Origin: Terriglobales bacterium
GTDB taxonomy: Bacteria; Acidobacteriota; Terriglobia; Terriglobales; Acidobacteriaceae
Length of the DNA stretch: 64,000 nucleotides
Assembly (NCBI GenBank): GCA_035651655.1
Contig: DASRFG010000025.1
Location: forward strand, 1 to 64,000
Direction: 5' to 3'
Numbering within the stretch: position 1 is the first letter of the stretch; each line of letters begins with the position of its first letter. Shown here piece after piece: positions 1 through 64,000 of this stretch. A model generated the notes under the pieces. That model was not told the DNA's origin and ran no database searches. It was given only the letters and a program-made list of their open reading frames with translations. Position numbers and translations under genes: made by a program.

Positions 1-1
1 T

Positions 2-1153
2 TCACCAGCGAAGGAAGCTTTCACAAAGGCGCTAGAGCTAATTCACGCTTCGAAGCGGCCGCTCATTCTCGCGGGCCACGGAATTGCCGTATCAGGCGCG
101 GAGCACGAGGTGCAAGCTCTGGCGGAGAAGGCTTCGATTCCGGTGGCTATGACGCTGCTGGGTCTCGGTCACTTCCCTTCTTCGCACGTGCTGAACCTGG
201 GCATGATGGGCATGCATGGCGAAGCCTGGGTCAACACCATGATCCAGGAAGCCGATCTCCTCATCGCGCTCGGCATGCGTTTCGACGATCGCGTCACCGG
301 CAATCTGAAAACCTACGCTCCGCAAGCCAAGAAGATCCACGTTGATATTGATCCCGCCGAGATCAACAAGAACGTGAAAGTTGACGTGGCGCTGGTCGGC
401 GATGTGCGCGCCGTCGTGCGCGAGTTGCTCGAGGAATTGGAGCCTTGCCAACACAAACAATGGCTGCAGTACCTTCGCAAGTTGAAGGGCGATTCCGCCG
501 TCCGCGACATTCAGAACCTGCCCGACAATGGCCATCTCTACGCCGCCCACGTGATCAACGATCTCTGGCGTGCTACCGAAGGCAAGGCGCTGGTTGTGAC
601 CGACGTCGGCCAGCACCAGATGTGGGAGGCGCAGTACTACCACCATGAGAGCCCGCGTTCGCTCATCACCTCCGGCGGTCTTGGCACGATGGGGTTCGCT
701 CTACCCGCAGCTATCGGCGCCAAAGTCGCGCGTCCCGAAGCTGAAGTCTGGGTTGTTGTCGGCGATGGCGGCTTTCAGATGACCATGTCCGAACTTGCGA
801 CCATTGTTCAGGAAAAGCTCAAAGTGAACATTGCCATCATTAACAATGGTTTTCTTGGCATGGTTCGCCAGTGGCAGGAATTCTTTTACGGGCGCAACTA
901 TCAGTCCACGCCGCTGCTGAATCCTGACTTCGCCAAGTTGGCTGAAGCTTTCGGAATCCGCGCTTTGACCGTGACTTCGCGTTCCGAGGTCGTACCCAGC
1001 ATCAATTCCGCTCGCGACCATGACGGCCCGGTGTTGATTAATTTCAAGGTCGAGCAGGAGGATACGGTTTATCCCATGGTCGCCGCGGGCGCGGACCTGC
1101 ACCAGATGATCCGCCGTCCCGGCGTGCTCGTCGAAACCGCGGAAGACGCTTAA
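2..1153 (+). CDS. ilvB: Acetolactate synthase large subunit, 5'-truncated by the window edge
   Basis: ThDP- and FAD-dependent enzyme of Val/Leu/Ile synthesis that condenses two pyruvates, or pyruvate plus 2-oxobutyrate. The reading frame is open from base 2, so about the last 383 residues are present and the N-terminal pyrimidine-binding domain lies outside. The window starts in the central domain (GHGIAVSG). The C-terminal ThDP-binding domain is intact: GDGGFQMTMSEL leading to the IINNGFLGMVRQWQ stretch gives the GDG...NN diphosphate/Mg motif. Four bases after the stop comes ilvN, then ilvC, as in a standard ilvBNC operon. The GTG at 110 is internal and not a start. Confidence 0.95.
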   Translation, partial: SPAKEAFTKALELIHASKRPLILAGHGIAVSGAEHEVQALAEKASIPVAMTLLGLGHFPSSHVLNLGMMGMHGEAWVNTMIQEADLLIALGMRFDDRVTGNLKTYAPQAKKIHVDIDPAEINKNVKVDVALVGDVRAVVRELLEELEPCQHKQWLQYLRKLKGDSAVRDIQNLPDNGHLYAAHVINDLWRATEGKALVVTDVGQHQMWEAQYYHHESPRSLITSGGLGTMGFALPAAIGAKVARPEAEVWVVVGDGGFQMTMSELATIVQEKLKVNIAIINNGFLGMVRQWQEFFYGRNYQSTPLLNPDFAKLAEAFGIRALTVTSRSEVVPSINSARDHDGPVLINFKVEQEDTVYPMVAAGADLHQMIRRPGVLVETAEDA

Positions 1154-1157
1154 ATTT

Positions 1158-1715
1158 ATGTTGCATACATTCGTAGTTCATGTCGAAGACAAACCCGGAG
1201 TGCTGGCGCGCGTGGCCTCGTTATTCCGCCGCCGCGCCTTCAACATTGATTCTCTGACGGTCGGCCGCACCGAGAAGCCAGGCGTGTCGCGCATGACCAT
1301 TGTTGTTGACACCGACGAGCACGGCGCGCTCCGCCTGGAAGCTCATCTCTATAAGCTGATCAATGTCCTGCTGATTGAAGACGTGACCGCTACCCCCGCC
1401 GTATATCGCGAGTTGGCGATGATTCGTGTCACCGCCGATCATGCACAGCGCTCGCACATCATGGAACTGGTACGCGTGTTTCGCGCCAAAGTGGTGGATG
1501 TTTCGCCCGACTCTCTGGGGATTGAGATTACCGGCACCGAAGACAAGATTGACGGCCTGCTCGAAGTGTTGCGGCCGTTCGGAATTTTGGAGATGACGCG
1601 CACCGGACGCGTGGCCATCCGCCGGGGTGCGAAATCCGCAGCCGCCGCCGCTGCGGGTGCAGAAACTGGCGAAGAAGACGAGCCCGTTCCCGGCTCGATT
1701 TCCTTCTCCGTCTGA
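1158..1715 (+). CDS. ilvN: Acetolactate synthase small (regulatory) subunit
   Basis: Regulatory subunit that binds branched-chain amino acids and stimulates and feedback-inhibits the large subunit. The N-terminal ACT domain (about residues 3-75) carries the typical HVEDKPGVLARVASLFRRR start and the NIDSLTVG segment. The second half is the ALS small-subunit C-terminal domain. At 185 aa it is slightly long for the family because of an Ala-rich, acidic tail after residue 155, which looks like a linker and not a domain. It starts 4 bp after the ilvB stop, so translation is probably coupled. Confidence 0.95.
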   Translation: MLHTFVVHVEDKPGVLARVASLFRRRAFNIDSLTVGRTEKPGVSRMTIVVDTDEHGALRLEAHLYKLINVLLIEDVTATPAVYRELAMIRVTADHAQRSHIMELVRVFRAKVVDVSPDSLGIEITGTEDKIDGLLEVLRPFGILEMTRTGRVAIRRGAKSAAAAAAGAETGEEDEPVPGSISFSV

Positions 1716-1740
1716 GATGTCGAACGGGGCACGGTTTTTG

Positions 1741-2887
<1,147 letters not shown>

Positions 2888-2895
2888 GCTTCCCC

Positions 2896-2988
2896 ATGTA
2901 CGCGGTTCGATTTAGTTTCGGCGCCCAATTTTTCCGCTTCTGGCGTGAGGAAGCGGCGCTGGCGAACCGTGCGCGGGCAAGAACGTAG
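2896..2988 (+). CDS. Putative Phe-rich leader peptide of the DAHP synthase-pheA operon
   Basis: A 30-codon ORF beginning MYAVRFSFGAQFFRFW. Five of its first 15 codons are Phe (2911, 2917, 2929, 2932, 2938), with Tyr at codon 2 and Trp at codon 16. It lies between a strong promoter and a strong terminator, upstream of two genes that make phenylalanine. That is the layout of pheL-type attenuators in enterobacteria. The sequence itself shows no homology to pheL that I recognise; the assignment rests on codon content and position. The peptide is probably not functional after translation. Confidence 0.65.
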   Translation: MYAVRFSFGAQFFRFWREEAALANRARART

Positions 2989-3045
2989 TCGCCCCAAAGT
3001 TCACTGAGCAGCCGCGATCCTCAAGATCGCGGCTTTTGTTTTTTG
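2901..3045 (+). terminator. Attenuator structure with intrinsic terminator (3012-3045)
   Basis: The terminator is GCCGCGATC, loop CTCAA, GATCGCGGC (3012-3034), followed by TTTTGTTTTTT. Upstream, two nested helices can form in the leader ORF: 2901-2909 with 2963-2971 (one G-U pair) and CCGCTTC 2934-2940 with GAAGCGG 2950-2956. The second contains the last Phe codon. GCGGC at 2953-2957 or CGCGG at 2972-2976 could instead pair with the 5' arm of the terminator (3012-3017), giving a candidate antiterminator freed when a ribosome stalls on Phe codons. Alternatively this is only the ilvC terminator. Confidence 0.7.
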
Positions 3046-3049
3046 TAGC

Positions 3050-3069
3050 GCGGACACTCTTGTCCGCGA
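3050..3069. repeat. Dispersed-type 8-bp hairpin before the DAHP synthase RBS
   Basis: CGCGGACA and TGTCCGCG flank a CTCT loop. The helix ends 10 bp before the AAGGAG ribosome site of the DAHP synthase gene. It resembles the other short hairpin repeats in this window. A role in translation is possible but unsupported. Confidence 0.45.
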
Positions 3070-3090
3070 ACTCGATTTAAGGAGTTTTCC

Positions 3091-4131
3091 ATGATCGTTA
3101 ACATGAGAGAAGGCGCTTCCGAACAGGAAATCCAGCACATCATTGACCGCGTCCAGGAGGCTGGGTTTCAGGCCATCGTCACCCGTGGTGCCGAGCGCAC
3201 CATCGTCGCCTGTGTCGGCAGTGGTGGCCGCCGCCACGAACTGGAGGCCCTGCAGGCAGCCGCCGGCGTAGAAGCCGTCGTCGCCATCGCTCAACCCTTC
3301 AAGCTGGTAAGTTTCCAGGGCCGTCCACGCCGCACCGTCGTTGATGTAGGAGGCGTCCGTATTGGGGACGGGGAAGTAGTGGTCATCGCCGGCCCCTGCT
3401 CAGTAGAATCGCGCGAGCAGATGCTTTCCACTGCCCGCGCAGTAAAGCAGGCCGGAGCCGTCATGTTGCGCGGTGGTGCTTACAAGCCACGCACCTCGCC
3501 TTACGATTTCCAGGGTCTGGGTGAAGAAGCGTTGCAGATTCTCTCCGAGGCCCGGGAAGAGACCGGCCTGCCGGTGGTCACCGAGGTGATGGGGACCGAG
3601 GACGTGGACGTGATCTGCGACCATGCGGACATGCTCCAGGTGGGCGCGCGTAACATGCAGAACTTCAACCTGCTGCGCCGCCTTTCGAAAATCAATAAGC
3701 CGGTGCTGCTCAAGCGCGGTCCTTCGGCCACGGTAAAAGAATGGCTGCTTGCAGCCGAGTATTTGCTGGCCGGCGGTAACTCGCAGGTAGTCCTCTGCGA
3801 ACGTGGCATCAAGACCTTCGAAACTGAAACCCGGAATACGCTGGACTTGGCCGCTATTGCCCTGGCGCGCGAGCTCTCTCACCTACCTGTGCTCGCCGAT
3901 CCTTCTCACGGTACTGGCCGTCGCAGCTTGATCGCACCCCTCTGCCGCGCGGCCATCGCTCTTGGCGCGGATGGCCTGATCATCGAAGTTCATCCTTGTC
4001 CGGAGCGCGCCCTCTCCGACGGGCCTCAGTCGCTCGATTTCACAGGCTTTGCTGCCTTGATGCAGGCGCTGAGTGGTCCCCTGCCGGAAGCAGCTAAATC
4101 GCCGGCCCTCAGGCATGCTGTCGGCCAATGA
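3091..4131 (+). CDS. aroF: 3-deoxy-7-phosphoheptulonate (DAHP) synthase, type I-beta with N-terminal regulatory domain
   Basis: First step of the shikimate pathway: phosphoenolpyruvate plus erythrose-4-phosphate gives DAHP. Residues 1-70 form a small ferredoxin-like domain, typical of the feedback-inhibited I-beta enzymes. The TIM-barrel follows with [34 protein letters not shown] and DPSHGTG, the PEP and metal-binding blocks. A clear AAGGAG lies 7 bp before the ATG. The stop overlaps the pheA start (ATGA), so the two enzymes are translationally coupled, which ties pathway entry to phenylalanine output. Confidence 0.95.
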
Positions 4132-4934
4132 AGATTGCCATCCAGGGCGAGCCTGGTTGCTTCAGTCACGAGGCCGCTCTACGCATGGTTCCCAGATGTT
4201 CGGTTGTGCCCTGCGCTCGCTCCATAGAAGTCTTCGCGCGCCTTAAGAACCGCAGCGTGGCTGCGGCAGTCATCCCCATCGAAAATTCGTTGGCCGGATC
4301 GGTTAACGAACATTTCGATCTCCTGCTCGCTTACAACGTCTTCGTTGGCCGCGAATTTAGACTGCGGATCAGCCACCACCTGATCGCCGCTCCCGGTGTG
4401 AAGCTACATAACATTTGTAGAGTGTTTTCCCACCCGGTGGCCTTGGACCAGTGCCGCGACTTCTTCAAGCGTCATAAGAAAATCCGCCCAGAACCTTTCT
4501 ATGACACTGCGGGCAGCGTGAAGCACATCATGGCTCATAATCTCCGCGATGCCGCGGCGATCGCCCCACGCCAGGCTGCAGCCGAATACGGCGCTCATAT
4601 CGTGCAATCCGGTCTGGAAGACGACCGCCGCAATTTCACCCGCTTCTTTCTTGTCTCCAGACGCCGGCAGATTCTTCCCAAAGCGAATAAAACTTCCATC
4701 GCTTTTTCGCTAAAAAATGTTCCCGGCGCGCTGTTCAAGGCCCTCAGTGTCTTTGCGCTTCGCGAGATAAGCTTGTCAAAGATAGAGTCCCGTCCCGTCC
4801 GTGGGCGGCCCTGGGAATACGTTTTCTACGTGGATTTTCTGCGTGGTGACGACGCTGTCTCTCAAAACGCCTTGCGCCATTTAGCCGAAGTAGCGGAGTG
4901 GATCAAAGTCCTGGGCATTTACCCTGCCGGCTGA
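4128..4934 (+). CDS. pheA: Prephenate dehydratase (monofunctional, with ACT domain)
   Basis: Converts prephenate to phenylpyruvate in phenylalanine synthesis. The catalytic part starts with [11 protein letters not shown] and contains [17 protein letters not shown] and the TRFFLVSR motif, whose Thr is the usual catalytic residue. The C-terminal ACT domain (about residues 190-265, with [10 protein letters not shown] and KIESRP) would give Phe feedback inhibition. There is no fused chorismate mutase. It overlaps the preceding DAHP synthase by 4 bp. At 268 aa it is normal for the monofunctional family. Confidence 0.95.
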
Positions 4935-5014
4935 CCCGCCGATAAACAATTTCCGAATAGATAAACTCACACCCGGCCACGCGCCGTATACTGTTGTGCT
5001 CTAAAAAAGGAACG

Positions 5015-6049
5015 ATGCGACGCGACGCGAAGAAAGTTACCATGCGCCAGATCGCTGCCGGTGCCCGTGTTTCTGTGGGTACCGTGTCGCATGTCATTAA
5101 TAACACAGCAGGCGTTCGTGAGGCCGTCCGTCGCCGCGTACAAAAGGCCATTGATCGCCTGGGGTATCAACCCAGCCTGCTCGCGCGCGGTCTGCGCCGC
5201 AACCAAACCACCATCATCGGCGTCATTATCCCTGACATTTCCAATCCCTTTTTTCCGCAGGTCGTCCGCGGCATTGAAGATGTGGCTTACCAAAAATCCT
5301 ATCGCCTCATGCTTTGCAACACCGATAACGATGCCGCCAAAGAGCGCGTGTACTTCGATGAGTTGCGCGCCTACCGTATGGCTGGTCTGATCGTGATCCC
5401 CTCGGCTGACAGCCAACTGGCCAAAATAGAGCAGGGAAGCCGCTCTACAGGAACGCCCGTGATCTGTGTTGACCGCCGTGCGCCGAACTGGCAAGGCGAC
5501 ACTATCACCGTGGACAACGTGCACGGAGCTTATGAGGCTACCCGCGTGTTGATTGATGCCGGGCATAGTCTCTTAGCCACCATCACTGGACCGCTGCACG
5601 TTCTGAATGCCCGCGAGCGCTTGAAGGGTTTCAAAATCGCATTGCGAGAAGCCGGTTTGACTCCAAAGGCAACTTACATCATGGAAGGTGAGTTTGATCG
5701 GCAGAGTGGATACCAGAAAGCGCTTCTTTTATTGCAGTCTCCTCGTCCCCCCACCGCGATCTTTGCCGCCAATGACCTGATCGCTCTCGGCGTTCTCTCG
5801 GCACTGCGCCTGCTCGAATTGCGATGCCCGCAGGATTTGTCCCTGGTGGGCTTTGACGATCTGGAGATCGCCGCTTTTACCAATCCTGCATTGACCACCG
5901 TCGCTCAGCCCGGCTACGACATGGGCGCTCAGGCCGCATCCCTGCTCTTTGAGCGCTTGAATGGCAGGGCCCGGCCCTCTCAGCACATTGTAATGAAGGC
6001 GGTCCTGGCGAACCGCGAATCAGTAGGGCCACCGCCGCAAAGATCCTAA
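5015..6049 (+). CDS. LacI-family transcriptional regulator
   Basis: 344-aa repressor-type regulator. The N-terminal helix-turn-helix (VTMRQIAAGARVSVGTVSHV) and hinge helix (SLLARGLRR) are followed by a periplasmic-binding-protein-like effector domain (IIGVIIPDISNPFFPQVVRG onward, ending in the VGFDDLEIA block). The ATG at 5015 was chosen because AAGGA sits 4-5 bp upstream; a TTG at 4994 in the same frame is less likely. A TATACT -10-like box is at 4987-4992. The effector is unknown, and the adjacent genes give no clear sugar pathway. Confidence 0.9.
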   Translation: MRRDAKKVTMRQIAAGARVSVGTVSHVINNTAGVREAVRRRVQKAIDRLGYQPSLLARGLRRNQTTIIGVIIPDISNPFFPQVVRGIEDVAYQKSYRLMLCNTDNDAAKERVYFDELRAYRMAGLIVIPSADSQLAKIEQGSRSTGTPVICVDRRAPNWQGDTITVDNVHGAYEATRVLIDAGHSLLATITGPLHVLNARERLKGFKIALREAGLTPKATYIMEGEFDRQSGYQKALLLLQSPRPPTAIFAANDLIALGVLSALRLLELRCPQDLSLVGFDDLEIAAFTNPALTTVAQPGYDMGAQAASLLFERLNGRARPSQHIVMKAVLANRESVGPPPQRS

Positions 6050-6062
6050 GTCGGATCTCCGG

Positions 6063-9000
6063 CTATTTTCCTCCGCCGCTGGCGCTCTCCCCGCTTCGCT
6101 GCACGAAGAGCGCTTTCATGTTCTGCTGCTCCATTACCTTTTCGAAGTTGGCCAGATCGGTGGAGAGAATATTCGACCACGCCCCCAGTTGCTCCTCCGA
6201 TTGCTTTTTAAGACTTTCCCACTCGGCATAGGCGGCGGCAGTTGGCGCAGAATCGTTATCGCCGCCCACAGAATTGGCCAGGTATGCCAGTCTCGCGTCC
6301 AGCGCTGGCGGATAACGCAGCGAATCTTCATTAGCGGAAATCTTCATCTGCACTAGCGCATCTTCCACACCGGCCATCTTGCTATCGAGTTGCTTGCTCG
6401 CGGCCAGGACCAGCTTTGCTCCTCCATCACTGTTTGCGAGCCGAGTTTGCAAATCGTGGGTTTGTGCGCGCAGGTCCCATTCTTGCTTCACCGTGTCGTA
6501 GACCCGTGCCAGTTGCGCTTGGATCTGCCGCACCAGGGTGAACTGCTTCTGCAAATCCGCCATAGACACGCGTGCCCGCGGATCCATGGTCAGTTCCAGT
6601 GGCGCGGTATAACTTTTGCCATCCGCTGTCAGCCGTACCTGGTATTTCCCCGGCAATGCCATGGCTCCCCTGGTGCCATCCTGATATTCATATAGATAAT
6701 AGTTCGGCAGCCGCGGCACATCCTGATACCGCAGGTCCCAAACGTAGCGGTTCATTCCCGGCTTCAAATCCAATTGTTTTTTCGGTTTTTCGTCCTCCGG
6801 ATCGAGTGGCTCGTCCGGCTGTTCCAGATCACTCTGTGTGACCTTCTTTACCAAACCGCCGCTCGCGTCCAGTATCTCCAGAGTGGTCTGCTTTGGCACC
6901 GCCTTCAAGTTGAAGTAAATCGCTGCACCCGGTGGAGGATTTTCACCCGCGGTTACTCCCTTTACTGCCCACCCATGCGGAGCACGCCAACGCACTGCGT
7001 TGGTCGGAGCGTACAGGTGCACGTCTTCATTTGCCACGGTGTCGCTGTACTGCCGCAGCGGGCCAATATCGTCAAGCAGCCAGAACGACCGTCCGTGCGT
7101 TGCCAACACGAGATCGTCCCCGTGAATTACCAGGTCATGCACCGGGGTATTAGGAAGATTCAACCGCAGCGAACTCCAACGCGCGCCATCGTCATAGGAA
7201 ACGAACACTCCGTTTTCCGTTCCAGCAAAGAGCAGCCCCTTCTTCTTCGGATCCTCCCGCACCGCTCGCACAAAAACGTTGTCAGGAATGCCAACTGTGA
7301 TCTTCGACCAGGTCTTGCCGAAGTCGCTGGTCTTGTATATGTAGGGCCGCAAATCGTCATTCTGGTGCCGGTCCACCGCAACGTAAGCCTTGCCCGCCTC
7401 ATGCGGCGATGCTTCGATCAGGCTGACCCGGCTCCATTCCGGCGTATCTTTGGGAGTGACGTTCTTCCAGCTTTTCCCTCCATCGCTCGTTATTTGTACC
7501 AGTCCATCATCCGTTCCTGCCCACATCAGCCCCTTCTGCAGCGGCGATTCAGCCAGCGCAAAAACCGTGTCGTAGTATTCAGTTCCCGAGTCGTCTATCT
7601 CGATTCCGCCTGACGCAATCTGCTTCGACTTGTCATTGCGCGTCAAATCGGGGCTGATGGCCTCCCAGTGCATGCCACCATCTGAGGTCTTAAAAACCCG
7701 TTCGCCGGCGTGATAAACCACATTCGCATCATGTGGAGAAATGATCAGGGGCGCCGTCCACTGGAACCGATGCTCCAGCTTGGCAGCCCCGTTGGCATCC
7801 GTCAGTTGCGGCACTATAGAAATCTCTTTTATTTCTGCCGTGCGCTTATCGAATCGCGTGAGTTGCCCTTGGTACTCGCCCGCATAAACAATGTTCGGAT
7901 CAGGCGGGTAAGGCGCGATGTAGCCGGACTCACCTCCACCCACCGGATACCAATCCTGCCGTCCAATTGGGCCAAAATCATCCCGGCTGGCGATTCCAAC
8001 CGTTGTGTTATCTTGCTGAGCGCCGTAGATGTAATAGGGGAACCGGTTGTCCGTAATCACGTGATAGAACTGCGCCGTGGGCTGGTTGTTCTGCGTCGTC
8101 CAGCTTTTGCCGCCGTCCACGCTCACTGTGGCTCCGCCATCGTTGGTGGCGATCATGCGTTTGGAATTCGTTGGATCAATCCACAAACCGTGATTGTCGC
8201 CATGCGGCACCTTAACTTTATTGAATGTGTGTCCGCCATCCGTGGAATGGAAAAAATCCACGTTCATGATCCACAATCCATTCGGATCCTTCGGATCAGG
8301 CGTGAGGTGCATGTAATACCACGCGCGCTGCGTCAGCCGGTGGTCGGGATTCACCAGTTCCCATTTATCGCCGCCATCGTCCGATCGGTAGAGTCCGCCC
8401 TCTTTGGCTTCAATCAAGGAATAAACACGATCGGAGTTGGCCCCCACCACCACACCGATGCGCCCGTAAGGTCCGTCAGGCAGACCATTGCCGCTCAATC
8501 GTTTCCAGGTCGTGCCGCCATCAGTCGAGCGATACAGGCCGCTCCCTGGGCCACCACTGTTCAGGCCCCAGGGCATACGCCTCACCTGCCACAGTGCGGC
8601 AAAAATAATGTGCGGGTTGCCGGGGTCGAACGCAACATCAATTCCGCCCGTGTTTTCGTCCTTGTAGAGAACCTTCTCCCACGTCTTCCCGCCATCAGTC
8701 GTGCGAAAAATCCCGCGCTCCAGGTTAGGGCCGAACGGATGACCGAGCGCCGCGACAAACACAATATTCGGGTTCCGCGGATCCACGATTAGTTTTCCGA
8801 TGGCCCGCGTGTCACGCAGCCCGATGTTCGTCCAAGTCTTGCCCGCATCTACTGACTTGTAAACTCCGTCGCCCTGCGCAGCATTGCCGCGAATGCATCC
8901 CTCGCCCGTCCCCACATACACGATATTGGGATCGAAGTACGCAACCGCGAGGCTGCCGATTGCCGAGCTGCCCTCCTTGTCGAAAACAGGCTTCCAGCTG

Positions 9001-9323
9001 TTGGCGCCATCAGTTGATTTCCACACTCCCCCCCCTGTTCCGCCGAAATAATAGACATTCGGATCACCAGGGACTCCGGTCGCTGTCAGCGACCTCCCGC
9101 CGCGAAATGGCCCCACCTGGCGATAGCGCAATCCGTGGGTCTCTTCTTCTTTTTCCTTGTTCTTCTCGTCCTGCGGTTTCTGGGCCTGTTTTTCCGCCGC
9201 CTTTTCACCCGATCGCTCACCCGATTTTTCGCCTTGCTGCTGGGCTGGAGCGGAAATGAGCGATGCGCATAAAACCAGTGAACAAGCTAAGAAGTAGACG
9301 ATGGCGCGGATAGTGGGTTTCAT
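6063..9323 (-). CDS. Large secreted VPS10/BNR (Asp-box) beta-propeller protein
   Basis: 1086-aa exported protein. The chosen ATG (9323) starts a signal peptide (MKPTIRAIVYFLACSLVLC..., Ala-rich cleavage near APAQQ), preceded by GGAG; upstream in-frame codons would bury it. A charged Lys/Glu linker (about residues 35-65) is followed by about eleven Asp-box repeats (such as STDGGTTWKRL, TTDGGKTWEKV, TSDGGKSWKNV) typical of sortilin/VPS10 and exo-glycosidase propellers. Residues after about 790 form a separate beta-rich and helical C-terminal part. Such proteins are abundant in Acidobacteriota; substrate and activity are unknown, and sialidase activity cannot be claimed. Confidence 0.88.
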   Translation of the reverse strand: MKPTIRAIVYFLACSLVLCASLISAPAQQQGEKSGERSGEKAAEKQAQKPQDEKNKEKEEETHGLRYRQVGPFRGGRSLTATGVPGDPNVYYFGGTGGGVWKSTDGANSWKPVFDKEGSSAIGSLAVAYFDPNIVYVGTGEGCIRGNAAQGDGVYKSVDAGKTWTNIGLRDTRAIGKLIVDPRNPNIVFVAALGHPFGPNLERGIFRTTDGGKTWEKVLYKDENTGGIDVAFDPGNPHIIFAALWQVRRMPWGLNSGGPGSGLYRSTDGGTTWKRLSGNGLPDGPYGRIGVVVGANSDRVYSLIEAKEGGLYRSDDGGDKWELVNPDHRLTQRAWYYMHLTPDPKDPNGLWIMNVDFFHSTDGGHTFNKVKVPHGDNHGLWIDPTNSKRMIATNDGGATVSVDGGKSWTTQNNQPTAQFYHVITDNRFPYYIYGAQQDNTTVGIASRDDFGPIGRQDWYPVGGGESGYIAPYPPDPNIVYAGEYQGQLTRFDKRTAEIKEISIVPQLTDANGAAKLEHRFQWTAPLIISPHDANVVYHAGERVFKTSDGGMHWEAISPDLTRNDKSKQIASGGIEIDDSGTEYYDTVFALAESPLQKGLMWAGTDDGLVQITSDGGKSWKNVTPKDTPEWSRVSLIEASPHEAGKAYVAVDRHQNDDLRPYIYKTSDFGKTWSKITVGIPDNVFVRAVREDPKKKGLLFAGTENGVFVSYDDGARWSSLRLNLPNTPVHDLVIHGDDLVLATHGRSFWLLDDIGPLRQYSDTVANEDVHLYAPTNAVRWRAPHGWAVKGVTAGENPPPGAAIYFNLKAVPKQTTLEILDASGGLVKKVTQSDLEQPDEPLDPEDEKPKKQLDLKPGMNRYVWDLRYQDVPRLPNYYLYEYQDGTRGAMALPGKYQVRLTADGKSYTAPLELTMDPRARVSMADLQKQFTLVRQIQAQLARVYDTVKQEWDLRAQTHDLQTRLANSDGGAKLVLAASKQLDSKMAGVEDALVQMKISANEDSLRYPPALDARLAYLANSVGGDNDSAPTAAAYAEWESLKKQSEEQLGAWSNILSTDLANFEKVMEQQNMKALFVQRSGESASGGGK

Positions 9324-9504
9324 ATGTAAATATCTCCGTAGGGATAGCCGTGTATGGTATTCCACAGCATGCCGATGGCGAAAGCGAAAAATCAATGGCG
9401 CCCTCTCAGATGCCATGGCCAGGCTAGCGCCCCTGACATGTGCCCGCGCGCAAAACTTCGGTCACGTTATCTAAGACGCCGCTGCATCGCTAAAATACCT
9501 TGAG

Positions 9505-10419
9505 ATGCCCGCCGCCCTCCAATTTGAAAACATCACCAAGGAATATAGCGGGTTCCTGCACCGCAACCCGGTTCGGGCGCTCGATCACTTTTCCTTGCAA
9601 GTCGAGCAGGGCGAGATTTTTGGCTTTCTTGGGCCGAACGGAGCAGGGAAGACCACAGCCATCCACCTCGCCATGGGCTTTATGCGCCCCACCAGCGGAA
9701 GCGGTCAGATGCTCGGTCGTCCCTTCGGCGACGCTGAAACTCGCCGCCGCATAGGTTTCCTCGCGGAAAATGTCGCTCTCTATCACCGTCCGGCATCTCG
9801 CCTGATTAAATTCTACGGCGGGCTGAATGGAATGGGTGGAGACATCCTGGGCGAGAGCACCCGTGAAGCCTTGCAGGCCGTAAATCTCAGCTCTGACGCT
9901 GGCCGCAACGTAGGCAAATTCTCCCGCGGCATGCTGCAGCGCGTGGGACTGGCGCAGGCACTGGTCAACAACCCGGAACTGCTCATCCTTGACGAGCCTA
10001 CCTCCGCGCTCGATCCCATTGCGCGCGTCGTGGTGCGGGAAATATTGCTGCAAGCCAAGGCCGCCGGAAAAACCGTCTTCCTCAGCTCGCACCTTCTCTC
10101 GGAGGTAGAGTTGGTTTGCGATCGGGTCGCGGTACTGCACCGCGGTCGGCTGGCGAGGCTCGGCAAGACTGCGGACCTGTTGCAGTCACGTGACAAGGCA
10201 GAGATCGTCGCCCGCAACATCGCCCCTAACCTCTTTCCCGATGCCGTCACCAACAACGGTGTGGTGGCCTTCACCGTTCTTGCCTCCGCTCAGCGGCAAG
10301 CTGTGGAACGCGTCTGGGCCATGGGTGGGGAAATCGTCAGCGTGAATCCGCTGAAGCGTTCGCTGGAAGATCTTTTTCTGGAAGTTACGGCGGAAGCGGC
10401 GGTCGGAGCACGCGAATGA
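9505..10419 (+). CDS. ABC transporter ATP-binding protein
   Basis: 304-aa nucleotide-binding subunit. Walker A is GPNGAGKTT (about residue 48), the signature is FSRGMLQRVGLAQ, and Walker B is LLILDEPTSALDP, followed by the SSHLLSEV switch-His region. The C-terminal extension after residue 220 resembles CcmA/NatA-type exporters. The downstream permease gene overlaps by 4 bp (ATGA), so the two form one exporter. The substrate is not predictable. Confidence 0.92.
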   Translation: MPAALQFENITKEYSGFLHRNPVRALDHFSLQVEQGEIFGFLGPNGAGKTTAIHLAMGFMRPTSGSGQMLGRPFGDAETRRRIGFLAENVALYHRPASRLIKFYGGLNGMGGDILGESTREALQAVNLSSDAGRNVGKFSRGMLQRVGLAQALVNNPELLILDEPTSALDPIARVVVREILLQAKAAGKTVFLSSHLLSEVELVCDRVAVLHRGRLARLGKTADLLQSRDKAEIVARNIAPNLFPDAVTNNGVVAFTVLASAQRQAVERVWAMGGEIVSVNPLKRSLEDLFLEVTAEAAVGARE

Positions 10420-11126
10420 AGCCGGTTTATCTCATCGCCTCTAACTTCGTGCGCGAGCAGCGCTGGCCCATCCTGGTTTTATTGCTTTGGGTTCTCGGTC
10501 TCGCCGCTCTCGGCGCTTCTCTCGATATCCGCAATTCTCGTGATGACGTAGTCCTTCTGTTCAAACAGCTCGCCATCTACGGCATCGCGTTCAGCGTTTT
10601 TTTCGGCGCGTCCGCCATTCACAATGAGCGCAAATCGCGTCGCATTCTCGCCGTGCTTTCCAAGGCGGTCACCCGCCGCCAATACATCGCAGGACTACTC
10701 TCCGGCGTCGCCTTTGCCAGTACTTTGTATTGCTTCGCCATGGGACTCACCGGGTCTTGGGTGTTGGGACAATTTGGATTTCCTCCCCGCCAGCTGTGGC
10801 TCCTCATGGCCGCATTGCTGGCTTCTTCTTTGTTGGGCGCCTCCGTGGCAGTTTTCTTTTCCGTGTTCCTGAATCCTCTCTTCGCTACTGCGGCTACGTT
10901 GGTTTTTCTCGGTACTCCTGGGATTGTGGCGCAGGTGCTCGGTCGCGGATGGGGCTACGCAATTCCGGTTTATCCGCTCATGGACACGTTCATGAGATTT
11001 TCTTTCGAAAGCCCCCCATCGCTGGGATGGGCCCCCGTGATCCTGGGATTCGTTGAAGCCGTGCTTATGTGGCTCGCGGCTTCATCACTCTTTCATTGGA
11101 AAGATGTCGCAGTAGCCGTGGAATAA
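10416..11126 (+). CDS. ABC transporter permease
   Basis: 236-aa integral membrane protein with about six hydrophobic helices (for example WPILVLLLWVLGLAALGASL and a Leu/Ala-rich pair near residues 130-160). The N-terminal Lys-Pro start and the length fit ABC-2 type permeases paired with CcmA/NatA-like ATPases. It is translationally coupled to the upstream ATPase. No periplasmic binding protein is nearby, which suits an exporter or a membrane-maintenance role. Confidence 0.85.
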   Translation: MKPVYLIASNFVREQRWPILVLLLWVLGLAALGASLDIRNSRDDVVLLFKQLAIYGIAFSVFFGASAIHNERKSRRILAVLSKAVTRRQYIAGLLSGVAFASTLYCFAMGLTGSWVLGQFGFPPRQLWLLMAALLASSLLGASVAVFFSVFLNPLFATAATLVFLGTPGIVAQVLGRGWGYAIPVYPLMDTFMRFSFESPPSLGWAPVILGFVEAVLMWLAASSLFHWKDVAVAVE

Positions 11127-11176
11127 TCGGAATTGCGGAAGGTGCCCCATTTGCTCACCGTGGAGTAGTAAAGATT

Positions 11177-11365
11177 CCAGAGGTATTCCTCCGTGTGCCT
11201 CTGTGGCCTCTGTGGTTAGAAACAGACTCCCCGGCCACTGGCCTTCGAATCCCTTCGTTCCCCTTCGCCCCTTTGTGATGAGGATTCTCGCCGTGAGTAA
11301 TAAAAATCCAGAGGTATTTCTCCGTGTGCCTCTGTGGCCTCTGTGGTTAGAAACAGAATCCCCGG
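11177..11365. repeat. Two 58-bp direct repeats between the ABC permease and nuoN
   Basis: Copies at 11177-11234 and 11308-11365 match at 56 of 58 positions. Both contain the TCCGTGTGCCTCTGTGG core. They lie in the gap between convergent genes, with the second copy running to within 10 bp of the nuoN stop. No ORF or terminator is evident. The likely origin is a dispersed intergenic repeat family. Confidence 0.8.
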
Positions 11366-11373
11366 ATTTTGGA

Positions 11374-12831
11374 TTACCGCAAGATGTCCTGCGCCGACCG
11401 GCTCGCGTATTCAATCACCCGTCCCGGCAGGATCCCCAGATAGATTGTCGCCAGCACGCTAAGCGTCAGCGTCGCCGCCACTCCCATGGGAATCCTGAGC
11501 ACCGGCACTTCCTGCCGTGGATCACGCATGTACATCACCACAATCACCCGCAGATAGTAATAAGCGCCAATCGCGCTGTTCAGCACCGCAATCAATGTCA
11601 GCGCGACTAGATTCGCCTTCAGCGCCGCGCTGAACACATAGAATTTGGCAAAGAAGCCCGCCGTTGCAGGAATTCCAATCAGCGAAATCAGAAATACGGT
11701 CAGCGTCGCCGCCAGCGCCGGAGAACGTCGGCCTAGCCCCGTGTAGTCATCCAGCGTCACATAACGTTCGCCCGCATTGGCGAAATGGCTGACCACCACA
11801 AACGCGCCCAGATTCATCACCGTGTACGCCGCGGTATAAAACATCGCGGCAGAAATGCCGGTTTCTGGCGCCGCTGCAAATGCCATCAGCAGGTACCCGG
11901 CGTGCGCAATTGCAGAATAAGCCAGCAATCGCTTGATGTTGTTTTGCACCAGCGCGCCCAAATTGCCCAGGCTCATCGAGACCGCGGCCGATACCCAGAT
12001 CCACCAGAACCACACGGGTCGTCCGCTTACGTAGAGGCTTGGCCCCAACGTCTCAAACAAGATCCGCAGTAATACTGCGAACACCGCCATCTTCGGTGCA
12101 GTGGACATGAACGCCACCACCGGCGCTGGCGCTCCTTCATAAACGTCCGGGGTCCATACATGGAACGGGGCCGAGGCAATCTTGAATCCCAGTCCTACGA
12201 ACATCAACCCATACGCCACAAAAGCCATCAGCGGCGCCGATGTCCGCAGCGACATTCCAATTTGCGGGACATCAGTGGATCCGGTCGCCCCGAACATCAG
12301 CGCGATTCCGTACAGGAAGAACGCCGTCGCAAACGATCCCAGCAGAAAATACTTCAGCGACGACTCCGCGCTGCCCGCGTCCCGCCGGCGGAATCCCGCC
12401 AGAATATAGGTAGAGATCGAAGAAATCTCCAGCGCGATGAAGATCAGCAACAGCTCCACCGCCGAGGACATGAGCGCCATCCCTACCGTGCCCATCAAAA
12501 TCAACGCGAAATACTCGCCGGCGTGAATTTCTTGTACTTCGAGGTAATCGAATGACGCCATGATCACCAGCACTGCGGCAATGGTGACGAGCAAATGGAA
12601 GAAGATGCTGAAGTTGTCCACCTGCACCGTGTTCCAGAACGCTGGCCCGGGGTACTGCATCTGGTAGATACTTGCCGCCACCGCCGCCAGCGCGCCGATC
12701 AAGGCGATAATCCCCTGCGGTTTCATCCGGCGTTCTTCGGGCAGAAGCGGATCAGCCAGCATGATGATCATGCCGAACACCGTCAGAACAAGTTCCGGCA
12801 GGATGCGAACGTAATCGATCCAGGTTGGCAT
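11374..12831 (-). CDS. nuoN: NADH-quinone oxidoreductase subunit N
   Basis: Antiporter-like membrane subunit of complex I (485 aa, about 14 helices), part of the proton-pumping arm. The family core is visible, including KIASAPFHVWTPDVYEGAP and the KRLLAYSAIAHAGY segment, where the conserved Lys residues of proton channels lie. It is last in the operon; its start overlaps the nuoM stop by one base (TGATG). Confidence 0.95.
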   Translation of the reverse strand: MPTWIDYVRILPELVLTVFGMIIMLADPLLPEERRMKPQGIIALIGALAAVAASIYQMQYPGPAFWNTVQVDNFSIFFHLLVTIAAVLVIMASFDYLEVQEIHAGEYFALILMGTVGMALMSSAVELLLIFIALEISSISTYILAGFRRRDAGSAESSLKYFLLGSFATAFFLYGIALMFGATGSTDVPQIGMSLRTSAPLMAFVAYGLMFVGLGFKIASAPFHVWTPDVYEGAPAPVVAFMSTAPKMAVFAVLLRILFETLGPSLYVSGRPVWFWWIWVSAAVSMSLGNLGALVQNNIKRLLAYSAIAHAGYLLMAFAAAPETGISAAMFYTAAYTVMNLGAFVVVSHFANAGERYVTLDDYTGLGRRSPALAATLTVFLISLIGIPATAGFFAKFYVFSAALKANLVALTLIAVLNSAIGAYYYLRVIVVMYMRDPRQEVPVLRIPMGVAATLTLSVLATIYLGILPGRVIEYASRSAQDILR

Positions 12832-14345
12832 CAGCGCACCGCCTGCGCCACGGTTTGCGCCAGGGGTCCAAGCACCGTGTGTACCGCCGGATCAATCGAA
12901 CCCAGCCATACAATGGGCGCCACGCCCATGGTGAGTGCCATCAACGCAGTCGGCCACAGCGCCGCACGCTCGCGGCCGCTCAGATCGGGCAGCGTTTCGT
13001 TCACCGGATTTCGCACCTTCCCGAAGAACACGCGCTGATACATCCAAAGCAGATAAGCCGCGCTCCAGATCACACCCGTTGCCGCCAGGATTCCATAGAT
13101 GTGTCGAGCCTGGAACGCACCGCTCAGCACCAGAAATTCCCCCACAAATCCATTCAGCAGCGGCAGCCCGAGTGACGAAAGCATGATCACCATGAAAAAC
13201 GCCGCAAAAATCGGCATCGGCGTCGCCAGCCCGCCAAATTCCGCAATGTCGAATGTGTGTCGGCGCTCGTACAGAATTCCCACCAGCATGAACAACGCTC
13301 CGGTGGAAATTCCATGGCTCAGCATCTGGTACACCGCGCCATCCACGCCAATCTGCGTAAAGCTGAAAATGCCTAGCACCACGAACCCGAGATGGCTCAC
13401 GGAAGAGTAAGCGACCAACTTCTTCAGGTTGGGCTGCACCATCGCCACCAACGCGCCATAGATAATCCCGATGATCGCCAGCGTCACCACCCAGGGAGCG
13501 TTTTGCCGCGACTGCTCGGGGAAGAGCCCGACGTTAAACCGCAGCAGGCCATACGTCCCCATCTTCAGCAGCACGCCGGCCAGCAACACCGAACCGGCAG
13601 TTGGCGCTTCAAAGTGCGCGTCGGGCAACCAGGTGTGCAGCGGAAAGATTGGCACCTTCACTGCAAAGGCTACAAAAAATCCCAGAAATAGCCAGCCCAG
13701 CGCCACCGGGCTGATTCCCGCCGAGCCGCTGCGTATCGCATCTTGCACCACCAGGTAATCAAAGCTTCCGGTCTTCGCATACAGCCAGATTATGGCCGCC
13801 AGCATGAATGCAGACCCGATCATGGTGAACAGGAAAAATTTTACCGCCGCGTATACCCGCCGCTGGTGGCCGTACATGCCGATCAGTAATGCCATCGGAA
13901 TCAGCGTGAACTCCCAGAAAAAATAAAAGAAGAACAGGTCTAGAGCGACAAACACGCCAATCAGCGCCGTCTCCAGCACCAGCAGCAGGATGAAGAACTC
14001 CTTCACTCGCTCATTAACTGAGTTCCACGAAATAAGCACGCAAAGCGGCGTGAGGAAGGTCGTCAGTACCACCAGCCACATGGAGATGCCGTCAATCCCC
14101 AGGTGATAATGAATGTTCGGCGACGAAATCCATTGCAGGTTGATCTCGTACTGAAATCCCGTCCGCGCGTGGCTAAAATAGGTCGGCAGGTGCAGTGAAA
14201 GAATGAAGGTGATCAGAGAAACGAAGAGAGCGAACCACCGGATGTCCCGCGCGCGCCTCGGAAATACCAGTAGCAGCAGCGCGCCCGCAGTCGGAATAAA
14301 CGTCACGAGGGTGAGGATGGAATCGTTCCAATTCGCGCCGTTCAT
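12831..14345 (-). CDS. nuoM: NADH-quinone oxidoreductase subunit M
   Basis: Antiporter-like subunit of the membrane arm (504 aa). Typical blocks include IGMYGHQRRVYAAVKFFLF, PIFPLHTWLPDAHFEAPT and KKLVAYSSVSHLGFV. The start was set to the ATG at 14345 (MNGANWND), which overlaps the nuoL stop as ATGA; an upstream in-frame codon at 14402 would lie deep inside nuoL. Confidence 0.95.
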   Translation of the reverse strand: MNGANWNDSILTLVTFIPTAGALLLLVFPRRARDIRWFALFVSLITFILSLHLPTYFSHARTGFQYEINLQWISSPNIHYHLGIDGISMWLVVLTTFLTPLCVLISWNSVNERVKEFFILLLVLETALIGVFVALDLFFFYFFWEFTLIPMALLIGMYGHQRRVYAAVKFFLFTMIGSAFMLAAIIWLYAKTGSFDYLVVQDAIRSGSAGISPVALGWLFLGFFVAFAVKVPIFPLHTWLPDAHFEAPTAGSVLLAGVLLKMGTYGLLRFNVGLFPEQSRQNAPWVVTLAIIGIIYGALVAMVQPNLKKLVAYSSVSHLGFVVLGIFSFTQIGVDGAVYQMLSHGISTGALFMLVGILYERRHTFDIAEFGGLATPMPIFAAFFMVIMLSSLGLPLLNGFVGEFLVLSGAFQARHIYGILAATGVIWSAAYLLWMYQRVFFGKVRNPVNETLPDLSGRERAALWPTALMALTMGVAPIVWLGSIDPAVHTVLGPLAQTVAQAVR

Positions 14346-16366
14346 CGCGTCCCCTTCCAAATCATGAACGCCACAGCCAGCGCAGCGCCCAGCGCCACCC
14401 ATCCCGCGTATGACCGCAAGTTGCCGGACTGCATCCGTCGCAGCCGATCAGAGAGGCTGCGAGCCTCATAGGCGCTGTCATCCGCAGTCGCATCTATGCC
14501 CGCTACATCAACACCCTTCCACAGCACGCGTTCCGAACCATTGATCAAGGGGCTGACTATCACCGCCTGATACAGCTCGTCTATATAGAACTTGTCGCGC
14601 ACCGCTCCGTAGAACCATCCCAGCCCGGCCGCGATTCGGTCGGGCAAATCGCGTCGGCGGTAGTACAGCAGCCATGCGAGAAACAGTCCCAGAAACGCCG
14701 CACCCACCGAAACCCCAGTGAGTTCCAGCTCAACATTTCCTTCCCGCGCTCTCTGCTCTGCGGCTACGGGCGGCGGTTCACCAGGTTTTAACCCGGCCGG
14801 CATCGCTTCCGCGCTCACTTTGAAAACCGGGGATAAGAATCGGTCGAAATGGTTGTGGCCGTCCAGTGCATCGGGAACTCCCACATATCCACCCACTACA
14901 GACAGCACCGCCAGGATCGTCATCGGCACGAGCATGATCTTGGGGCTTTCGTGGATATGCCCCTGATGTGCGTGCGTCTCCTGGCCTGCGGGCTCGTGAT
15001 GGTGCTCAAGTGATCCGCGGTATTCGCCAAAAAACGTCATGAACCACAGGCGAAACATATAAAAGGATGTCAGCAGCGCGGTAAATATTCCCACCAACCA
15101 ATATGCCAAGCTGCCGTACGGACTCGACCATGCCTTCCATAGGATCTGATCTTTGCTGAAGAAGCCGCTGAAGAAGGGAATGCCCGCGATCGCCATTGTC
15201 CCGGCGGTCATCGTCCAGAACGTCCATGGAATTTCCTTTCGCAACCCGCCCATGTTGCGCATGTCCTGCTCGCCGCCGAGTGCGTGAATCACCGAGCCTG
15301 CCGCCAGGAAGAGCAGCCCCTTAAAGAACGCGTGTGTCATTAAGTGGAAGATGCCCGCCGAATAAGCAGCCACTCCGCATGCCAGGAACATGTATCCCAG
15401 CTGCGAAATTGTGGAATATGCCAGCACCTTCTTGATGTCCGTCTGCACCGTGCCAATCATCGCCGCAAACAGCGCCGTGATCGTGCCGATGATCGCCACC
15501 GCCATCAGCGCGCCGGGCGCGCGGTCAAAGATCACATGCGAGCGCGCCACCATGTAGACGCCCGCGGTCACCATGGTGGCCGCGTGGATCAGCGACGAGA
15601 CCGGCGTAGGACCCTCCATCGCATCCGGCAGCCACACATAAAGAGGTATCTGTGCTGACTTGCCGCACGCTCCCGTCAGCAGCAGCAGACCGATCGCGGT
15701 CAACAACCCGATGCCACCGGTCTCAATCGCCATATTCGAAACTGCCGGAAAGACCTTGTCGTAGTCGAGCGAACCGAAATGCTGGATAAGCAGGAACAGC
15801 CCAATCAGAAATCCGAAATCGCCGATGCGGTTAACAATGAACGCTTTTTTCCCCGCGGCTGCCGCCGAGTCCCGGGTAAAAAAGAATCCGATGAGTAGAT
15901 ACGAAGCCAGTCCCACGCCCTCCCATCCGATAAACATCACCAGGTAGTTGCTGGCCAGCACCAGCGTGAGCATGAAGAACATGAACAGGTTCAGATAGGC
16001 GAAGTAGCGGTAGAACCCGCCCTCTTCCCACATGTATCCGACCGAATAAATGTGAATCAAAAATCCTACGTTGGTGACGATCAACACCATCACCAGCGCC
16101 AGCTGGTCCAGGTAGAAACCAAAATCCACGCTGAAATTTCCCGAAATGATCCATGGCGCTAGCCGCTCGCTATGCGGGATCGCTTGCAGCGGCAGTCCCC
16201 AGAACTGGATCGCCACCCACCACGCCGTGGCCACCGACGCCGCCACAAACGTCAGCCCGACCGCAGCAACCAGCGGTCTGGAAAAACGCCGTCCCAGCAG
16301 CCCATTGATCCCTGCCCCAACCAGCGGCAGCAGCGGAATCAACCACAAGTGGAAGTTAACGTTCAT
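14342..16366 (-). CDS. nuoL: NADH-quinone oxidoreductase subunit L
   Basis: Largest antiporter-like subunit (674 aa) at the distal end of the membrane arm, with the long lateral helix in its C-terminal third. Diagnostic blocks are [39 protein letters not shown] and [16 protein letters not shown] His-rich loop ([19 protein letters not shown]) near residue 455 is a local oddity seen in many NuoL loops. The start overlaps the nuoK stop by 4 bp. Confidence 0.96.
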
Positions 16367-16665
16367 AGTTTCAGCAGATTCACTTCGTCCACATTTAAAG
16401 TCTCGCGCGTGCGGAAGATAGAAATGATGATCGCCAGGCCCACGGCAGCTTCCGCCGCAGCCACTACCATCACGAAGAACACAAACACCTGCCCGCTCAG
16501 CCGATGCCAGTGCGCGGCGAATGCCACAAAAGACAGATTCACCCCGTTCAGCATTAACTCAATCGAAATGAAAATCGTAATGATGTTGCGCTTAACCAGA
16601 AATCCGGCCACGCCGCACGCGAACAGTATCGCGCTCAGGATCAGGTAATAAGAAAGAGGCACCAT
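16363..16665 (-). CDS. nuoK: NADH-quinone oxidoreductase subunit K
   Basis: 100-aa three-helix membrane subunit. The second helix carries the conserved Glu in [12 protein letters not shown], and the third continues with EAAVGLAI. It overlaps nuoL by 4 bp and touches nuoJ by 1 bp, so J-K-L are translationally coupled. Confidence 0.95.
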
Positions 16666-17237
16666 CAGCTTTGCCTCCCCGCGCTAGCGGTCTCCACGCC
16701 CACCGGTTCGGTTTCCTGAGCTTCCGGCTCCGGTTCGGGAAAACGCCTCCGCATCGGCGAGGCCAGCACCACCGCTCCCATGATGGCAATCAGGATCAGC
16801 ACCGACGTCACCTCGAAAGGCAAGAGGAAATCGTGAAACAGCAGCCACCCAATTGCTTTCGCCGAGCCATATTCAGCGCCCAACGGGACTGGAGGGTTGC
16901 CGCTCCGCGCCAGCACCCAGACCAGCAGCAGCGCCACCGCCAGCATTCCAGGAAAACCAACAATTAACGCCACGCGGCTGCCTTTGGTCTGTTCCTCCAC
17001 GCCGGCATTCAGCAGCATGATGACAAACACAAACAGCACCATGATCGCGCCGGCGTACACGATCACCTGGATCACCGCCACGAACTCCGCCCCCAGCAGC
17101 AGATATTCCACCGCGAGCGAGCCCATCACCACGATCAGCGACAGCGCGCTGTTGATCGGGTGACGCTGTGCCAGCAGGTTGATCGCCCCGCCAACACAGA
17201 TGGCCGCAAACACGAAGAATAAAACCAGGTGCAGCAT
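16665..17237 (-). CDS. nuoJ: NADH-quinone oxidoreductase subunit J
   Basis: 190-aa membrane subunit with five helices; the third includes the conserved [19 protein letters not shown] segment with the pi-bulge Tyr/Gly. The C-terminal tail after residue 165 is polar ([14 protein letters not shown]). Upstream sits nuoH with a 60-bp gap; in most operons nuoI occupies this position, but no ferredoxin-like ORF is present here. Confidence 0.93.
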
Positions 17238-17297
17238 GATGCGGTGGTTCGTCCTTTACGAATGCTGGTTGCGCGCCAGTGTACCCGGCGCAGTTGT

Positions 17298-18344
17298 TTA
17301 CGACCTGAGTGCCACCACCAGACCCGTAATCATCAGATTGGCAATAGCAACCGGCAACAGGAACTTCCAGCCAAACGCCATCAGCTGGTCATAGCGGAAG
17401 CGCGGCAGCGTGCCGCGGATCCAGATGTACAGAAAGATGAAGAAGAATATGCGTAGCCCAAACCAGAATACCGGCAACAGCTGTTGCAGCAGCGGCGGTC
17501 CAAACAGCGGCCCGTGCCACCCCCCCAGAAACAGCAGAGAAGCCAGGCATGCCACCGTGAACATATTTGCGTATTCGGCCATAAAGAACATGGCAAATTT
17601 CATCGAGCTGTACTCGGTGTGGTACCCGGCCACGAGCTCGGTTTCTGCTTCCGGCAGGTCGAAGGGCACGCGATTTGTCTCTGCAAACGCCGCCATGAGA
17701 TACACAAAAAAGGCCACAAACTGGCCTTTGAACAGAAACCATTTTGGCAGCCATCCCCACCAGGTGCCCGCCTGTGCGTCAACAATGTCCCGCAGGCTCA
17801 GGCTCCCGGCAAGAATTAGCACGCTCACCAACGCCAGGCCCAGCGAAACTTCATAGCTCACCATCTGCGCGCTAGCCCGCAGACCGCCCAGCAGGGAATA
17901 CTTGCTGTTCGATGACCACCCCGCCAGCGCCACTCCATACACCCCGATGGATGTGATTCCCAGAATCACCAACAATCCCACGTTCACATCCGTGATCTGC
18001 AAGGGTGTTTGAATGTGTCCCACCGTTATCCATCCACCAATCGGGATCACCGCCACCGACATCAGCGCCAGTGTCAGCGCGAGCATGGGGGCGCCGATAT
18101 AAAGTGGCTTGTAAACATTGGGCGGCGTCAGGTCTTCCTTGAGCAGGAACTTGATTCCATCCGCCAACGGCTGCAGCAGCCCAAAGGGGCCTACCCGGGT
18201 CGGTCCCCAGCGGTTCTGCATGTGCCCGACCAGCTTGCGTTCCAGCCAGACCGTGTAGGCCACCGACGTGAGCAGCAAAAACACCGCGATCACCGTCTTG
18301 ATCACCGACACGACGATAAAGGTCTGAATGTTCATCGCCGGCAT
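17298..18344 (-). CDS. nuoH: NADH-quinone oxidoreductase subunit H
   Basis: 348-aa membrane subunit that docks the quinone-reducing module. Typical motifs are WLERKLVGHMQNRWGPTRVG and AFAETNRVPFDLPEAETELV with the acidic E-channel loop. Two nearby ATGs (18344 and 18335) are both possible starts. It follows nuoG by 3 bp. Confidence 0.95.
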   Translation of the reverse strand: MPAMNIQTFIVVSVIKTVIAVFLLLTSVAYTVWLERKLVGHMQNRWGPTRVGPFGLLQPLADGIKFLLKEDLTPPNVYKPLYIGAPMLALTLALMSVAVIPIGGWITVGHIQTPLQITDVNVGLLVILGITSIGVYGVALAGWSSNSKYSLLGGLRASAQMVSYEVSLGLALVSVLILAGSLSLRDIVDAQAGTWWGWLPKWFLFKGQFVAFFVYLMAAFAETNRVPFDLPEAETELVAGYHTEYSSMKFAMFFMAEYANMFTVACLASLLFLGGWHGPLFGPPLLQQLLPVFWFGLRIFFFIFLYIWIRGTLPRFRYDQLMAFGWKFLLPVAIANLMITGLVVALRS

Positions 18345-18347
18345 TGG

Positions 18348-20714
18348 TTAGACTTCCACTTCTTTGTCGGCCGGAACTTCTCGTCGGCTTTCAAGCACTG
18401 AATTGAGGGTTCGCGAGTAACGGCCCAGAGTACCGGAGGTGAAAAGCGTATCTTCGGCAGGCACGATCAATTCCGGATGCGACGGCAGCGGCCCGGCAAC
18501 ATTCTCTTCTATGAATGTGTGCTGGTCGTTGCCTGCCATTACCCCCATACGCGATACCTCGTATCCCGGCACCAGGCGCTGGATTTCGTCCAGCATGGCG
18601 GTGGGATCCAGCGGGCTCACTTTGGGCTCGAGCCCGTGGGCCTCCAGCCAGACTGAATGCCGGTCGGACTCGCCCGATTGCGCGCCGCGCGACTGGCCCA
18701 GGTCCGCTCGCAAGGCTCGCCCAAACGGAACCAGGCGATGTGCATCAAAGCCCATCCGCTCCGCCACCCTCACGATCATTTCGAAGTCGCTTTTGGTGCC
18801 GGTCACGTCGCCGGCTTTTTTCACCAGCTGCAGATCGCCGCAAGTGTTGGTAAACGTGCCCGACTTCTCATACCCGCTCGCCGCCGGCAGCACCACCTGC
18901 GCCAGCATCGCTGTTTCCGTCAGGAACATGTCCTGCACCACCAGAAACACCTTTTCTAATGCAAACGGGTCTATGTTGTAGCGGGCAACCGGATTTGCTC
19001 CCACTACATACAACGCCTTGAGCCGGTCTCGTTTGGCGGCCTCCACCATCTGGCCCAGATCTAGGCCCGGGGCGCTGGGCACTTCGCCGCCCCATTCCTG
19101 ATGAAACTTCGTCCCCGCCGCGACCGGAATGTAACCCGGCAGCAGATCGGGATAGAGACCCATGTCCGCCGCGCCTCGCGAGTTAGCGTAGTCCGCCAAA
19201 CAGATGAACTTTGCGCCAGGAATCACCGACCCGAACCGCACCAGTGCAGCGATATCAGCGCCGCGCAACTCCGATCCGAAAATAATGACCAGGTTCTGCT
19301 CTCCACGCAGCTTGTCGCGCAGCGCGACCAAAGCGTCGCGCGTTGTTTCCCCGCTTACAATCGCATCCGCCGCGCCGTCATCTCCCGCCAGAAACTCTGC
19401 AGCTCTCCCCTCCGCTCCCGGCGGCAACAGCGTGAAGCTTGTCGCCTGTCGCCGCAATTTAATTGGATACGAGTTCATCACGTACAGCCGCGCCCGGTGT
19501 AACCGCACGTTGTTACGTATCTGCCACGCCAAAAGCGGATGTTGGTCGGTCGGCTTATTGCCAACCAACAAAATGGCCGGCGCATTGAACACCTCGCGCA
19601 TGCTCGCGGTGGTCTCTTTCTTTCCCGCGAGCGCACTCACAAATCCTGGGAAGTCTGTGGTGCGATGGTGATCAATATTGTTAGTACCAAGCACTACCCG
19701 CGCAAACTTCTGCAACAGATAATTCTCTTCATTGGTGGTGCGAGTCGAACCCACCACGCCAATCGCCTGCCCGCCGTCGCGCGCGCGAATCTCTTTCAGC
19801 CGCTGCGCGATCAGCTCGTAAGCTTCCTCAAAGGTCGCCGGCTCCAATTCGCCATTTTTGCGGATCAGCGGCTGCGTGATGCGGTCCTTGTGCTCGGCGA
19901 AATCAAACGCGTAACGCCCCTTAATGCACAGGAAGTCGCCATTGATACCGCCCTTGTCCCGATTGTCGCCGCGCACGATTTCCATTCCGGTCGATGCCCG
20001 CCGCACACCCAGTGTGGTCTTGCATCCATCGCCGCAGTGCGTGCAGATCGTACCCACGTGCTTCATCTCCCAGGGGCGCGTCTTGTACCGATACGCACCG
20101 GATGTGAGCGCACCGACGGGGCAGATATCTATGCACATGCCGCACTCTTCGCACTCCAAGTGGTCTTCTTTATTAGGCGCGATCACCGAAACTACGCCCC
20201 GGTTCTGCACCCCGAGCGCCCAAACGTCCATGCCCTCGCCGCACACCCGCACACAGCGATAGCACAAGATGCAGCGTGGCCGGTCAAAGAACACGACCGG
20301 CGACCACTGCTGCTCGTCTTTGTGGTTCTTGATCTCGATGAATTTTGAGTTTGCGGCCCCATAGGCAAACGTCATGTCCTGCAGTTCGCACTCACCGCCC
20401 GCATCGCAAACCGGGCAATCCAGCGGGTGGTTCGCCAGCAGCATCTCTAGCATGGACTTGCGCGCCTGCTTTACCTCTTCAATCTCGGTGCTGACCACCA
20501 TGCCATCGGTAATCGCCGTGGTGCATGCGGTCTGCAACTTCGGCATCTTCTCGATTTTCACCAGGCACATGCGGCAGGCGCCCTGCAAAGACAATCCGGG
20601 GTAGTAACAGAATGACGGCACCTCGATGCCCACACTCTTGCAGGCCTCGATCAGCAGCGTACCCGCAGGCGCCGTGACCTTCTTACCATCCACCGTGATG
20701 GTTACGTCAGCCAT
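18348..20714 (-). CDS. nuoG: NADH-quinone oxidoreductase subunit G
   Basis: 788-aa iron-sulfur subunit of the peripheral arm. The N-terminal 2Fe-2S domain (CYYPGLS...CRMCLV), the HPLDCPVCDAGGECELQD His-cluster region, two 4Fe-4S clusters (CILCYRCVRVC and CEECGMCIDIC) and the fourth CTHCGDGC motif are all visible. A molybdopterin-oxidoreductase-like domain without obvious cofactor role follows. No NuoI sequence is fused to it. The spacer to nuoF contains the ATTACCCGATT repeat family. Confidence 0.95.
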   Translation of the reverse strand: MADVTITVDGKKVTAPAGTLLIEACKSVGIEVPSFCYYPGLSLQGACRMCLVKIEKMPKLQTACTTAITDGMVVSTEIEEVKQARKSMLEMLLANHPLDCPVCDAGGECELQDMTFAYGAANSKFIEIKNHKDEQQWSPVVFFDRPRCILCYRCVRVCGEGMDVWALGVQNRGVVSVIAPNKEDHLECEECGMCIDICPVGALTSGAYRYKTRPWEMKHVGTICTHCGDGCKTTLGVRRASTGMEIVRGDNRDKGGINGDFLCIKGRYAFDFAEHKDRITQPLIRKNGELEPATFEEAYELIAQRLKEIRARDGGQAIGVVGSTRTTNEENYLLQKFARVVLGTNNIDHHRTTDFPGFVSALAGKKETTASMREVFNAPAILLVGNKPTDQHPLLAWQIRNNVRLHRARLYVMNSYPIKLRRQATSFTLLPPGAEGRAAEFLAGDDGAADAIVSGETTRDALVALRDKLRGEQNLVIIFGSELRGADIAALVRFGSVIPGAKFICLADYANSRGAADMGLYPDLLPGYIPVAAGTKFHQEWGGEVPSAPGLDLGQMVEAAKRDRLKALYVVGANPVARYNIDPFALEKVFLVVQDMFLTETAMLAQVVLPAASGYEKSGTFTNTCGDLQLVKKAGDVTGTKSDFEMIVRVAERMGFDAHRLVPFGRALRADLGQSRGAQSGESDRHSVWLEAHGLEPKVSPLDPTAMLDEIQRLVPGYEVSRMGVMAGNDQHTFIEENVAGPLPSHPELIVPAEDTLFTSGTLGRYSRTLNSVLESRREVPADKEVEV

Positions 20715-20715
20715 A

Positions 20716-20810
20716 AGAAAATTGTGTAATCGGGGAATTGCGCAATTGTGGAAGCTACTGATTACCCGATTCCGCGATTACGCGATCTGCAATTACCCGA
20801 TTGCCATCGC
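20716..20810. repeat. ATTACCCGATT-type repeat in the nuoG-nuoF spacer
   Basis: Degenerate short units (variants of GCAATTACCCGATT and GCGATTACGCGATC) fill the gap and run into the last codons of nuoF, whose C-terminal residues (AMAIG) may be repeat-derived. Similar units occur at 22100-22180, 22638-22680, 23075-23130, 30236-30290 and 30905-30957. Confidence 0.65.
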
Positions 20811-22100
20811 CGGTTCGGCCTGGTACGGGCACTGCCGGCCTTCCAGGTGCTCCTCAAATTCTTTGCGAAACTTCTTCACAATAGAGATCGTCGGCATTGC
20901 CGCCGCGTCACCCAACGGGCAAAATGTTCTCCCCAGCATGTTCTCGGAGAGGTACAGCACATTATCAATATCTCGCTTGAGCCCACTCCCGGAGTGCAGC
21001 CGCGTCAACGTCTTGTCCAGCCAGTCCGTGCCTTCACGGCAAGGAATGCACCAGCCACAGCTTTCGTGCTGATAAAACTTCATGATCCGCAGCGCATACT
21101 TCACCATGCAGGTAGTGTCGTCCAGCGCCACCACTCCGCCCGAGCCCAGCATGGATCCCGCTTTCATCATCTGGTCAAAGTCCATGCCCACATCGCACTC
21201 GTCTGCGGTCAGCACCGGAGTGGATGACCCGCCCGGCGTGCACGCCTTGAGCTTCCGCCCATTCCCCATCCCGCCACCGACCTCATAGATCATTTTTTTG
21301 AGGTTGTAGCCCATCGGGAGCTCGTAAACCCCCGGCCGCTCCACGTGGCCGCTCAGGCAGAACAATCGAGTGCCACCGTTTTTGGGCGTGCCCAGACCCG
21401 CGTACCATTGGCCGCCGCCCAGCATGATGTGCGGCACGCTGGCCAGCGTCTCCACATTATTAATGACCGTGGGGCCGCCCCACAGCCCGACCACGGCAGG
21501 GAAGGGAGGCCGAATGCGTGGAATACCGCGCTTTCCCTCCAGCGATTCCATCAGCGCCGATTCTTCGCCAACCTCGTAGGCGCCCGCTCCGCCATGCCAA
21601 TAAACATCAAACTGGCGTCCGCTGCCGAAAATGTTCTTGCCCAAAAATCCGCGAGCATACGCATCGGCCAGTGCCTTCTGCATGATCTCTAGCAGGTAGC
21701 GGTACTCGCCCCGGATGTAGATGTATCCCGTTTGCGATCCCACTGCCAGGCCGGCGATTACCACTCCCTCAATTACCGCGTGGGGATCGTGCTCCAGAAT
21801 GAGTCGGTCCTTGCACGTCCCCGGCTCGCTCTCATCCCCGTTGCACAAGATGTACTTGGGTTTGGCAGATTGCTTGGGCACAAAAGACCACTTCATCCCC
21901 GTCGGAAATCCGGCGCCGCCCCGGCCCCGCAGGTTCGACGCCTTGACCTCATTAATGATCGCGTCCGGGCCGATCTCCAGCGCCTTCTGGACAGCCTTGT
22001 AGCCGTCGAGCTCGAGATAGCGATCAAGGTTTGCGGCGCCTTTACCAAAACGCCGCGATATGATCTTTACCTCGTCGGGATGTGAAACCAGGTCTGGCAT
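20793..22100 (-). CDS. nuoF: NADH-quinone oxidoreductase subunit F (NADH-binding)
   Basis: 435-aa flavoprotein that oxidises NADH and passes electrons through FMN to a 4Fe-4S cluster. The NADH/FMN site is GRGGAGFPTGMKW, with the CNGDESEPGTCKDR block after it, and the cluster ligands are ESCGWCIPCREGT plus the later FCPLGDAA Cys. Full length for the family. It precedes nuoG and follows nuoE, both across repeat-filled spacers. Confidence 0.96.
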   Translation of the reverse strand: MPDLVSHPDEVKIISRRFGKGAANLDRYLELDGYKAVQKALEIGPDAIINEVKASNLRGRGGAGFPTGMKWSFVPKQSAKPKYILCNGDESEPGTCKDRLILEHDPHAVIEGVVIAGLAVGSQTGYIYIRGEYRYLLEIMQKALADAYARGFLGKNIFGSGRQFDVYWHGGAGAYEVGEESALMESLEGKRGIPRIRPPFPAVVGLWGGPTVINNVETLASVPHIMLGGGQWYAGLGTPKNGGTRLFCLSGHVERPGVYELPMGYNLKKMIYEVGGGMGNGRKLKACTPGGSSTPVLTADECDVGMDFDQMMKAGSMLGSGGVVALDDTTCMVKYALRIMKFYQHESCGWCIPCREGTDWLDKTLTRLHSGSGLKRDIDNVLYLSENMLGRTFCPLGDAAAMPTISIVKKFRKEFEEHLEGRQCPYQAEPAMAIG

Positions 22101-22180
22101 TCGTGAATTGCTAATTGCGCAATTTGTAATCGCTCAATGGACCCGCCGGGCAATCCGACCGCTAACCCGATTGCCTGTAT
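22101..22180. repeat. ATTACCCGATT-type repeat in the nuoF-nuoE spacer
   Basis: The 61-bp gap and the last nuoE codons contain units such as GAATTGCTAATTGCGCAATT and CTAACCCGATTGCC, the same family as in the other nuo spacers. Confidence 0.55.
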
Positions 22181-22638
22181 TTTTCCAGCACGCTATCCAC
22201 TTTCTCCGCTGTCAGGTTCTCGTGGAAGTCGTAGTTCACCTGCATTGCTGGCGCCCAGCTACACGCCCCAATGCACTCCACGTGCTCAAACGAAAACAGC
22301 CCGTCCCGCGTTCTTTCCTTATGGCCTATGCCCAGCTTCTTCTCAACGTGTTCAATAATGTCGTCCGCGCCGCGCAACATGCAGCTGATGTTTCGGCACA
22401 CCTGCACGTTGTACTTTCCTCGTGGCTCCGTGGTCAGCATCGAGTAATAGCTGATCACGTTGCGCACTTCCAGATCGCTCAAATCAAGGCGCTGCGCGAT
22501 CTCGTGTATGGCTTCGTCACTCAGATATCCGATCTCGTCCTGGACATAGAGCAAGGTGGGCACGAGCACCGACCGCTTAGTCGGATAATGCGTCAGCATC
22601 TCCGTAAACCGTTGCTCGAACTGTTCAGAGAACCTCAT
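22162..22638 (-). CDS. nuoE: NADH-quinone oxidoreductase subunit E
   Basis: 158-aa thioredoxin-like 2Fe-2S subunit of the NADH dehydrogenase module. Cluster ligands are C-x4-C (VCRNISC) and CxxxC (VECIGAC). The ATG at 22638 (MRFSEQFEQRF) was chosen: it matches family length and overlaps the stop of the upstream four-helix-bundle gene as ATGA. The frame stays open further upstream, but that extension is only a shadow of the neighbouring gene. Confidence 0.94.
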   Translation of the reverse strand: MRFSEQFEQRFTEMLTHYPTKRSVLVPTLLYVQDEIGYLSDEAIHEIAQRLDLSDLEVRNVISYYSMLTTEPRGKYNVQVCRNISCMLRGADDIIEHVEKKLGIGHKERTRDGLFSFEHVECIGACSWAPAMQVNYDFHENLTAEKVDSVLEKYRQSG

Positions 22639-23033
22639 TGCGTAATCGGCGAATCGGGTAATTGCGTAATTGAGCTCTGCGGACTGCGTGCCGTTTTGTA
22701 TGCAGTAGTGAAAATTGCCGTCAACTCCTGCGCCTCTTTCAGTAATGGCCCAATCCGCTCTGTCCGGAGCATGCCACTCTGAGCAAGCAATTCCAGCCAC
22801 AGCACTGTTTCATCAGCTTCCTCAACCACGATTCCAATTCGAGCCGCAAACTCAACCCGCGACCTGGCGCGACAGGCGGCACGATAATTCGCAGCGACGG
22901 ATGTACCGCTTCTCAAAATTTGCTTTCCTAGCACCTGCGCCTCCCCGCTGCGAGGTAGTGCCCGAAACAATCTGATGACCCGTAAAGCAAAGGCCTTCGT
23001 GCGGTTCCGCAATTCTTCCGGTTTGCTTTGCAT
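22635..23033 (-). CDS. Four-helix-bundle protein (23S rRNA intervening-sequence protein family) inside the nuo operon
   Basis: 132-aa protein with the TIGR02436/bIVP signature: an alternating helical pattern with RVIRLFRALPRSGEAQVLGKQ, the RSGTSVAANYRAA motif and EEADETVLWLELL. The family includes proteins encoded in 23S rRNA intervening sequences and the Avd accessory proteins of diversity-generating retroelements; its general function is unknown. It is not a complex I subunit. The C-terminal residues (SITQLPDSPITQ) are encoded by the ATTACCCGATT repeat, and repeats flank both ends. It is translationally coupled to nuoE. ATG 23033 chosen; a GTG at 23048 is also open. Confidence 0.85.
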   Translation of the reverse strand: MQSKPEELRNRTKAFALRVIRLFRALPRSGEAQVLGKQILRSGTSVAANYRAACRARSRVEFAARIGIVVEEADETVLWLELLAQSGMLRTERIGPLLKEAQELTAIFTTAYKTARSPQSSITQLPDSPITQ

Positions 23034-23061
23034 GTCGCCATATTGCACTCAATTCGCCCAC

Positions 23062-23130
23062 CCGTCAGTGACAACGCGCTTTCCAATTTCCCGATTACCC
23101 AATTCCGCAATTGCCCGATTATCTGTCTAT
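23062..23130. repeat. ATTACCCGATT-type repeat between nuoD and the four-helix-bundle gene
   Basis: Tandem degenerate units (CCAATTTCCCGATTACCC, CAATTCCGCAATTGCCCGATT) fill the 3' flank of nuoD and overlap its last codons. Confidence 0.6.
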
Positions 23131-24324
23131 TTCTCCCAGCACAATATCTATGCTCCCAATTGCCGCCACCACATCCGCAATTAGTCGGCCTTCGCACATT
23201 TTGGGCAACGCCTGCAAATTTGCGAACGACGGCGCGCGCATGTGCACCCGATAAGGTTTCGCTGTCCCGTCGCTTACCACGTAGTAGCCCATTTCTCCTC
23301 GCGGTGATTCCACTGCCTGGTACACCTCTCCCGCCGGCACCGCGAATCCTTCCGTAATGATCTTGAAGTGGTAGATCAGGGCTTCCATCTGCGTCTTCAT
23401 GGCCTCTCGGTCCGGGAGGACAACCTTGGGTGCCTCCGCTTTGATCGGCCCTTCCGGCACGCCCGCTAGCGCCTGCAGCACCATGTTGGTGGACTCGCGC
23501 ATCTCGTGCACGCGCAGCATATATCGCGCAAACACGTCACTGTCGGTCGAGACGGGTACATCGAATTGAAAATTTCCGTAACCGGAGTACGGCATGTCGC
23601 GCCGTAAATCAAAATCAATCCCTGCCGCCCGCAGCGTCGGTCCGGTCGCACCCAGGGCCAGCGCATCCTCCGGCGAGATGTACCCCACACCCTTTGTCCG
23701 CTCCATCCAAATCGGATTGCTGGTCAGCAGGTCCTCGTACTCGTCCACTCGGTCGGGGAAGCGGTCCACGAACTTCCTTACCCTCTCAAAGAATCCCAGC
23801 GGCGGTTCCAGTGCCAGGCCACCCACGCGGAAATAAGAGGTCATCATGCGCTGCCCGCTGACCATTTCGAACAGCCGTAGCACATCCTCCCGCTCTCGGA
23901 AGCAATACAGAAACACCGACATCGCGCCGATATCCAGCGCATGCGTTCCCAACCACACCAAGTGCGAGTTGATGCGCGTCAACTCATTCAGCATCACCCG
24001 GATCCACTGCGCTCGCGGCGGGATCTCCATCCCCAGCAGCTTCTCCACTGCCAGCACGTAGCACAGGTTGTTGGTCATTGGGCAGAGGTAGTCAATGCGA
24101 TCCGTCAGCGGCACCACCTGTTGATAAAACTTCGCCTCGCAGGTTTTCTCGATCCCGGTGTGCAGGTATCCAATGTCCGGCATGATCCGCACCACCGTCT
24201 CGCCATCAATTTCCAGCACCAGGCGCAGCACTCCGTGAGTGGATGGGTGCTGCGGTCCCATGTTCAGGATCATGGTGCGGTCTTGCTCGCGCTCAATCAC
24301 CGGGGTTGCGGAAAGGTGTGCCAT
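23119..24324 (-). CDS. nuoD: NADH-quinone oxidoreductase subunit D
   Basis: 401-aa subunit that forms the quinone-binding pocket with NuoB. The characteristic start NMGPQHPSTHGVLRLVLEIDGE with the quinone-site His is present, as are GYLHTGIEKTCE and the C-terminal GSIDIVLGEIDR end. Separate from nuoC (not the fused nuoCD of gamma-proteobacteria); a 2-bp gap joins them. Confidence 0.96.
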   Translation of the reverse strand: MAHLSATPVIEREQDRTMILNMGPQHPSTHGVLRLVLEIDGETVVRIMPDIGYLHTGIEKTCEAKFYQQVVPLTDRIDYLCPMTNNLCYVLAVEKLLGMEIPPRAQWIRVMLNELTRINSHLVWLGTHALDIGAMSVFLYCFREREDVLRLFEMVSGQRMMTSYFRVGGLALEPPLGFFERVRKFVDRFPDRVDEYEDLLTSNPIWMERTKGVGYISPEDALALGATGPTLRAAGIDFDLRRDMPYSGYGNFQFDVPVSTDSDVFARYMLRVHEMRESTNMVLQALAGVPEGPIKAEAPKVVLPDREAMKTQMEALIYHFKIITEGFAVPAGEVYQAVESPRGEMGYYVVSDGTAKPYRVHMRAPSFANLQALPKMCEGRLIADVVAAIGSIDIVLGEIDR

Positions 24325-24326
24325 GA

Positions 24327-24824
24327 TTACCGGTAGCCCTCGACTGGGTAATCCTTGCGCATGGGATACCCCTCCCAGTCTTCCGGCATCAAAATGCGGC
24401 GCAAATAAGGATGGCCTTGAAAGCGGACTCCGAACAAATCAAAGACTTCACGTTCAAAAAAGTTTGCCGAGGGCCACACTGAAGTCAGCGACTCCACGCT
24501 GGGATCGGACCCCGGCAGCCGAACCTTAAGCCGCACCCGCTCTTTGCGTGGGATCGAAAGCAGCTCATACACAACCTCAAACCGCGGCTCCGAGGGATAC
24601 CAATCCACACAGGTCAAATCACTAAGAAAGGTGAATTGCAGGGTCTTATCGTCCCGCAGAATGGCACAGGCCTCGCGGATAAAGCCCCGCTCCACCCAGA
24701 TGGTCAGCTCATTGCGGTCAAACTTTGCCGCTGACACTGCTGCGCGGTTGGTGGCCAATAGCAGCGCCAGCACGGGGCGGTCGGCTAGTTTGTCCACATC
24801 GTTGATCGCGGGGACCAGGGGCAT
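24327..24824 (-). CDS. nuoC: NADH-quinone oxidoreductase subunit C
   Basis: 165-aa peripheral-arm subunit. The family motif VWPSANFFEREVFDLFGV and the C-terminal RRILMPEDWEGYPMRKDYP are intact. It is 3 bp downstream of nuoA; nuoB, which normally sits between them, is absent. Confidence 0.95.
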   Translation of the reverse strand: MPLVPAINDVDKLADRPVLALLLATNRAAVSAAKFDRNELTIWVERGFIREACAILRDDKTLQFTFLSDLTCVDWYPSEPRFEVVYELLSIPRKERVRLKVRLPGSDPSVESLTSVWPSANFFEREVFDLFGVRFQGHPYLRRILMPEDWEGYPMRKDYPVEGYR

Positions 24825-24827
24825 GGG

Positions 24828-25217
24828 CTAGATCTCTCCCCGATGCGGTTTGTTCCAGTCCAGCACGCCTTTCTTCCATACATAGAAGAAGCCCACCAGC
24901 ACGATGCCGATATAAACCAGCATCTCCCAAAATCCGAACATCTTTAGCTCCTGCAGCAGGATGGCCCAGGGGTAAAGAAACACCGCCTCTACGTCGAAGA
25001 GAATGAAAAGCATGGCCACCAGGTAGAACTTCACCGAGAAGCGTTCGCGAGCGTTGCCTATGGGCGTCATTCCGCACTCATAGGCCTGGAATTTGACCCG
25101 GCTGGGCCGGTGTTGGCCCATGATTGACGACAAAATGACGATTACAGTCGCCAGCCCAAAGGCGACCAGGAAGTGAATCAGTAACGGCAGGTAGCGAGCG
25201 AAGTAATTGTCCGGCAT
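24828..25217 (-). CDS. nuoA: NADH-quinone oxidoreductase subunit A
   Basis: 129-aa three-helix membrane subunit, first in the operon. Diagnostic blocks are YECGMTPIG and FYLVAMLFILFDVEAVFLYPWA. The ATG at 25217 was preferred; a TTG at 25244 would add nine residues. No strong Shine-Dalgarno sequence is visible for either. Confidence 0.93.
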   Translation of the reverse strand: MPDNYFARYLPLLIHFLVAFGLATVIVILSSIMGQHRPSRVKFQAYECGMTPIGNARERFSVKFYLVAMLFILFDVEAVFLYPWAILLQELKMFGFWEMLVYIGIVLVGFFYVWKKGVLDWNKPHRGEI

Positions 25218-25407
25218 GGGCTGGCTATATATAATCTGCGGCAAATAAGAGAGTAAACAATCTAGATTAGGTTTTCGTACTCGCTAGTGTCAAGCGCACC
25301 AAAGGGAGGAATTTACCTTCCGCCGTGCGCTTTACGCGGCGCGGCTTTATGATGTCTGGCAGCGTACTCTCCAGCGTCCCAAGCAGCCCCGCAGGCAATA
25401 GGTCAAA

Positions 25408-25980
25408 ATGATTTTCGGCTTCAATACCGACGTGAAGTCCGGCGACACCGTGTATCACGTGCAAAGTGAGGCGCGAGAGCCCGAGCGCATCCTGCAAACT
25501 CAGGTTTTCGTCCGCGGTCGCTGCATCGGCAAACACACCACTTCCTACTCCGACAAGGTCGCCGATGCGGATTTCTCCGAGAAGAAGATGGAAAAAATGC
25601 TGCGTGAGCAGCACAAGTCGGTGCTTACCGCCGTCCGCGAAGGCCGGCTGGAAAGCATTCTCGACAAACCGGAAAACCACTCTCGCCCGCTGAAACTGGA
25701 ATGGCTCAACGCCGATTCCGCATCCTCTGAGGACGCCCTGGTGGTGCGCCTCATGGTCTGTGAAGGCGAAGGGGCGGCGGTCCAAGGCGCCCAGATTACC
25801 TCCCGCGTCAAGCTCGGTCAGGATCCCCCCCTCTACTGCCAGGCGGTGAGCGACTCCAGCGGGCACGCCGAGCTCAAAATTGCCAGTGCTGCCTCTCTCT
25901 CCAACTCCAACATTCTTATCCAGGCCACCCATTCCGGACGCGTCACCACCCGCAAATTCCGCTTGCGCAAGAAGCATTGA
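25408..25980 (+). CDS. Conserved hypothetical protein with C-terminal beta-sandwich-like region
   Basis: 190-aa soluble protein with no signal peptide. The N-terminal half (FNTDVKSGDTVYHVQSEAR...) resembles short proteins seen in Acidobacteriota; the C-terminal part (VVRLMVCEGEGAAVQGAQI...SGHAELKI) reads like a carboxypeptidase-regulatory or Cna-B-type beta sandwich. It is divergent from nuoA with a 190-bp gap. No function can be assigned. Confidence 0.7.
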   Translation: MIFGFNTDVKSGDTVYHVQSEAREPERILQTQVFVRGRCIGKHTTSYSDKVADADFSEKKMEKMLREQHKSVLTAVREGRLESILDKPENHSRPLKLEWLNADSASSEDALVVRLMVCEGEGAAVQGAQITSRVKLGQDPPLYCQAVSDSSGHAELKIASAASLSNSNILIQATHSGRVTTRKFRLRKKH

Positions 25981-26063
25981 GCGCTTGCTTTCCTCTAACT
26001 GAAGGGTTAAGAAAGCGGCAGTAATCCTCCTCAAAAAATCTGCTGCTCCTCGCAAAATAAGGA

Positions 26064-26092
26064 TTGACGCGGGTTTCGGGCGACACTAACAT
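26064..26092 (+). promoter_or_regulatory. Promoter of the EXORDIUM-like gene
   Basis: TTGACG (26064-26069) and TAACAT (26087-26092) are 17 bp apart, matching 5/6 and 4/6 of the sigma70 consensus. The predicted 5' untranslated region is about 50 nt and ends in GGAGG 5 bp before the ATG. Confidence 0.5.
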
Positions 26093-26153
26093 AACTCTAC
26101 TCTGCTGTGAGTTCCCGCAGAACTTCAACCCTTTGTTTCCCTTCGGAGGCTCG

Positions 26154-27101
26154 ATGCAAAAGCTGTCGCTGCTTTTAGTACTGGTTGTGTGTGGCGCCCT
26201 GGCCAACGCGCAGGTCGCAAAACATTCTTCTCACATGGTTCCCACCGGCAAAGGCTGGTCCGCAGAGCAGGTGAATGGGCCGCGAGCTGCCACGCCACGC
26301 GCCGTCACCACGGGCAACGGAATCCTCTACCACGGCGGTCCCATCATGCCGGGCAACGTGAACGTCTATTTCATCTGGTACGGGAACTGGACCAACGGTA
26401 CGCACGCCTCTGACCGCCCAGGAACTGTAAGCCTGCTCAATAGTCTTTTCGCCAGCTCTGGCGGAATCGGCGGATCAGGCTACGAAAAGATCAATTCCAC
26501 CTACGGTGACACTACCTCTAACGTCAGCGGCAACGTCGCTTTGAAGAGCTCTACCACTGACGCCTACTCCCAAGGCACTCGGTTGAGTGATTCTGGCGTG
26601 CAGAAAGTTGTTACCAATGCGATCAGCAGCGGCCGTCTGCCCAAGGACACCAATGGCCTCTATTTCGTGCTTACTTCCTCGGACGTGAGAGAGAGCTCTG
26701 GATTCTGCACCAAGTATTGCGGCTGGCACACCAGTGGGACCATTCTCGGGAGCGACATTAAATTCTCCTTCGTGGGTAATCCTGACCGCTGTCCCGCCGC
26801 CTGCGAAATGGAAACCGTCAGTCCGAACGGCAACAGCGGCGCCGATGGCATGGCCAGCATCATGGCCCATGAGACCGAGGAGACCATCTCTGATCCCGAC
26901 CTCAACGCCTGGTATGACGCGTCCGGTGCGGAGAACGCCGACAAATGCGCTTGGAAATTCGGGCCCACCGTCGGCACCATCGGTAATGGCGCTTACAACG
27001 AGACTTTCGGCTCGCATAACTGGCTCATCCAAATGAACTGGGAAAACGCACGCGGCGGCGGTTGCGATCAGACGCTCGGCGGGAAGTTCTATACACAGTA
27101 A
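26154..27101 (+). CDS. Secreted EXORDIUM/PHI-1-like protein
   Basis: 315-aa exported protein: signal peptide MQKLSLLLVLVVCGALANAQ, then a domain with the hallmarks of the plant EXORDIUM/phosphate-induced protein 1 family (PF04674-like): LYHGGPIMPGNVNVYFIWYG near residue 60, VLTSSDVRESSGFCTKYCG, and FVGNPDRCPAACE. Two Cys pairs would be disulfides. A MAHETEETISDPD stretch in the last third resembles a metal-binding or metalloprotease-like HExxE motif, which plant members lack as far as I recall. The start is fixed by GGAGG just upstream. In plants the family affects cell expansion and carbon status; the bacterial role is unknown. Confidence 0.8.
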   Translation: MQKLSLLLVLVVCGALANAQVAKHSSHMVPTGKGWSAEQVNGPRAATPRAVTTGNGILYHGGPIMPGNVNVYFIWYGNWTNGTHASDRPGTVSLLNSLFASSGGIGGSGYEKINSTYGDTTSNVSGNVALKSSTTDAYSQGTRLSDSGVQKVVTNAISSGRLPKDTNGLYFVLTSSDVRESSGFCTKYCGWHTSGTILGSDIKFSFVGNPDRCPAACEMETVSPNGNSGADGMASIMAHETEETISDPDLNAWYDASGAENADKCAWKFGPTVGTIGNGAYNETFGSHNWLIQMNWENARGGGCDQTLGGKFYTQ

Positions 27102-27149
27102 TCCGGTCGTCGTGCCCGAGTCGGACAACGACCCTTAGTTAGCCGTGCT

Positions 27150-27179
27150 GGGCCGCTCCTCATCAGAGCGGCCCTTTTT
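27150..27179 (+). terminator. Intrinsic terminator of the EXORDIUM-like gene
   Basis: GGGCCGCTC and GAGCGGCCC form a perfect 9-bp stem around CTCATCA, followed by TTTTT. Confidence 0.88.
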
Positions 27180-27212
27180 ACGGCCAACCTAAATCAGAAT
27201 TAGGACACGTAC

Positions 27213-27713
27213 ATGACATTCCCCAGGACACCTGTCCTACTGGCAGCGATATTTCTGGCCGCAAATGCCCCTGCTCCGGCGCCTGCCTACTCCCAGACCC
27301 GCATTGTCACCACCACCCGTCAGGTTGCGTTGTACTCAGGTTTGGAGAAACAACTCTTCCAGGCCATTCAAAAACAGGATCAGGCCTCGCTACAGAAGCT
27401 TCTGGCCGACGACTTCGAGCAGTGGTCTCCCGTGCCCGACCCGGCACCACGTGAGGAGTGGTTACATTCGGTCCTCAGAAGTCAAATTCGCAGCTTTGCC
27501 ATCCGCCAGATGGCAGCTCGCAGCTTCGGCAACGCCGATCTGGTCAGCTTCATCCTGCAGCAAGACTCCCGATCCCTGGGCCAAAGGGGTGAATTCTTCG
27601 TTGTGGATGTGTGGCTGATGAATGGCCAGAATCGCCAACTGGCCGTGCGCTATCTTTCTCCGCTCAGAAGCTCCGCCAGGCGCGGTCCTCCAAAGCCGAC
27701 TGGAAAGGACTAG
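27213..27713 (+). CDS. Exported SnoaL/DUF4440-like protein
   Basis: 166-aa protein with an N-terminal signal peptide (about residues 1-26, PAPAYSQ). The rest has the NTF2-like pattern of DUF4440 proteins: LEKQLFQAIQKQDQASLQKLLADDFEQWSP followed by beta strands ending in FFVVDVWLMNG. Such domains bind small ligands or act as enzymes, but the active-site residues are not diagnostic. The Lys/Arg-rich C-terminus is probably disordered. Confidence 0.65.
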   Translation: MTFPRTPVLLAAIFLAANAPAPAPAYSQTRIVTTTRQVALYSGLEKQLFQAIQKQDQASLQKLLADDFEQWSPVPDPAPREEWLHSVLRSQIRSFAIRQMAARSFGNADLVSFILQQDSRSLGQRGEFFVVDVWLMNGQNRQLAVRYLSPLRSSARRGPPKPTGKD

Positions 27714-27760
27714 CCGAGCTTTACCATCGGTGTCCCCGCCCTACATGCGAAAATAACCCC

Positions 27761-27970
27761 ATGAAGCTTCACATTAACGGGGAAGAGCGCGATTTCCCAT
27801 CCCACCTCACCCTTTCCGCGTTGCTCGACCATCTCGGCATGAAAGCCGACCGCGTCGCCATCGAGCTCAATCGCAATATCATCGCCCGCGACCGCTGGCC
27901 TCAGACCGCTCTCCAAGAGGGCGACCGCCTCGAGATCGTCCACTTCGTCGGCGGTGGCTCCTGCCTTTAA
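27761..27970 (+). CDS. thiS: Sulfur-carrier protein ThiS with C-terminal extension
   Basis: 69-aa beta-grasp protein that carries sulfur as a C-terminal thiocarboxylate for thiazole synthesis with ThiG. The fold is clear (MKLHINGEERDFP...LGMKADRVAIELN...EGDRLEIVHFVGGG). The sequence continues past the Gly-Gly as Ser-Cys-Leu; ThiS normally ends at Gly-Gly. Trimming would be needed for activation, or the protein uses the Cys differently. thiG lies 17 kb away on the other strand. Confidence 0.88.
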   Translation: MKLHINGEERDFPSHLTLSALLDHLGMKADRVAIELNRNIIARDRWPQTALQEGDRLEIVHFVGGGSCL

Positions 27971-28041
27971 CCCTGTCATCCCCAGCCCAGCGAAGGATCT
28001 GCTTCCCCGTTAACAACCGTATTCCACCCTCGATTTCCACA

Positions 28042-28069
28042 TTGACCTCTGCCAACTCATGCCTACAAT
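28042..28069 (+). promoter_or_regulatory. Promoter of the MerR-type regulator gene
   Basis: TTGACC (28042-28047) and TACAAT (28064-28069) are 16 bp apart and each match 5/6 of consensus. The predicted start point (about 28076) lies in the first of two palindromic operators. Confidence 0.7.
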
Positions 28070-28105
28070 GTTTCAAACATTCAAGCTAGTTATTGTTTGA
28101 AACAA
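28068..28105. promoter_or_regulatory. Twin palindromic operators before the merR gene
   Basis: Two 13-bp palindromes, ATGTTTCAAACAT (28068-28080) and TTGTTTGAAACAA (28093-28105), share the TGTTTSAAACA core and are centred 25 bp apart. The first covers the predicted transcription start; the second abuts the ATG at 28106. Together they also form a larger inverted repeat. Placement downstream of the -10 suggests repression, probably autoregulation by the MerR protein. Confidence 0.75.
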
Positions 28106-28579
28106 ATGGCATCTGAACCGGTGTTCACATCGCGCGATGTCGTCTCTCTAACCGGCATTACGCCGCGCCAGCTGCAATGGTGGGACGAGCGTGGCATTGT
28201 CGTCCCCGAGCGCCGCGGCCACAGCCGTATTTATTCCTTGGACGATGTGGCCGAGGTCGCCGTCATCTGCGAGTTGCGCCGTCGCGGCTTCCCACTGCAG
28301 CGGGTCCGTAAAGTCATCCGCTTTTTGCAGCGCGAGTTCAGTCAACGACTGGCAAAGACCGTCACCGGCGCATCCCAGTATCACCTGCTCACCGACGGCT
28401 CGCATCTCTATCTAGAGACTTCGGCGCGGCAGATTGTGGATCTTTTGAAGAATTCCCGGCAGCCGTTGCTCAGCATCTGCTTGAGCGACACGCTACGCCA
28501 GATTCGAGCCAACATTCGCAACAAGAAGGGAAGTGCGGCAGCCAGCGCTTCTCGCCGTACGAGTCGCAGGACGTCGTGA
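28106..28579 (+). CDS. MerR-family transcriptional regulator
   Basis: 157-aa regulator. The winged helix spans about residues 5-75: FTSRDVVSLTGITPRQLQWWDERG, then RRGHSRIYSLDDVAEVAVICELRRRG. The rest is short and lacks the Cys or large effector domain of metal or drug sensors, so the ligand is unknown. The Ser/Arg-rich C-terminus is low complexity. The ATG at 28106 was chosen over a TTG at 28097 because the latter lies inside the operator. No Shine-Dalgarno sequence is visible. Confidence 0.85.
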   Translation: MASEPVFTSRDVVSLTGITPRQLQWWDERGIVVPERRGHSRIYSLDDVAEVAVICELRRRGFPLQRVRKVIRFLQREFSQRLAKTVTGASQYHLLTDGSHLYLETSARQIVDLLKNSRQPLLSICLSDTLRQIRANIRNKKGSAAASASRRTSRRTS

Positions 28580-28610
28580 GAATTTTATTGGCGAATTCAG
28601 AGGAGGTGCG

Positions 28611-28874
28611 ATGGTCGGAGAACTGAACGTCCTCAGCGAATGGATTCCCGAGCAGATGGGGCCGGGAACGTTATTCGTCCTCGAGAATGCTGGTGAGGTA
28701 GGCGAAAAAGAGGATCCTTACTGGGCAGTGCTCTCCTGTCCCCACTGCGCCACCCTGGGGCTCATCACTCGCAAGCAGATCGCAGGATTGCTCCCCGTGA
28801 TCTGCGGCTCTGACAGGTGCTCAGCCCAGTTTTTTATTAACGACAGCGAAATCGTTCCTCGCAAACCCTGGTGA
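28611..28874 (+). CDS. Small zinc-ribbon-like hypothetical protein
   Basis: 87-aa protein preceded by a strong AGGAGG. A CPHC pair (about residue 43) and two later Cys (ICGSDRC) could ligate one zinc. It follows the merR gene by 31 bp and may be co-transcribed with it. No family recognised. Confidence 0.7.
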   Translation: MVGELNVLSEWIPEQMGPGTLFVLENAGEVGEKEDPYWAVLSCPHCATLGLITRKQIAGLLPVICGSDRCSAQFFINDSEIVPRKPW

Positions 28875-28979
28875 CCCAACAGGGTCTCGCCTTGGCTGCT
28901 TTCTTGAGGCGAGCTGCTCTCCGGTGGGGCAGCGCTTAGCGCTGCATTTTAGACTTGCCATTTAGATGTGGCCAGGGCT

Positions 28980-30209
28980 TTAGCCGTGCAAGCTTTCCCG
29001 CGTCGCCTTGATGGGCACCTGCTCCACAATCTCAATCCCGAATCCTTCCAGCCCCGCGACCTTCCGCGGGTGGTTGGTCAACAGCCGTATCCGCCTCAAT
29101 CCCAAGTCCGATAATATCTGCGCCCCAATTCCGATCTCGCGCAGCGTTTTACGTTCCGCTTCCGGCCCTGCCGGGTGCCGCACCTCACGATGGAATGCCA
29201 GCATCGTCCGCTCGTCCGCCTTCTCTACTGAAAATCCCTTCGACGTCTGGTGCAGATAAATCAGCGCGCCTCGCCCCTGCTCGGCTATAAGCTGCATAGA
29301 CCGTTCAATCGTCTCGTGGCAGTCGCACCAGGTCGTGCCAAAAACGTCGCCCACCAGACAGTGCGAGTGCATCCTCACCAGCACCGGCTCTAACGCCCGC
29401 GGATCTTTTTTCCAATCCGCTATGTCGCCGTGTCCTCCTTCGCGCTGCTCCACATCCCCGCCTGGCCAGTTTCCCTTGACCAACGCAATGTGCGACTCGC
29501 CTCCCTCTACTGCGCTTTCATACGCGATCATGCGAAATTCGCCATAGCGCGTCGGCAGCAGCGCTTCCCCCACACGATCAACATAGCGTTCGTGCTGCAT
29601 GCGATAGCGAATAAGCTCCGCCACCGTCAGCATGCGCAGTCCGTGCTCGCGGCAAAACTCGATCAGGTCAGGCACGCGCGCCATCGAACCATCATCTTTC
29701 ATGATTTCGCAGATAATTCCCGCCGGCACCAGCCCCCCCAGCCGCGCCAGATCAACTGCAGCTTCAGTCTGACCGGCGCGCACCAGCACGCCACCTTTTT
29801 TCGCGCGTAAGGGAAAGACGTGTCCCGGTCTTGCCAGGTCCGCCGGCCGCGTTGCCGGATCAATGGCTACTTTGATCGTCCGCGACCGATCGAATGCGGA
29901 GATTCCCGTGGTCACTCCTTCGCGCGCGTCAATTGCCTCGCAGAACGCGGTTCCGTACTGCGATGTATTCTCCGCCGTCATTGGCCCGATGCGCAGATGG
30001 TCCAGCCGCTCCTCCGTCATCGCCAGGCAAATCAGTCCCCGCCCGTAGCGCGCCATAAAATTGATGGCTTCAGGCGTCACCTTCTCTGCCGCGAGCGTCA
30101 GATCGCCTTCATTCTCGCGGTCTTCGTCATCCACTACGACGATCATTTTTCCCGCCCGAATGTCCTCGATCGCGCTCTCTACGTCGCAAAATGGCGGTTT
30201 TACGGTCAT
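28980..30209 (-). CDS. ribBA: RibBA-like protein: DHBP synthase fused to an atypical GTP cyclohydrolase II domain
   Basis: 409 aa. The N-terminal half (about residues 1-205) is 3,4-dihydroxy-2-butanone 4-phosphate synthase of riboflavin synthesis, with the acidic [14 protein letters not shown] site and the [26 protein letters not shown] block. The C-terminal half resembles GTP cyclohydrolase II: Zn-type Cys residues in [15 protein letters not shown] and the terminal [21 protein letters not shown]. The usual RQEGRGIGL catalytic loop is replaced by HQTSKGFSV, and the usual HSEC reads HSHC, so cyclohydrolase activity is doubtful. No FMN riboswitch is evident upstream. Confidence 0.88.
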
Positions 30210-30235
30210 ATATGCACCAGAATTGTAGCAGTACT

Positions 30236-30290
30236 TGCCTCAGGTCTAATTACAATCTACCCGATTATCCGCCTTCTTTAATTACCCGAG
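30236..30290. repeat. ATTACCCGATT-type repeat upstream of ribBA
   Basis: Units such as CTACCCGATTATCC and AATTACCCGAGG recur here, matching the repeat family of the nuo spacers 7-13 kb away. Confidence 0.5.
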
Positions 30291-30390
30291 GCCCTCCAAT
30301 CCTACCCATAGTAGATGTCATGGAAGTTGACAGCTGATTGGTGCAAGAATCTTGTTATGCTCCACTCACCTCATTTGCCTGGGCAGGTTC

Positions 30391-30584
30391 ATGGCCCGTC
30401 GCGCCACTAAACAGAAGAAAAACGGTATCAAGCGCCCTCTGCGCATTCCCCCTCACGCGCCCGAAGCTCGCGACGAGGGCCCCCGCTTCTTCCGCTGAGC
30501 AACAGAGGCGAACGCGAACTCAGCCACGTGGACTACCTGGTTTCTCTTGCCGACATCCCCCTCGGCCGCAAGAAGAAGGCATAA
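30391..30584 (+). pseudogene. Possible small basic protein gene split by a frameshift
   Basis: Frame 1 reads MARRATKQKKNGIKRPLRIP and stops at 30496. From about 30480 the next frame continues with a protein-like end, LSNRGERELSHVDYLVSLAD, then IPLGRKKKA and TAA at 30582. Together they would make a roughly 64-aa basic protein if one shift lies near 30470-30495. I do not recognise a family. It may also be chance. Confidence 0.3.
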
Positions 30585-30605
30585 GCCGCCTTCTCGGCTA
30601 CAAAC

Positions 30606-30884
30606 TCAAATCACGTGGGAACATCAGCCCTCTCGGTAAAACTGAAATCACGTGGGAACATCAGCCCTCTCGGTAAAACTGAAATCACGTGGGGACAGCC
30701 GCCCTCGGCTGTAAAGCTGAAATCACGTGGGGACAGCCGCCCTCGGCTGTAAAGCTGAAATCACGTAGGGACAGCCGCCCTCGGCTGTAAAGCTGAAATC
30801 ACGTGGGGACAGCCGCCCTCGGCTGTAAAGCTGAAATCACGTGGGGACAGCCGCCCTCGGCTGTCCGGGCGAGCTCCGCTCGCC
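30606..30884. repeat. Tandem array of seven 37-38-bp hairpin units
   Basis: A CACGTG or CACGTA landmark recurs at 30612, 30649, 30686, 30724, 30762, 30800 and 30838. From the third copy, units contain ACAGCCG-CCCT-CGGCTGT, a 7-bp hairpin; the first two are diverged. The last unit runs into a second hairpin (GGCGAGC-TCC-GCTCGCC, 30868-30884). Repeats are contiguous with no unique spacers, so this is not CRISPR. The same double hairpin occurs as a single copy at 43533-43572. Confidence 0.9.
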
Positions 30885-30904
30885 AGCCTTCCAATTTTCT
30901 TTAG

Positions 30905-30957
30905 CCAATTCCGCAAGTCCCCGATGCTCCCATCCCCGATTCCATAATTGCCCGATG
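30905..30957. repeat. ATTGCCCGAT-type repeat between the two tandem arrays
   Basis: Units related to the nuo-spacer repeat (CCAATTCCGCAAG, CCATAATTGCCCGATG) separate the 38-bp and 78-bp arrays. Confidence 0.45.
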
Positions 30958-30975
30958 CTCTCCTCCTCACTCCAG

Positions 30976-31287
30976 CCCGGAGGGCGAAACAGCTTTTATC
31001 CCAGGGCGTCAGCCCTGGGAAAGGTCCCGATCAATTGTCATTCCGGGATCGAGCCCGGAGGGCGAAACAGCTTTTAGCGCAGGGCGTTAGCCCTGGGAAA
31101 GACCCCGATCAATTGTCATTCCTAGATCGAGCCCGGAGGGCGAAACAGCTTTTAGCCCAGGGCGTCAGCCCTGGGAAAGGTCCAAATCAATTGTCATTCC
31201 GAGATCGAGCCCGGAGGGCGAAACAGCTTTTAGCCCAGGGCGTCAGCCCTGGGAAAGGCCCAAATCAATTGTCATTCCGAGCGGGCT
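30976..31287. repeat. Four tandem 78-bp repeats
   Basis: The landmark CCCGGAGGGCGAAACAGC recurs at 30976, 31054, 31132 and 31210, exactly 78 bp apart. Each unit contains the hairpin CCAGGGC-GTCA-GCCCTGG and ends with ATCAATTGTCATTCC. Because 78 is a multiple of three, one frame stays open and reads as a 26-residue repeat, but there is no ribosome site or domain, so I treat it as non-coding. Confidence 0.9.
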
Positions 31288-31346
31288 TTAGCCCTGCGAG
31301 GAATCCCTCTACCCCTCCAACACGTTTTGCTTACAGAACAACTCAC

Positions 31347-31374
31347 TTGACATTCAGAATTCCAGGCGCATAAT
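31347..31374 (+). promoter_or_regulatory. Promoter of the 31398 gene pair
   Basis: TTGACA (31347-31352) and CATAAT (31369-31374) are 16 bp apart, 6/6 and 5/6 matches. GGAGGG at 31389-31394 serves the downstream ATG. Confidence 0.65.
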
Positions 31375-31397
31375 TCAAGCCCTCTGATGGAGGGCCT

Positions 31398-31865
31398 ATG
31401 AAGCGGTCACTGGCATTATCCCTCACGATGCTGCTGTTGATGGACGCAGGTCTGTTCGCCGGGCTCGGGAGCAACAAGACCATGTATGTGGGAGGAACCG
31501 TAAACTCCTTAAAAGAAGGAACTGAAGGCAGATCTTCGACCTCGGATGAGAAGGTATTCGTCTTTTCTTATGGTCACGGCGAGTTGAAGATCCCATACGA
31601 CCGGGTGAACGATCTTGAATACGGCCAAAAGGCCGGGCGGCGGCTGGGTGTCGCTATCATGGTCACACCCTTGGCACTTTTCTCAAAGAAACGGAAGCAT
31701 TTCCTGACACTCGGCTATCAGGATGAAAATGACAAGCAACAAGCCGCAGTCTTCGAACTAGGGAAAGATGTCGTTCGTGTCACGCTCGCGAGCCTGGAAG
31801 CGCGCACCGGCCGCAAAATTGAATACCAAGATGATGAGGCCCGCAAAAGCGGGAAGGGCAACTAG
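31398..31865 (+). CDS. Exported hypothetical protein
   Basis: 155-aa protein with an N-terminal signal peptide (MKRSLALSLTMLLLMDAGLF). The mature part is charged and mostly beta-like, with a short hydrophobic patch (VAIMVTPLALF) around residue 92. No known domain recognised. A strong promoter and GGAGGG site precede it, and the next gene starts 7 bp after its stop, so the two form a small operon. Confidence 0.7.
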   Translation: MKRSLALSLTMLLLMDAGLFAGLGSNKTMYVGGTVNSLKEGTEGRSSTSDEKVFVFSYGHGELKIPYDRVNDLEYGQKAGRRLGVAIMVTPLALFSKKRKHFLTLGYQDENDKQQAAVFELGKDVVRVTLASLEARTGRKIEYQDDEARKSGKGN

Positions 31866-31872
31866 GAGCCCT

Positions 31873-32436
31873 ATGATTTCTACCATCCTGTTACTCGCGG
31901 CACTTGCAGCACAGCAGCCCGCTCCTAACGGTTCCTCGTCGAACCCACGACCCACGTCCGTGCTGACAGACGATCTTGGCAAGAAACTGCTCCAGATCCG
32001 TCGAATCTATGTCGACAGCTTCGGTGATGACGTGATCTCGAAGCAAGTTCAGGCAATGCTTATAAACAAATTGAGCGAGAGCAAGCGTTTTGTCGTAACT
32101 GAGAACAAGGACAGAGCGGATGCCGTTTTGAAGGGTACTGCTTTGGAGAAGACCTCACAGGAGCTTCATTCGACGAGTGAAGGTACACGTGTTCGATCTG
32201 CCGCGATGGCCGATTCGAGCGTATCAACTGAAACCATCAGCGATGCGCGTGTGGCCGTTCGCCTAGTGGACACCGACGGGGACGTTGTCTGGACCAGCAC
32301 CCAGGAAAGTACCGGAGCCAAATACAAAGGCGCAACCGCGGACGTAGCCGACAAGATCAACAGACAACTCTTGCGCGATCTCGAAAAACTGGAAAAAGCG
32401 TCTGACGCCCCAAGCCAGACGGTGAATGCCCAATGA
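31873..32436 (+). CDS. Exported protein, possibly CsgG/LpoB-like fold
   Basis: 187 aa with a short N-terminal hydrophobic signal (MISTILLLAALAAQQ). The order VDSFGDDVISKQVQAMLINKLSESKRF, DRADAVLKG, then VAVRLVDTDGDVVWTSTQES follows the pattern of small outer-membrane-associated CsgG/LpoB-type domains, where a nucleotide-binding-like fold is rebuilt for protein contacts. That fold guess is an inference. AGGAG precedes the chosen ATG; an in-frame start at 31768 would overlap the upstream gene. Confidence 0.6.
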   Translation: MISTILLLAALAAQQPAPNGSSSNPRPTSVLTDDLGKKLLQIRRIYVDSFGDDVISKQVQAMLINKLSESKRFVVTENKDRADAVLKGTALEKTSQELHSTSEGTRVRSAAMADSSVSTETISDARVAVRLVDTDGDVVWTSTQESTGAKYKGATADVADKINRQLLRDLEKLEKASDAPSQTVNAQ

Positions 32437-32830
32437 TTCGAGGAGCATGAGCATCTCATCCCGAAGTCTCAACAATGCGCAAAGACGACCAGCCGCTGAT
32501 CGGCTACTCCCCATTCGAACGATTTGACGACAAAACCCTCACCGATCTCTCATTCCGAGCAGCGCTTTAGCCCTGCGAGGAATCCCTCTCGCAACAATTT
32601 CTTGACAAATATCCCCCAGCTCAGCCACGCTTCTGCAAGTTTCATTTTCGCGACATCCTGCTTCTTTAAGAAATAACTTGCTCGATGTCAAGATTTTGTA
32701 TGTAACTGTTTTTAATTCAAAGATTTCGGCTGCCAATCCCACCCAAATCTTTGATTCTGCTAACCGAGGGAGGGGGAGGGGTGGGGTAGACCGCATACGC
32801 GACTTGCCACACTCCTACACATAAAACTCC
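32437..32830. other. 394-bp gap: one dispersed repeat and a spaced inverted repeat
   Basis: A dispersed element (CATTCCGAGC...CGCTTTAGCCCTGCGAGG, about 32551-32588) matches the one at 31274-31310. TCAAAGATTT (32717-32726) and AAATCTTTGA (32745-32754) form a perfect 10-bp inverted repeat with an 18-bp spacer, possibly an operator for the downstream muramidase. No gene seen. Confidence 0.55.
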
Positions 32831-33640
32831 ATGCGACTTCCGTTCCAGGGCCCCGCCTGGGCACTCTCAGCCGACGGCCTCGCCGCCGTCACTGACGCTT
32901 TGGGCGTGCACCCGCCGGAGATCTGGGCCGTGCTCTCCGTCGAAACGTCCGGGTGCGGATACCTCCCCGACCGCCGTCCGCAAATTCTCTACGAGCGCCA
33001 TGTCTTCCATCGCTTGACCCGCGGCCGCTTCGACGACGACGGCGAAATCAGCGCTCCCATCCCCGGCGGATACGGCGCCCGCGGCGCGCACCAATACCTT
33101 CGCCTGGCTGCTGCCATCGAAAAAGACCGTGCCGCCGCGCTGCAGAGCGCGTCCTGGGGAATCGGCCAGATCATGGGCGCAAACCACCTGCTCGCCGGCT
33201 TTCAGGATGTGGAAGAGATGGTCGCAGCCATGGGCGAATCCGAAGACCGCCAGATCGCCGCTATGAGTAGCTTTCTGCAGGGCGCAGGCCTCGGCGCTCC
33301 CCTGCTAGCTCACGATTGGGCCACCTTTGCGCGTGGTTATAACGGGCCTAACTACGCTACCAACCGCTACGATGTTCGCCTCAAGCAAGCCTTCCGGAAA
33401 TATTCCGCTGGTCCCTCACCGGACCTCACCATCCGCGCCGCCCAGCTGTACTTGGCTTACCTCGGATTTCCTCCCGGGAGGATAGACGGTGTCGCTGGAA
33501 CCCGCACCCTGGCCGCCCTGGCTCAGTTCCAGTCGCAGGGCGAACCAACAGGTGTGAAGACGATTGACGCCCCCACCGTGGCGCGACTGGCCTCCGCGCT
33601 TACCACTCAGGCGAAGGAGCCAGTTTCACCTAGATGGTGA
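32831..33640 (+). CDS. N-acetylmuramidase with C-terminal peptidoglycan-binding domain
   Basis: 269-aa lysozyme-like enzyme. Residues 10-190 match the N-acetylmuramidase family of phage lysins (IWAVLSVETSGCGYLPDRRPQ with the likely catalytic Glu, ILYERHVFHRLT, SWGIGQIMG, WATFARGYNGPNY). Residues 195-260 form a PF01471 peptidoglycan-binding unit (QLYLAYLGFPPGRIDGVAGTRTLAALAQFQ). There is no signal peptide, as in endolysins exported by holins. No other phage gene is nearby, so it may be a domesticated or stray lysin. Confidence 0.88.
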   Translation: MRLPFQGPAWALSADGLAAVTDALGVHPPEIWAVLSVETSGCGYLPDRRPQILYERHVFHRLTRGRFDDDGEISAPIPGGYGARGAHQYLRLAAAIEKDRAAALQSASWGIGQIMGANHLLAGFQDVEEMVAAMGESEDRQIAAMSSFLQGAGLGAPLLAHDWATFARGYNGPNYATNRYDVRLKQAFRKYSAGPSPDLTIRAAQLYLAYLGFPPGRIDGVAGTRTLAALAQFQSQGEPTGVKTIDAPTVARLASALTTQAKEPVSPRW

Positions 33641-33779
33641 GGAGTTCGGATCAACCCGAGAGCTTCTGCTTGCGCTCTGGGTTGCTACCCGTGCAAGCTG
33701 CTGCAGCCCATCACCTAACAGGCGATCCCAGCGGGTCAGCATCTCACTTCTGTCTGGTGACACGAGGCGCAGAATTTAG

Positions 33780-33795
33780 GTCAACAGTGTTGACA
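33780..33795. promoter_or_regulatory. Palindrome overlapping a -35-like box
   Basis: GTCAACAGTGTTGAC (33780-33794) has perfect 7-bp arms around a central G. Its right arm overlaps TTGACA (33790-33795). No good -10 follows at 16-18 bp, so promoter status is uncertain. Confidence 0.4.
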
Positions 33796-33852
33796 ACCAC
33801 CCCCCTCTCCGTGGCATCTTTTTGTCCGTACAGTTCAGCTGGGAGGGAAGTT

Positions 33853-34161
33853 ATGCCAGCAAGCGATCGGCTACGAGTTGAACCAGCTGACGGGTCACCC
33901 GTCCGCGACTACCGTATACTGGCGGGCGTAGTGGAAACGCGGATTCTGGACGCCGCCGGCAAATCCGATCCGCGCACTGGAAGTCCCTGGTACCCGCTCT
34001 CCGGCGATCAGATTGCCGGCCACGTTAGACGCAATAGCGTGGTCGCACAATGGCTGCTCGTGAGATTGGGTCAGAGCGCGCTCGTTCAGGCGTGGCTCCA
34101 ATCCGGGTTGCGCTCGAGTTCGGATGCCGAGCAGGCGGTTGAGTGCGATCAAGCAGCCTAA
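33853..34161 (+). CDS. Hypothetical protein of 102 aa
   Basis: Start chosen at the ATG preceded by GGGAGGGAAG. The frame is open for 219 bp upstream, but that part has no domain-like features and crosses a palindrome. The protein (DYRILAGVVETRILDAAGKS...) is soluble and has no recognised domain. It is followed after 27 bp by a response regulator, and could be co-transcribed with it. Confidence 0.6.
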   Translation: MPASDRLRVEPADGSPVRDYRILAGVVETRILDAAGKSDPRTGSPWYPLSGDQIAGHVRRNSVVAQWLLVRLGQSALVQAWLQSGLRSSSDAEQAVECDQAA

Positions 34162-34188
34162 CCTAAAAAGAAAATACCCTGTCTAGCA

Positions 34189-34587
34189 ATGGTCCTTGAA
34201 GGCAAACCGGTGGTGCTCGTGGTGGACGACGATCACCTGGTCACGTTCAGCATGGCGGAATTGCTGCGCAGCGCCGGGTATCTCGCCATCACTGCTCCGA
34301 CGGCCGCGGTTGCCATCGAGGCCGCTTCTGGCGTAGCGGCTGATGTTGCCATCATTGACATAAGACTCCCGGATCGCAACGGCGTGGACACTGCGTTGCA
34401 GATTCGCCAGACCCTGCCCGACTGTAAGATCCTGCTGATTACGGGCCACACCAACTATTCGCACATGCTGGAGAATGCGCGCGCACAGGGCATTGAATTC
34501 GAGGTGCTGGCAAAGCCAATCTCTCCTCCCGAGCTGCTGACCCGGCTGACCTCGCTGTATCCCTCCAAAGCCGCTAAAGCCAGCTAG
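34189..34587 (+). CDS. Single-domain response regulator
   Basis: 132-aa CheY-like receiver. The acidic pair is VVDDDH, the phosphoacceptor Asp is in VAIIDIRLPD, the switch Thr in LLITGHT, and the conserved Lys in VLAKPIS. There is no output domain, so it must act through a partner protein. No histidine kinase is encoded nearby. Confidence 0.92.
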   Translation: MVLEGKPVVLVVDDDHLVTFSMAELLRSAGYLAITAPTAAVAIEAASGVAADVAIIDIRLPDRNGVDTALQIRQTLPDCKILLITGHTNYSHMLENARAQGIEFEVLAKPISPPELLTRLTSLYPSKAAKAS

Positions 34588-34595
34588 ATTCAGAC

Positions 34596-35219
34596 TTAAC
34601 CCTTCGCCGGCGTTGAGGGAGATAATTCCCGTTCAGCGCCGCGGAATAACGCTCGCATTGCACGGATCACCAGCCGCACCATCACCACGATAACGCCCAG
34701 AGCTAGCAACACGATGGCTGCGCTCCAGTACGGATGCCGGGTTGCAAACCAGGTGAGAAAGACTGCCAGCGCGTCCTCGCCCAGGCTCAAGCCAATGTTG
34801 GAGAGTGGTTCGGGCGAGGGTGTCACTACAGTACGTGCCGCGATTTTTCCGCCGTGCGCAGCCAGCGCGATTCCTCCGCCGATGACTACGGCCAGCAACT
34901 GCATGCCCGGAGAGAGCTGGCTGGTAGCGCCATAAGCCAGCAGCGCTGCTATGGGAACACGAACAAACGTATGCAGCGCATTCCACACCAGGTCGAATGC
35001 GGGAATTTTGTCGGCAAAAAATTCGATTATAAAAAGCAGAACACATGCGCCGATAACGTACCAGCTCATCACCGGATGCAGCCCGGGAGGAAGACTGAGA
35101 AGATTCGCGCGGCCAAGCGCTCCCAGCGTCGCCACCGTGGCGTAAACGTTCAGCCCCGCTGCAAAACTGGTGGCAATAATCAGGGCTGCGAGATCGCCGC
35201 CGGCAATCGGTAGGTGCAT
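34596..35219 (-). CDS. DUF4126-type integral membrane protein
   Basis: 207-aa protein with about six hydrophobic helices. The N-terminal part (AGLNVYATVATLGALGR) and the EFFADKIPAFDLVWNALHTFVRVP loop match the DUF4126 family of unknown function. ATG 35219 was chosen over a GTG at 35225. It converges with the response regulator gene. Confidence 0.8.
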   Translation of the reverse strand: MHLPIAGGDLAALIIATSFAAGLNVYATVATLGALGRANLLSLPPGLHPVMSWYVIGACVLLFIIEFFADKIPAFDLVWNALHTFVRVPIAALLAYGATSQLSPGMQLLAVVIGGGIALAAHGGKIAARTVVTPSPEPLSNIGLSLGEDALAVFLTWFATRHPYWSAAIVLLALGVIVVMVRLVIRAMRALFRGAERELSPSTPAKG

Positions 35220-35271
35220 GCCCACAGTTTACGAGAACTGCACAGCCGTACTCTTTGAAAAGGCGGGGTTC

Positions 35272-35300
35272 GAAAAGAAAAGGCCGCCGAATGGCGGCCT
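35272..35300 (-). terminator. Intrinsic terminator downstream of the 35322-35549 gene
   Basis: On the minus strand, AGGCCGCC-ATTC-GGCGGCCT is followed by TTTCTTTTC. The perfect 8-bp stem and T-rich tail end transcription from the small gene upstream. Confidence 0.8.
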
Positions 35301-35321
35301 GTGCAGGCTTTCTAAAATCAA

Positions 35322-35549
35322 TTACAGGGTTGATTCGATCTCAAAGCCCCAAGCCTCAAGCAAGGGCTCAGGAATGTACTTCGAGTTCTTGTTACGGCGC
35401 GCCCATTCGCGCAGCCGAGTGGAGCGCAAGTATTGATCTGGCTGGAGCTTGTACTCGCGAACCACCTGCTCAAATTCGGTAACCGTAGGAACCACGGGCC
35501 CAATGGGCTCGGGCTTCCCCCAGTTCGGATTTCCGCGTCGCTTAGCCAT
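35322..35549 (-). CDS. Small conserved-looking hypothetical protein (75 aa)
   Basis: A basic, Trp- and Pro-containing protein (MAKRRGNPNWGKPEPIGP...LREWARRNKN) with its own terminator. It lacks transmembrane segments. Composition suggests a nucleic-acid-binding or ribosome-associated role, but this is only a guess. The gap to the next gene (35550-35852) holds its likely promoter region and a spaced GACACTC/GAGTGTC inverted repeat (35795-35842); nothing else is seen there. Confidence 0.7.
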   Translation of the reverse strand: MAKRRGNPNWGKPEPIGPVVPTVTEFEQVVREYKLQPDQYLRSTRLREWARRNKNSKYIPEPLLEAWGFEIESTL

Positions 35550-35852
35550 GATAAGTTCTGCCCTTAATATGAATTTTTGTACTGTAACAAATTTGGATTC
35601 TCGTGGCCGGGTTAAGGATTCACTCTAAGGTACATTTATTGCAGCGCCTTACAGATTGGCCCAAACAGCACGTCCAAAACCGCGCAGTTTAGCAATCCTT
35701 TTGCCCATAAGTCAATGGAAAAAAGAGAGTTGCTGCAGGACTCCTAAGAAGGGTTACAGGAATGGCTGAAAGCCGCGACCACGGCCTAATTTGGGACACT
35801 CAGGTTAAAATCCTACCCGTTTGGACTGTTAACTAGAGTGTCAACGGTCCAT

Positions 35853-36557
35853 CTAAGTGCGTCGGCGAGTGGTGGGCGGAATAGGTGGCTGGCTCCCGGC
35901 CCCAGCCGCAGCCGAATCTGTGGAGGCAAACCATTTCACGAACTGCTGCACCTGCGCGTGATGCTGGTCAGACATTTCCAAAAACTTTAGCCCCATGCCT
36001 TGTCCCGGATGATTGCTGCACACCATGCCTTCAGCTTTTAGGCGGGAATCATTCATCAGCAGCTCGATAGTTAGCCGGCTGTTCACGGCCAGGGGCGTGC
36101 CAGTCTGCACATAGCACCCGCCCGAGCTTATGTCCGTTACCTGCCCCCATACGGGCAAGGTAGTTCCTGCCGGACGCAAAAGTGCGCTGATAAAGCATTT
36201 GAATCGTGCGTGCTGTCGGCGGTCGCTGGGCGAGACGTAATTATCGGGGCGAGCCGGTGGCAGGTTCACCCCCCAGATCGAGGTGCTGGCTCGGAGCTCT
36301 ACCAGCCCGGCGTGACTTTCGTAGGGCGTGCCCGGCTCTCCCACCCAGGCCACGCGAAATTCGTTTTGCTGTTCTCCGTAAGTCAGGCCAACAACCTGAC
36401 CCAGCCGCAGCGGTGCACAGACTCCGCGGATGTGAGTGCCGCTCTGGCTCAGGTCCTCCGTCCAAGCGACCTCCATGAAACGGTGGCCACTTTGGTCGGT
36501 TCCCCAGAGTTGGACCCGCAGCTTGACCTCTGTCCGCGGATGACGGCGACGACCCAT
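35853..36557 (-). CDS. Tandem PilZ-domain protein
   Basis: 234 aa with two PilZ units. The first (about residues 2-110) has RRRHPR and DLSQSGTHIRG; the second (about 112-220) has DRRQHAR and DISSGGCYVQT. In PilZ proteins the RxxxR and D/NxSxxG motifs bind c-di-GMP. The second unit is the better match. AAGAAGG precedes the ATG at 36557. Probably a c-di-GMP-responsive protein of unknown output. Confidence 0.85.
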   Translation of the reverse strand: MGRRRHPRTEVKLRVQLWGTDQSGHRFMEVAWTEDLSQSGTHIRGVCAPLRLGQVVGLTYGEQQNEFRVAWVGEPGTPYESHAGLVELRASTSIWGVNLPPARPDNYVSPSDRRQHARFKCFISALLRPAGTTLPVWGQVTDISSGGCYVQTGTPLAVNSRLTIELLMNDSRLKAEGMVCSNHPGQGMGLKFLEMSDQHHAQVQQFVKWFASTDSAAAGAGSQPPIPPTTRRRT

Positions 36558-36633
36558 AAACACCTTCTTCTTTACATCGTAGGTTAGCCTTCAGCGCGCA
36601 CAAAGTTACCGAGGTAAGTCAAAGCTTCTTTTG

Positions 36634-36700
36634 TCATCCCGAGTGTGCCGAGGAACCTAGGTTTTGCTTTGTCATGCTGAGCGCAGCGAAGGACATGTTT
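36634..36700. repeat. Dispersed GTCATCCCGAG-type repeat pair
   Basis: TTGTCATCCCGAGTGTGCCG and TTGTCATGCTGAGCGCAGCG lie about 33 bp apart upstream of the nicotinamide phosphoribosyltransferase gene. Related units occur at 27972, 31268 and 32548. They are non-coding and of unknown function. Confidence 0.6.
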
Positions 36701-36743
36701 CTAAGATCAGCGCCAACACGCGCCCATTCGTTATCATTGCTGC

Positions 36744-38168
36744 ATGAAAGACAATAATGGCATCCGTCCCAATCTTCTGCTGATGACGGATACCTACAAA
36801 TTTACCCACTGGCGGCAATACCCCCCGGGAACAGAAAAGGTTTACAGCTACGTCGAATCCCGCGGCGGAATGTTCGGCGAGTTGGTCTTTTTTGGATTGC
36901 AGTACTACCTCAAACACTATTTGCAGGGTGAAGTGTTCAGCCTCCAGGACATAGACGAAGCCGACGAGTTTTGCCGCGTCCACTTTGGTCACCCCGGTTA
37001 CTTCAATCGCAAGGGTTGGACCGAGCTCTACCAACGTTGGGGCGGACGCCTGCCGATCGAAATCAAAGCTGTACCGGAAGGAACCGTGGTTCCGGTATCA
37101 AATGTACTAGCCACAGTAGAAAACACCGATCCCAGCGCTCCCTGGCTCACCAATTATCTTGAGACCCTACTGCTAAAGATCTGGTACCCCATCACCGTGG
37201 CCACGCTGTCGCGCGAGATCAAGAAGGTTTTCTTGTTCCACTTAAAGCGGACCGGTGATCCTTCGCTGATTCCTTTCAAGCTGCACGACTTTGGTTATCG
37301 CGGTGTCTCCAGCGAGGAAACCGCAGGCATTGGGGGCGCTGCCCATCTGGTGAATTTTCAAGGTACGGACACCACCGCCGGTATCCGCCTGCTGCAGGCC
37401 TACTACGGTGTCAAGGGAATGCCGGGATTCAGTGTTCCCGCCGCTGAACACTCCACCATTACTGCCTGGGGCCGGGACCACGAACGTGAAGCCTACGAAA
37501 ATATGCTCAAGCAATTTCCCAGGGGAACTGTGGCTTGCGTCAGCGATTCCTACGACGTCTTCAATGCCTGCGAGCACATCTGGGGCGAGGAGCTTCGCGA
37601 AAAGGTTCTGGCCAGGGACGGTGTGCTGGTGATACGCCCCGATTCCGGCGATCCCAAGACCATTGTCCTGAACGTATTGGAAATTCTGGGCCGCAAGTTT
37701 GGCTTTGAGACTAACTCCAAAGGCTACAAAGTACTCGACCCCAAGGTGCGCCTCATTCAAGGCGACGGCGTGAACTACTGGACGATTCAGGATGTGCTCG
37801 CTACCATCACCCGCGCCGGCTGGTCGGCGGACAACATTGCGTTTGGCATGGGCGGGGCGCTGTTGCAGCAACTTAATCGCGACACCCAGAAATTCGCGTT
37901 CAAATCGTCAAGCATCGTCATCAATGGGGAGACCCGAGAAGTTTATAAGCAACCCATCACCGACCAGAGTAAAGGGCAGAAGCGCGGACGCCTGGCGCTC
38001 GTCGAGCATGATCACGGTTTCGAGACCGTGACCACATCCGCCGGCGCCGGAGCCACCACGGGTCTTTTGCAAACCGTCTTTCTTAATGGAGAGCTGAAAA
38101 AAGAGTACCGTCTGGATGACATCCGCGAGCGCGCCGAGGTTGATCTAACGCAAATGGTGAACCGCTAA
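36744..38168 (+). CDS. nadV: Nicotinamide phosphoribosyltransferase
   Basis: 474-aa enzyme that makes NMN from nicotinamide and PRPP in NAD salvage. It matches the NAMPT/NadV branch and not nicotinate phosphoribosyltransferase: MTDTYKFTHWRQYPPGTEKVYSYVESRGG, then HDFGYRGVSSEETAGIGGAAHL, SVPAAEHSTI and VIRPDSGDPKTIVLNVLEIL. Length is standard. No nadM- or Nudix-type partner is adjacent. Confidence 0.92.
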   Translation: MKDNNGIRPNLLLMTDTYKFTHWRQYPPGTEKVYSYVESRGGMFGELVFFGLQYYLKHYLQGEVFSLQDIDEADEFCRVHFGHPGYFNRKGWTELYQRWGGRLPIEIKAVPEGTVVPVSNVLATVENTDPSAPWLTNYLETLLLKIWYPITVATLSREIKKVFLFHLKRTGDPSLIPFKLHDFGYRGVSSEETAGIGGAAHLVNFQGTDTTAGIRLLQAYYGVKGMPGFSVPAAEHSTITAWGRDHEREAYENMLKQFPRGTVACVSDSYDVFNACEHIWGEELREKVLARDGVLVIRPDSGDPKTIVLNVLEILGRKFGFETNSKGYKVLDPKVRLIQGDGVNYWTIQDVLATITRAGWSADNIAFGMGGALLQQLNRDTQKFAFKSSSIVINGETREVYKQPITDQSKGQKRGRLALVEHDHGFETVTTSAGAGATTGLLQTVFLNGELKKEYRLDDIRERAEVDLTQMVNR

Positions 38169-38225
38169 GGGCCCTTGCCGAATCTACTCGCGTTGAATCG
38201 GATTCCTGATCCGTAGGAGGTCAAC

Positions 38226-39245
38226 ATGCCCAGCAATAACGCTTGGTCGCGGCGGGACTTCCTGGCAAGCGCAGCCATCGGCGCGATTGCCTCCACAAAA
38301 ATCGCCTCGGGATTGGCATCAAAAGCGGGAGCTGAAGAGAAGAGAGGCAGCATGCAATATCGGACGCTTGGCAGAACCGGCGAAAAGGTCTCGATCGTCG
38401 GAATTGGTGGTTTTCACCTTGGAGTCCCCGACGAGAAGGAAGCCATCCGCATTGTGCGCACTGCACTCGACAACGGCGTCAACTTTCTCGACAACAGTTG
38501 GGATTACAACGAAGGTAAGAGCGAGATTCGCATGGGAAAGGCGCTGCGCGACGGATATCGGCAGAAAGCATTCCTGATGACCAAGGTTGACGGCCAGACC
38601 AAAAAGTCCGCCGCCCAGCAGTTGGACGAATCGCTGAAGCGGCTGCAGACCGACCACCTCGACCTCTGGCAGTTTCATGAAGTGATCCGCATGGGAGATC
38701 CGGACCGTATCTTCGGCGCCGGCGGCGGCATGGAAGCTGCCCTGGAAGCTAAGAAGGCCGGCAAGATTCGATACATCGGATTCACCGGCCACAAGAGTCC
38801 AGACGTCCATCTGAAAATGCTGAGCACCGGCTTTAAACACAATTTCACCTTCGATACGGTGCAGATGCCTCTCAATGTAATGGACGCACACTTCAACAGC
38901 TTCGGAAAGAAAGTCCTACCCATGCTTCTGGAACACAAAATCGGGGTGCTCGGAATGAAGCCGATGGGTGACAAGCTGATCCTGAACAGCCACACCGTCA
39001 CACCTATCGAGTGCCTGCACTACGCCATGAATCTGCCCACTAGCGTGGTAATTACCGGGTGCGATTCCATGGAAATCCTGCAGCAGGCTTTGAAAGCCGC
39101 CCGCGAGTTCCATCCCTTGAGCCAGTCCGAAGTGGCCGCGCTTCTGGCCAAGACCGACAAGTCCGCGCAGAAAGGAGAGTTCGAGCTCTACAAGACCAGC
39201 GACCAGTTCGACTCCACCGCTCACAATCCGGAGTGGCTCGGATAG
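38226..39245 (+). CDS. Tat-exported aldo/keto reductase
   Basis: 339 aa. A twin-arginine signal (SRRDFLASAAIGAIAS) precedes an aldo/keto reductase barrel: FLDNSWDYNEG with the catalytic Asp and Tyr, LMTKVDG with Lys, and LDLWQFHEV with His. An export signal on an NAD(P)H-dependent enzyme implies folding with cofactor before Tat transport. Substrate unknown. TAGGAGG precedes the ATG. Confidence 0.88.
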   Translation: MPSNNAWSRRDFLASAAIGAIASTKIASGLASKAGAEEKRGSMQYRTLGRTGEKVSIVGIGGFHLGVPDEKEAIRIVRTALDNGVNFLDNSWDYNEGKSEIRMGKALRDGYRQKAFLMTKVDGQTKKSAAQQLDESLKRLQTDHLDLWQFHEVIRMGDPDRIFGAGGGMEAALEAKKAGKIRYIGFTGHKSPDVHLKMLSTGFKHNFTFDTVQMPLNVMDAHFNSFGKKVLPMLLEHKIGVLGMKPMGDKLILNSHTVTPIECLHYAMNLPTSVVITGCDSMEILQQALKAAREFHPLSQSEVAALLAKTDKSAQKGEFELYKTSDQFDSTAHNPEWLG

Positions 39246-39368
39246 TCATCCGGCAGTTCCCAATGCTCCGGGCACTCCCCGTACGACGGGCAATCTCGCC
39301 TGCCGGTGCTTTCATCGAAAATTGCAGAGCAGGACCAAGCTTTTGGCCAACGACAAGGAGGAGAACCG

Positions 39369-39770
39369 ATGCCAGACGAAGAGACCATTGAACGAGCGCA
39401 GGAAGACGCGCGGGAAGGGAAGTCCCCAAGCACGCAAGCCGGTGAGTTTGTGCGCGAGGAGATTCATCACATCCGCGAGGGAAAACACGGAGCGGCTTCA
39501 ACCAAGCAGGCAATTGCGATTGGGCTTTCCAAGGCCCGGCGCGCCGGAGTGAAACTGAAACCACCGGCCAAAGGCAAGGCGTCGTCGCGTACCCGCAAGC
39601 AGGCGAGCCGCGATCTGAAGAAGGGTAAGAGCTCTCGGCGGCGTAAGACCAATCCCAAGCGGTCGCGTGCAGTGTCGCGTGCTTTGAAGAAGAAACCGCG
39701 GAGCGCGGCCTCGCGGCAATCGCTCTCACGCCAGGCCCGCAGCGCTGCCCGGCGGCGGAGGGCGGCATAG
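39369..39770 (+). CDS. DUF6496-type protein with histone-H1-like basic tail
   Basis: 133 aa. The first 60 residues (AREGKSPSTQAGEFVREEI, HHIREGKHGAASTKQAIAIG) match small bacterial DUF6496-type proteins. The remaining 70 residues are almost only Lys, Arg, Ser and Ala, resembling the H1 tail and likely to bind DNA or RNA. GGAGGAG precedes the ATG. Confidence 0.75.
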   Translation: MPDEETIERAQEDAREGKSPSTQAGEFVREEIHHIREGKHGAASTKQAIAIGLSKARRAGVKLKPPAKGKASSRTRKQASRDLKKGKSSRRRKTNPKRSRAVSRALKKKPRSAASRQSLSRQARSAARRRRAA

Positions 39771-39783
39771 GCCAGATCATCGA

Positions 39784-40626
39784 TTGGCGAAAGCGCGCGG
39801 CCGACCTATATTGGGAGGCGTGACCGTCGAAAAGGCCGGCGCTTCCCGCGAGTGGAACTCCGAGGTCTATCACCGCGTTTCGTCGCCGCAGGTCGGGTGG
39901 GGAGAGAAGGTGCTCTCCCGGCTGCGCCTTCGCGGCGACGAAACTGTTATTGACGCCGGTTGCGGCACCGGGCGACTTACGGAACAGTTGTTAGAGCTTC
40001 TTCCCCGCGGTCACGTCATCGCGGTCGACCTTTCGCAAAATATGTTGCGCGAGGCGCGCGAGCATCTACAGCCCCGCTTCGATGGGCGAGTGTCTTTTGT
40101 GCTGTCGGATGTTCAGGAGCTGCCCCTCTCTGGGGTCGCAGATGCTGTTTTTAGCACTGCTGCGTTTCATTGGATCAGAGACCACGACCAATTATTTCGC
40201 AGCCTTTTTTCCGGGCTTCGGCCAGGTGGCTGGTTGGAAGCACAGTGCGGTGGCGGGCCCAATCTTGCGAAATTGCTGGCGCGGGCGGAAAAGCTGATGC
40301 ATCGGTCGCCGTTCGCAGATTTCTTTGCCGACTGGCAATCTCCCTGGGAATTCGCGGGCGCCGAAACCACTGCGGACCGGCTCCGCAACGCGGGATTTAT
40401 CGAAATCCGAAGCTGGCTGGAATCCGCGCCGGTCGTGCTCTCCGACGCACAGCACTACCGTGAGTTCCTGCCCAGCGTGATTTTCCGTCGCCACATGGAG
40501 TGTATTCCGGATCCTGACCTGCGGACGCTGTTCGTAGACGAACTTACCCGCGCTGCCGAGGACGATAATCCGCCCTTCACCCTCGACTATTGGCGCCTCA
40601 ACCTCAGCGCCCGCCGGCCAAAGTAG
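39784..40626 (+). CDS. Class I SAM-dependent methyltransferase
   Basis: 280 aa. Motif I is VIDAGCGTGRLTEQLLELLP, followed by VIAVDLSQNMLREA and FVLSDVQELPLSGVADAVFS, as in UbiE/trans-aconitate methyltransferase-like enzymes. The start is uncertain: TTG at 39784, or GTG at 39820 with GGGAGG only one base away. Substrate unknown. It follows the DUF6496 gene by 13 bp. Confidence 0.85.
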   Translation: MAKARGRPILGGVTVEKAGASREWNSEVYHRVSSPQVGWGEKVLSRLRLRGDETVIDAGCGTGRLTEQLLELLPRGHVIAVDLSQNMLREAREHLQPRFDGRVSFVLSDVQELPLSGVADAVFSTAAFHWIRDHDQLFRSLFSGLRPGGWLEAQCGGGPNLAKLLARAEKLMHRSPFADFFADWQSPWEFAGAETTADRLRNAGFIEIRSWLESAPVVLSDAQHYREFLPSVIFRRHMECIPDPDLRTLFVDELTRAAEDDNPPFTLDYWRLNLSARRPK

Positions 40627-40629
40627 CGG

Positions 40630-40944
40630 CTATTTGACGGAATCAGCAATCCACTCCAGATACTTATCACTGCCCGCTTCGATCGGTATCTGCACAGATT
40701 CCGGCAAATCATAAGAATGTAACTCGCGAATCGCGGTCTCCACCTGCGCGTAGCGGGCCGCCGTGGTCTTGATGATCAGCAGGAATTCAGCAGCGCTCTC
40801 TACCTTCCCCTGCCAACGGTAGACCGAATGGACGGGCACGACATTCACACAAGCCGCTATCCCCCGCTCCACCAACGCCTGCGCGATCTTTTCCGCCTCA
40901 GCTTGCGAACCGGCAGTGGAGAGAACAATTCTTTTGTCGGTCAT
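40630..40944 (-). CDS. cutA: CutA1 divalent-cation tolerance protein
   Basis: 104-aa trimeric beta/alpha protein. The family pattern is clear: STAGSQAEAEKIAQALVERGIAACVNVVP, SVYRWQGKVESAAEFLLIIKTT and LHSYDLPESVQIPI. Linked genetically to copper tolerance in E. coli, though its biochemical role is debated. Confidence 0.92.
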   Translation of the reverse strand: MTDKRIVLSTAGSQAEAEKIAQALVERGIAACVNVVPVHSVYRWQGKVESAAEFLLIIKTTAARYAQVETAIRELHSYDLPESVQIPIEAGSDKYLEWIADSVK

Positions 40945-41049
40945 AATTTAGAATCGGATGCTGCTTTGAACCCCGGCGTGAGCCGAAGCTAATACATGCT
41001 TACCCGTACAGTAGCACCCGGCTTGGGGCTTACATCATAAGTGAGGAAT

Positions 41050-42462
41050 ATGGCTTTGCCGATCAAGTTCGGGACTTCAGGATGGCGCGCCGTAATGGCC
41101 GAAGACTTCACCTTTGCCAACGTGCGCCGAGCCGTGACCGGCATTGCGCGCTATGTCCTCTCGGAAAAACCGAGCGGAGCGTGCATCATTGTGGGCCGCG
41201 ATCCGCGTTTTCTGGGCGAAGCTTTTTGCAGCCTCGCTGCGGAGATTCTCACCCGACACGGGATCAGGCCGCTACTTGCCTCCGAGGCTGCTCCCACTCC
41301 CGCCATCGCCTTCGAAGTCATACGCCTGCAGACCGACGGGGCGATTAATTTCACCGCCTCCCACAATCCGCCGGAATACAACGGCATAAAATTTTCCACG
41401 CCGGATGGCGCTCCGGCGTTGCCAGAGGTCACCAAGAAGATTGAGGCGGAGATCGCGGCGGCGGACTCCGGCGGCGCTCCGAGCACGGCTCAAACCTCCA
41501 CCCCTGCCGAGTCCCGGACCATTGACGTTCGTCCCGCCTACCTCACGCGACTCGCCGAAATCGTAGATCTGAATTCCATAAAAAAAGCGGGCCTTCGTAT
41601 TGGCTTCGATCCCTTTTACGGCGCCGCGCGTGAGTACCCCGATCGCCTGCTTGAGCAGGACGGCATCAGCGTGGCCACCGTTCACAACTACCGCGACGTT
41701 CTCTTCGGGGGGCACGCTCCCGAACCGGACGACCACTTGCTTTCCATGCTGCGCGACAAAATGCGCGAGATCAAAGCCCACATCGGCATCGCTACCGATG
41801 GCGATGCTGACCGCTTTGGCATCCTCGACCAGGATGGGACCTTCATTCAACCCAATTACATCATCGCTCTACTCTTCGATTACCTGGTGGAGACCCGCGG
41901 CTGGCGCAACGGTGTGGCAAAGTCGGTTGCCACTACCAACCTCATCAACGCCATCGCCGACAAACAAAAGATCGAGCTCCACGAGACGCCAGTCGGCTTC
42001 AAATACATCGGCGAACTGATCAAGCAGGACAAGATCTGCATTGGCGGCGAGGAGAGTGCCGGACTTTCCATCCGTTATCACGTGCCGGAAAAAGACGGAA
42101 TTCTCGCGGGATTGCTTTGCTGTGAGATGGTGGCCCGCCGCGGCAAGCCACTGCAGCAACAATTACGTGAACTATTTGGCAAAGTTGGTTCCTTTTATCC
42201 CCGGCGCGAGAACTTCCGCTTGACGCCGGAGGTGAAACAGAAGTTCACTACAAAGCTGAGTTCCGAGCCGCGCGAAGTTTTCGGTCATAAAGTAGAGCAG
42301 GTGGTCCGCACCGACGGATTAAAGCTGGTGCTCGACGACGGCTCGTGGGTGTGCTATCGCCTTTCCGGCACGGAGCCGGTGGTGCGGGTGTATGCCGAAG
42401 CGCGGACTGCGGAAGGCTTAGACAAACTAATGGCTGCAGCGGAGAAATGGATATTCGAATAA
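41050..42462 (+). CDS. Phosphoglucomutase/phosphomannomutase family protein
   Basis: 470-aa alpha-D-phosphohexomutase. The phosphoserine loop is TASHNPPEYNGIK, the metal loop DGDADRFG, the sugar-binding loop GGEESAGLS, and the phosphate-binding loop RLSGTEPVVRVYAEA. It isomerises hexose 1- and 6-phosphates, but exact substrate cannot be read from the sequence. The in-frame GTG at 41041 is an alternative start. The downstream ftsB-like gene overlaps its end. Confidence 0.92.
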   Translation: MALPIKFGTSGWRAVMAEDFTFANVRRAVTGIARYVLSEKPSGACIIVGRDPRFLGEAFCSLAAEILTRHGIRPLLASEAAPTPAIAFEVIRLQTDGAINFTASHNPPEYNGIKFSTPDGAPALPEVTKKIEAEIAAADSGGAPSTAQTSTPAESRTIDVRPAYLTRLAEIVDLNSIKKAGLRIGFDPFYGAAREYPDRLLEQDGISVATVHNYRDVLFGGHAPEPDDHLLSMLRDKMREIKAHIGIATDGDADRFGILDQDGTFIQPNYIIALLFDYLVETRGWRNGVAKSVATTNLINAIADKQKIELHETPVGFKYIGELIKQDKICIGGEESAGLSIRYHVPEKDGILAGLLCCEMVARRGKPLQQQLRELFGKVGSFYPRRENFRLTPEVKQKFTTKLSSEPREVFGHKVEQVVRTDGLKLVLDDGSWVCYRLSGTEPVVRVYAEARTAEGLDKLMAAAEKWIFE

Positions 42463-42839
42463 AGTTCCAATCTGGGGAAGCTTCCACCCAACGCGCAGCG
42501 GCAATTGCCCGAGCTCTCTACCTGCGCCGGCGCAAGCTGGCCACCGGCGGTATCGGAGTGCTGGCCATGTGGCTGGGACTGCACGTCATCTTCGGCGCCA
42601 ATGGGATGGTCGTGTACCAACAAAAGCGCTCGGAATACGGCAGCTTGCAGGTTGAGCTTAAACAATTACAACAAGAAAACGACCGCTACATGCACGAAAT
42701 CCAGGCACTGAAGTCCGATCCCCAGGCCATTGAAAAAGAGGCACGCGAACAATTGCGCTATGCGCGGCCTGGAGAAGTGGTTTACGTGGTCCCGGAATCC
42801 CGGCGTGACCTGCCTCCCACAAATTCCGCAAGAAAATAA
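42447..42839 (+). CDS. FtsB/DivIC-like septum formation initiator
   Basis: 130 aa. A single transmembrane helix (about residues 32-52, GGIGVLAMWLGLHVIFG) is followed by a periplasmic coiled coil (KRSEYGSLQVELKQLQQEND) and the family motif EAREQLRYARPGEVVYVVPE. It belongs to the FtsB-FtsL-FtsQ division complex. The ATG lies 16 bp inside the phosphomutase gene, with GGAGA upstream, so the two are coupled. Confidence 0.88.
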   Translation: MDIRIKFQSGEASTQRAAAIARALYLRRRKLATGGIGVLAMWLGLHVIFGANGMVVYQQKRSEYGSLQVELKQLQQENDRYMHEIQALKSDPQAIEKEAREQLRYARPGEVVYVVPESRRDLPPTNSARK

Positions 42840-43052
42840 TCGTAACCTTTTAAACATTTGTTGGTCTTTTCAGTGGAACCTGAGTGTTCAAGTTGCAAAG
42901 GTGGATTCTGCTTGCGGTCGCGAGCGGGCCGGAGTAAAAGGGGATTCTTCCTCGTCGTGGCTGGTGTTGCGACCGTGCGCCGCTGGAGTCGAGTTCCACC
43001 GGCGGAACTTGTAACTTAAAGTGATTCTTTAACTTAACAGGAGAGCGATTCT

Positions 43053-43430
43053 ATGAAGAAACTGCTGCTGGTTTTGCTGGTCATGTCAGTGGTGTGTTGT
43101 CTGGTGGTAGTGGCGGTGGCGAAGGACGCCGACAAGGCTTCAACTGTGAAGGGCTGGGTCAGTGACTCCAAGTGCGGCGCCAAAGGGGCGGCTGCTGGGC
43201 ACGAAAATTGCGGGAACAAATGCGTCGGCAACGGCGAAAAGACGGTGTTCGTCACCGACAAAGATCACAAGGTCCTGAACGTGGATAATGCTGACACTTT
43301 AAAAGACCACATGGGTCATCATGTGGCAGTGAAGGGTTCGGTGGAAAACGACACTCTTCATGTGGACAGCGTCAAGATGCTGGCCATGAAGGGCGACAAG
43401 AAAGCAGGCGAGATGAAGGATATGCACTGA
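43053..43430 (+). CDS. Exported Cys-containing hypothetical protein
   Basis: 125 aa with a signal peptide (MKKLLLVLLVMSVVCCLVVVAVA). The mature part (VKGWVSDSKCGAKGAAAGHE, then NCGNKC and VAVKGSVENDTLHVDSVKML) has three Cys and an OB-like beta pattern, as in small secreted acidobacterial proteins of unknown function. GGAGAG precedes the ATG, and a strong terminator follows. Confidence 0.75.
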   Translation: MKKLLLVLLVMSVVCCLVVVAVAKDADKASTVKGWVSDSKCGAKGAAAGHENCGNKCVGNGEKTVFVTDKDHKVLNVDNADTLKDHMGHHVAVKGSVENDTLHVDSVKMLAMKGDKKAGEMKDMH

Positions 43431-43463
43431 GTAGTTGGCGGTTCGAATGAATGTTCAGTTCCG

Positions 43464-43490
43464 AGGCAGCCTGCGGGCTGCCTTTTTATT
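43464..43490 (+). terminator. Intrinsic terminator of the 43053 gene
   Basis: AGGCAGCC and GGCTGCCT form a perfect 8-bp stem around TGCG, followed by TTTTATTT. Confidence 0.9.
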
Positions 43491-43532
43491 TAGGTCGCGC
43501 CCGGCGCGGCGCCCTCTATTTCAGATTGCGTG

Positions 43533-43572
43533 GGGCAGCCGCCCTCGGCTGCCCGGGCGAGCTTGGCTCGCC
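43533..43572. repeat. Single copy of the double-hairpin dispersed repeat
   Basis: GGGCAGCCG-CCCT-CGGCTGCCC (9-bp stem) is followed directly by GGCGAGC-TTG-GCTCGCC. The same two-hairpin order ends the tandem array at 30884. Confidence 0.75.
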
Positions 43573-43612
43573 AGGAACTCAGCTCTAGCTGAGGTCATAA
43601 TAGAATCACACT

Positions 43613-43879
43613 GTGACCAAATCGCAATTCCACCGAATTACCAAAGCTTTGGCCGATCCCATGCGGTACCAGATCCTCTCCCGTATCGCCGCCCAGGATG
43701 AGCTCGCGTGCATGAACCTGCGCTGCGATTTGCCCATCAGTGCCGCCACGCTCTCCTACCATCTTAAGGAATTGAGCCGGGCGGGGTTGATTAACCTACG
43801 GAAGACTTCGAAGTTTATGCACATGAAAGTGCGGAAAAAGGTCTGGAACGACTACCTCGCCACCCTCTCCAAACTTTAG
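43613..43879 (+). CDS. ArsR-type winged-helix regulator (minimal)
   Basis: 88 aa, almost only DNA-binding domain: HRITKALADPMRYQILSRIA, then PISAATLSYHLKELSRAGLI. No metal-binding Cys pair typical of ArsR/SmtB is present, apart from one Cys in ELACMNLRCDL. GTG start. Ligand unknown. Confidence 0.85.
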   Translation: MTKSQFHRITKALADPMRYQILSRIAAQDELACMNLRCDLPISAATLSYHLKELSRAGLINLRKTSKFMHMKVRKKVWNDYLATLSKL

Positions 43880-43970
43880 TTTTCCACAACCGGCTGAATC
43901 CTTTTCTTCCCGCGCTCATCAGTTAGACAGTCATCGAACTATAGGCAACGAGCTCGATGCAGGAGGACGT

Positions 43971-44729
43971 ATGGGTAAGCTCACAGGAAAAGTTGTGGTC
44001 GTAACCGGGGCCTCGAAGGGAATTGGCGCAGCCATCGCGGCAAAGCTGGGTTCTGAAGGCGCCAACGTGGTGGTGAATTACTCCACGGACAAAGCCGGCG
44101 CAGAAAAAGTTGTCAAAGCTGTTGAAGCCAATGGCGGCAAGGCAGTGGCTGTCCAGGCCGATGTCTCCAAACAGGACCAGGTAAAAAAGCTCTTTCAGGA
44201 GACCAAGAAGGCGTACGGAACGGTTGATGTCCTGGTGAACAATGCCGGCATTTATGATTTGAAACCTCTGGAGGCCATAGACGAGCAGCATTTCCGCAAG
44301 CATTTTGACACCAACGTGCTTGGGCTTTTGCTGGCCACGCAAGAGGCTGCGGCGATTATCGGCGACAAAGGCGGCTCCATTATCAACATCAGTTCCATAG
44401 TCTCCAAAACTCCACCTGCAGGCGCTTCTGTGTATAGCGCGACCAAAGGAGCCGTGGATGTGATCACTCGTTCCTTAGCTCAAGAGCTCGGGCCGCGCAA
44501 GATTCGTGTGAACACTCTAGCTCCCGGCGCCACCGACACTGAAGGCGTTCGGACCATGCTAAGTCAAAATCACAACACGGATTTCCAGGACTATGTCGTG
44601 AGTCGCACTCCACTCGGCCGCATGGGTACATCGGAGGACATTGCCAGCGCGGCACTTTTCCTGGCCTCTGAAGACTCGGGCTGGATCACAGGGGAGGAGC
44701 TGTTGGTTGGCGGGGGGCTGCGCTTGTAA
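43971..44729 (+). CDS. Short-chain dehydrogenase/reductase
   Basis: 252-aa SDR. The cofactor motif is TGASKGIGAAIA, NNAG is at residue 89, and the catalytic Ser-Tyr-Lys are in SSIVSKTP and YSATKG. The C-terminal GITGEE-like segment (WITGEELLVGGG) is typical of glucose 1-dehydrogenase/FabG-like enzymes. GGAGG precedes the ATG. Substrate unknown. Confidence 0.9.
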   Translation: MGKLTGKVVVVTGASKGIGAAIAAKLGSEGANVVVNYSTDKAGAEKVVKAVEANGGKAVAVQADVSKQDQVKKLFQETKKAYGTVDVLVNNAGIYDLKPLEAIDEQHFRKHFDTNVLGLLLATQEAAAIIGDKGGSIINISSIVSKTPPAGASVYSATKGAVDVITRSLAQELGPRKIRVNTLAPGATDTEGVRTMLSQNHNTDFQDYVVSRTPLGRMGTSEDIASAALFLASEDSGWITGEELLVGGGLRL

Positions 44730-44875
44730 TCCAGCTAGGCGTATTTTTTATAGACGTGGATGATCGCACAGGGGCTAAAGCCCACATTGATAGGGCGCTA
44801 TCCGCACGGACCACGTTGATGCCAGCGGCAGAGTCGCTTCCTAACGCGGCTCTGGCGTTGAGGCGTGAGTCCCCA

Positions 44876-45646
44876 CTATCGCGCCACGCCTTCCAGCGGC
44901 GAGCTTGCGGTGGCATACAGCTTTTTGGTCATCCTGCCGGCGAGATAGGCCGTTCGTCCGGCAATCACGGCATTTTTCATGGCTTCAGCCATCAGCACCG
45001 GCTCCTGAGCGTTGGCGATGCCAGAATTCATCAGCACGGCATCGGCGCCCAGTTCCATGCCTATGGCCGCGTCGGACGCGGTTCCCACACCGGCGTCAAC
45101 AATCAGCGGAACACCGGTAATCATTTCGCGAAGGATGCGAATGTTGGCCTGGTTCTGGATTCCCATGCCGCTGCCGATAGGTGCGCCAAGGGGCATGACC
45201 GCGGCCGCGCCTGCATCAATCAGCCGCTTCGCAACCACAATGTCATCTGAGGTGTAGGGAAGAACGGTAAAGCCTTCCTTTACCAGGACGCGAGTCGCCT
45301 CGAGCGTCGCCTGCACGTCGGGATAGAGGGTGCGCTCGTCGCCGATCACCTCCAGCTTTACCCAGTCTGAAAGGCCTACTTCGCGCGCCAGGCGCGCGGC
45401 CCGAATGGCCTCGTCGGCGCTGTAGCACCCGGCAGTGTTGGGCAGCAGAAAGTATTTTTCCGCGTCAATGTAGTCGAGCAGCGATTCCTTGCTGCGGTCC
45501 AGATTCACCCGGCGCACGGCTACCGTCACCATCTCCGCGCCACTGGCCTCGATGGCCCGCGCAGTTTCCTGGAATGACTTGTATTTTCCGGTGCCGACGA
45601 TAAGCCGCGAGTGAAATTGCCGTCCGGCGATGACTAAGGCGTCCAT
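44876..45646 (-). CDS. thiG: Thiazole synthase
   Basis: 256-aa TIM-barrel enzyme that forms the thiazole phosphate of thiamine from deoxyxylulose 5-phosphate, the ThiS thiocarboxylate and dehydroglycine. Features: [10 protein letters not shown] start, the Schiff-base Lys in [25 protein letters not shown], and the phosphate loop ending [19 protein letters not shown]. No other thi gene is adjacent; thiS is at 27761. Confidence 0.95.
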
Positions 45647-45699
45647 GGGGGTATTGTAAGGGTAGGTTGGCGCTCAATTCCATAGAGCAGCCGGGTGAG

Positions 45700-46875
45700 C
45701 TAATGAGGCTTGGCCGAAGGCTTCGCGTCCACGGGCTTGGTATCCACTTGGACCGCCGATTTCTTGTCTGATTTTTTGGTATCCACCCAGACCGTAGTCG
45801 GCCCCGCGCCAGGGCCTGGGATCTGGATGGTCAGGGTTTCTTCAGTTCCGCCACTTAGGTTGGTGCGGACAATATCAATTGTCTTTTGCGCGGGCTGAAG
45901 GCCAAAGCTCGGATTTCCTAAATTGCGCTGCTCAACCTGTTCTTCGGTCTTCTGCTCGCCGTTGGCACCCAGCTGAGTTACGGTTGAGACACGCTGCTCG
46001 AGCCGCAAGCTGCCATCCGCCGCTGTCCCCGGGATGTTGCTCGAATATTTCTCTACTTTTTGCTTCTTCTCGCCAGCGGCCGCGTCCGATTTTGTGACCG
46101 TTCGCTCTACCACCGCCAGATTGCCATTGCCGTCCGGCCGCGAGACCCGTTCCTCTTTTGTGGTGTGCTTACCACCTTCGCTCTTGTCTTCTATGATCGT
46201 GCCTTCACGAATCTCATGCACTTGCCAGTTTCCGTCGCCGGCTTGCAACAAAGTTGATTTACGAAATTCGATGGTGTTGTCGTTCTTGCGGGTCTCGCGT
46301 TCTTGCGTCTTCACCGTGGGCGAAAAGCCGCCGTTAACGTCCGGAGAGGATACCGTCGTATTGGTCTCGCGCACGTCGCGGCTCACCTGCTTCGTCTCCC
46401 GATTCTCGCGAGTCACTACCTGCAGCCGATCCTGTAAATCCAGATTCGACGTGGTTCGAAATACCTTTTCATCGCCACCGGGTAGGCTGCGCGATTCTTC
46501 CTCGATTACGCGGATCAGCTTTCTCTCGCCCGTTGGGCCTCGGGCGAACACGCGCTCCACGGTCCGGGTGGTGCTGGCGTCCACTTTCGTGGACTCTTTT
46601 TCCGTATCGTAATAGGGGTGGTAGTGCCCTTCAGAATCACGGCCTTCTACTGTTTCTTTGTCAATAGTGCGTCCATTAATGAGGGTGTGGCTTTCCGTAG
46701 TGCGGGTCGGGTACAGGTCTCCAGAAACATTCTGTTGCTCGCGGGTGGCATGCCAGGACTTGGTGTCGTCACTTTGCGGGTCGGAAGGGGTTTGTGCCCG
46801 TGTGGTAACGGCAGAAAGGCACACCATTGCCGCTACCGCAGCCAGCAACGCCGATTTGCGGAGACCAGTGCCCAT
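45700..46875 (-). CDS. Exported hypothetical protein rich in charged beta-repeats
   Basis: 391 aa with signal peptide (GTGLRKSALLAAVAAMVCL). The mature protein is strongly hydrophilic, with recurring Arg-Thr-Val-Glu/Thr-Lys segments (TTRTVERVF, VVERTVTKSD, EQRVSTVTQLG) that look like an imperfect beta-rich repeat of about 30-40 residues. Thr, Glu and Lys are enriched. No family recognised. Confidence 0.7.
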   Translation of the reverse strand: MGTGLRKSALLAAVAAMVCLSAVTTRAQTPSDPQSDDTKSWHATREQQNVSGDLYPTRTTESHTLINGRTIDKETVEGRDSEGHYHPYYDTEKESTKVDASTTRTVERVFARGPTGERKLIRVIEEESRSLPGGDEKVFRTTSNLDLQDRLQVVTRENRETKQVSRDVRETNTTVSSPDVNGGFSPTVKTQERETRKNDNTIEFRKSTLLQAGDGNWQVHEIREGTIIEDKSEGGKHTTKEERVSRPDGNGNLAVVERTVTKSDAAAGEKKQKVEKYSSNIPGTAADGSLRLEQRVSTVTQLGANGEQKTEEQVEQRNLGNPSFGLQPAQKTIDIVRTNLSGGTEETLTIQIPGPGAGPTTVWVDTKKSDKKSAVQVDTKPVDAKPSAKPH

Positions 46876-46939
46876 GAGCTTCAATAAATGCTACACCAGT
46901 TAGCGGCAACCGGCGGCCTTCTTTTGCGGCAGAGAGGCC

Positions 46940-48721
46940 TCAAGACCTGGCTTCCAAAGCTGCCACCGCCGGCTCGGCATACATCTCCTCGATCTGACGA
47001 CGGTAGAGTTCCTCAATGCGGTGACGGCGCTGCTTCATGCTGGGTGTGAGGGTTCCATCGGCAATTGAGAACTCATTCGGCAGCAGCAAAAATTTCTTGA
47101 GCTGCTCGTAACGGGCGAGTCGGCGGTTTAAGTCTGCCACAATTCCTTCGTAAAGCGCGCGTACTTTGGGGTTCGCGACCAGTTCTTCCCGCGATGAAAA
47201 AGCTATGCCGTTAGCGCCTGCCCAATCCTCCAAAATCGAAAACTGCGGGACAATTACGACCGAGGGAAATTTCCGCCGGTCGCCCAGCACGACTGCAGCT
47301 CCTACCATCGGATTCAATATCAACGCCTTCTCTATGGGCTGGGGCGCGATGAACTTTCCGCCGGAGGTCTTAAGCAGGTCTTTCTTGCGGTCGGTTACCC
47401 TGAGAAACCCTTCATTATCGAGCGCCCCAATGTCGCCCGTCTTGAACCAGCCGTCCACAAAGGCGTTGCGCGTCTCTTCCGGTAGGTTCCAGTAGCCCTT
47501 AAAAACCGATGGCCCGCGGACGAGAATCTCCCCATCCTCGGCAATCTTTACTTCCACATTCTCCAGCGGCTTGCCCACCGTTCCCAGCTTGTGCGCCTGG
47601 GGATTGTTCAGTGCCATGATGGGGGACGTCTCAGTGAGGCCGTAGCCTTCGTCAATGCGAATGCCGAGGTCCGCAAACCACTCCCCGAGATCGCGGCCCA
47701 GCGGAGCACCACCCGAGAAAAAAATCCGACCGCGTCCGCCCATTCCTTTTCGTACTTGGGAATAAAGCAGAATATTCGCCAGCCTCCAGCTCAGCGACGA
47801 CGGCCGGCGGTCATTCAGTGTCTGGTCGCGATGCGCGTGTCCAACCTTTATTCCCCAGTTATAGATCGCTCGCTTCAACCCGCTGCGGGTCTTCTGCTGC
47901 ACTTGGGCATAGATCTTCTCGTACACCCGCGGAACGGCAACAAACATTGTCGGCCTGACCTCCAGCAGGGTTGCGGGCAACTGATCAAGGAACGAGCAGT
48001 ACGCAATGGTGATGCCATGATAGAAGCAGGAATAGTCCACGTGGCGCGCAGTTACGTGCGCTAGCGGCAAGAACGAGACATAAACGTCTTCCTCGGTGAA
48101 GGGGAATGAGCGCAACGAATACTCCACGTTCGAAGCCAGGTTGCCGTGCGTCAGCATCGCCCCTTTTGGTGTCCCGGTTGTGCCCGACGTGTAGATAATG
48201 GTGGCCAGGTCATCGGGCCCGATGCTCGCGGCTCGCTCATTGAGTTTGCCATCACGCTCGTGCGGCCCAGCGCTCATCAGGAGATGCATGGACGCGGCAT
48301 CTGTCCCACCGACATCATCCATGATCACGGCTTTTCGTACCTGGGTCTTATCTTTGATGGACAGAAACTTCTTCAGCTGGTCCGCCGTAGACACGAAGAT
48401 AACGCTCACGCCAGCGTCATTCAGGAGCTGCGCCGTCTGCTCCGAGGTCAAGGTGCAGTAGATCGGCACCACCACTCCGCCCAGCAGCAGGGTGGCAAAA
48501 TCCGCCACCGCCCATTCCACTCGATTTTCGCTCAGGATGGCGACCCGGTCGCCCTTACCTATTCCCTCGTCCTGCAGTGCGCGCGCCACTCCCGCCACCG
48601 CACGGTAGAACTCGCTGGATGAAATCGGGGTCCACTTTCCGGCTTGCTTGGAAAGCATGGCGTGGCCGGATTGCCGCTCCACTACCCGGTAGAAAATAGC
48701 GTTGACCGTGTTCAGACTCAT
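46940..48721 (-). CDS. Long-chain acyl-CoA synthetase (AMP-forming)
   Basis: 593-aa adenylate-forming enzyme that activates fatty acids with ATP and CoA. AMP-binding motif IIYTSGTTGTPKGAMLTHGN, then EGYGLTETSP and KTGDIGALDNEGFLRVTDRKKDLLKTSGG. The family is FadD15/FACL-like; chain length is not predictable. Divergent from the peroxiredoxin gene. Confidence 0.92.
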   Translation of the reverse strand: MSLNTVNAIFYRVVERQSGHAMLSKQAGKWTPISSSEFYRAVAGVARALQDEGIGKGDRVAILSENRVEWAVADFATLLLGGVVVPIYCTLTSEQTAQLLNDAGVSVIFVSTADQLKKFLSIKDKTQVRKAVIMDDVGGTDAASMHLLMSAGPHERDGKLNERAASIGPDDLATIIYTSGTTGTPKGAMLTHGNLASNVEYSLRSFPFTEEDVYVSFLPLAHVTARHVDYSCFYHGITIAYCSFLDQLPATLLEVRPTMFVAVPRVYEKIYAQVQQKTRSGLKRAIYNWGIKVGHAHRDQTLNDRRPSSLSWRLANILLYSQVRKGMGGRGRIFFSGGAPLGRDLGEWFADLGIRIDEGYGLTETSPIMALNNPQAHKLGTVGKPLENVEVKIAEDGEILVRGPSVFKGYWNLPEETRNAFVDGWFKTGDIGALDNEGFLRVTDRKKDLLKTSGGKFIAPQPIEKALILNPMVGAAVVLGDRRKFPSVVIVPQFSILEDWAGANGIAFSSREELVANPKVRALYEGIVADLNRRLARYEQLKKFLLLPNEFSIADGTLTPSMKQRRHRIEELYRRQIEEMYAEPAVAALEARS

Positions 48722-48891
48722 TCCGGGGCCTGTATTTTCCGTATTTTGCGGCGAGCGTTGGATGAAAACTGTATGGAGAAGACTTTACTGTTAGAACGGT
48801 GTCTTCGGCAACCGCAACTCCGGTCACCGCAGTAACCATCGTTGACTGCCGTTTCTTAAAAGATTAAGCTCGGCGCTTGAAGGACTTGCCT

Positions 48892-49503
48892 ATGAAAAAA
48901 CAGCTTCTGATAATGATGGGCTGCATTTTGGCCACCGCTTTTATGCAGCCGCAGTTCTCAGCCCAGCTGCTCGCTGCTCAAAAGAAGGCCAACACGAAAC
49001 CAGAGAAAGACCCGCCGCTCAGGCTGAAAGTTGGAGACTCCGCCCCTGACTTCACCTTGCTGAGCTTCGACGGCAAGGACCTGAAGAAAGTGTCGTTGCA
49101 CGAGTTCCGGGGCAAGAAAAATGTGGCCTTGGCATTTTATGTTTTTGCATTTACCGGCGGTTGAGCCAAGGAAATGAAGGCTTTCCAGCAGAATATTGGC
49201 AAGCTGGAAGCCGCCGACACCCAGGTTCTGGGTGTGAGTATGGACAGCCCCTTCTCGAATTTTGCTTTCGCCCAACAAACCGGCGTCAATTTTCCCCTCT
49301 TGGGAGACTGGGGTGGGGAAGTCACCCGCAAGTACGGCCTCGCCAAGAAAGAGGACGTTGACGGTGTTTCCATGGAAACCGCCCGGCGAGCCACCTTCCT
49401 CATAGACAAGTCGGGCAAGATCATCAACGAGCAGGTGGATAGAGAGGCCGTCGATCCGAGCAAGACCGTCGAGGCGTGCGAGCGCCACGGTCACAAGAAC
49501 TGA
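48892..49503 (+). CDS. Selenocysteine-containing peroxiredoxin (predicted, exported; in-frame TGA at 49162-49164)
   Basis: 203 aa if the TGA is read as selenocysteine. An N-terminal signal peptide (MKKQLLIMMGCILATAFMQP) precedes a peroxiredoxin domain: VGDSAPDFTLLSFDGK, FYVFAFTGG, then TGA (Sec91), AKEMKAFQQN and the C-terminal RRATFLIDKSGKI with the conserved Arg. In the AhpC/Prx5-like family TxxC holds the peroxidatic Cys; here T88-G-G-U. The frame is otherwise uninterrupted on both sides. Cys196 near the end could be the resolving residue. AAGGA is 7 bp before the ATG. If read as stop, the product would lack its active site, so a dead gene is the alternative. Confidence 0.85.
49165..49212 (+). 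promoter_or_regulatory. Candidate bacterial SECIS element
   Basis: 49179-49189 (GGC, U bulge, UUCCAGC) pairs with GCUGGAAGCC (49203-49212): ten pairs with one bulged U. The 13-nt apical loop (49190-49202) starts A-G, meeting the rule that one of the first two loop bases is G. The loop begins 25 nt after the UGA, inside the 16-37 nt range of the published bSECIS model as I recall it. A weaker GGAAA/TTTCC helix (49170-49186) competes. Confidence 0.7.
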
Positions 49504-49552
49504 GAGTTAGTTCTGCCAGTGGTCAGTACTGAGCCCAGGGAAGCACCTGGTG

Positions 49553-50581
49553 TTAACCTCGTGCTCCTTCCTGGCTTTGGTGGTGAATCGCCGGTTCAAA
49601 CACCGCCTTCATCTTCTCGAACGGAATGTTTCGCCCGCAAAGAAGCGGCACCACCTTCTTTCCCGAGTAAGCCGACTTCCGCTTCAGCAATGCCGCAACC
49701 GCCACACCGGCGGCCCCCTCTACCATCCAGCGCTCGTGGCGCAAGATCAGGTGCATGGCATCCACAATTTCGCGCTCCGAGACCAACACAAAATCGTCAA
49801 TCAACTCGCGGCAAAGGTCTACTGTGATCGCGCCATCCTCCACACCGCCCGCAGTGCTATCAGAAATCGTCGGCTGCTCGGGAAAATCAATCACCCGTCC
49901 GGCCTTGATGCACTCATACATCACCCGTGAATTTTCGGGCCAGCATCCCACGACCTTCACTCCCGGTTTTACCGACTTCAGATAGCTGGCCATTCCCGAA
50001 ATCAGGCCACCGCCACCCACTGCGACAAACACCACGTCCACGGAATCAAGCTGCCGATAGATTTCTACCCCCAAGGTGCCTTGTCCGGCAATCACTTGCG
50101 GGTCGTTGTATGGCGAGATGAAGACTTGGCCGGTCTGTCGTGAGATCTCACGCGCATGATTCTCGGCGTCTACCGGATTATCGCCGTAGAATTCCGCCTT
50201 CCCACCAAAGGACTTGATCAGAGCGACCTTATCGGGGGAGGCGCCACCCTTCATGTAAATGGTGGGAGTCAGACCGCGTTTTTGTGCGGCGTAGGAGACT
50301 GCCATGCCGTGGTTTCCCGTGGAAGCCGCAACAATGCCTGCCTTCAGTTGCTCAGGGGAGAGCGAGAAAACCTTGTTCATCGCACCCCGCAATTTGAACG
50401 ATCCCGTGTGCTGCAGGTGCTCTAATTTGAGGTAAACCTCGCAGTTCGCGGCGTCGCTCAAATAGGCCGAAGGTTCGAGTGGAGTTTCCCGAATGTGTGG
50501 GCGGATCAACTTCTCAGCCTGTAAGACGGCTCTTACCAGATGGGAAGAGCTACCGCTGGGATTAGTCTGCGCGACCGCCAT
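49553..50581 (-). CDS. Threonine dehydratase-like PLP enzyme (no ACT domain)
   Basis: 342-aa fold-type II PLP enzyme. The Schiff-base Lys is in HTGSFKLRGA, the phosphate loop AVGGGGLISG, and the Asn-type ASTGNHGMAVSY motif follows. Without a C-terminal regulatory domain it resembles catabolic threonine dehydratase or serine/threo-hydroxyaspartate dehydratase; the biosynthetic IlvA form would be longer. Substrate undecided between these. Confidence 0.88.
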   Translation of the reverse strand: MAVAQTNPSGSSSHLVRAVLQAEKLIRPHIRETPLEPSAYLSDAANCEVYLKLEHLQHTGSFKLRGAMNKVFSLSPEQLKAGIVAASTGNHGMAVSYAAQKRGLTPTIYMKGGASPDKVALIKSFGGKAEFYGDNPVDAENHAREISRQTGQVFISPYNDPQVIAGQGTLGVEIYRQLDSVDVVFVAVGGGGLISGMASYLKSVKPGVKVVGCWPENSRVMYECIKAGRVIDFPEQPTISDSTAGGVEDGAITVDLCRELIDDFVLVSEREIVDAMHLILRHERWMVEGAAGVAVAALLKRKSAYSGKKVVPLLCGRNIPFEKMKAVFEPAIHHQSQEGARG

Positions 50582-50895
50582 GCCGAAAGTGTAATAGATT
50601 TCACACCGCTTGTAGGGTTCGCCTAGCCAGTCAGCGCGCCGAGATCCGGCCCGGTACGACCCACCTTCCGAGGGGCTGCATAGTTTCTGTTGGCAGAATC
50701 GCGAAATTGCCCTAAGCTGTTAGGGAACATGGCAATAGGGGTTTCCGCCGGTCAGAAAAATCTTGACATTCCGAGCTGCAAAGGCGTAAATCCAGCGGGA
50801 CTGTTGCAAGGGCGCAGGTGAATTCTCGGTTGCCCTCTAAGCGATTAGGAAATTTCCCTTGATGAGCCATCCGGCATGGATGCGAGTCAACGACA
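50582..50895 (+). promoter_or_regulatory. iol operon control region with twin LacI-type operators
   Basis: TTGACA (50763-50768) and GTAAAT (50786-50791) are 17 bp apart. Two near-identical dyads flank them: CCCTAAGCTGTTAGGG (50710-50725) and TAAGCGATTA (50838-50847) within CTCTAAGCGATTAGGA. Centres are 125 bp apart, close to 12 helical turns, so repressor looping is possible. The TAA-n-CG-n-TTA core suits LacI-family proteins, and one is encoded in the operon. The first 120 bp of the gap hold nothing else I can see. Confidence 0.65.
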
Positions 50896-51933
50896 ATGGC
50901 CAAATTAGGTGTAGGGGTGGTTGGGGCCGGGCGCATGGGAAGATGCCATGCTGAGAACCTGCGTTCCCGCATCCCAGAAGCGAAACTGATTGCGGTTGCC
51001 GACGTGGATCTGGAGGCTGCGCGTCGTCTGGCCGCGGACCTTGAGATTGAGCACTCCTATCCCAGCGTCGAGGCCTTGGTAGAACGCAAAGATATCGACG
51101 CGGTGGTTATCGCCTCGCCGTCAAAGTTTCACTTGGCTGCGGTCGAGACCGCCGCTGCAGCTCGCAAGCACATCCTGTGCGAAAAACCGCTGGCCATGAC
51201 CCTGGAAGGGGTTGATGCCGCCATAGCTGCCGCCCGCAAAAGCCACATTGTTCTGCAGGTCGGGTTCATGCGCCGCTACGATCCCGCTTACAGTGAGGCC
51301 CATCGCCGGATCGAAGCGGGAGAGATCGGAACACCCATCATCTTTAAGGCAATTGGCCGCGATCGCGAACCGCCCCCACTCAGTTTTTATAAGTCGGGCA
51401 GCGGCACGTTGTTTCTGGATTCCACCATCCATGAGTTCGACCTCGCGCGATGGTTGATGCGCGATGAGGTGCTGGAAGTGCATGCCTTTGGCGGGATGCT
51501 GGCCAATCCTGAGATCGCCAAGCTGGGTGAACTGGACGCGGGAATCGTGAATCTGCGGTTTGAGGGCGGCGCCATCGGCAACGTCGAATCGTTCCGGCAG
51601 AGCCGCTACGGATACGACATTTTTACAGAAGTGGTGGGATCAAAAGCCACCCTCCGCATCGGCTATCTGCGCCAGACCGCTCTCAGCGTGTTGACCGCGG
51701 ATGGAGTGAGCCACGACGTTGTGGACCACTTCCTGGTGCGGTTCGCCGACGCCTACTTGAACGAGGTGCGTGATTTCGTACAACGGATTTTGGCGGAGAA
51801 GCCGGCGAGCGTAACCGGAGAGGACGCGCGCAAGGCCCTGGCAATTGCATTGGCAGCCGATGCTTCTCAGCGACAGTCGCGTTCGGTGTTAGTGCCACCG
51901 CAGATGCAGACGGAGATGGCGAATTCCAGATAA
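50896..51933 (+). CDS. iolG: Inositol 2-dehydrogenase-like oxidoreductase (Gfo/Idh/MocA)
   Basis: 345 aa. N-terminal Rossmann motif GVVGAGRMGRCHAENL, CEKPLAMTLEGVDAA with the catalytic Lys, then the C-terminal domain with DSTIHEFDLARWL, whose Asp/His are the usual substrate-site residues. It oxidises myo-inositol to 2-keto-myo-inositol with NAD+. First gene of the iol operon; no clear ribosome site before the ATG. Confidence 0.9.
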   Translation: MAKLGVGVVGAGRMGRCHAENLRSRIPEAKLIAVADVDLEAARRLAADLEIEHSYPSVEALVERKDIDAVVIASPSKFHLAAVETAAAARKHILCEKPLAMTLEGVDAAIAAARKSHIVLQVGFMRRYDPAYSEAHRRIEAGEIGTPIIFKAIGRDREPPPLSFYKSGSGTLFLDSTIHEFDLARWLMRDEVLEVHAFGGMLANPEIAKLGELDAGIVNLRFEGGAIGNVESFRQSRYGYDIFTEVVGSKATLRIGYLRQTALSVLTADGVSHDVVDHFLVRFADAYLNEVRDFVQRILAEKPASVTGEDARKALAIALAADASQRQSRSVLVPPQMQTEMANSR

Positions 51934-51938
51934 AACTT

Positions 51939-52841
51939 ATGACGATTCGGGCAGCTAGCGCACCGGTGAGCTGGGGGATTATGGAATCCGTACCACTTCC
52001 ACCTGAATACCCCTACACACGTGTGCTGGACGAAATCGCACAAGCCGGCTATGCCGGGACCGAGCTCGGCCCCTTTGGTTTTTTGCCCAGCGACCCTTCC
52101 GCCTTGCAGAAAGAATTAGAGCGCCGAAAATTGACCCTGTGCTCGGCATTCATTGCCTTCGAGTTGGCGAACGCCGAAGCTCTCAAGCCAGGTCTTGAGC
52201 AAGTAGAGCGAACCGCGAAACTCTTGAATGACCTGGCGTGCCATCTTCTGATTCTTTCCGATGAGATTACCGCCGAACGCTCGGCGGTCGCCGGACGCGC
52301 TTCGAAGACGCAGCAGCACTCCTACACCGAGAAAGATTGGCGTCAAGCGAAACATGCCATCACTGAGGTGCTGAATATATGCGGCAAGTTCGGTTTGCGT
52401 CTCGCTTTCCACCATCACGCCGGCACTCATATAGAGACGCCTGAAGAAATTGAGCACCTGTTCTCTTTATTTGCTCCGAACGATCTGGGCTTGTGTCTCG
52501 ACACCGGGCACTGTGTTTTCGGCGGCGGGGACCCGGTCGCGGTGCTGGCTCGCTACCTGGACCGCCTGCGCTGTCTGCACTTGAAAGACATTGACAAGAA
52601 ACGCCTGGAAGAAGCCCGCGACAAGCGCCTGGACTTTTACGCTGCCGTTCGACGGGGAGTATTTGCTCCTTTGGGAAAAGGTGTCGTGGACTTTCCCGGC
52701 ATCTTGCAGGCTATCGGCAAAAACGGGTTTGATGGCTGGGTTGTGGTTGAGCAAGACGTGCTTGCTGGTGGACGCAATGCCACTGCGCCCTTGGATAATG
52801 CAGTTGCCGGACGGACCTTTCTAAAAAAACTAGGAGTTTGA
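51939..52841 (+). CDS. iolE: IolE-like 2-keto-myo-inositol dehydratase
   Basis: 300-aa TIM-barrel of the sugar-phosphate isomerase/epimerase superfamily. Motifs APVSWGIMES at the start, FHHHAGTHIETPEEIEHL, CLDTGHCVFGGGDP and HLKDID give the metal-binding His/Glu/Asp set of IolE. It follows iolG by 5 bp. Confidence 0.88.
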   Translation: MTIRAASAPVSWGIMESVPLPPEYPYTRVLDEIAQAGYAGTELGPFGFLPSDPSALQKELERRKLTLCSAFIAFELANAEALKPGLEQVERTAKLLNDLACHLLILSDEITAERSAVAGRASKTQQHSYTEKDWRQAKHAITEVLNICGKFGLRLAFHHHAGTHIETPEEIEHLFSLFAPNDLGLCLDTGHCVFGGGDPVAVLARYLDRLRCLHLKDIDKKRLEEARDKRLDFYAAVRRGVFAPLGKGVVDFPGILQAIGKNGFDGWVVVEQDVLAGGRNATAPLDNAVAGRTFLKKLGV

Positions 52842-52844
52842 AAA

Positions 52845-53927
52845 TTGATGATGAGTTTTCTCCAAACGGCTGCAGTGCTGGCTCAACCCGAAACATTTAA
52901 CCCGGAGAAGTCGCTGCCGCTCAGCCTGTTCGACCAGATCACCGAAATTCGCGTGCATCATCCCGAGATTGTTGAACGCGAGGCCCGGCGCCGCAAACGG
53001 CGTTCGCGGTTGACCGCTGATGGAAAACTGGCCCTGGTGGCGGCAGACCATGCGGGACGCGGCGTCACCAAAATTCGCAATGATCAACTTGCCATGGGTG
53101 ACCGTTACCAGTTGCTGGCCCGGGTTCGCCGCCTGCTGGAGGACCCAGGCCTGGACGGCATTCTTGCTACTAGTGACCTGATTGACGACCTGCTCATCCT
53201 TTCCCATTTGGAGCGCGATAAAAAGGGCGGCGGATTCCTTGATGGCCGCGTACTGGTGGGCAGTATGAACCGAGGTGGCCTTTCCGGTACGGCGTTTGAA
53301 ATGGACGATACCTTCACCGGCATGACCGCTGAAGGTATCGCCCGACTGCGCTGCGATGGCGGGAAAATGCTGTACCGCCTGGATCCTCAGGATCCGGCTT
53401 CGGGCCGAACCATCCAGGCTTGCGCCGAAGCCGTGAATGCACTGCGCCGCCATAAACTTCCCGCCTTTGTCGAAGCGCTTGAGGTTAAACGCGGGGCAGA
53501 TGGCTATCACACCATTCAGGACGCTGCCGCTTTGGTGCGGCATTGCGGAATTGCAGCCGCACTGGGCGAATCGTCCGCTCACGTTTGGTTGAAGCTCCCG
53601 TACGTGGAGAACTTCGCACGCGTTTGCCGTTCCACAACCTTGCCCATCCTTCTTCTTGGCGGACCAGCCCGCGAAAGCCCAGTCGAGACCCTCAGAGACT
53701 TCGCTGCGGGACTCAGTTCCAGCCCCCGCGTCCGTGGAGCGGTGATTGGGCGCAATCTACTTTTTCCCCAGGACCGTGATCCGCTGCCGATGTGCCGCGC
53801 ACTTACGGCACTGATTCATCGCGGCATCAGCTTCGACCAGGCAGTGCAGCTGCTGGAGAGCAACGTTCCTGTACTGGTTGCTCCCCGATCCAACGGCAGT
53901 GCGTCCCGCCGGAGGCGGCAACAATGA
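52845..53927 (+). CDS. Cgl0159-type class I aldolase-like barrel protein
   Basis: 360 aa, (beta/alpha)8-type. The segments LALVAADHAGRGV, LDGILATSDLIDDLL and RVLVGSMNRGGLSGTAFE, with EALEVKR (candidate Schiff-base Lys region) and WLKLPYVENF, resemble the uncharacterised barrel proteins next to inositol genes in actinobacteria. By position it may replace IolJ, which cleaves 2-deoxy-5-keto-gluconate 6-phosphate; that is inference. The stop overlaps iolC by 4 bp. Confidence 0.8.
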   Translation: MMMSFLQTAAVLAQPETFNPEKSLPLSLFDQITEIRVHHPEIVEREARRRKRRSRLTADGKLALVAADHAGRGVTKIRNDQLAMGDRYQLLARVRRLLEDPGLDGILATSDLIDDLLILSHLERDKKGGGFLDGRVLVGSMNRGGLSGTAFEMDDTFTGMTAEGIARLRCDGGKMLYRLDPQDPASGRTIQACAEAVNALRRHKLPAFVEALEVKRGADGYHTIQDAAALVRHCGIAAALGESSAHVWLKLPYVENFARVCRSTTLPILLLGGPARESPVETLRDFAAGLSSSPRVRGAVIGRNLLFPQDRDPLPMCRALTALIHRGISFDQAVQLLESNVPVLVAPRSNGSASRRRRQQ

Positions 53928-54889
53928 CCCCACCTCCTTTGGACGTCTGTGTTCTAGGTCGCATAGGCTATGACCTTTATGCGATCGAACATAACCGTCC
54001 TTTGGGTGAGGTCGAACACTTCTCGCGTCATTTAGGTGGTTCCAGCGCCAACACCGCAGTGGGACTGGCGCGGCTGGGATTGCGGGTCGCCATCATCAGC
54101 GCGATCGGTAAAGATTTGCTGGCCAGCTACCTGCTCGACTTTCTAAAACGGGAGAAGATAAATACCAGCTGTGTGCGTCTGGTCGAGGGTTACAACACCT
54201 CTCTTTGTTTGAGCGAAGTTTCTCCGCCTCACAACTTTTCCCAGGTGTTCTATCGCAGCAATCCCGCCGACATGCAGGTGGTGGTGGGTGATGCCGAGCG
54301 GGAGCAAATCAAGAGGGCCGGTATGTTTGTGACGAACGGAACAACCCTGGCGGCTTCTCCCTCACGCGAATCCGCGATGGAAGCTTTGAAGACCGCTCGC
54401 TCCGCCGGGCTGCGCACAGTGTTTGATGTGGACTACCGCGCCAACTCCTGGCCTTCTCCGGAAGCCGCCGGTCGGCTTGCGCATACTGTTCTGCCATTAG
54501 CGGACGTGGTTTTTGCCAACGAAGAGGAACTGGCAATCCTCACCGGCAAAACAGACTGCAAATCGCAGGTCGCCGCGGTCTTGGATTCCGGCGTGAACTT
54601 GTTGATCCGCAAACTGGGGCCAAGAGGAGTAGAAGCGCACACACATACCGAGTTTTTTTCGGCCGGTCCTTTCCCCATGCCGGTCACGTGCGCCATCGGC
54701 GGAGGGGACGGCTTCGCCAGCGGCTTTCTATACGCGCTTTACAAGGGACACCCGCTGGCCGAGTGTTTGCGTTATGGAAATGCCGCAGCGGCTGTGGTTG
54801 TCAGCCGGGTTAGCTGCTCGGACGCCATGCCTCGGCTGGACGAGTTGGAAGAAGTCATGAACAGCGCGGCGGGAACGGCTGCGGTTTAG
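53924..54889 (+). CDS. iolC: 5-dehydro-2-deoxygluconokinase
   Basis: 321-aa PfkB-family kinase. Substrate loop GGSSANTAVGLARLGL near the start and the C-terminal CAIGGGDGFASGFLYAL with the catalytic Asp. It phosphorylates 2-deoxy-5-keto-D-gluconate after IolD/IolB action. ATG chosen because it overlaps the aldolase stop; a longer frame runs upstream inside that gene. Confidence 0.9.
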   Translation: MTPPPLDVCVLGRIGYDLYAIEHNRPLGEVEHFSRHLGGSSANTAVGLARLGLRVAIISAIGKDLLASYLLDFLKREKINTSCVRLVEGYNTSLCLSEVSPPHNFSQVFYRSNPADMQVVVGDAEREQIKRAGMFVTNGTTLAASPSRESAMEALKTARSAGLRTVFDVDYRANSWPSPEAAGRLAHTVLPLADVVFANEEELAILTGKTDCKSQVAAVLDSGVNLLIRKLGPRGVEAHTHTEFFSAGPFPMPVTCAIGGGDGFASGFLYALYKGHPLAECLRYGNAAAAVVVSRVSCSDAMPRLDELEEVMNSAAGTAAV

Positions 54890-54906
54890 CTTTCAGGGAG
54901 AGTGTG

Positions 54907-56016
54907 ATGAAAGGCAAGCCTCGCAAGAAAAGGCTTCACAAAGCGATCAATATCTATGATGTTGCCCGCCACGCGCGCGTGTCGGTGTTCACGGTCTCGG
55001 CCGTAGTCAACAACAACGGCCAGGTAAGTGCAACCCTCCGCCGCCGGGTTGAGGCCGCCGTTCAGAAGCTGAATTACCGTCCCAACCTCCTGGCTCGCGG
55101 TCTCGCCAAGCGCCAGACTTTCAGCATAGGAATTGTGTTACGCGACATCGTTAACCCATTTTTCCCGCTGCTGGTGCGAGGGGCCGAAGATGCCGCGCAG
55201 AAGGCGGGATACAGTGTGCTGCTTTGTAATAGCGATGACCAGCGCGACAAAGAAGAGCAGTATCTGGAACTATTGCTCTCAAAACGGGTGGACGGAATTT
55301 TGCTTAACAAAGCTCCTGGTCACCTAAGCGCGTCTTTGCAAAAATTGCTGGCGGATTCCAAGGTCCCGGTTGTGCTCTTAATGCGTACCTCCTCAGACCT
55401 TAAGAGTGACGCCGTTGTCACGGACGACGAAAAGGGAGCCTTTGAAGCGGTTTCCCATCTGGCCCGTATCGGGCATCGCAGGATCGCGCTGGTAAGTGGT
55501 CCCTTGAACGTCAGCAACGGCAAGGCGCGCTGGCACGGTTTTCGCAAAGCACTCGAGATGCATGGATTGCAATATGAGCCCGAGTTGGTGGTCGAAGGCG
55601 ACTATCACATCGAGTCCGGTTACCGTGCCGGCATAGCGTTGCTCCCACGCCAGCCCAATGCCATATTTGTCGCTAATTACCTGATGACGGTTGGCGTTAT
55701 GAAGGCGGCGGAGGAAATAGGTTTGAGCTGTCCCGCGGATTTCGGGCTGGCGAGTTTCGACGATTATCCCTGGCTCAGTTGTTTTCGGCCGCGATTGACT
55801 ACTGTGGAGCTTCCCAAATACGAGATCGGCGCCGCCGCCGTGCAGATGCTGCTGGACCGCATTTCTGGCAAACATACCCGCTTTGTCGAGCTTAAATTGC
55901 CGCCCGAGTTGCGGGTCAGGGAATCCTGTGGATTCATGCTCAGGAAGCGAACTTCGGTGAACGAGCCGGTCGCAATGATTGACAAGGTTTTCGCCGCTAA
56001 GGCGGTTTCGGAATAG
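54907..56016 (+). CDS. LacI-family regulator inside the iol operon
   Basis: 369 aa. Helix-turn-helix INIYDVARHARVSVFTVSAV, hinge helix NLLARGLAKRQ, and a ligand domain (FSIGIVLRDIVNPFFPLLVRG to GLASFDDYPWLS). It probably senses inositol or an iol intermediate and binds the twin dyads near 50717 and 50842. Being in the operon, it would autoregulate. It replaces the IolR (DeoR-type) regulator of Bacillus. Confidence 0.9.
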   Translation: MKGKPRKKRLHKAINIYDVARHARVSVFTVSAVVNNNGQVSATLRRRVEAAVQKLNYRPNLLARGLAKRQTFSIGIVLRDIVNPFFPLLVRGAEDAAQKAGYSVLLCNSDDQRDKEEQYLELLLSKRVDGILLNKAPGHLSASLQKLLADSKVPVVLLMRTSSDLKSDAVVTDDEKGAFEAVSHLARIGHRRIALVSGPLNVSNGKARWHGFRKALEMHGLQYEPELVVEGDYHIESGYRAGIALLPRQPNAIFVANYLMTVGVMKAAEEIGLSCPADFGLASFDDYPWLSCFRPRLTTVELPKYEIGAAAVQMLLDRISGKHTRFVELKLPPELRVRESCGFMLRKRTSVNEPVAMIDKVFAAKAVSE

Positions 56017-56030
56017 CAGAGGACTCGAAT

Positions 56031-57950
56031 ATGACCCGAAGACTTACGATGGCGCAAGCCCTCATCGAATTCCTGAAGCAGCAGTACGTGGAGCGTGACG
56101 GCAAAGAGAATCGCTTCTTCGCCGGCTGCTTTGGAATCTTTGGCCATGGCAATATCGCCGGCATCGGCGAGGCGCTGCAGGAGAATCCCGACTTCCCGTA
56201 CTACCTCTGCCGTAACGAACAGGCCATGGTGCACACCTCCGCCGCCTTTGCAAAGATGAGCAATCGCCTGCGGACCCTCGCCTGTACCAGCTCCATCGGC
56301 CCGGGCGCTACTAACATGATTACCGGCGCCGCAGTTGCCACCATCAATCGCGTACCAGTGCTCTTGCTGCCCGGGGACATTTTTGCGCGCCGTAACGTAG
56401 CCCCTGTGTTGCAGCAACTCGAGTCTTCGTCGTCGCAGGACATTTCGGTCAACGATTGCTTCAAGCCAGTGTCCCGCTACTGGGACCGCATTCAGCGTCC
56501 CGAACAAATTCTTACTGCTTTACCAGAAGCCATGCGTGTTTTGACGTCGCAGGCTGATACCGGCGCGGTCACCCTCGCGCTGCCGCAAGACGTTCAGGCA
56601 GAAGCCTTCGACTATCCGGCAGAGTTCTTTGAGAAGCGCGTTTGGACTATTGCGCGCCCGCGGGCAGACGCCGACATTCTTCGCACCGCCATCGAATGGA
56701 TCCGTTCCGCACAGCAACCGCTGATCGTGGCCGGCGGAGGTGTGATCTATTCCGATGCCACCGAAGTGCTCGCGCGTTTTGCCGACCGCACTGGCATTCC
56801 CGTGAGCGAGACCCAGGCAGGGAAGGGCTCTCTTGCGTACAATCATCCTCAATCGCTTGGGGCAATCGGCGTTACGGGGACGCCCGGCGCAAATATTCTG
56901 GCGCGCGAAGCCGACCTGATCATCGGCGTCGGTACTCGCTACTCCGACTTCACTACTGCCTCCAAAACTGCGTTCCAAAACCCGGAAGTACGCTTCATCA
57001 ACATCAACATTACGGAATTCGACGCCTACAAGCATTCCGCTCTGCCGGTTGTCTCCGATGCCCGCGCCACCCTGGACGAACTGGAAGCCGCGCTCGACGA
57101 TTACTCCGTGGACGAGCGCTATGCGCGCCGCATTGCGCGCTATCGTGAGGAGTGGGACCAACAAGTCGAGCGCATTTACACCGAGCCCAGCGGTTTGCCC
57201 ATCGGCCAGGGCGAGGTTATTGGCGCCGTCAACAGCTTCAGCGGCCCGCGCGATGTGGTGGTCTGTGCGGCCGGAAGTTTGCCTGGCGACCTGCATAAGC
57301 TGTGGCGCACCCGCGATCCCAAGGGCTATCACCTGGAGTACGGCTATTCCTGCATGGGATATGAAATTGCCGGTGGGCTGGGCGTCAAAATGGCCGATCC
57401 CGACCGCGAAGTTTACGTGCTGGTCGGCGATGGCTCTTACCTGATGATGTCGCAGGAGATCGTCACCTCCCTCCAGGAGGGATACAAATTAAACATTGTT
57501 GTGCTCGATAACCACGGCTTCAGCAGCATCGGAGGACTAAGCCGTGCGTGTGGCAGTAGCGGTTTTGGGACGGAGTATCGTTATCGCCGCAACGGCGGCC
57601 TGAATGGCGACGTGATCAAGCTCGATCTGGCAGCCAATGCCGCCAGTCTTGGGGCGCGCGTGGTGCGGGCAAACACCCGACAGGAGTTGCAGGAAGCGCT
57701 CAAGCAGGCGAAGAACAACGACCGCACCTCGGTCGTGGTCATCGAGACTGACATCAACAAGCGCGTTCCCGGTTTCGAATCCTGGTGGGATGTGCCGATC
57801 GCAGAGACTTCGAAGATAGAAAATGTTCGGGCTGCCCAGAGCCTCTATGCTGAGGCGAAGCGCAAGGAACGCTACTTTTTTCCACAGGACAATGAGTCCC
57901 AGGTGCAGACCGCTTCGGCACCAAGCCGGACCAAACGGGAAAGATCATGA
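56031..57950 (+). CDS. iolD: 3D-(3,5/4)-trihydroxycyclohexane-1,2-dione hydrolase
   Basis: 639-aa ThDP-dependent enzyme that opens the inositol-derived ring. It has the three-domain ALS-like architecture: N-terminal CRNEQAMVHTSAAFAK with the catalytic Glu, central YNHPQSLGAIGVTGTPGANI, and the C-terminal VGDGSYLMMSQEIV...LDNHGFSSIGGLSRACG with GDG...N. It overlaps iolB by 4 bp. Confidence 0.93.
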   Translation: MTRRLTMAQALIEFLKQQYVERDGKENRFFAGCFGIFGHGNIAGIGEALQENPDFPYYLCRNEQAMVHTSAAFAKMSNRLRTLACTSSIGPGATNMITGAAVATINRVPVLLLPGDIFARRNVAPVLQQLESSSSQDISVNDCFKPVSRYWDRIQRPEQILTALPEAMRVLTSQADTGAVTLALPQDVQAEAFDYPAEFFEKRVWTIARPRADADILRTAIEWIRSAQQPLIVAGGGVIYSDATEVLARFADRTGIPVSETQAGKGSLAYNHPQSLGAIGVTGTPGANILAREADLIIGVGTRYSDFTTASKTAFQNPEVRFININITEFDAYKHSALPVVSDARATLDELEAALDDYSVDERYARRIARYREEWDQQVERIYTEPSGLPIGQGEVIGAVNSFSGPRDVVVCAAGSLPGDLHKLWRTRDPKGYHLEYGYSCMGYEIAGGLGVKMADPDREVYVLVGDGSYLMMSQEIVTSLQEGYKLNIVVLDNHGFSSIGGLSRACGSSGFGTEYRYRRNGGLNGDVIKLDLAANAASLGARVVRANTRQELQEALKQAKNNDRTSVVVIETDINKRVPGFESWWDVPIAETSKIENVRAAQSLYAEAKRKERYFFPQDNESQVQTASAPSRTKRERS

Positions 57951-58801
57951 AGCTGGAAGACTTCCTGGTTCATTCGCAACCATCCGCCCATGGGAATGGT
58001 GATTTGCTCAGCCTGCCACGCCAACAAGCAAAGTGGCAGTGGATGAGCTTTTTCGTTCACCGGCTGGCTCCGGCAGGTGAATGGAGCCTGCGCACCGAGA
58101 AGGAAGAAGCCGCCATCGTAATTCTGGGTGGCAAATGCGTTGCCGACTGGGGTCAGGGGCAACAGCGGATCGGGCAGCGCAAAAATGTATTTGACGGCCT
58201 TCCGTATGCGGTTTACCTGCCAGCAGGAAATCACCTGCAGCTGAAGGCTGAAACGGCATGCGAATTTGCCGAATGCCGCGTGCCCTCAACGGCGAAACTG
58301 CAACCACGTTTAATCACTCCCAAGGATGTCAACACCAGTCTTCGCGGGGGCAGCAATGCCTCTCGCCAAATCGTAGACGTGATGCCGCCGGAGTTTCCCG
58401 CGGATAAACTCATGCTGGTGGAGGTCTATACCCCGAGCGGAAACTGGTCCAGCTTCCCGCCGCACAAGCATGACGTACACAACCCCCCGGCCGAAGTTGA
58501 CCTCGACGAAATTTACTACTATCGCATCGATCGCCCGGAGGGCTACGCTCACCAGCGCCTCTACACGCGGGACGGGACGCGCGATCTCACGGTCACTGCC
58601 CGGGATGGCGATGTGGTCCTGGTTCGGGACGGTTTTCATCCTGTAGTCGCCGGCCATGGATACAACGTCTATTACCTGAATTGCCTGGCGGGGAGCGCTC
58701 GCCAGCTCTCCAATACAGAAGATCCCGATCACGTCTGGGTGCGCTCTACCTGGAAGCAGATGGACCCGCGGGTTCCCTTGGTCAAAGCACCGGGCGCCTG
58801 A
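57947..58801 (+). CDS. iolB: 5-deoxy-glucuronate isomerase
   Basis: 284-aa bicupin-like protein acting after IolD. The metal-binding region is SSFPPHKHDVHNPPAEVDLD followed by EIYYYRID, and the GDVVLVRDGFHPVVAGHGYNVYYLN block ends the second cupin. Length and placement match IolB. Confidence 0.92.
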   Translation: MKLEDFLVHSQPSAHGNGDLLSLPRQQAKWQWMSFFVHRLAPAGEWSLRTEKEEAAIVILGGKCVADWGQGQQRIGQRKNVFDGLPYAVYLPAGNHLQLKAETACEFAECRVPSTAKLQPRLITPKDVNTSLRGGSNASRQIVDVMPPEFPADKLMLVEVYTPSGNWSSFPPHKHDVHNPPAEVDLDEIYYYRIDRPEGYAHQRLYTRDGTRDLTVTARDGDVVLVRDGFHPVVAGHGYNVYYLNCLAGSARQLSNTEDPDHVWVRSTWKQMDPRVPLVKAPGA

Positions 58802-58817
58802 ACTGAAGGAGACAAGC

Positions 58818-58955
58818 GTGACTGATCCAGCAAAAGGAAGCTCCGCGCCCGTCCGCACCGGCAGCATTGTCAGCACCATAATCGGCGACATTCATTTCTG
58901 GATTCCACTGATTGTTCTGATTGCAGGTCTGTTCTTTTTGCATCAGCTCCACTGA
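58818..58955 (+). CDS. Small single-pass membrane protein between iolB and the transporter
   Basis: 45 aa. A GTG start has AAGGAG 6 bp upstream. The N-terminal half is polar and the C-terminal half is one helix (IHFWIPLIVLIAGLFFLHQLH). Its stop is 20 bp before the next start, in the same operon. It could be a transporter accessory peptide; no family recognised. Confidence 0.72.
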   Translation: MTDPAKGSSAPVRTGSIVSTIIGDIHFWIPLIVLIAGLFFLHQLH

Positions 58956-58974
58956 AGGACACCGAGGAGGACAC

Positions 58975-60276
58975 TTGGACTCTGCTGCCACCGCTGCTGC
59001 CGTTCAACATCCGATGCAGGCAAGCCGTCTGCGGAGCCTGCAGGCTCTCGGCATCTTCTGTGGGTTCGCCGCCGGAGCTTGGCTGGGCGGCGCCGAAGCT
59101 CCTATCAAGATGGCACAGGCCAGCCTCTCGCCCATCACTATTTCTCTCATCATGGTAGCGGGCGTGTTCCTGGCGCGCTGGAGTGTCCCCGCCTTCGTTC
59201 GCGGAACGGACTCCATCCGCAAGGATGTGGGTCAAGCGCCTCATCTCATTATTTGGGCGGTGCTCGCGGGTTGTATGTGGGCGGTGGCGAACACCCTGAC
59301 CATCTATGCGATCCGCGATGTCGGTCTGAGCATCGCGTTTCCCTTGTGGAACACCAACAGCTTACTCGGCATCTTCTGGGGTTTTCTGCTGTTCAATGAA
59401 CTTCGCCAAGCGGGATGGAGTCGGTGGCTGGGCGTGATGGGTGGAGCAGTCGTGATGTTCGGCGGAGCTACTCTACTGGCCTTTGCTTCCTCCAGTCAGG
59501 CCGCCGCGGGAAGGGCTACAGTGGGCGTCATCGCAGCTCTCGGCGCTGGAGTGCTGTGGGGAACCATGTATATTCCCTACCGCAAAGCGTATTTGACTGG
59601 GATGAATCCGCTCTCCTTCATTACCTTTTTTACGGTCGGCGAACTGGGCACCATGCTGGTGCTGGCGCTTGGCTACAAAGGCGCTGCTCCGCTTTGGCAT
59701 GAGCTCGTTACGGCTCGCGATGTGCTCTTCTGGCTGATGCTGGGAGGCTTCGTGTGGGTAATTGGAGATTTATTCCAGCAGTATGCCGCTAAATACGTGG
59801 GCATCAGTCGCGGGGTTCCCCTCTCCAACACCAACCAGCTCTGGGGAATGTTGTGGGGCATTCTGGTGTTTCATGAGCTGCATGGCAGCGCGCACAAGGT
59901 TTATGTGCAGGTAATCGGCGGATGCATTCTGATGGCGCTGGGCGCGGTAGCGATCGCCTTATCCTCCGCTACTGGCAAGGAGCATTCACGCTGGCGGGAT
60001 GCCGCGGAGCGCGAAGGCAAGAAGTACGGGATTCAGGACGGCTACGTGCGCGCCAGCATGGAAGGCAAAGAATTCGAAGCCGGGGAGAGCCGTCGAACCG
60101 TCCTCGACTGGGTTCTCGTCGGCGTGGTGAGCGTCGTGTTCTTGGCCCTTGCCTCCATGGCGCGTCTCCCCCGCATGGATATCAATTGGGGTTGGGCGCT
60201 CGCCGTCTCAGTCGCCATGCTGATCTTGCTGGCCGGCTGTACGCTTGCTCTCTGGCGCACTACCCGGTTCTGCTAA
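58975..60276 (+). CDS. Sugar transporter of the drug/metabolite (GRP/RhaT-like) superfamily
   Basis: 433-aa permease with about ten helices. Repeated DMT-type halves carry FPLWNTNSLLGIFWGFLLF and PLSNTNQLWGMLWGILVF, the paired Asn motifs of glucose/ribose and rhamnose porters. TTG start chosen because GAGGAGG is 4 bp upstream; the 58921 frame extension has no ribosome site. Likely the inositol importer of this operon, by context. Confidence 0.85.
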   Translation: MDSAATAAAVQHPMQASRLRSLQALGIFCGFAAGAWLGGAEAPIKMAQASLSPITISLIMVAGVFLARWSVPAFVRGTDSIRKDVGQAPHLIIWAVLAGCMWAVANTLTIYAIRDVGLSIAFPLWNTNSLLGIFWGFLLFNELRQAGWSRWLGVMGGAVVMFGGATLLAFASSSQAAAGRATVGVIAALGAGVLWGTMYIPYRKAYLTGMNPLSFITFFTVGELGTMLVLALGYKGAAPLWHELVTARDVLFWLMLGGFVWVIGDLFQQYAAKYVGISRGVPLSNTNQLWGMLWGILVFHELHGSAHKVYVQVIGGCILMALGAVAIALSSATGKEHSRWRDAAEREGKKYGIQDGYVRASMEGKEFEAGESRRTVLDWVLVGVVSVVFLALASMARLPRMDINWGWALAVSVAMLILLAGCTLALWRTTRFC

Positions 60277-60310
60277 ATCAGGTTCTGCTAAACCAGGTTC
60301 TGCTAAATCG
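60266..60310. repeat. Three 15-bp tandem repeats over the transporter stop codon
   Basis: GGTTCTGCTAAATCA, GGTTCTGCTAAACCA and GGTTCTGCTAAATCG follow each other. Each copy puts a TAA in the same frame, giving three successive stop codons. Confidence 0.85.
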
Positions 60311-60315
60311 TCACC

Positions 60316-62442
60316 TCACCAAACCCGGCATTGCGTGGCGTGCACCATCGGTTGACCCTGCTTGCACCCAAACGCCTGCTGAAATTCAGGCGAGTTCGAC
60401 ATCGGCCAATTTACCCGGAACCGATCTAACGAGTGCGGATTGGTAATCACCTGGTTGCGCGCTGCTTCAGGACGCACATCCGAACACCAGCTGAAGGCGT
60501 TGGCTAGAAAGAACCGTTGCCGAGGTGTCAGTCCGTCTGCCTCGGCACTGTCGAGAGACTTACCCATCGACTTATATTTGTCCTCCAAGGCCAGCATCGC
60601 CAGGTGCAAGCCGCCGTTATCAGCGGTATCTTCGCCGGCGGTCAGTTTGCCATTCTGCTTCACGCCATATTCGGGGATATCTTGCGTGTATTGGTCCACA
60701 ATGCACTTGTCTTTTTCGTCGTAGCGCTTGCTGTCTTCGGGGGTCCACCAGTCGCGCAGATTGCCTCGAGCGTCGAATTTGCGGCCCTGATCGTCGAAGC
60801 CGTGGATGGCCTCATGGCCGATCACCATCCCAATGGCACCGTAGTTTGAGGCGTCGTCCTGGTCCCCGCCAAAAAATGGAAGCTGCAAAATACCAGCAGG
60901 GAAGTTGATGGTGTTCATCTGCGGGTCTTCATAGGCGTTGATGGTTGAAGGAGTCATGGTCCATTCAGTACGGTCCACCGGCTTGCCGATTTTGCTGATT
61001 TGACGGTGCTCCTCGAACCCGGTAGCCGCATTCACGTTCGAGAGATAGTTATCGGCGACAACTTTCACCGAACTATAGTCGCGCCACTTATCCGGATAGC
61101 CGATCTTCTGCAGGGTGGCTTCTTGCTTAATCAGAGCTTGCTTCTTGGTCTGATCGCTCATCCAATCCAGATCGTTGATTTCGCTCACCAGCGCCTGGCG
61201 GATCCTGCCTACCAGCTCGTTGGCGCGCTGCTTGCTCTCAGCAGGAAAAGCAATGTTCACGTAGGCCTGGCCGAGGGCTTCGCCCAGGTACCGGTCGGCC
61301 GATCCCACACAGCGCCGCCACCGCGGCAGCATCTGTGGGGTGCCCGATAGCGCGGTGCCAAAGTATTCAAAATTAGTCCCTTCAAAGTCGTTTCCCAGAT
61401 ACGGTGCCGCGCGGTGCACCATCCACCACCGCAGATAAGCACGCCAGTCTTCCACCGAGCGGGTCTTGATCTGCTGCTCAACCGCAGTCAGGAAACCTGG
61501 AGTGCTCACGATGTAGAAGGGGACACTGGGTGTGCCCATCAGCTTCAAATATTCGTCCCAACCAAAATCCGGCACTGCGGTCTTGAGCTCTTGCAAGCTG
61601 CGCTTGTTGTAGATCTTCTCTGGATTGCGCCGGGTGACGTTATCCATGGAAGCTTTGGCGAAAGCGGTCTCGATCTCCAGGACCGTTTTCGCGTCCGCGG
61701 TTGCACGGTCCGAGGGTTCTCCGGCAAGTACCAGCAGCTTCTGAACATGCTGTATATATTTGTCGCGCAACGACTTCATCTGTGGCGACCCATCCAGGTA
61801 ATAGTCAATCGAGGGTAGCGCCATCCCGCCCTGATCCACCCCTGCAACCATCAAGGAGGCATCTTTCAGGTCCTGTGCCGGGCCGAAGCCGAAAATAGGC
61901 GCCTTAGTGCCATTGTCGTCCTCATTCCACATTGCCCAGCTCGCAGGAAAATTCCTGTGCAAGTAGGCGAGCACGCGCGGCAGGTCCTTCTTGGATTTCA
62001 GCGAGGCAATTTGGCCTAGGTGCGGCTGCAGCCACGTCTTTCCCTTGGCGTTGCGTCCGGACTCATCCATGCAGCTCTGCCAGTAATCACCGATCTGGCG
62101 CTCGCTCCCGGTCGCCTGCTTGTTAGCAGCAGCTGCCTCCAGCGCATTGCGCAGGATGGTCTGGTTGTACAGGAATAATGGCAGCTCGGTGCTGCTCACC
62201 GGCATGTCCGACGAAATCGGATGCGCCGCCACCCACTTGGAGCACGTGTACTGGTAGAAATCTGTGCATGGATCCTTGCTGGCATCCAGCAGCGAACGAT
62301 CAAACTTCTCCAGCTTAGGGAGCTCTGCTGCGCCATTAGTCTTCGCCACAGCAGCATTGTCCGAACCGGTTCCCGCACCTTGCGATAACGCGGCGCCTGC
62401 GAAGCAAAAAATCAAGATAACGACTGTCAAATACCTGCGCAT
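60316..62442 (-). CDS. M13-family zinc metallopeptidase
   Basis: 708 aa, exported. Signal peptide MRRYLTVVILIFCFAGAALS, then the M13 N-terminal domain (SLDASKDPCTDFYQYTC-like start, DPCTDFYQYTCSKW). The zinc site is IGHEAIHGFDDQGRKFD (HExxH) with the third ligand in GEDTADNGGLHLA. Neprilysin/PepO-like endopeptidase. GAGGTG precedes the chosen ATG; a TTG 15 bp upstream is less likely. Confidence 0.93.
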   Translation of the reverse strand: MRRYLTVVILIFCFAGAALSQGAGTGSDNAAVAKTNGAAELPKLEKFDRSLLDASKDPCTDFYQYTCSKWVAAHPISSDMPVSSTELPLFLYNQTILRNALEAAAANKQATGSERQIGDYWQSCMDESGRNAKGKTWLQPHLGQIASLKSKKDLPRVLAYLHRNFPASWAMWNEDDNGTKAPIFGFGPAQDLKDASLMVAGVDQGGMALPSIDYYLDGSPQMKSLRDKYIQHVQKLLVLAGEPSDRATADAKTVLEIETAFAKASMDNVTRRNPEKIYNKRSLQELKTAVPDFGWDEYLKLMGTPSVPFYIVSTPGFLTAVEQQIKTRSVEDWRAYLRWWMVHRAAPYLGNDFEGTNFEYFGTALSGTPQMLPRWRRCVGSADRYLGEALGQAYVNIAFPAESKQRANELVGRIRQALVSEINDLDWMSDQTKKQALIKQEATLQKIGYPDKWRDYSSVKVVADNYLSNVNAATGFEEHRQISKIGKPVDRTEWTMTPSTINAYEDPQMNTINFPAGILQLPFFGGDQDDASNYGAIGMVIGHEAIHGFDDQGRKFDARGNLRDWWTPEDSKRYDEKDKCIVDQYTQDIPEYGVKQNGKLTAGEDTADNGGLHLAMLALEDKYKSMGKSLDSAEADGLTPRQRFFLANAFSWCSDVRPEAARNQVITNPHSLDRFRVNWPMSNSPEFQQAFGCKQGQPMVHATQCRVW

Positions 62443-62774
62443 GTTCACCTCTGGCAAAAAGAACTTACACTGTAATCCGTGCTTGACGCAAAATCTTCGG
62501 CCCTGAATACCAGCGGCCTGTCACAACAAAATGTTATTTTCGTAAGGGAGTTCCAAATGTGAATACGGTCCTGGAGCACGGCCTTCAATTGCGAATCGCC
62601 CTGTGGAAATATTGGTCCAAAACTAAACAAAAACACAGCTTATAGTGCTTCTGGTGTATTGCATACTAGCCGTGCAATTGACATAAAATAAACCGGTTTT
62701 ACGCGCCGTAGCCCTAAATTGTTTGTGTTCCGCTGAGAGTCTTCGAGCATCACGTATTTCGGAGGTATCTCGCC
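62443..62774. other. Intergenic region with a TTGACA box and AAACCGGTTT palindrome
   Basis: Divergent control region of the M13 peptidase and the radical SAM gene. TTGACA (62678-62683) is followed by a 10-bp palindrome AAACCGGTTT (62690-62699) where a -10 spacer would be; no good -10 is seen. No gene or RNA recognised. Confidence 0.4.
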
Positions 62775-64000
62775 ATGGCTTCCCCCGCCAAGTTTCGCAT
62801 TGATGTTGCCATTCATGATCTCCTGATGAACTCAACTCCCACTCCGCCGTCGCCAGCCGCGGCGAAAGGAATGAGGCTTCCGGATCCGGTCTTTCCGCGA
62901 TTCCCGGAGCGACTGAGTGATCCCGGCCCCGATACTCCTCCTGAGCGGCGCACATGGGACGCAAAACGAATCTATGGCGCTGCTCGTGGGTGGTTATTGC
63001 CCTATGTGCGGTCGCGGGTGTTGCCCGGGGACTTCCACCCGATTACTTCGTACCTCTTTCTCGAGTACAAGTGCAACCTGGATTGCTGGTATTGCTGGGC
63101 ATTCGACAACAAAGTGAAAGGCATGACCGAAGATGTGGCGCGCCGCTCCATTGATTGGCTCCATGATCATGGCTGCCGCGTTCTTGCGTTGATGGGTGGG
63201 GAGCCTCTGCTGCGACCGCAATTCGCCCACAAGGTTGTTTACTACGCGGCAAAGAAGGGCTTCTGGGTGTATATCGGGACAAATGGCCGCCTACTCCGTC
63301 CCGATGTCACCGATCGCTTAGGCGACGCCGGGGTTGCGGTTTTCAACTTCGCCATGGACTCATGGGACCTTAAACCCAGCCTCCCGAAGGCCCTTGTTCC
63401 GGCGCAAAAGAACCTCGAGTACGTGCTGCGCAAGCAATATGTCTATGAGTACCTGGTGTTCTTTAATATGAACATCTGTCGCAATAACACCGAAGACATA
63501 CGCATGCTCACGGAATACGCCCACGACCACCGAGTAGCCACCGACTACCACATCAACGAGACCCCGATGCTCGAACAGGATGATCATTTCAAGCATCTTT
63601 CCGACAATCCCACCTACATCCGTCCGGAGGACTGGCGCGACATAGATGCTCTGGTGGATTGGCTAATCGAGAAAAACAAGTCCGGCTACCAGATGGTGAA
63701 CTCCGTGCAGCGACTTCAGGAAATCAAGGCCTTCATGCGCATGTCTTCCGGCGTTGACTTAGAAAAGTATGGCTGGAATGGCGACGGCAGCAACAGTAAT
63801 GGCCATGGCAAACAAGTGCTTGCTTCCATGCCGGGCATCGTGCAAGACGCCGACGGTGAGCTGCATTTCGCGGAGTGGAACTGCCGTGCCGGCCAGAACA
63901 ACGTGATCATCCGCACTGACGGCACAGTCGCGCCTTGCTTTCCCATGTATGCCTCCACCTTCGACTGGGGAAACATTGACCGGCCGAAGTTCGATCGCGG
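62775..64000 (+). CDS. Radical SAM protein, 3'-truncated by the window edge
   Basis: At least 408 residues, open to the end. GGAGG precedes the ATG. The 4Fe-4S motif is YKCNLDCWYCW (CxxxCxxC, about residue 102), followed by LMGGEPLLRP (GGE-like SAM site). Near the cut, CRAGQNNVIIRTDGTVAPCFPM resembles a SPASM-type auxiliary cluster region. The first 90 residues are Pro-rich and atypical. Not assigned to a pathway; no peptide substrate or partner is visible here. Confidence 0.88.
   Translation, partial: MASPAKFRIDVAIHDLLMNSTPTPPSPAAAKGMRLPDPVFPRFPERLSDPGPDTPPERRTWDAKRIYGAARGWLLPYVRSRVLPGDFHPITSYLFLEYKCNLDCWYCWAFDNKVKGMTEDVARRSIDWLHDHGCRVLALMGGEPLLRPQFAHKVVYYAAKKGFWVYIGTNGRLLRPDVTDRLGDAGVAVFNFAMDSWDLKPSLPKALVPAQKNLEYVLRKQYVYEYLVFFNMNICRNNTEDIRMLTEYAHDHRVATDYHINETPMLEQDDHFKHLSDNPTYIRPEDWRDIDALVDWLIEKNKSGYQMVNSVQRLQEIKAFMRMSSGVDLEKYGWNGDGSNSNGHGKQVLASMPGIVQDADGELHFAEWNCRAGQNNVIIRTDGTVAPCFPMYASTFDWGNIDRPKFDR

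Follow-up and report, generated by a model that had tools for sequence, protein, structure and literature searches.

The DNA analysed here, which we refer to as the window, is a stretch of 64,000 nucleotides from a Terriglobales bacterium, and the gene of interest occupies positions 48892-49503 of its plus strand. The translation, a Pfam match and the homologues together identify it as a predicted selenocysteine (Sec)-peroxiredoxin gene, which encodes 203 residues if an in-frame TGA is read as Sec. Its 203 codons contain this one in-frame TGA (49162-49164, residue 91) and are followed by a terminal TGA stop at 49501. The Pfam AhpC-TSA domain (PF00578) is matched as a single domain, at residues 47-178, with an E value of 2.3e-32 when the TGA is read through, and a Shine-Dalgarno-like AAGGA (48880-48884, plus strand) can be read directly in the sequence 7 bases 5' of the ATG. 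Thus, two claims of an earlier sequence-only reading hold: the peroxiredoxin frame is uninterrupted except for the TGA at 49162, with the AhpC/TSA match spanning both of its sides, and a ribosome site is present.

The remaining features all lie on the same strand. Approximately residues 1-29 (48892-48978) form a likely signal peptide with MKKQ, a hydrophobic core and a cleavage point between LAA and Q that we placed by eye rather than with a predictor. The active-site motif T-G-G-U (T88-G-G-U91, 49153-49164) ends with the TGA, and a predicted SECIS hairpin follows at 49179-49212, based on folding, on a stem shared by close relatives and on covariation in distant ones. Farther along are Arg166 (49387-49389), which is invariant in alignments and is presumably the active-site Arg of peroxiredoxins, and Cys196 (49477-49479), a candidate resolving Cys in the last helix that is invariant in 25 aligned members of the subfamily.

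The gene is flanked by two minus-strand genes, an acyl-CoA ligase-like gene (AMP-binding, 46940-48721) upstream and a gene for a PLP-dependent enzyme (49553-50581) downstream. Comparison of the neighbour genes in the window and at 41 loci shows three clusters that recur in at least 3 loci. The first is the divergent acyl-CoA ligase-like gene, found in the window and in L123-L126; the second, TetR-like by eye, lies between the ligase-like and peroxiredoxin genes in L123, L125 and L126; and the third (L154, L163 and L166) may be a spurious frame. The association with the ligase-like gene possibly reflects shared ancestry alone, and no electron donor is suggested by the recurring clusters from these 41 loci and the window.

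The TGA falls at the position of the catalytic residue of the family. Searching 396 genomes of the phylum at the protein level (E 1e-20) yielded 96 matches in 87 genomes, and in the alignment of these homologues the column of the window TGA, which is that of the family's peroxidatic Cys, holds TGA in 72, Cys in 24 and anything else in none. A second in-frame TGA within the matched stretch is found in 0 of the 96 homologues; L058 and L119 have a TAA or TAG, located at the extreme ends of the matched stretch. Scanning of named genomes retained at least 80 loci; L160, L169, L177 and L192, whose matches contain stops or long extra stretches, were excluded from the tree and from the second folding test. 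The named set comprises, among the matches listed, 76 loci, 52 with TGA and 24 with Cys. The best 32 named loci among the matches listed (L120-L151) belong to the Acidobacteriota, judging from titles or tree labels, and lower rows include other phyla; the best two of those listed are 74% and 73% identical to the window gene, and these relatives point to Acidobacteriota as the phylum of the window too. TGC occupies the site in two relatives from the subfamily of the window gene, L142 (Candidatus Sulfopaludibacter) and L154 (an Acidobacteriales MAG), and these two, along with the 72 TGA and 24 Cys homologues, bear out the earlier proposal that the TGA stands exactly where homologues have their peroxidatic Cys.

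The TGA and Cys forms were placed on a tree of 172 rows (124 TGA, 48 Cys) from which the site column was omitted. On this quick tree, which has 58 open forks, at least 8 switches between TGA and Cys are required (4 if only starred branches are counted), compared to 42 with shuffled labels, and the window gene lies inside a starred set of 31 rows, all 31 with TGA. The genome has a second peroxiredoxin, of cytosolic type (L089, G000:C30:39073-39489), which has Cys (TGC) at the site, and L110, the sister of this gene in a related genome, has TGA; since the tree places L089 and L110 in a set of mostly TGA rows, a replacement of Sec by Cys in the L089 lineage is suggested.

If the TGA is decoded as Sec, the genome would be expected to encode the Sec machinery. 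Indeed, selA, selB, selD and selC (tRNA-Sec), for which the sequence-only reading had proposed a search, are all found in the window's genome (4.07 Mb in 39 contigs, with a completeness of 99.8%). The scores are 558 bits for selA, 358 bits for selB and 361 bits for selD, and the tRNA-Sec gene lies at C10:6064-6157 (66.8 bits; named tRNA-SeC with anticodon tca by ARAGORN). The tRNA-Sec model gave 17 matches, 2 of them above the cut-off, and ARAGORN, which was run on 3 of the 17, names the second tRNA-Ile.

That reading had also advised looking for further ORFs containing TGA, and four such genes of known selenoprotein families are present. The selD gene (L020, G000:C24:84020-84976) has its own in-frame TGA, reading AAGUASKLSP, and three formate dehydrogenase-like genes (L200, G000:C17:4002-4772; L201, C1:220617-221390; L202, C23:84751-85482) have one in-frame TGA each, before His, in ARVUHGPTV, ARVUHGPTV and ARIUHSSTV, respectively. 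We take this VUH or IUH context to be the usual Sec site of FdhA; the separate pieces of L200-L202 all score below the model cut-off. Because the peroxiredoxin gene, selD and these three genes hold in-frame TGAs, candidate selenoprotein genes of known families number at least five in this genome. A fourth formate dehydrogenase-like match, on the minus strand of the window at about 18738-20051, has no in-frame TGA. When the window was scanned for further frames interrupted by TGA, 72 candidates emerged, 6 with little overlap with long ORFs; none of these six resembles a known family by eye, and the overlap filter would hide the peroxiredoxin gene as well, so the window may hold further TGA genes.

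Across the phylum, the TGA form and the Sec machinery tend to occur together. The selA gene is found in 61 of the 65 genomes with a TGA peroxiredoxin, compared to 252 of 396 genomes overall (Fisher P = 1.9e-9, a value that is a guide only because the genomes are related). The four TGA-peroxiredoxin genomes lacking selA (G140, G226, G266 and G314) are 72-91% complete. Among eight named genomes of unstated completeness, selA is found in 4 (3 of 6 with TGA and 1 of 2 with Cys).

The RNA immediately 3' of the TGA is also distinctive in the TGA genes. Folding of the 17 codons 3' of the TGA was compared with that of 100 synonymous recodings per gene, and the mean z is -1.60 in the 72 TGA genes, but -0.11 in the 24 Cys genes; for six other stretches the mean z lies between -0.09 and -0.46 in the TGA genes and between -0.13 and -0.75 in the Cys genes. 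Similar results are obtained with the named set, in which, among the matches listed, the mean z is -1.17 for 52 TGA genes and +0.23 for 24 Cys genes; in these listed TGA genes the next stretch past the hairpin also has a mean z of -0.75. The z of the window gene is -2.09, and the nine genes of the window's subgroup range from -1.22 to -2.94. At the corresponding place in the Cys relatives L142 and L154, the hairpin is not predicted.

In the window fold, 49179-49189 pairs with 49203-49212, with one bulged U and a 13-base loop. A 7-pair core of this stem (49182-49188 with 49204-49210, from RNAalifold) is paired in 97.3% of cells in 16 close relatives, and its covariation in these 16 sequences is weak (0.193 versus 0.150 when shuffled, with 12 of 500 shuffles as high and one two-sided pair). 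In 39 relatives from other families, the corresponding position has a shorter stem, which is paired in 81.5% of cells, with 30 two-sided cells; its covariation is 0.258 versus 0.123 when shuffled (0 of 500 as high), a slid register reaches at most 0.114, and its 6 two-sided pairs are equalled by 30 of 500 shuffles. The TGA genes that do not belong to the window's subgroup number 63; 13 of these and 11 of the cytosolic kind were excluded beforehand, leaving the 39 sequences, for which RNAalifold gave no consensus pairs. In the window's own subgroup, covariation of the bulged window stem is not above that of shuffles (0.053 versus 0.058, n = 9; 0.079 versus 0.081, n = 16), and a register slid by one base scores more (0.269 and 0.222). 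An Rfam scan of 45000-53000 at E values up to 1 reported no SECIS family; the one match in that interval, to Cgb105 (18.9 bits versus a gathering score of 163), we consider a chance match. The excess folding in TGA but not Cys genes and the covariation in the 39 relatives support a SECIS-like stem-loop directly 3' of the UGA.

The sequence beyond the TGA appears to be maintained as protein. In comparisons of the window gene with seven relatives, pN/pS 3' of the TGA is 0.21-0.49, with synonymous sites near or at saturation, and in the same seven comparisons pN/pS for residues 41-90, before the TGA, is 0.12-0.27. These ratios indicate that the part downstream of the TGA is under purifying selection and is translated. 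Genome-wide reassignment of TGA to a standard amino acid would equally leave the frame open, but it can be practically discounted, since TGA ends 14 of the 41 ORFs of at least 200 codons picked in the window, and the code is therefore not reassigned; the peroxiredoxin gene itself also terminates with TGA, and the genome encodes a specific tRNA-Sec plus SelA, SelB and SelD. Scarcely more credible is a pseudogene or a sequencing error, in which TGA would have replaced an ancestral Cys codon, leaving a dead gene. TGC to TGA is a single-base change and the standard code reads TGA as a stop, but the same column holds TGA in 72 of the 96 phylum homologues and in named relatives, and its conservation across separately sequenced genomes disfavours this explanation, as do the purifying selection on the downstream half and the Sec machinery in the genome. 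The earlier judgment that random decay is unlikely is therefore upheld by the recurrent TGA and by the selection downstream of it. Based on the Sec machinery, the TGA/Cys column, the excess folding after the TGA and the purifying selection, we conclude, in agreement with the sequence-only reading, that the window gene almost certainly encodes a selenoprotein with Sec inserted at the peroxidatic site.

The TGA homologues differ in their anatomy. Among the matches listed, the 125 TGA homologues are of two kinds, with 102 and 23 loci. The 102 loci of the first kind, to which the window gene belongs, have, among the matches listed, a Cys 95-110 residues past the Sec; they come from 60 of the 396 sampled genomes and at least 41 named loci, and they have 95 distinct C-terminal ends, some loci being one gene from two collections (e.g. 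L046 and L136). A hydrophobic stretch after a basic start is found in 94 of these 102 listed loci. Three residues before the Sec, 99 of the 102 listed have Thr and 3 have Ser, and seven residues before it (U-7) the listed loci have Val in 67, Pro in 30, Ile in 3, Ser in 1 and Thr in 1; the window residue is Val84. The second kind, among the matches listed, has no C-terminal Cys in any of its 23 loci, Pro at U-7 in 21 and a signal-like N-terminus in 2. Among the matches listed, only two of the 51 Cys homologues, L142 and L154, have the C-terminal Cys. In a 25-member alignment T88, U91, R166 and C196 are invariant, and in most TGA subfamily rows the matched stretch has no Cys besides C196. Six Bacillota loci (L171, L176, L178, L180, L193 and L196) form a tight TGA-peroxiredoxin group with FYPLDWTPVUGAQMPSY and without a signal-like N-terminus.

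The window protein, judged by its N-terminal sequence, is very likely exported to the periplasm, and we propose a catalytic cycle for it there. SelB and tRNA-Sec would insert Sec at the UGA at 49162, guided by the hairpin just downstream, and the protein would move to the periplasm, where the selenolate would reduce peroxides and become a selenenic acid. From the C-terminal helix, Cys196 could then resolve this acid as a selenylsulfide, either inside one subunit or across two, and a thiol reductant of the periplasm would regenerate the enzyme. In an AlphaFold2 model (pLDDT 90.6), U91 lies close to where a helix begins, and C196 is part of the last helix.

The least certain claim of this mechanism is the resolution of the oxidised Sec by Cys196, to which, from sequence conservation, we give an even chance. 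The main rival to it concerns the catalytic cycle and not Sec insertion: the protein would be a true selenoprotein of the 1-Cys (1-Sec) type, in which an outside thiol reduces the selenenic acid directly and the role of Cys196 is a different one, for instance structural. A 1-Sec enzyme would be consistent with the presence among the nearest folds of AhpE, whose title names it a 1-Cys peroxiredoxin, and with the ~100 residues of chain that separate U91 from Cys196 in the last helix. However, Cys196 is invariant in 25 of 25 aligned members and is the sole other Cys in most TGA subfamily rows, and a C-terminal Cys is lacking in the 23 second-kind TGA loci among the matches listed. We therefore consider the 1-Sec type a real but tentative alternative, somewhat short of an even chance.

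Resolution by Cys196 also forms part of a broader reading, which we hold to be about evenly balanced between right and wrong, that the Acidobacteriota have a widespread, mainly Sec-based subfamily of exported peroxiredoxins that cycle through a selenylsulfide in the periplasm by means of a last-helix Cys and have a relaxed requirement for the active-site Pro. As part of the same reading, Sec may be the default in this subfamily and Cys rare, given 102 TGA loci versus 2 Cys loci among the matches listed. If so, these bacteria would have a selenium-based system outside the cytoplasm that is dedicated to peroxide defence. L142 and L154, compared to their Sec neighbours, offer a natural test of the benefit of Sec over Cys in an exported peroxidase. 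A gene caller that stops at TGA would yield frames of 95 codons and 109 codons here, and no NCBIfam model reaches its cut-off on the window gene; such genes may therefore be annotated as truncated or broken. In many Acidobacteriota, misannotation of this type would hide both an enzyme of peroxide defence and a need for selenium.

The characterised Sec-peroxiredoxin is PrxU of Eubacterium acidaminophilum. The window gene is set apart from PrxU by model score (70.5 bits versus a cut-off of 270 for NCBIfam NF040737); the features of the window subfamily that we set beside PrxU, the signal-like N-terminus, the Cys 95-110 residues after the Sec and the frequent Val at U-7, may be shared by PrxU. 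Among solved structures, the closest folds include Mycobacterium tuberculosis BcpB (Z 24.1) and AhpE (Rv2238c; Z 22.4-23.0 at 34-35% identity) and Sulfolobus Bcp1 (Z 23.7) and Bcp4 (Z 23.3), with PrxQ also among the relatives (Z about 23-24), and the closest by sequence profile are 2ywn, Bcp-4 and AhpE. AhpE, BcpB, Bcp1 and Bcp4 are Cys enzymes, to which the likeness here is one of fold and, for AhpE and Bcp-4, also of profile.

Sec-containing peroxiredoxins had been given in the sequence-only reading as known from some bacteria, and passages of PMC13188914 do treat them (PF00578, TxxU) as an established family, with reference to an E. acidaminophilum paper. Excerpts from two censuses give 12 such proteins in 2006 (PMC1794560) and 91 in 2016 (PMC5029168). 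The excerpt from the 2006 census gives four selenoproteins for Acidobacteria (PMC1794560), and a passage on deep-Sep gives three for the one Acidobacteriota genome tested (PMC12013277). In the literature covered, which consists of titles, abstracts and passages with few subscription journals, we found no description of an exported Sec-peroxiredoxin subfamily of Acidobacteriota. The Sec-bearing, peroxiredoxin-type Prx-SUH thiol peroxidases (NF045827) are a related family, but differ from the window gene in their CxxU motif (passages of PMC13188914) and in score, at 45 bits for the window gene versus a cut-off of 298. The window gene shares with the Sec-peroxiredoxin family, as passages of PMC13188914 define it, the AhpC/TSA domain, the peroxidatic Sec and TxxU, but has Val84 in place of the Pro that starts PxxxTxxU and that the same passages describe as highly conserved. 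Because U-7 varies within its subfamily, we consider the window gene a variant of the Sec-peroxiredoxin kind and not a standard member: it is a gene of a known selenoprotein kind, within a subfamily that has its own anatomy.
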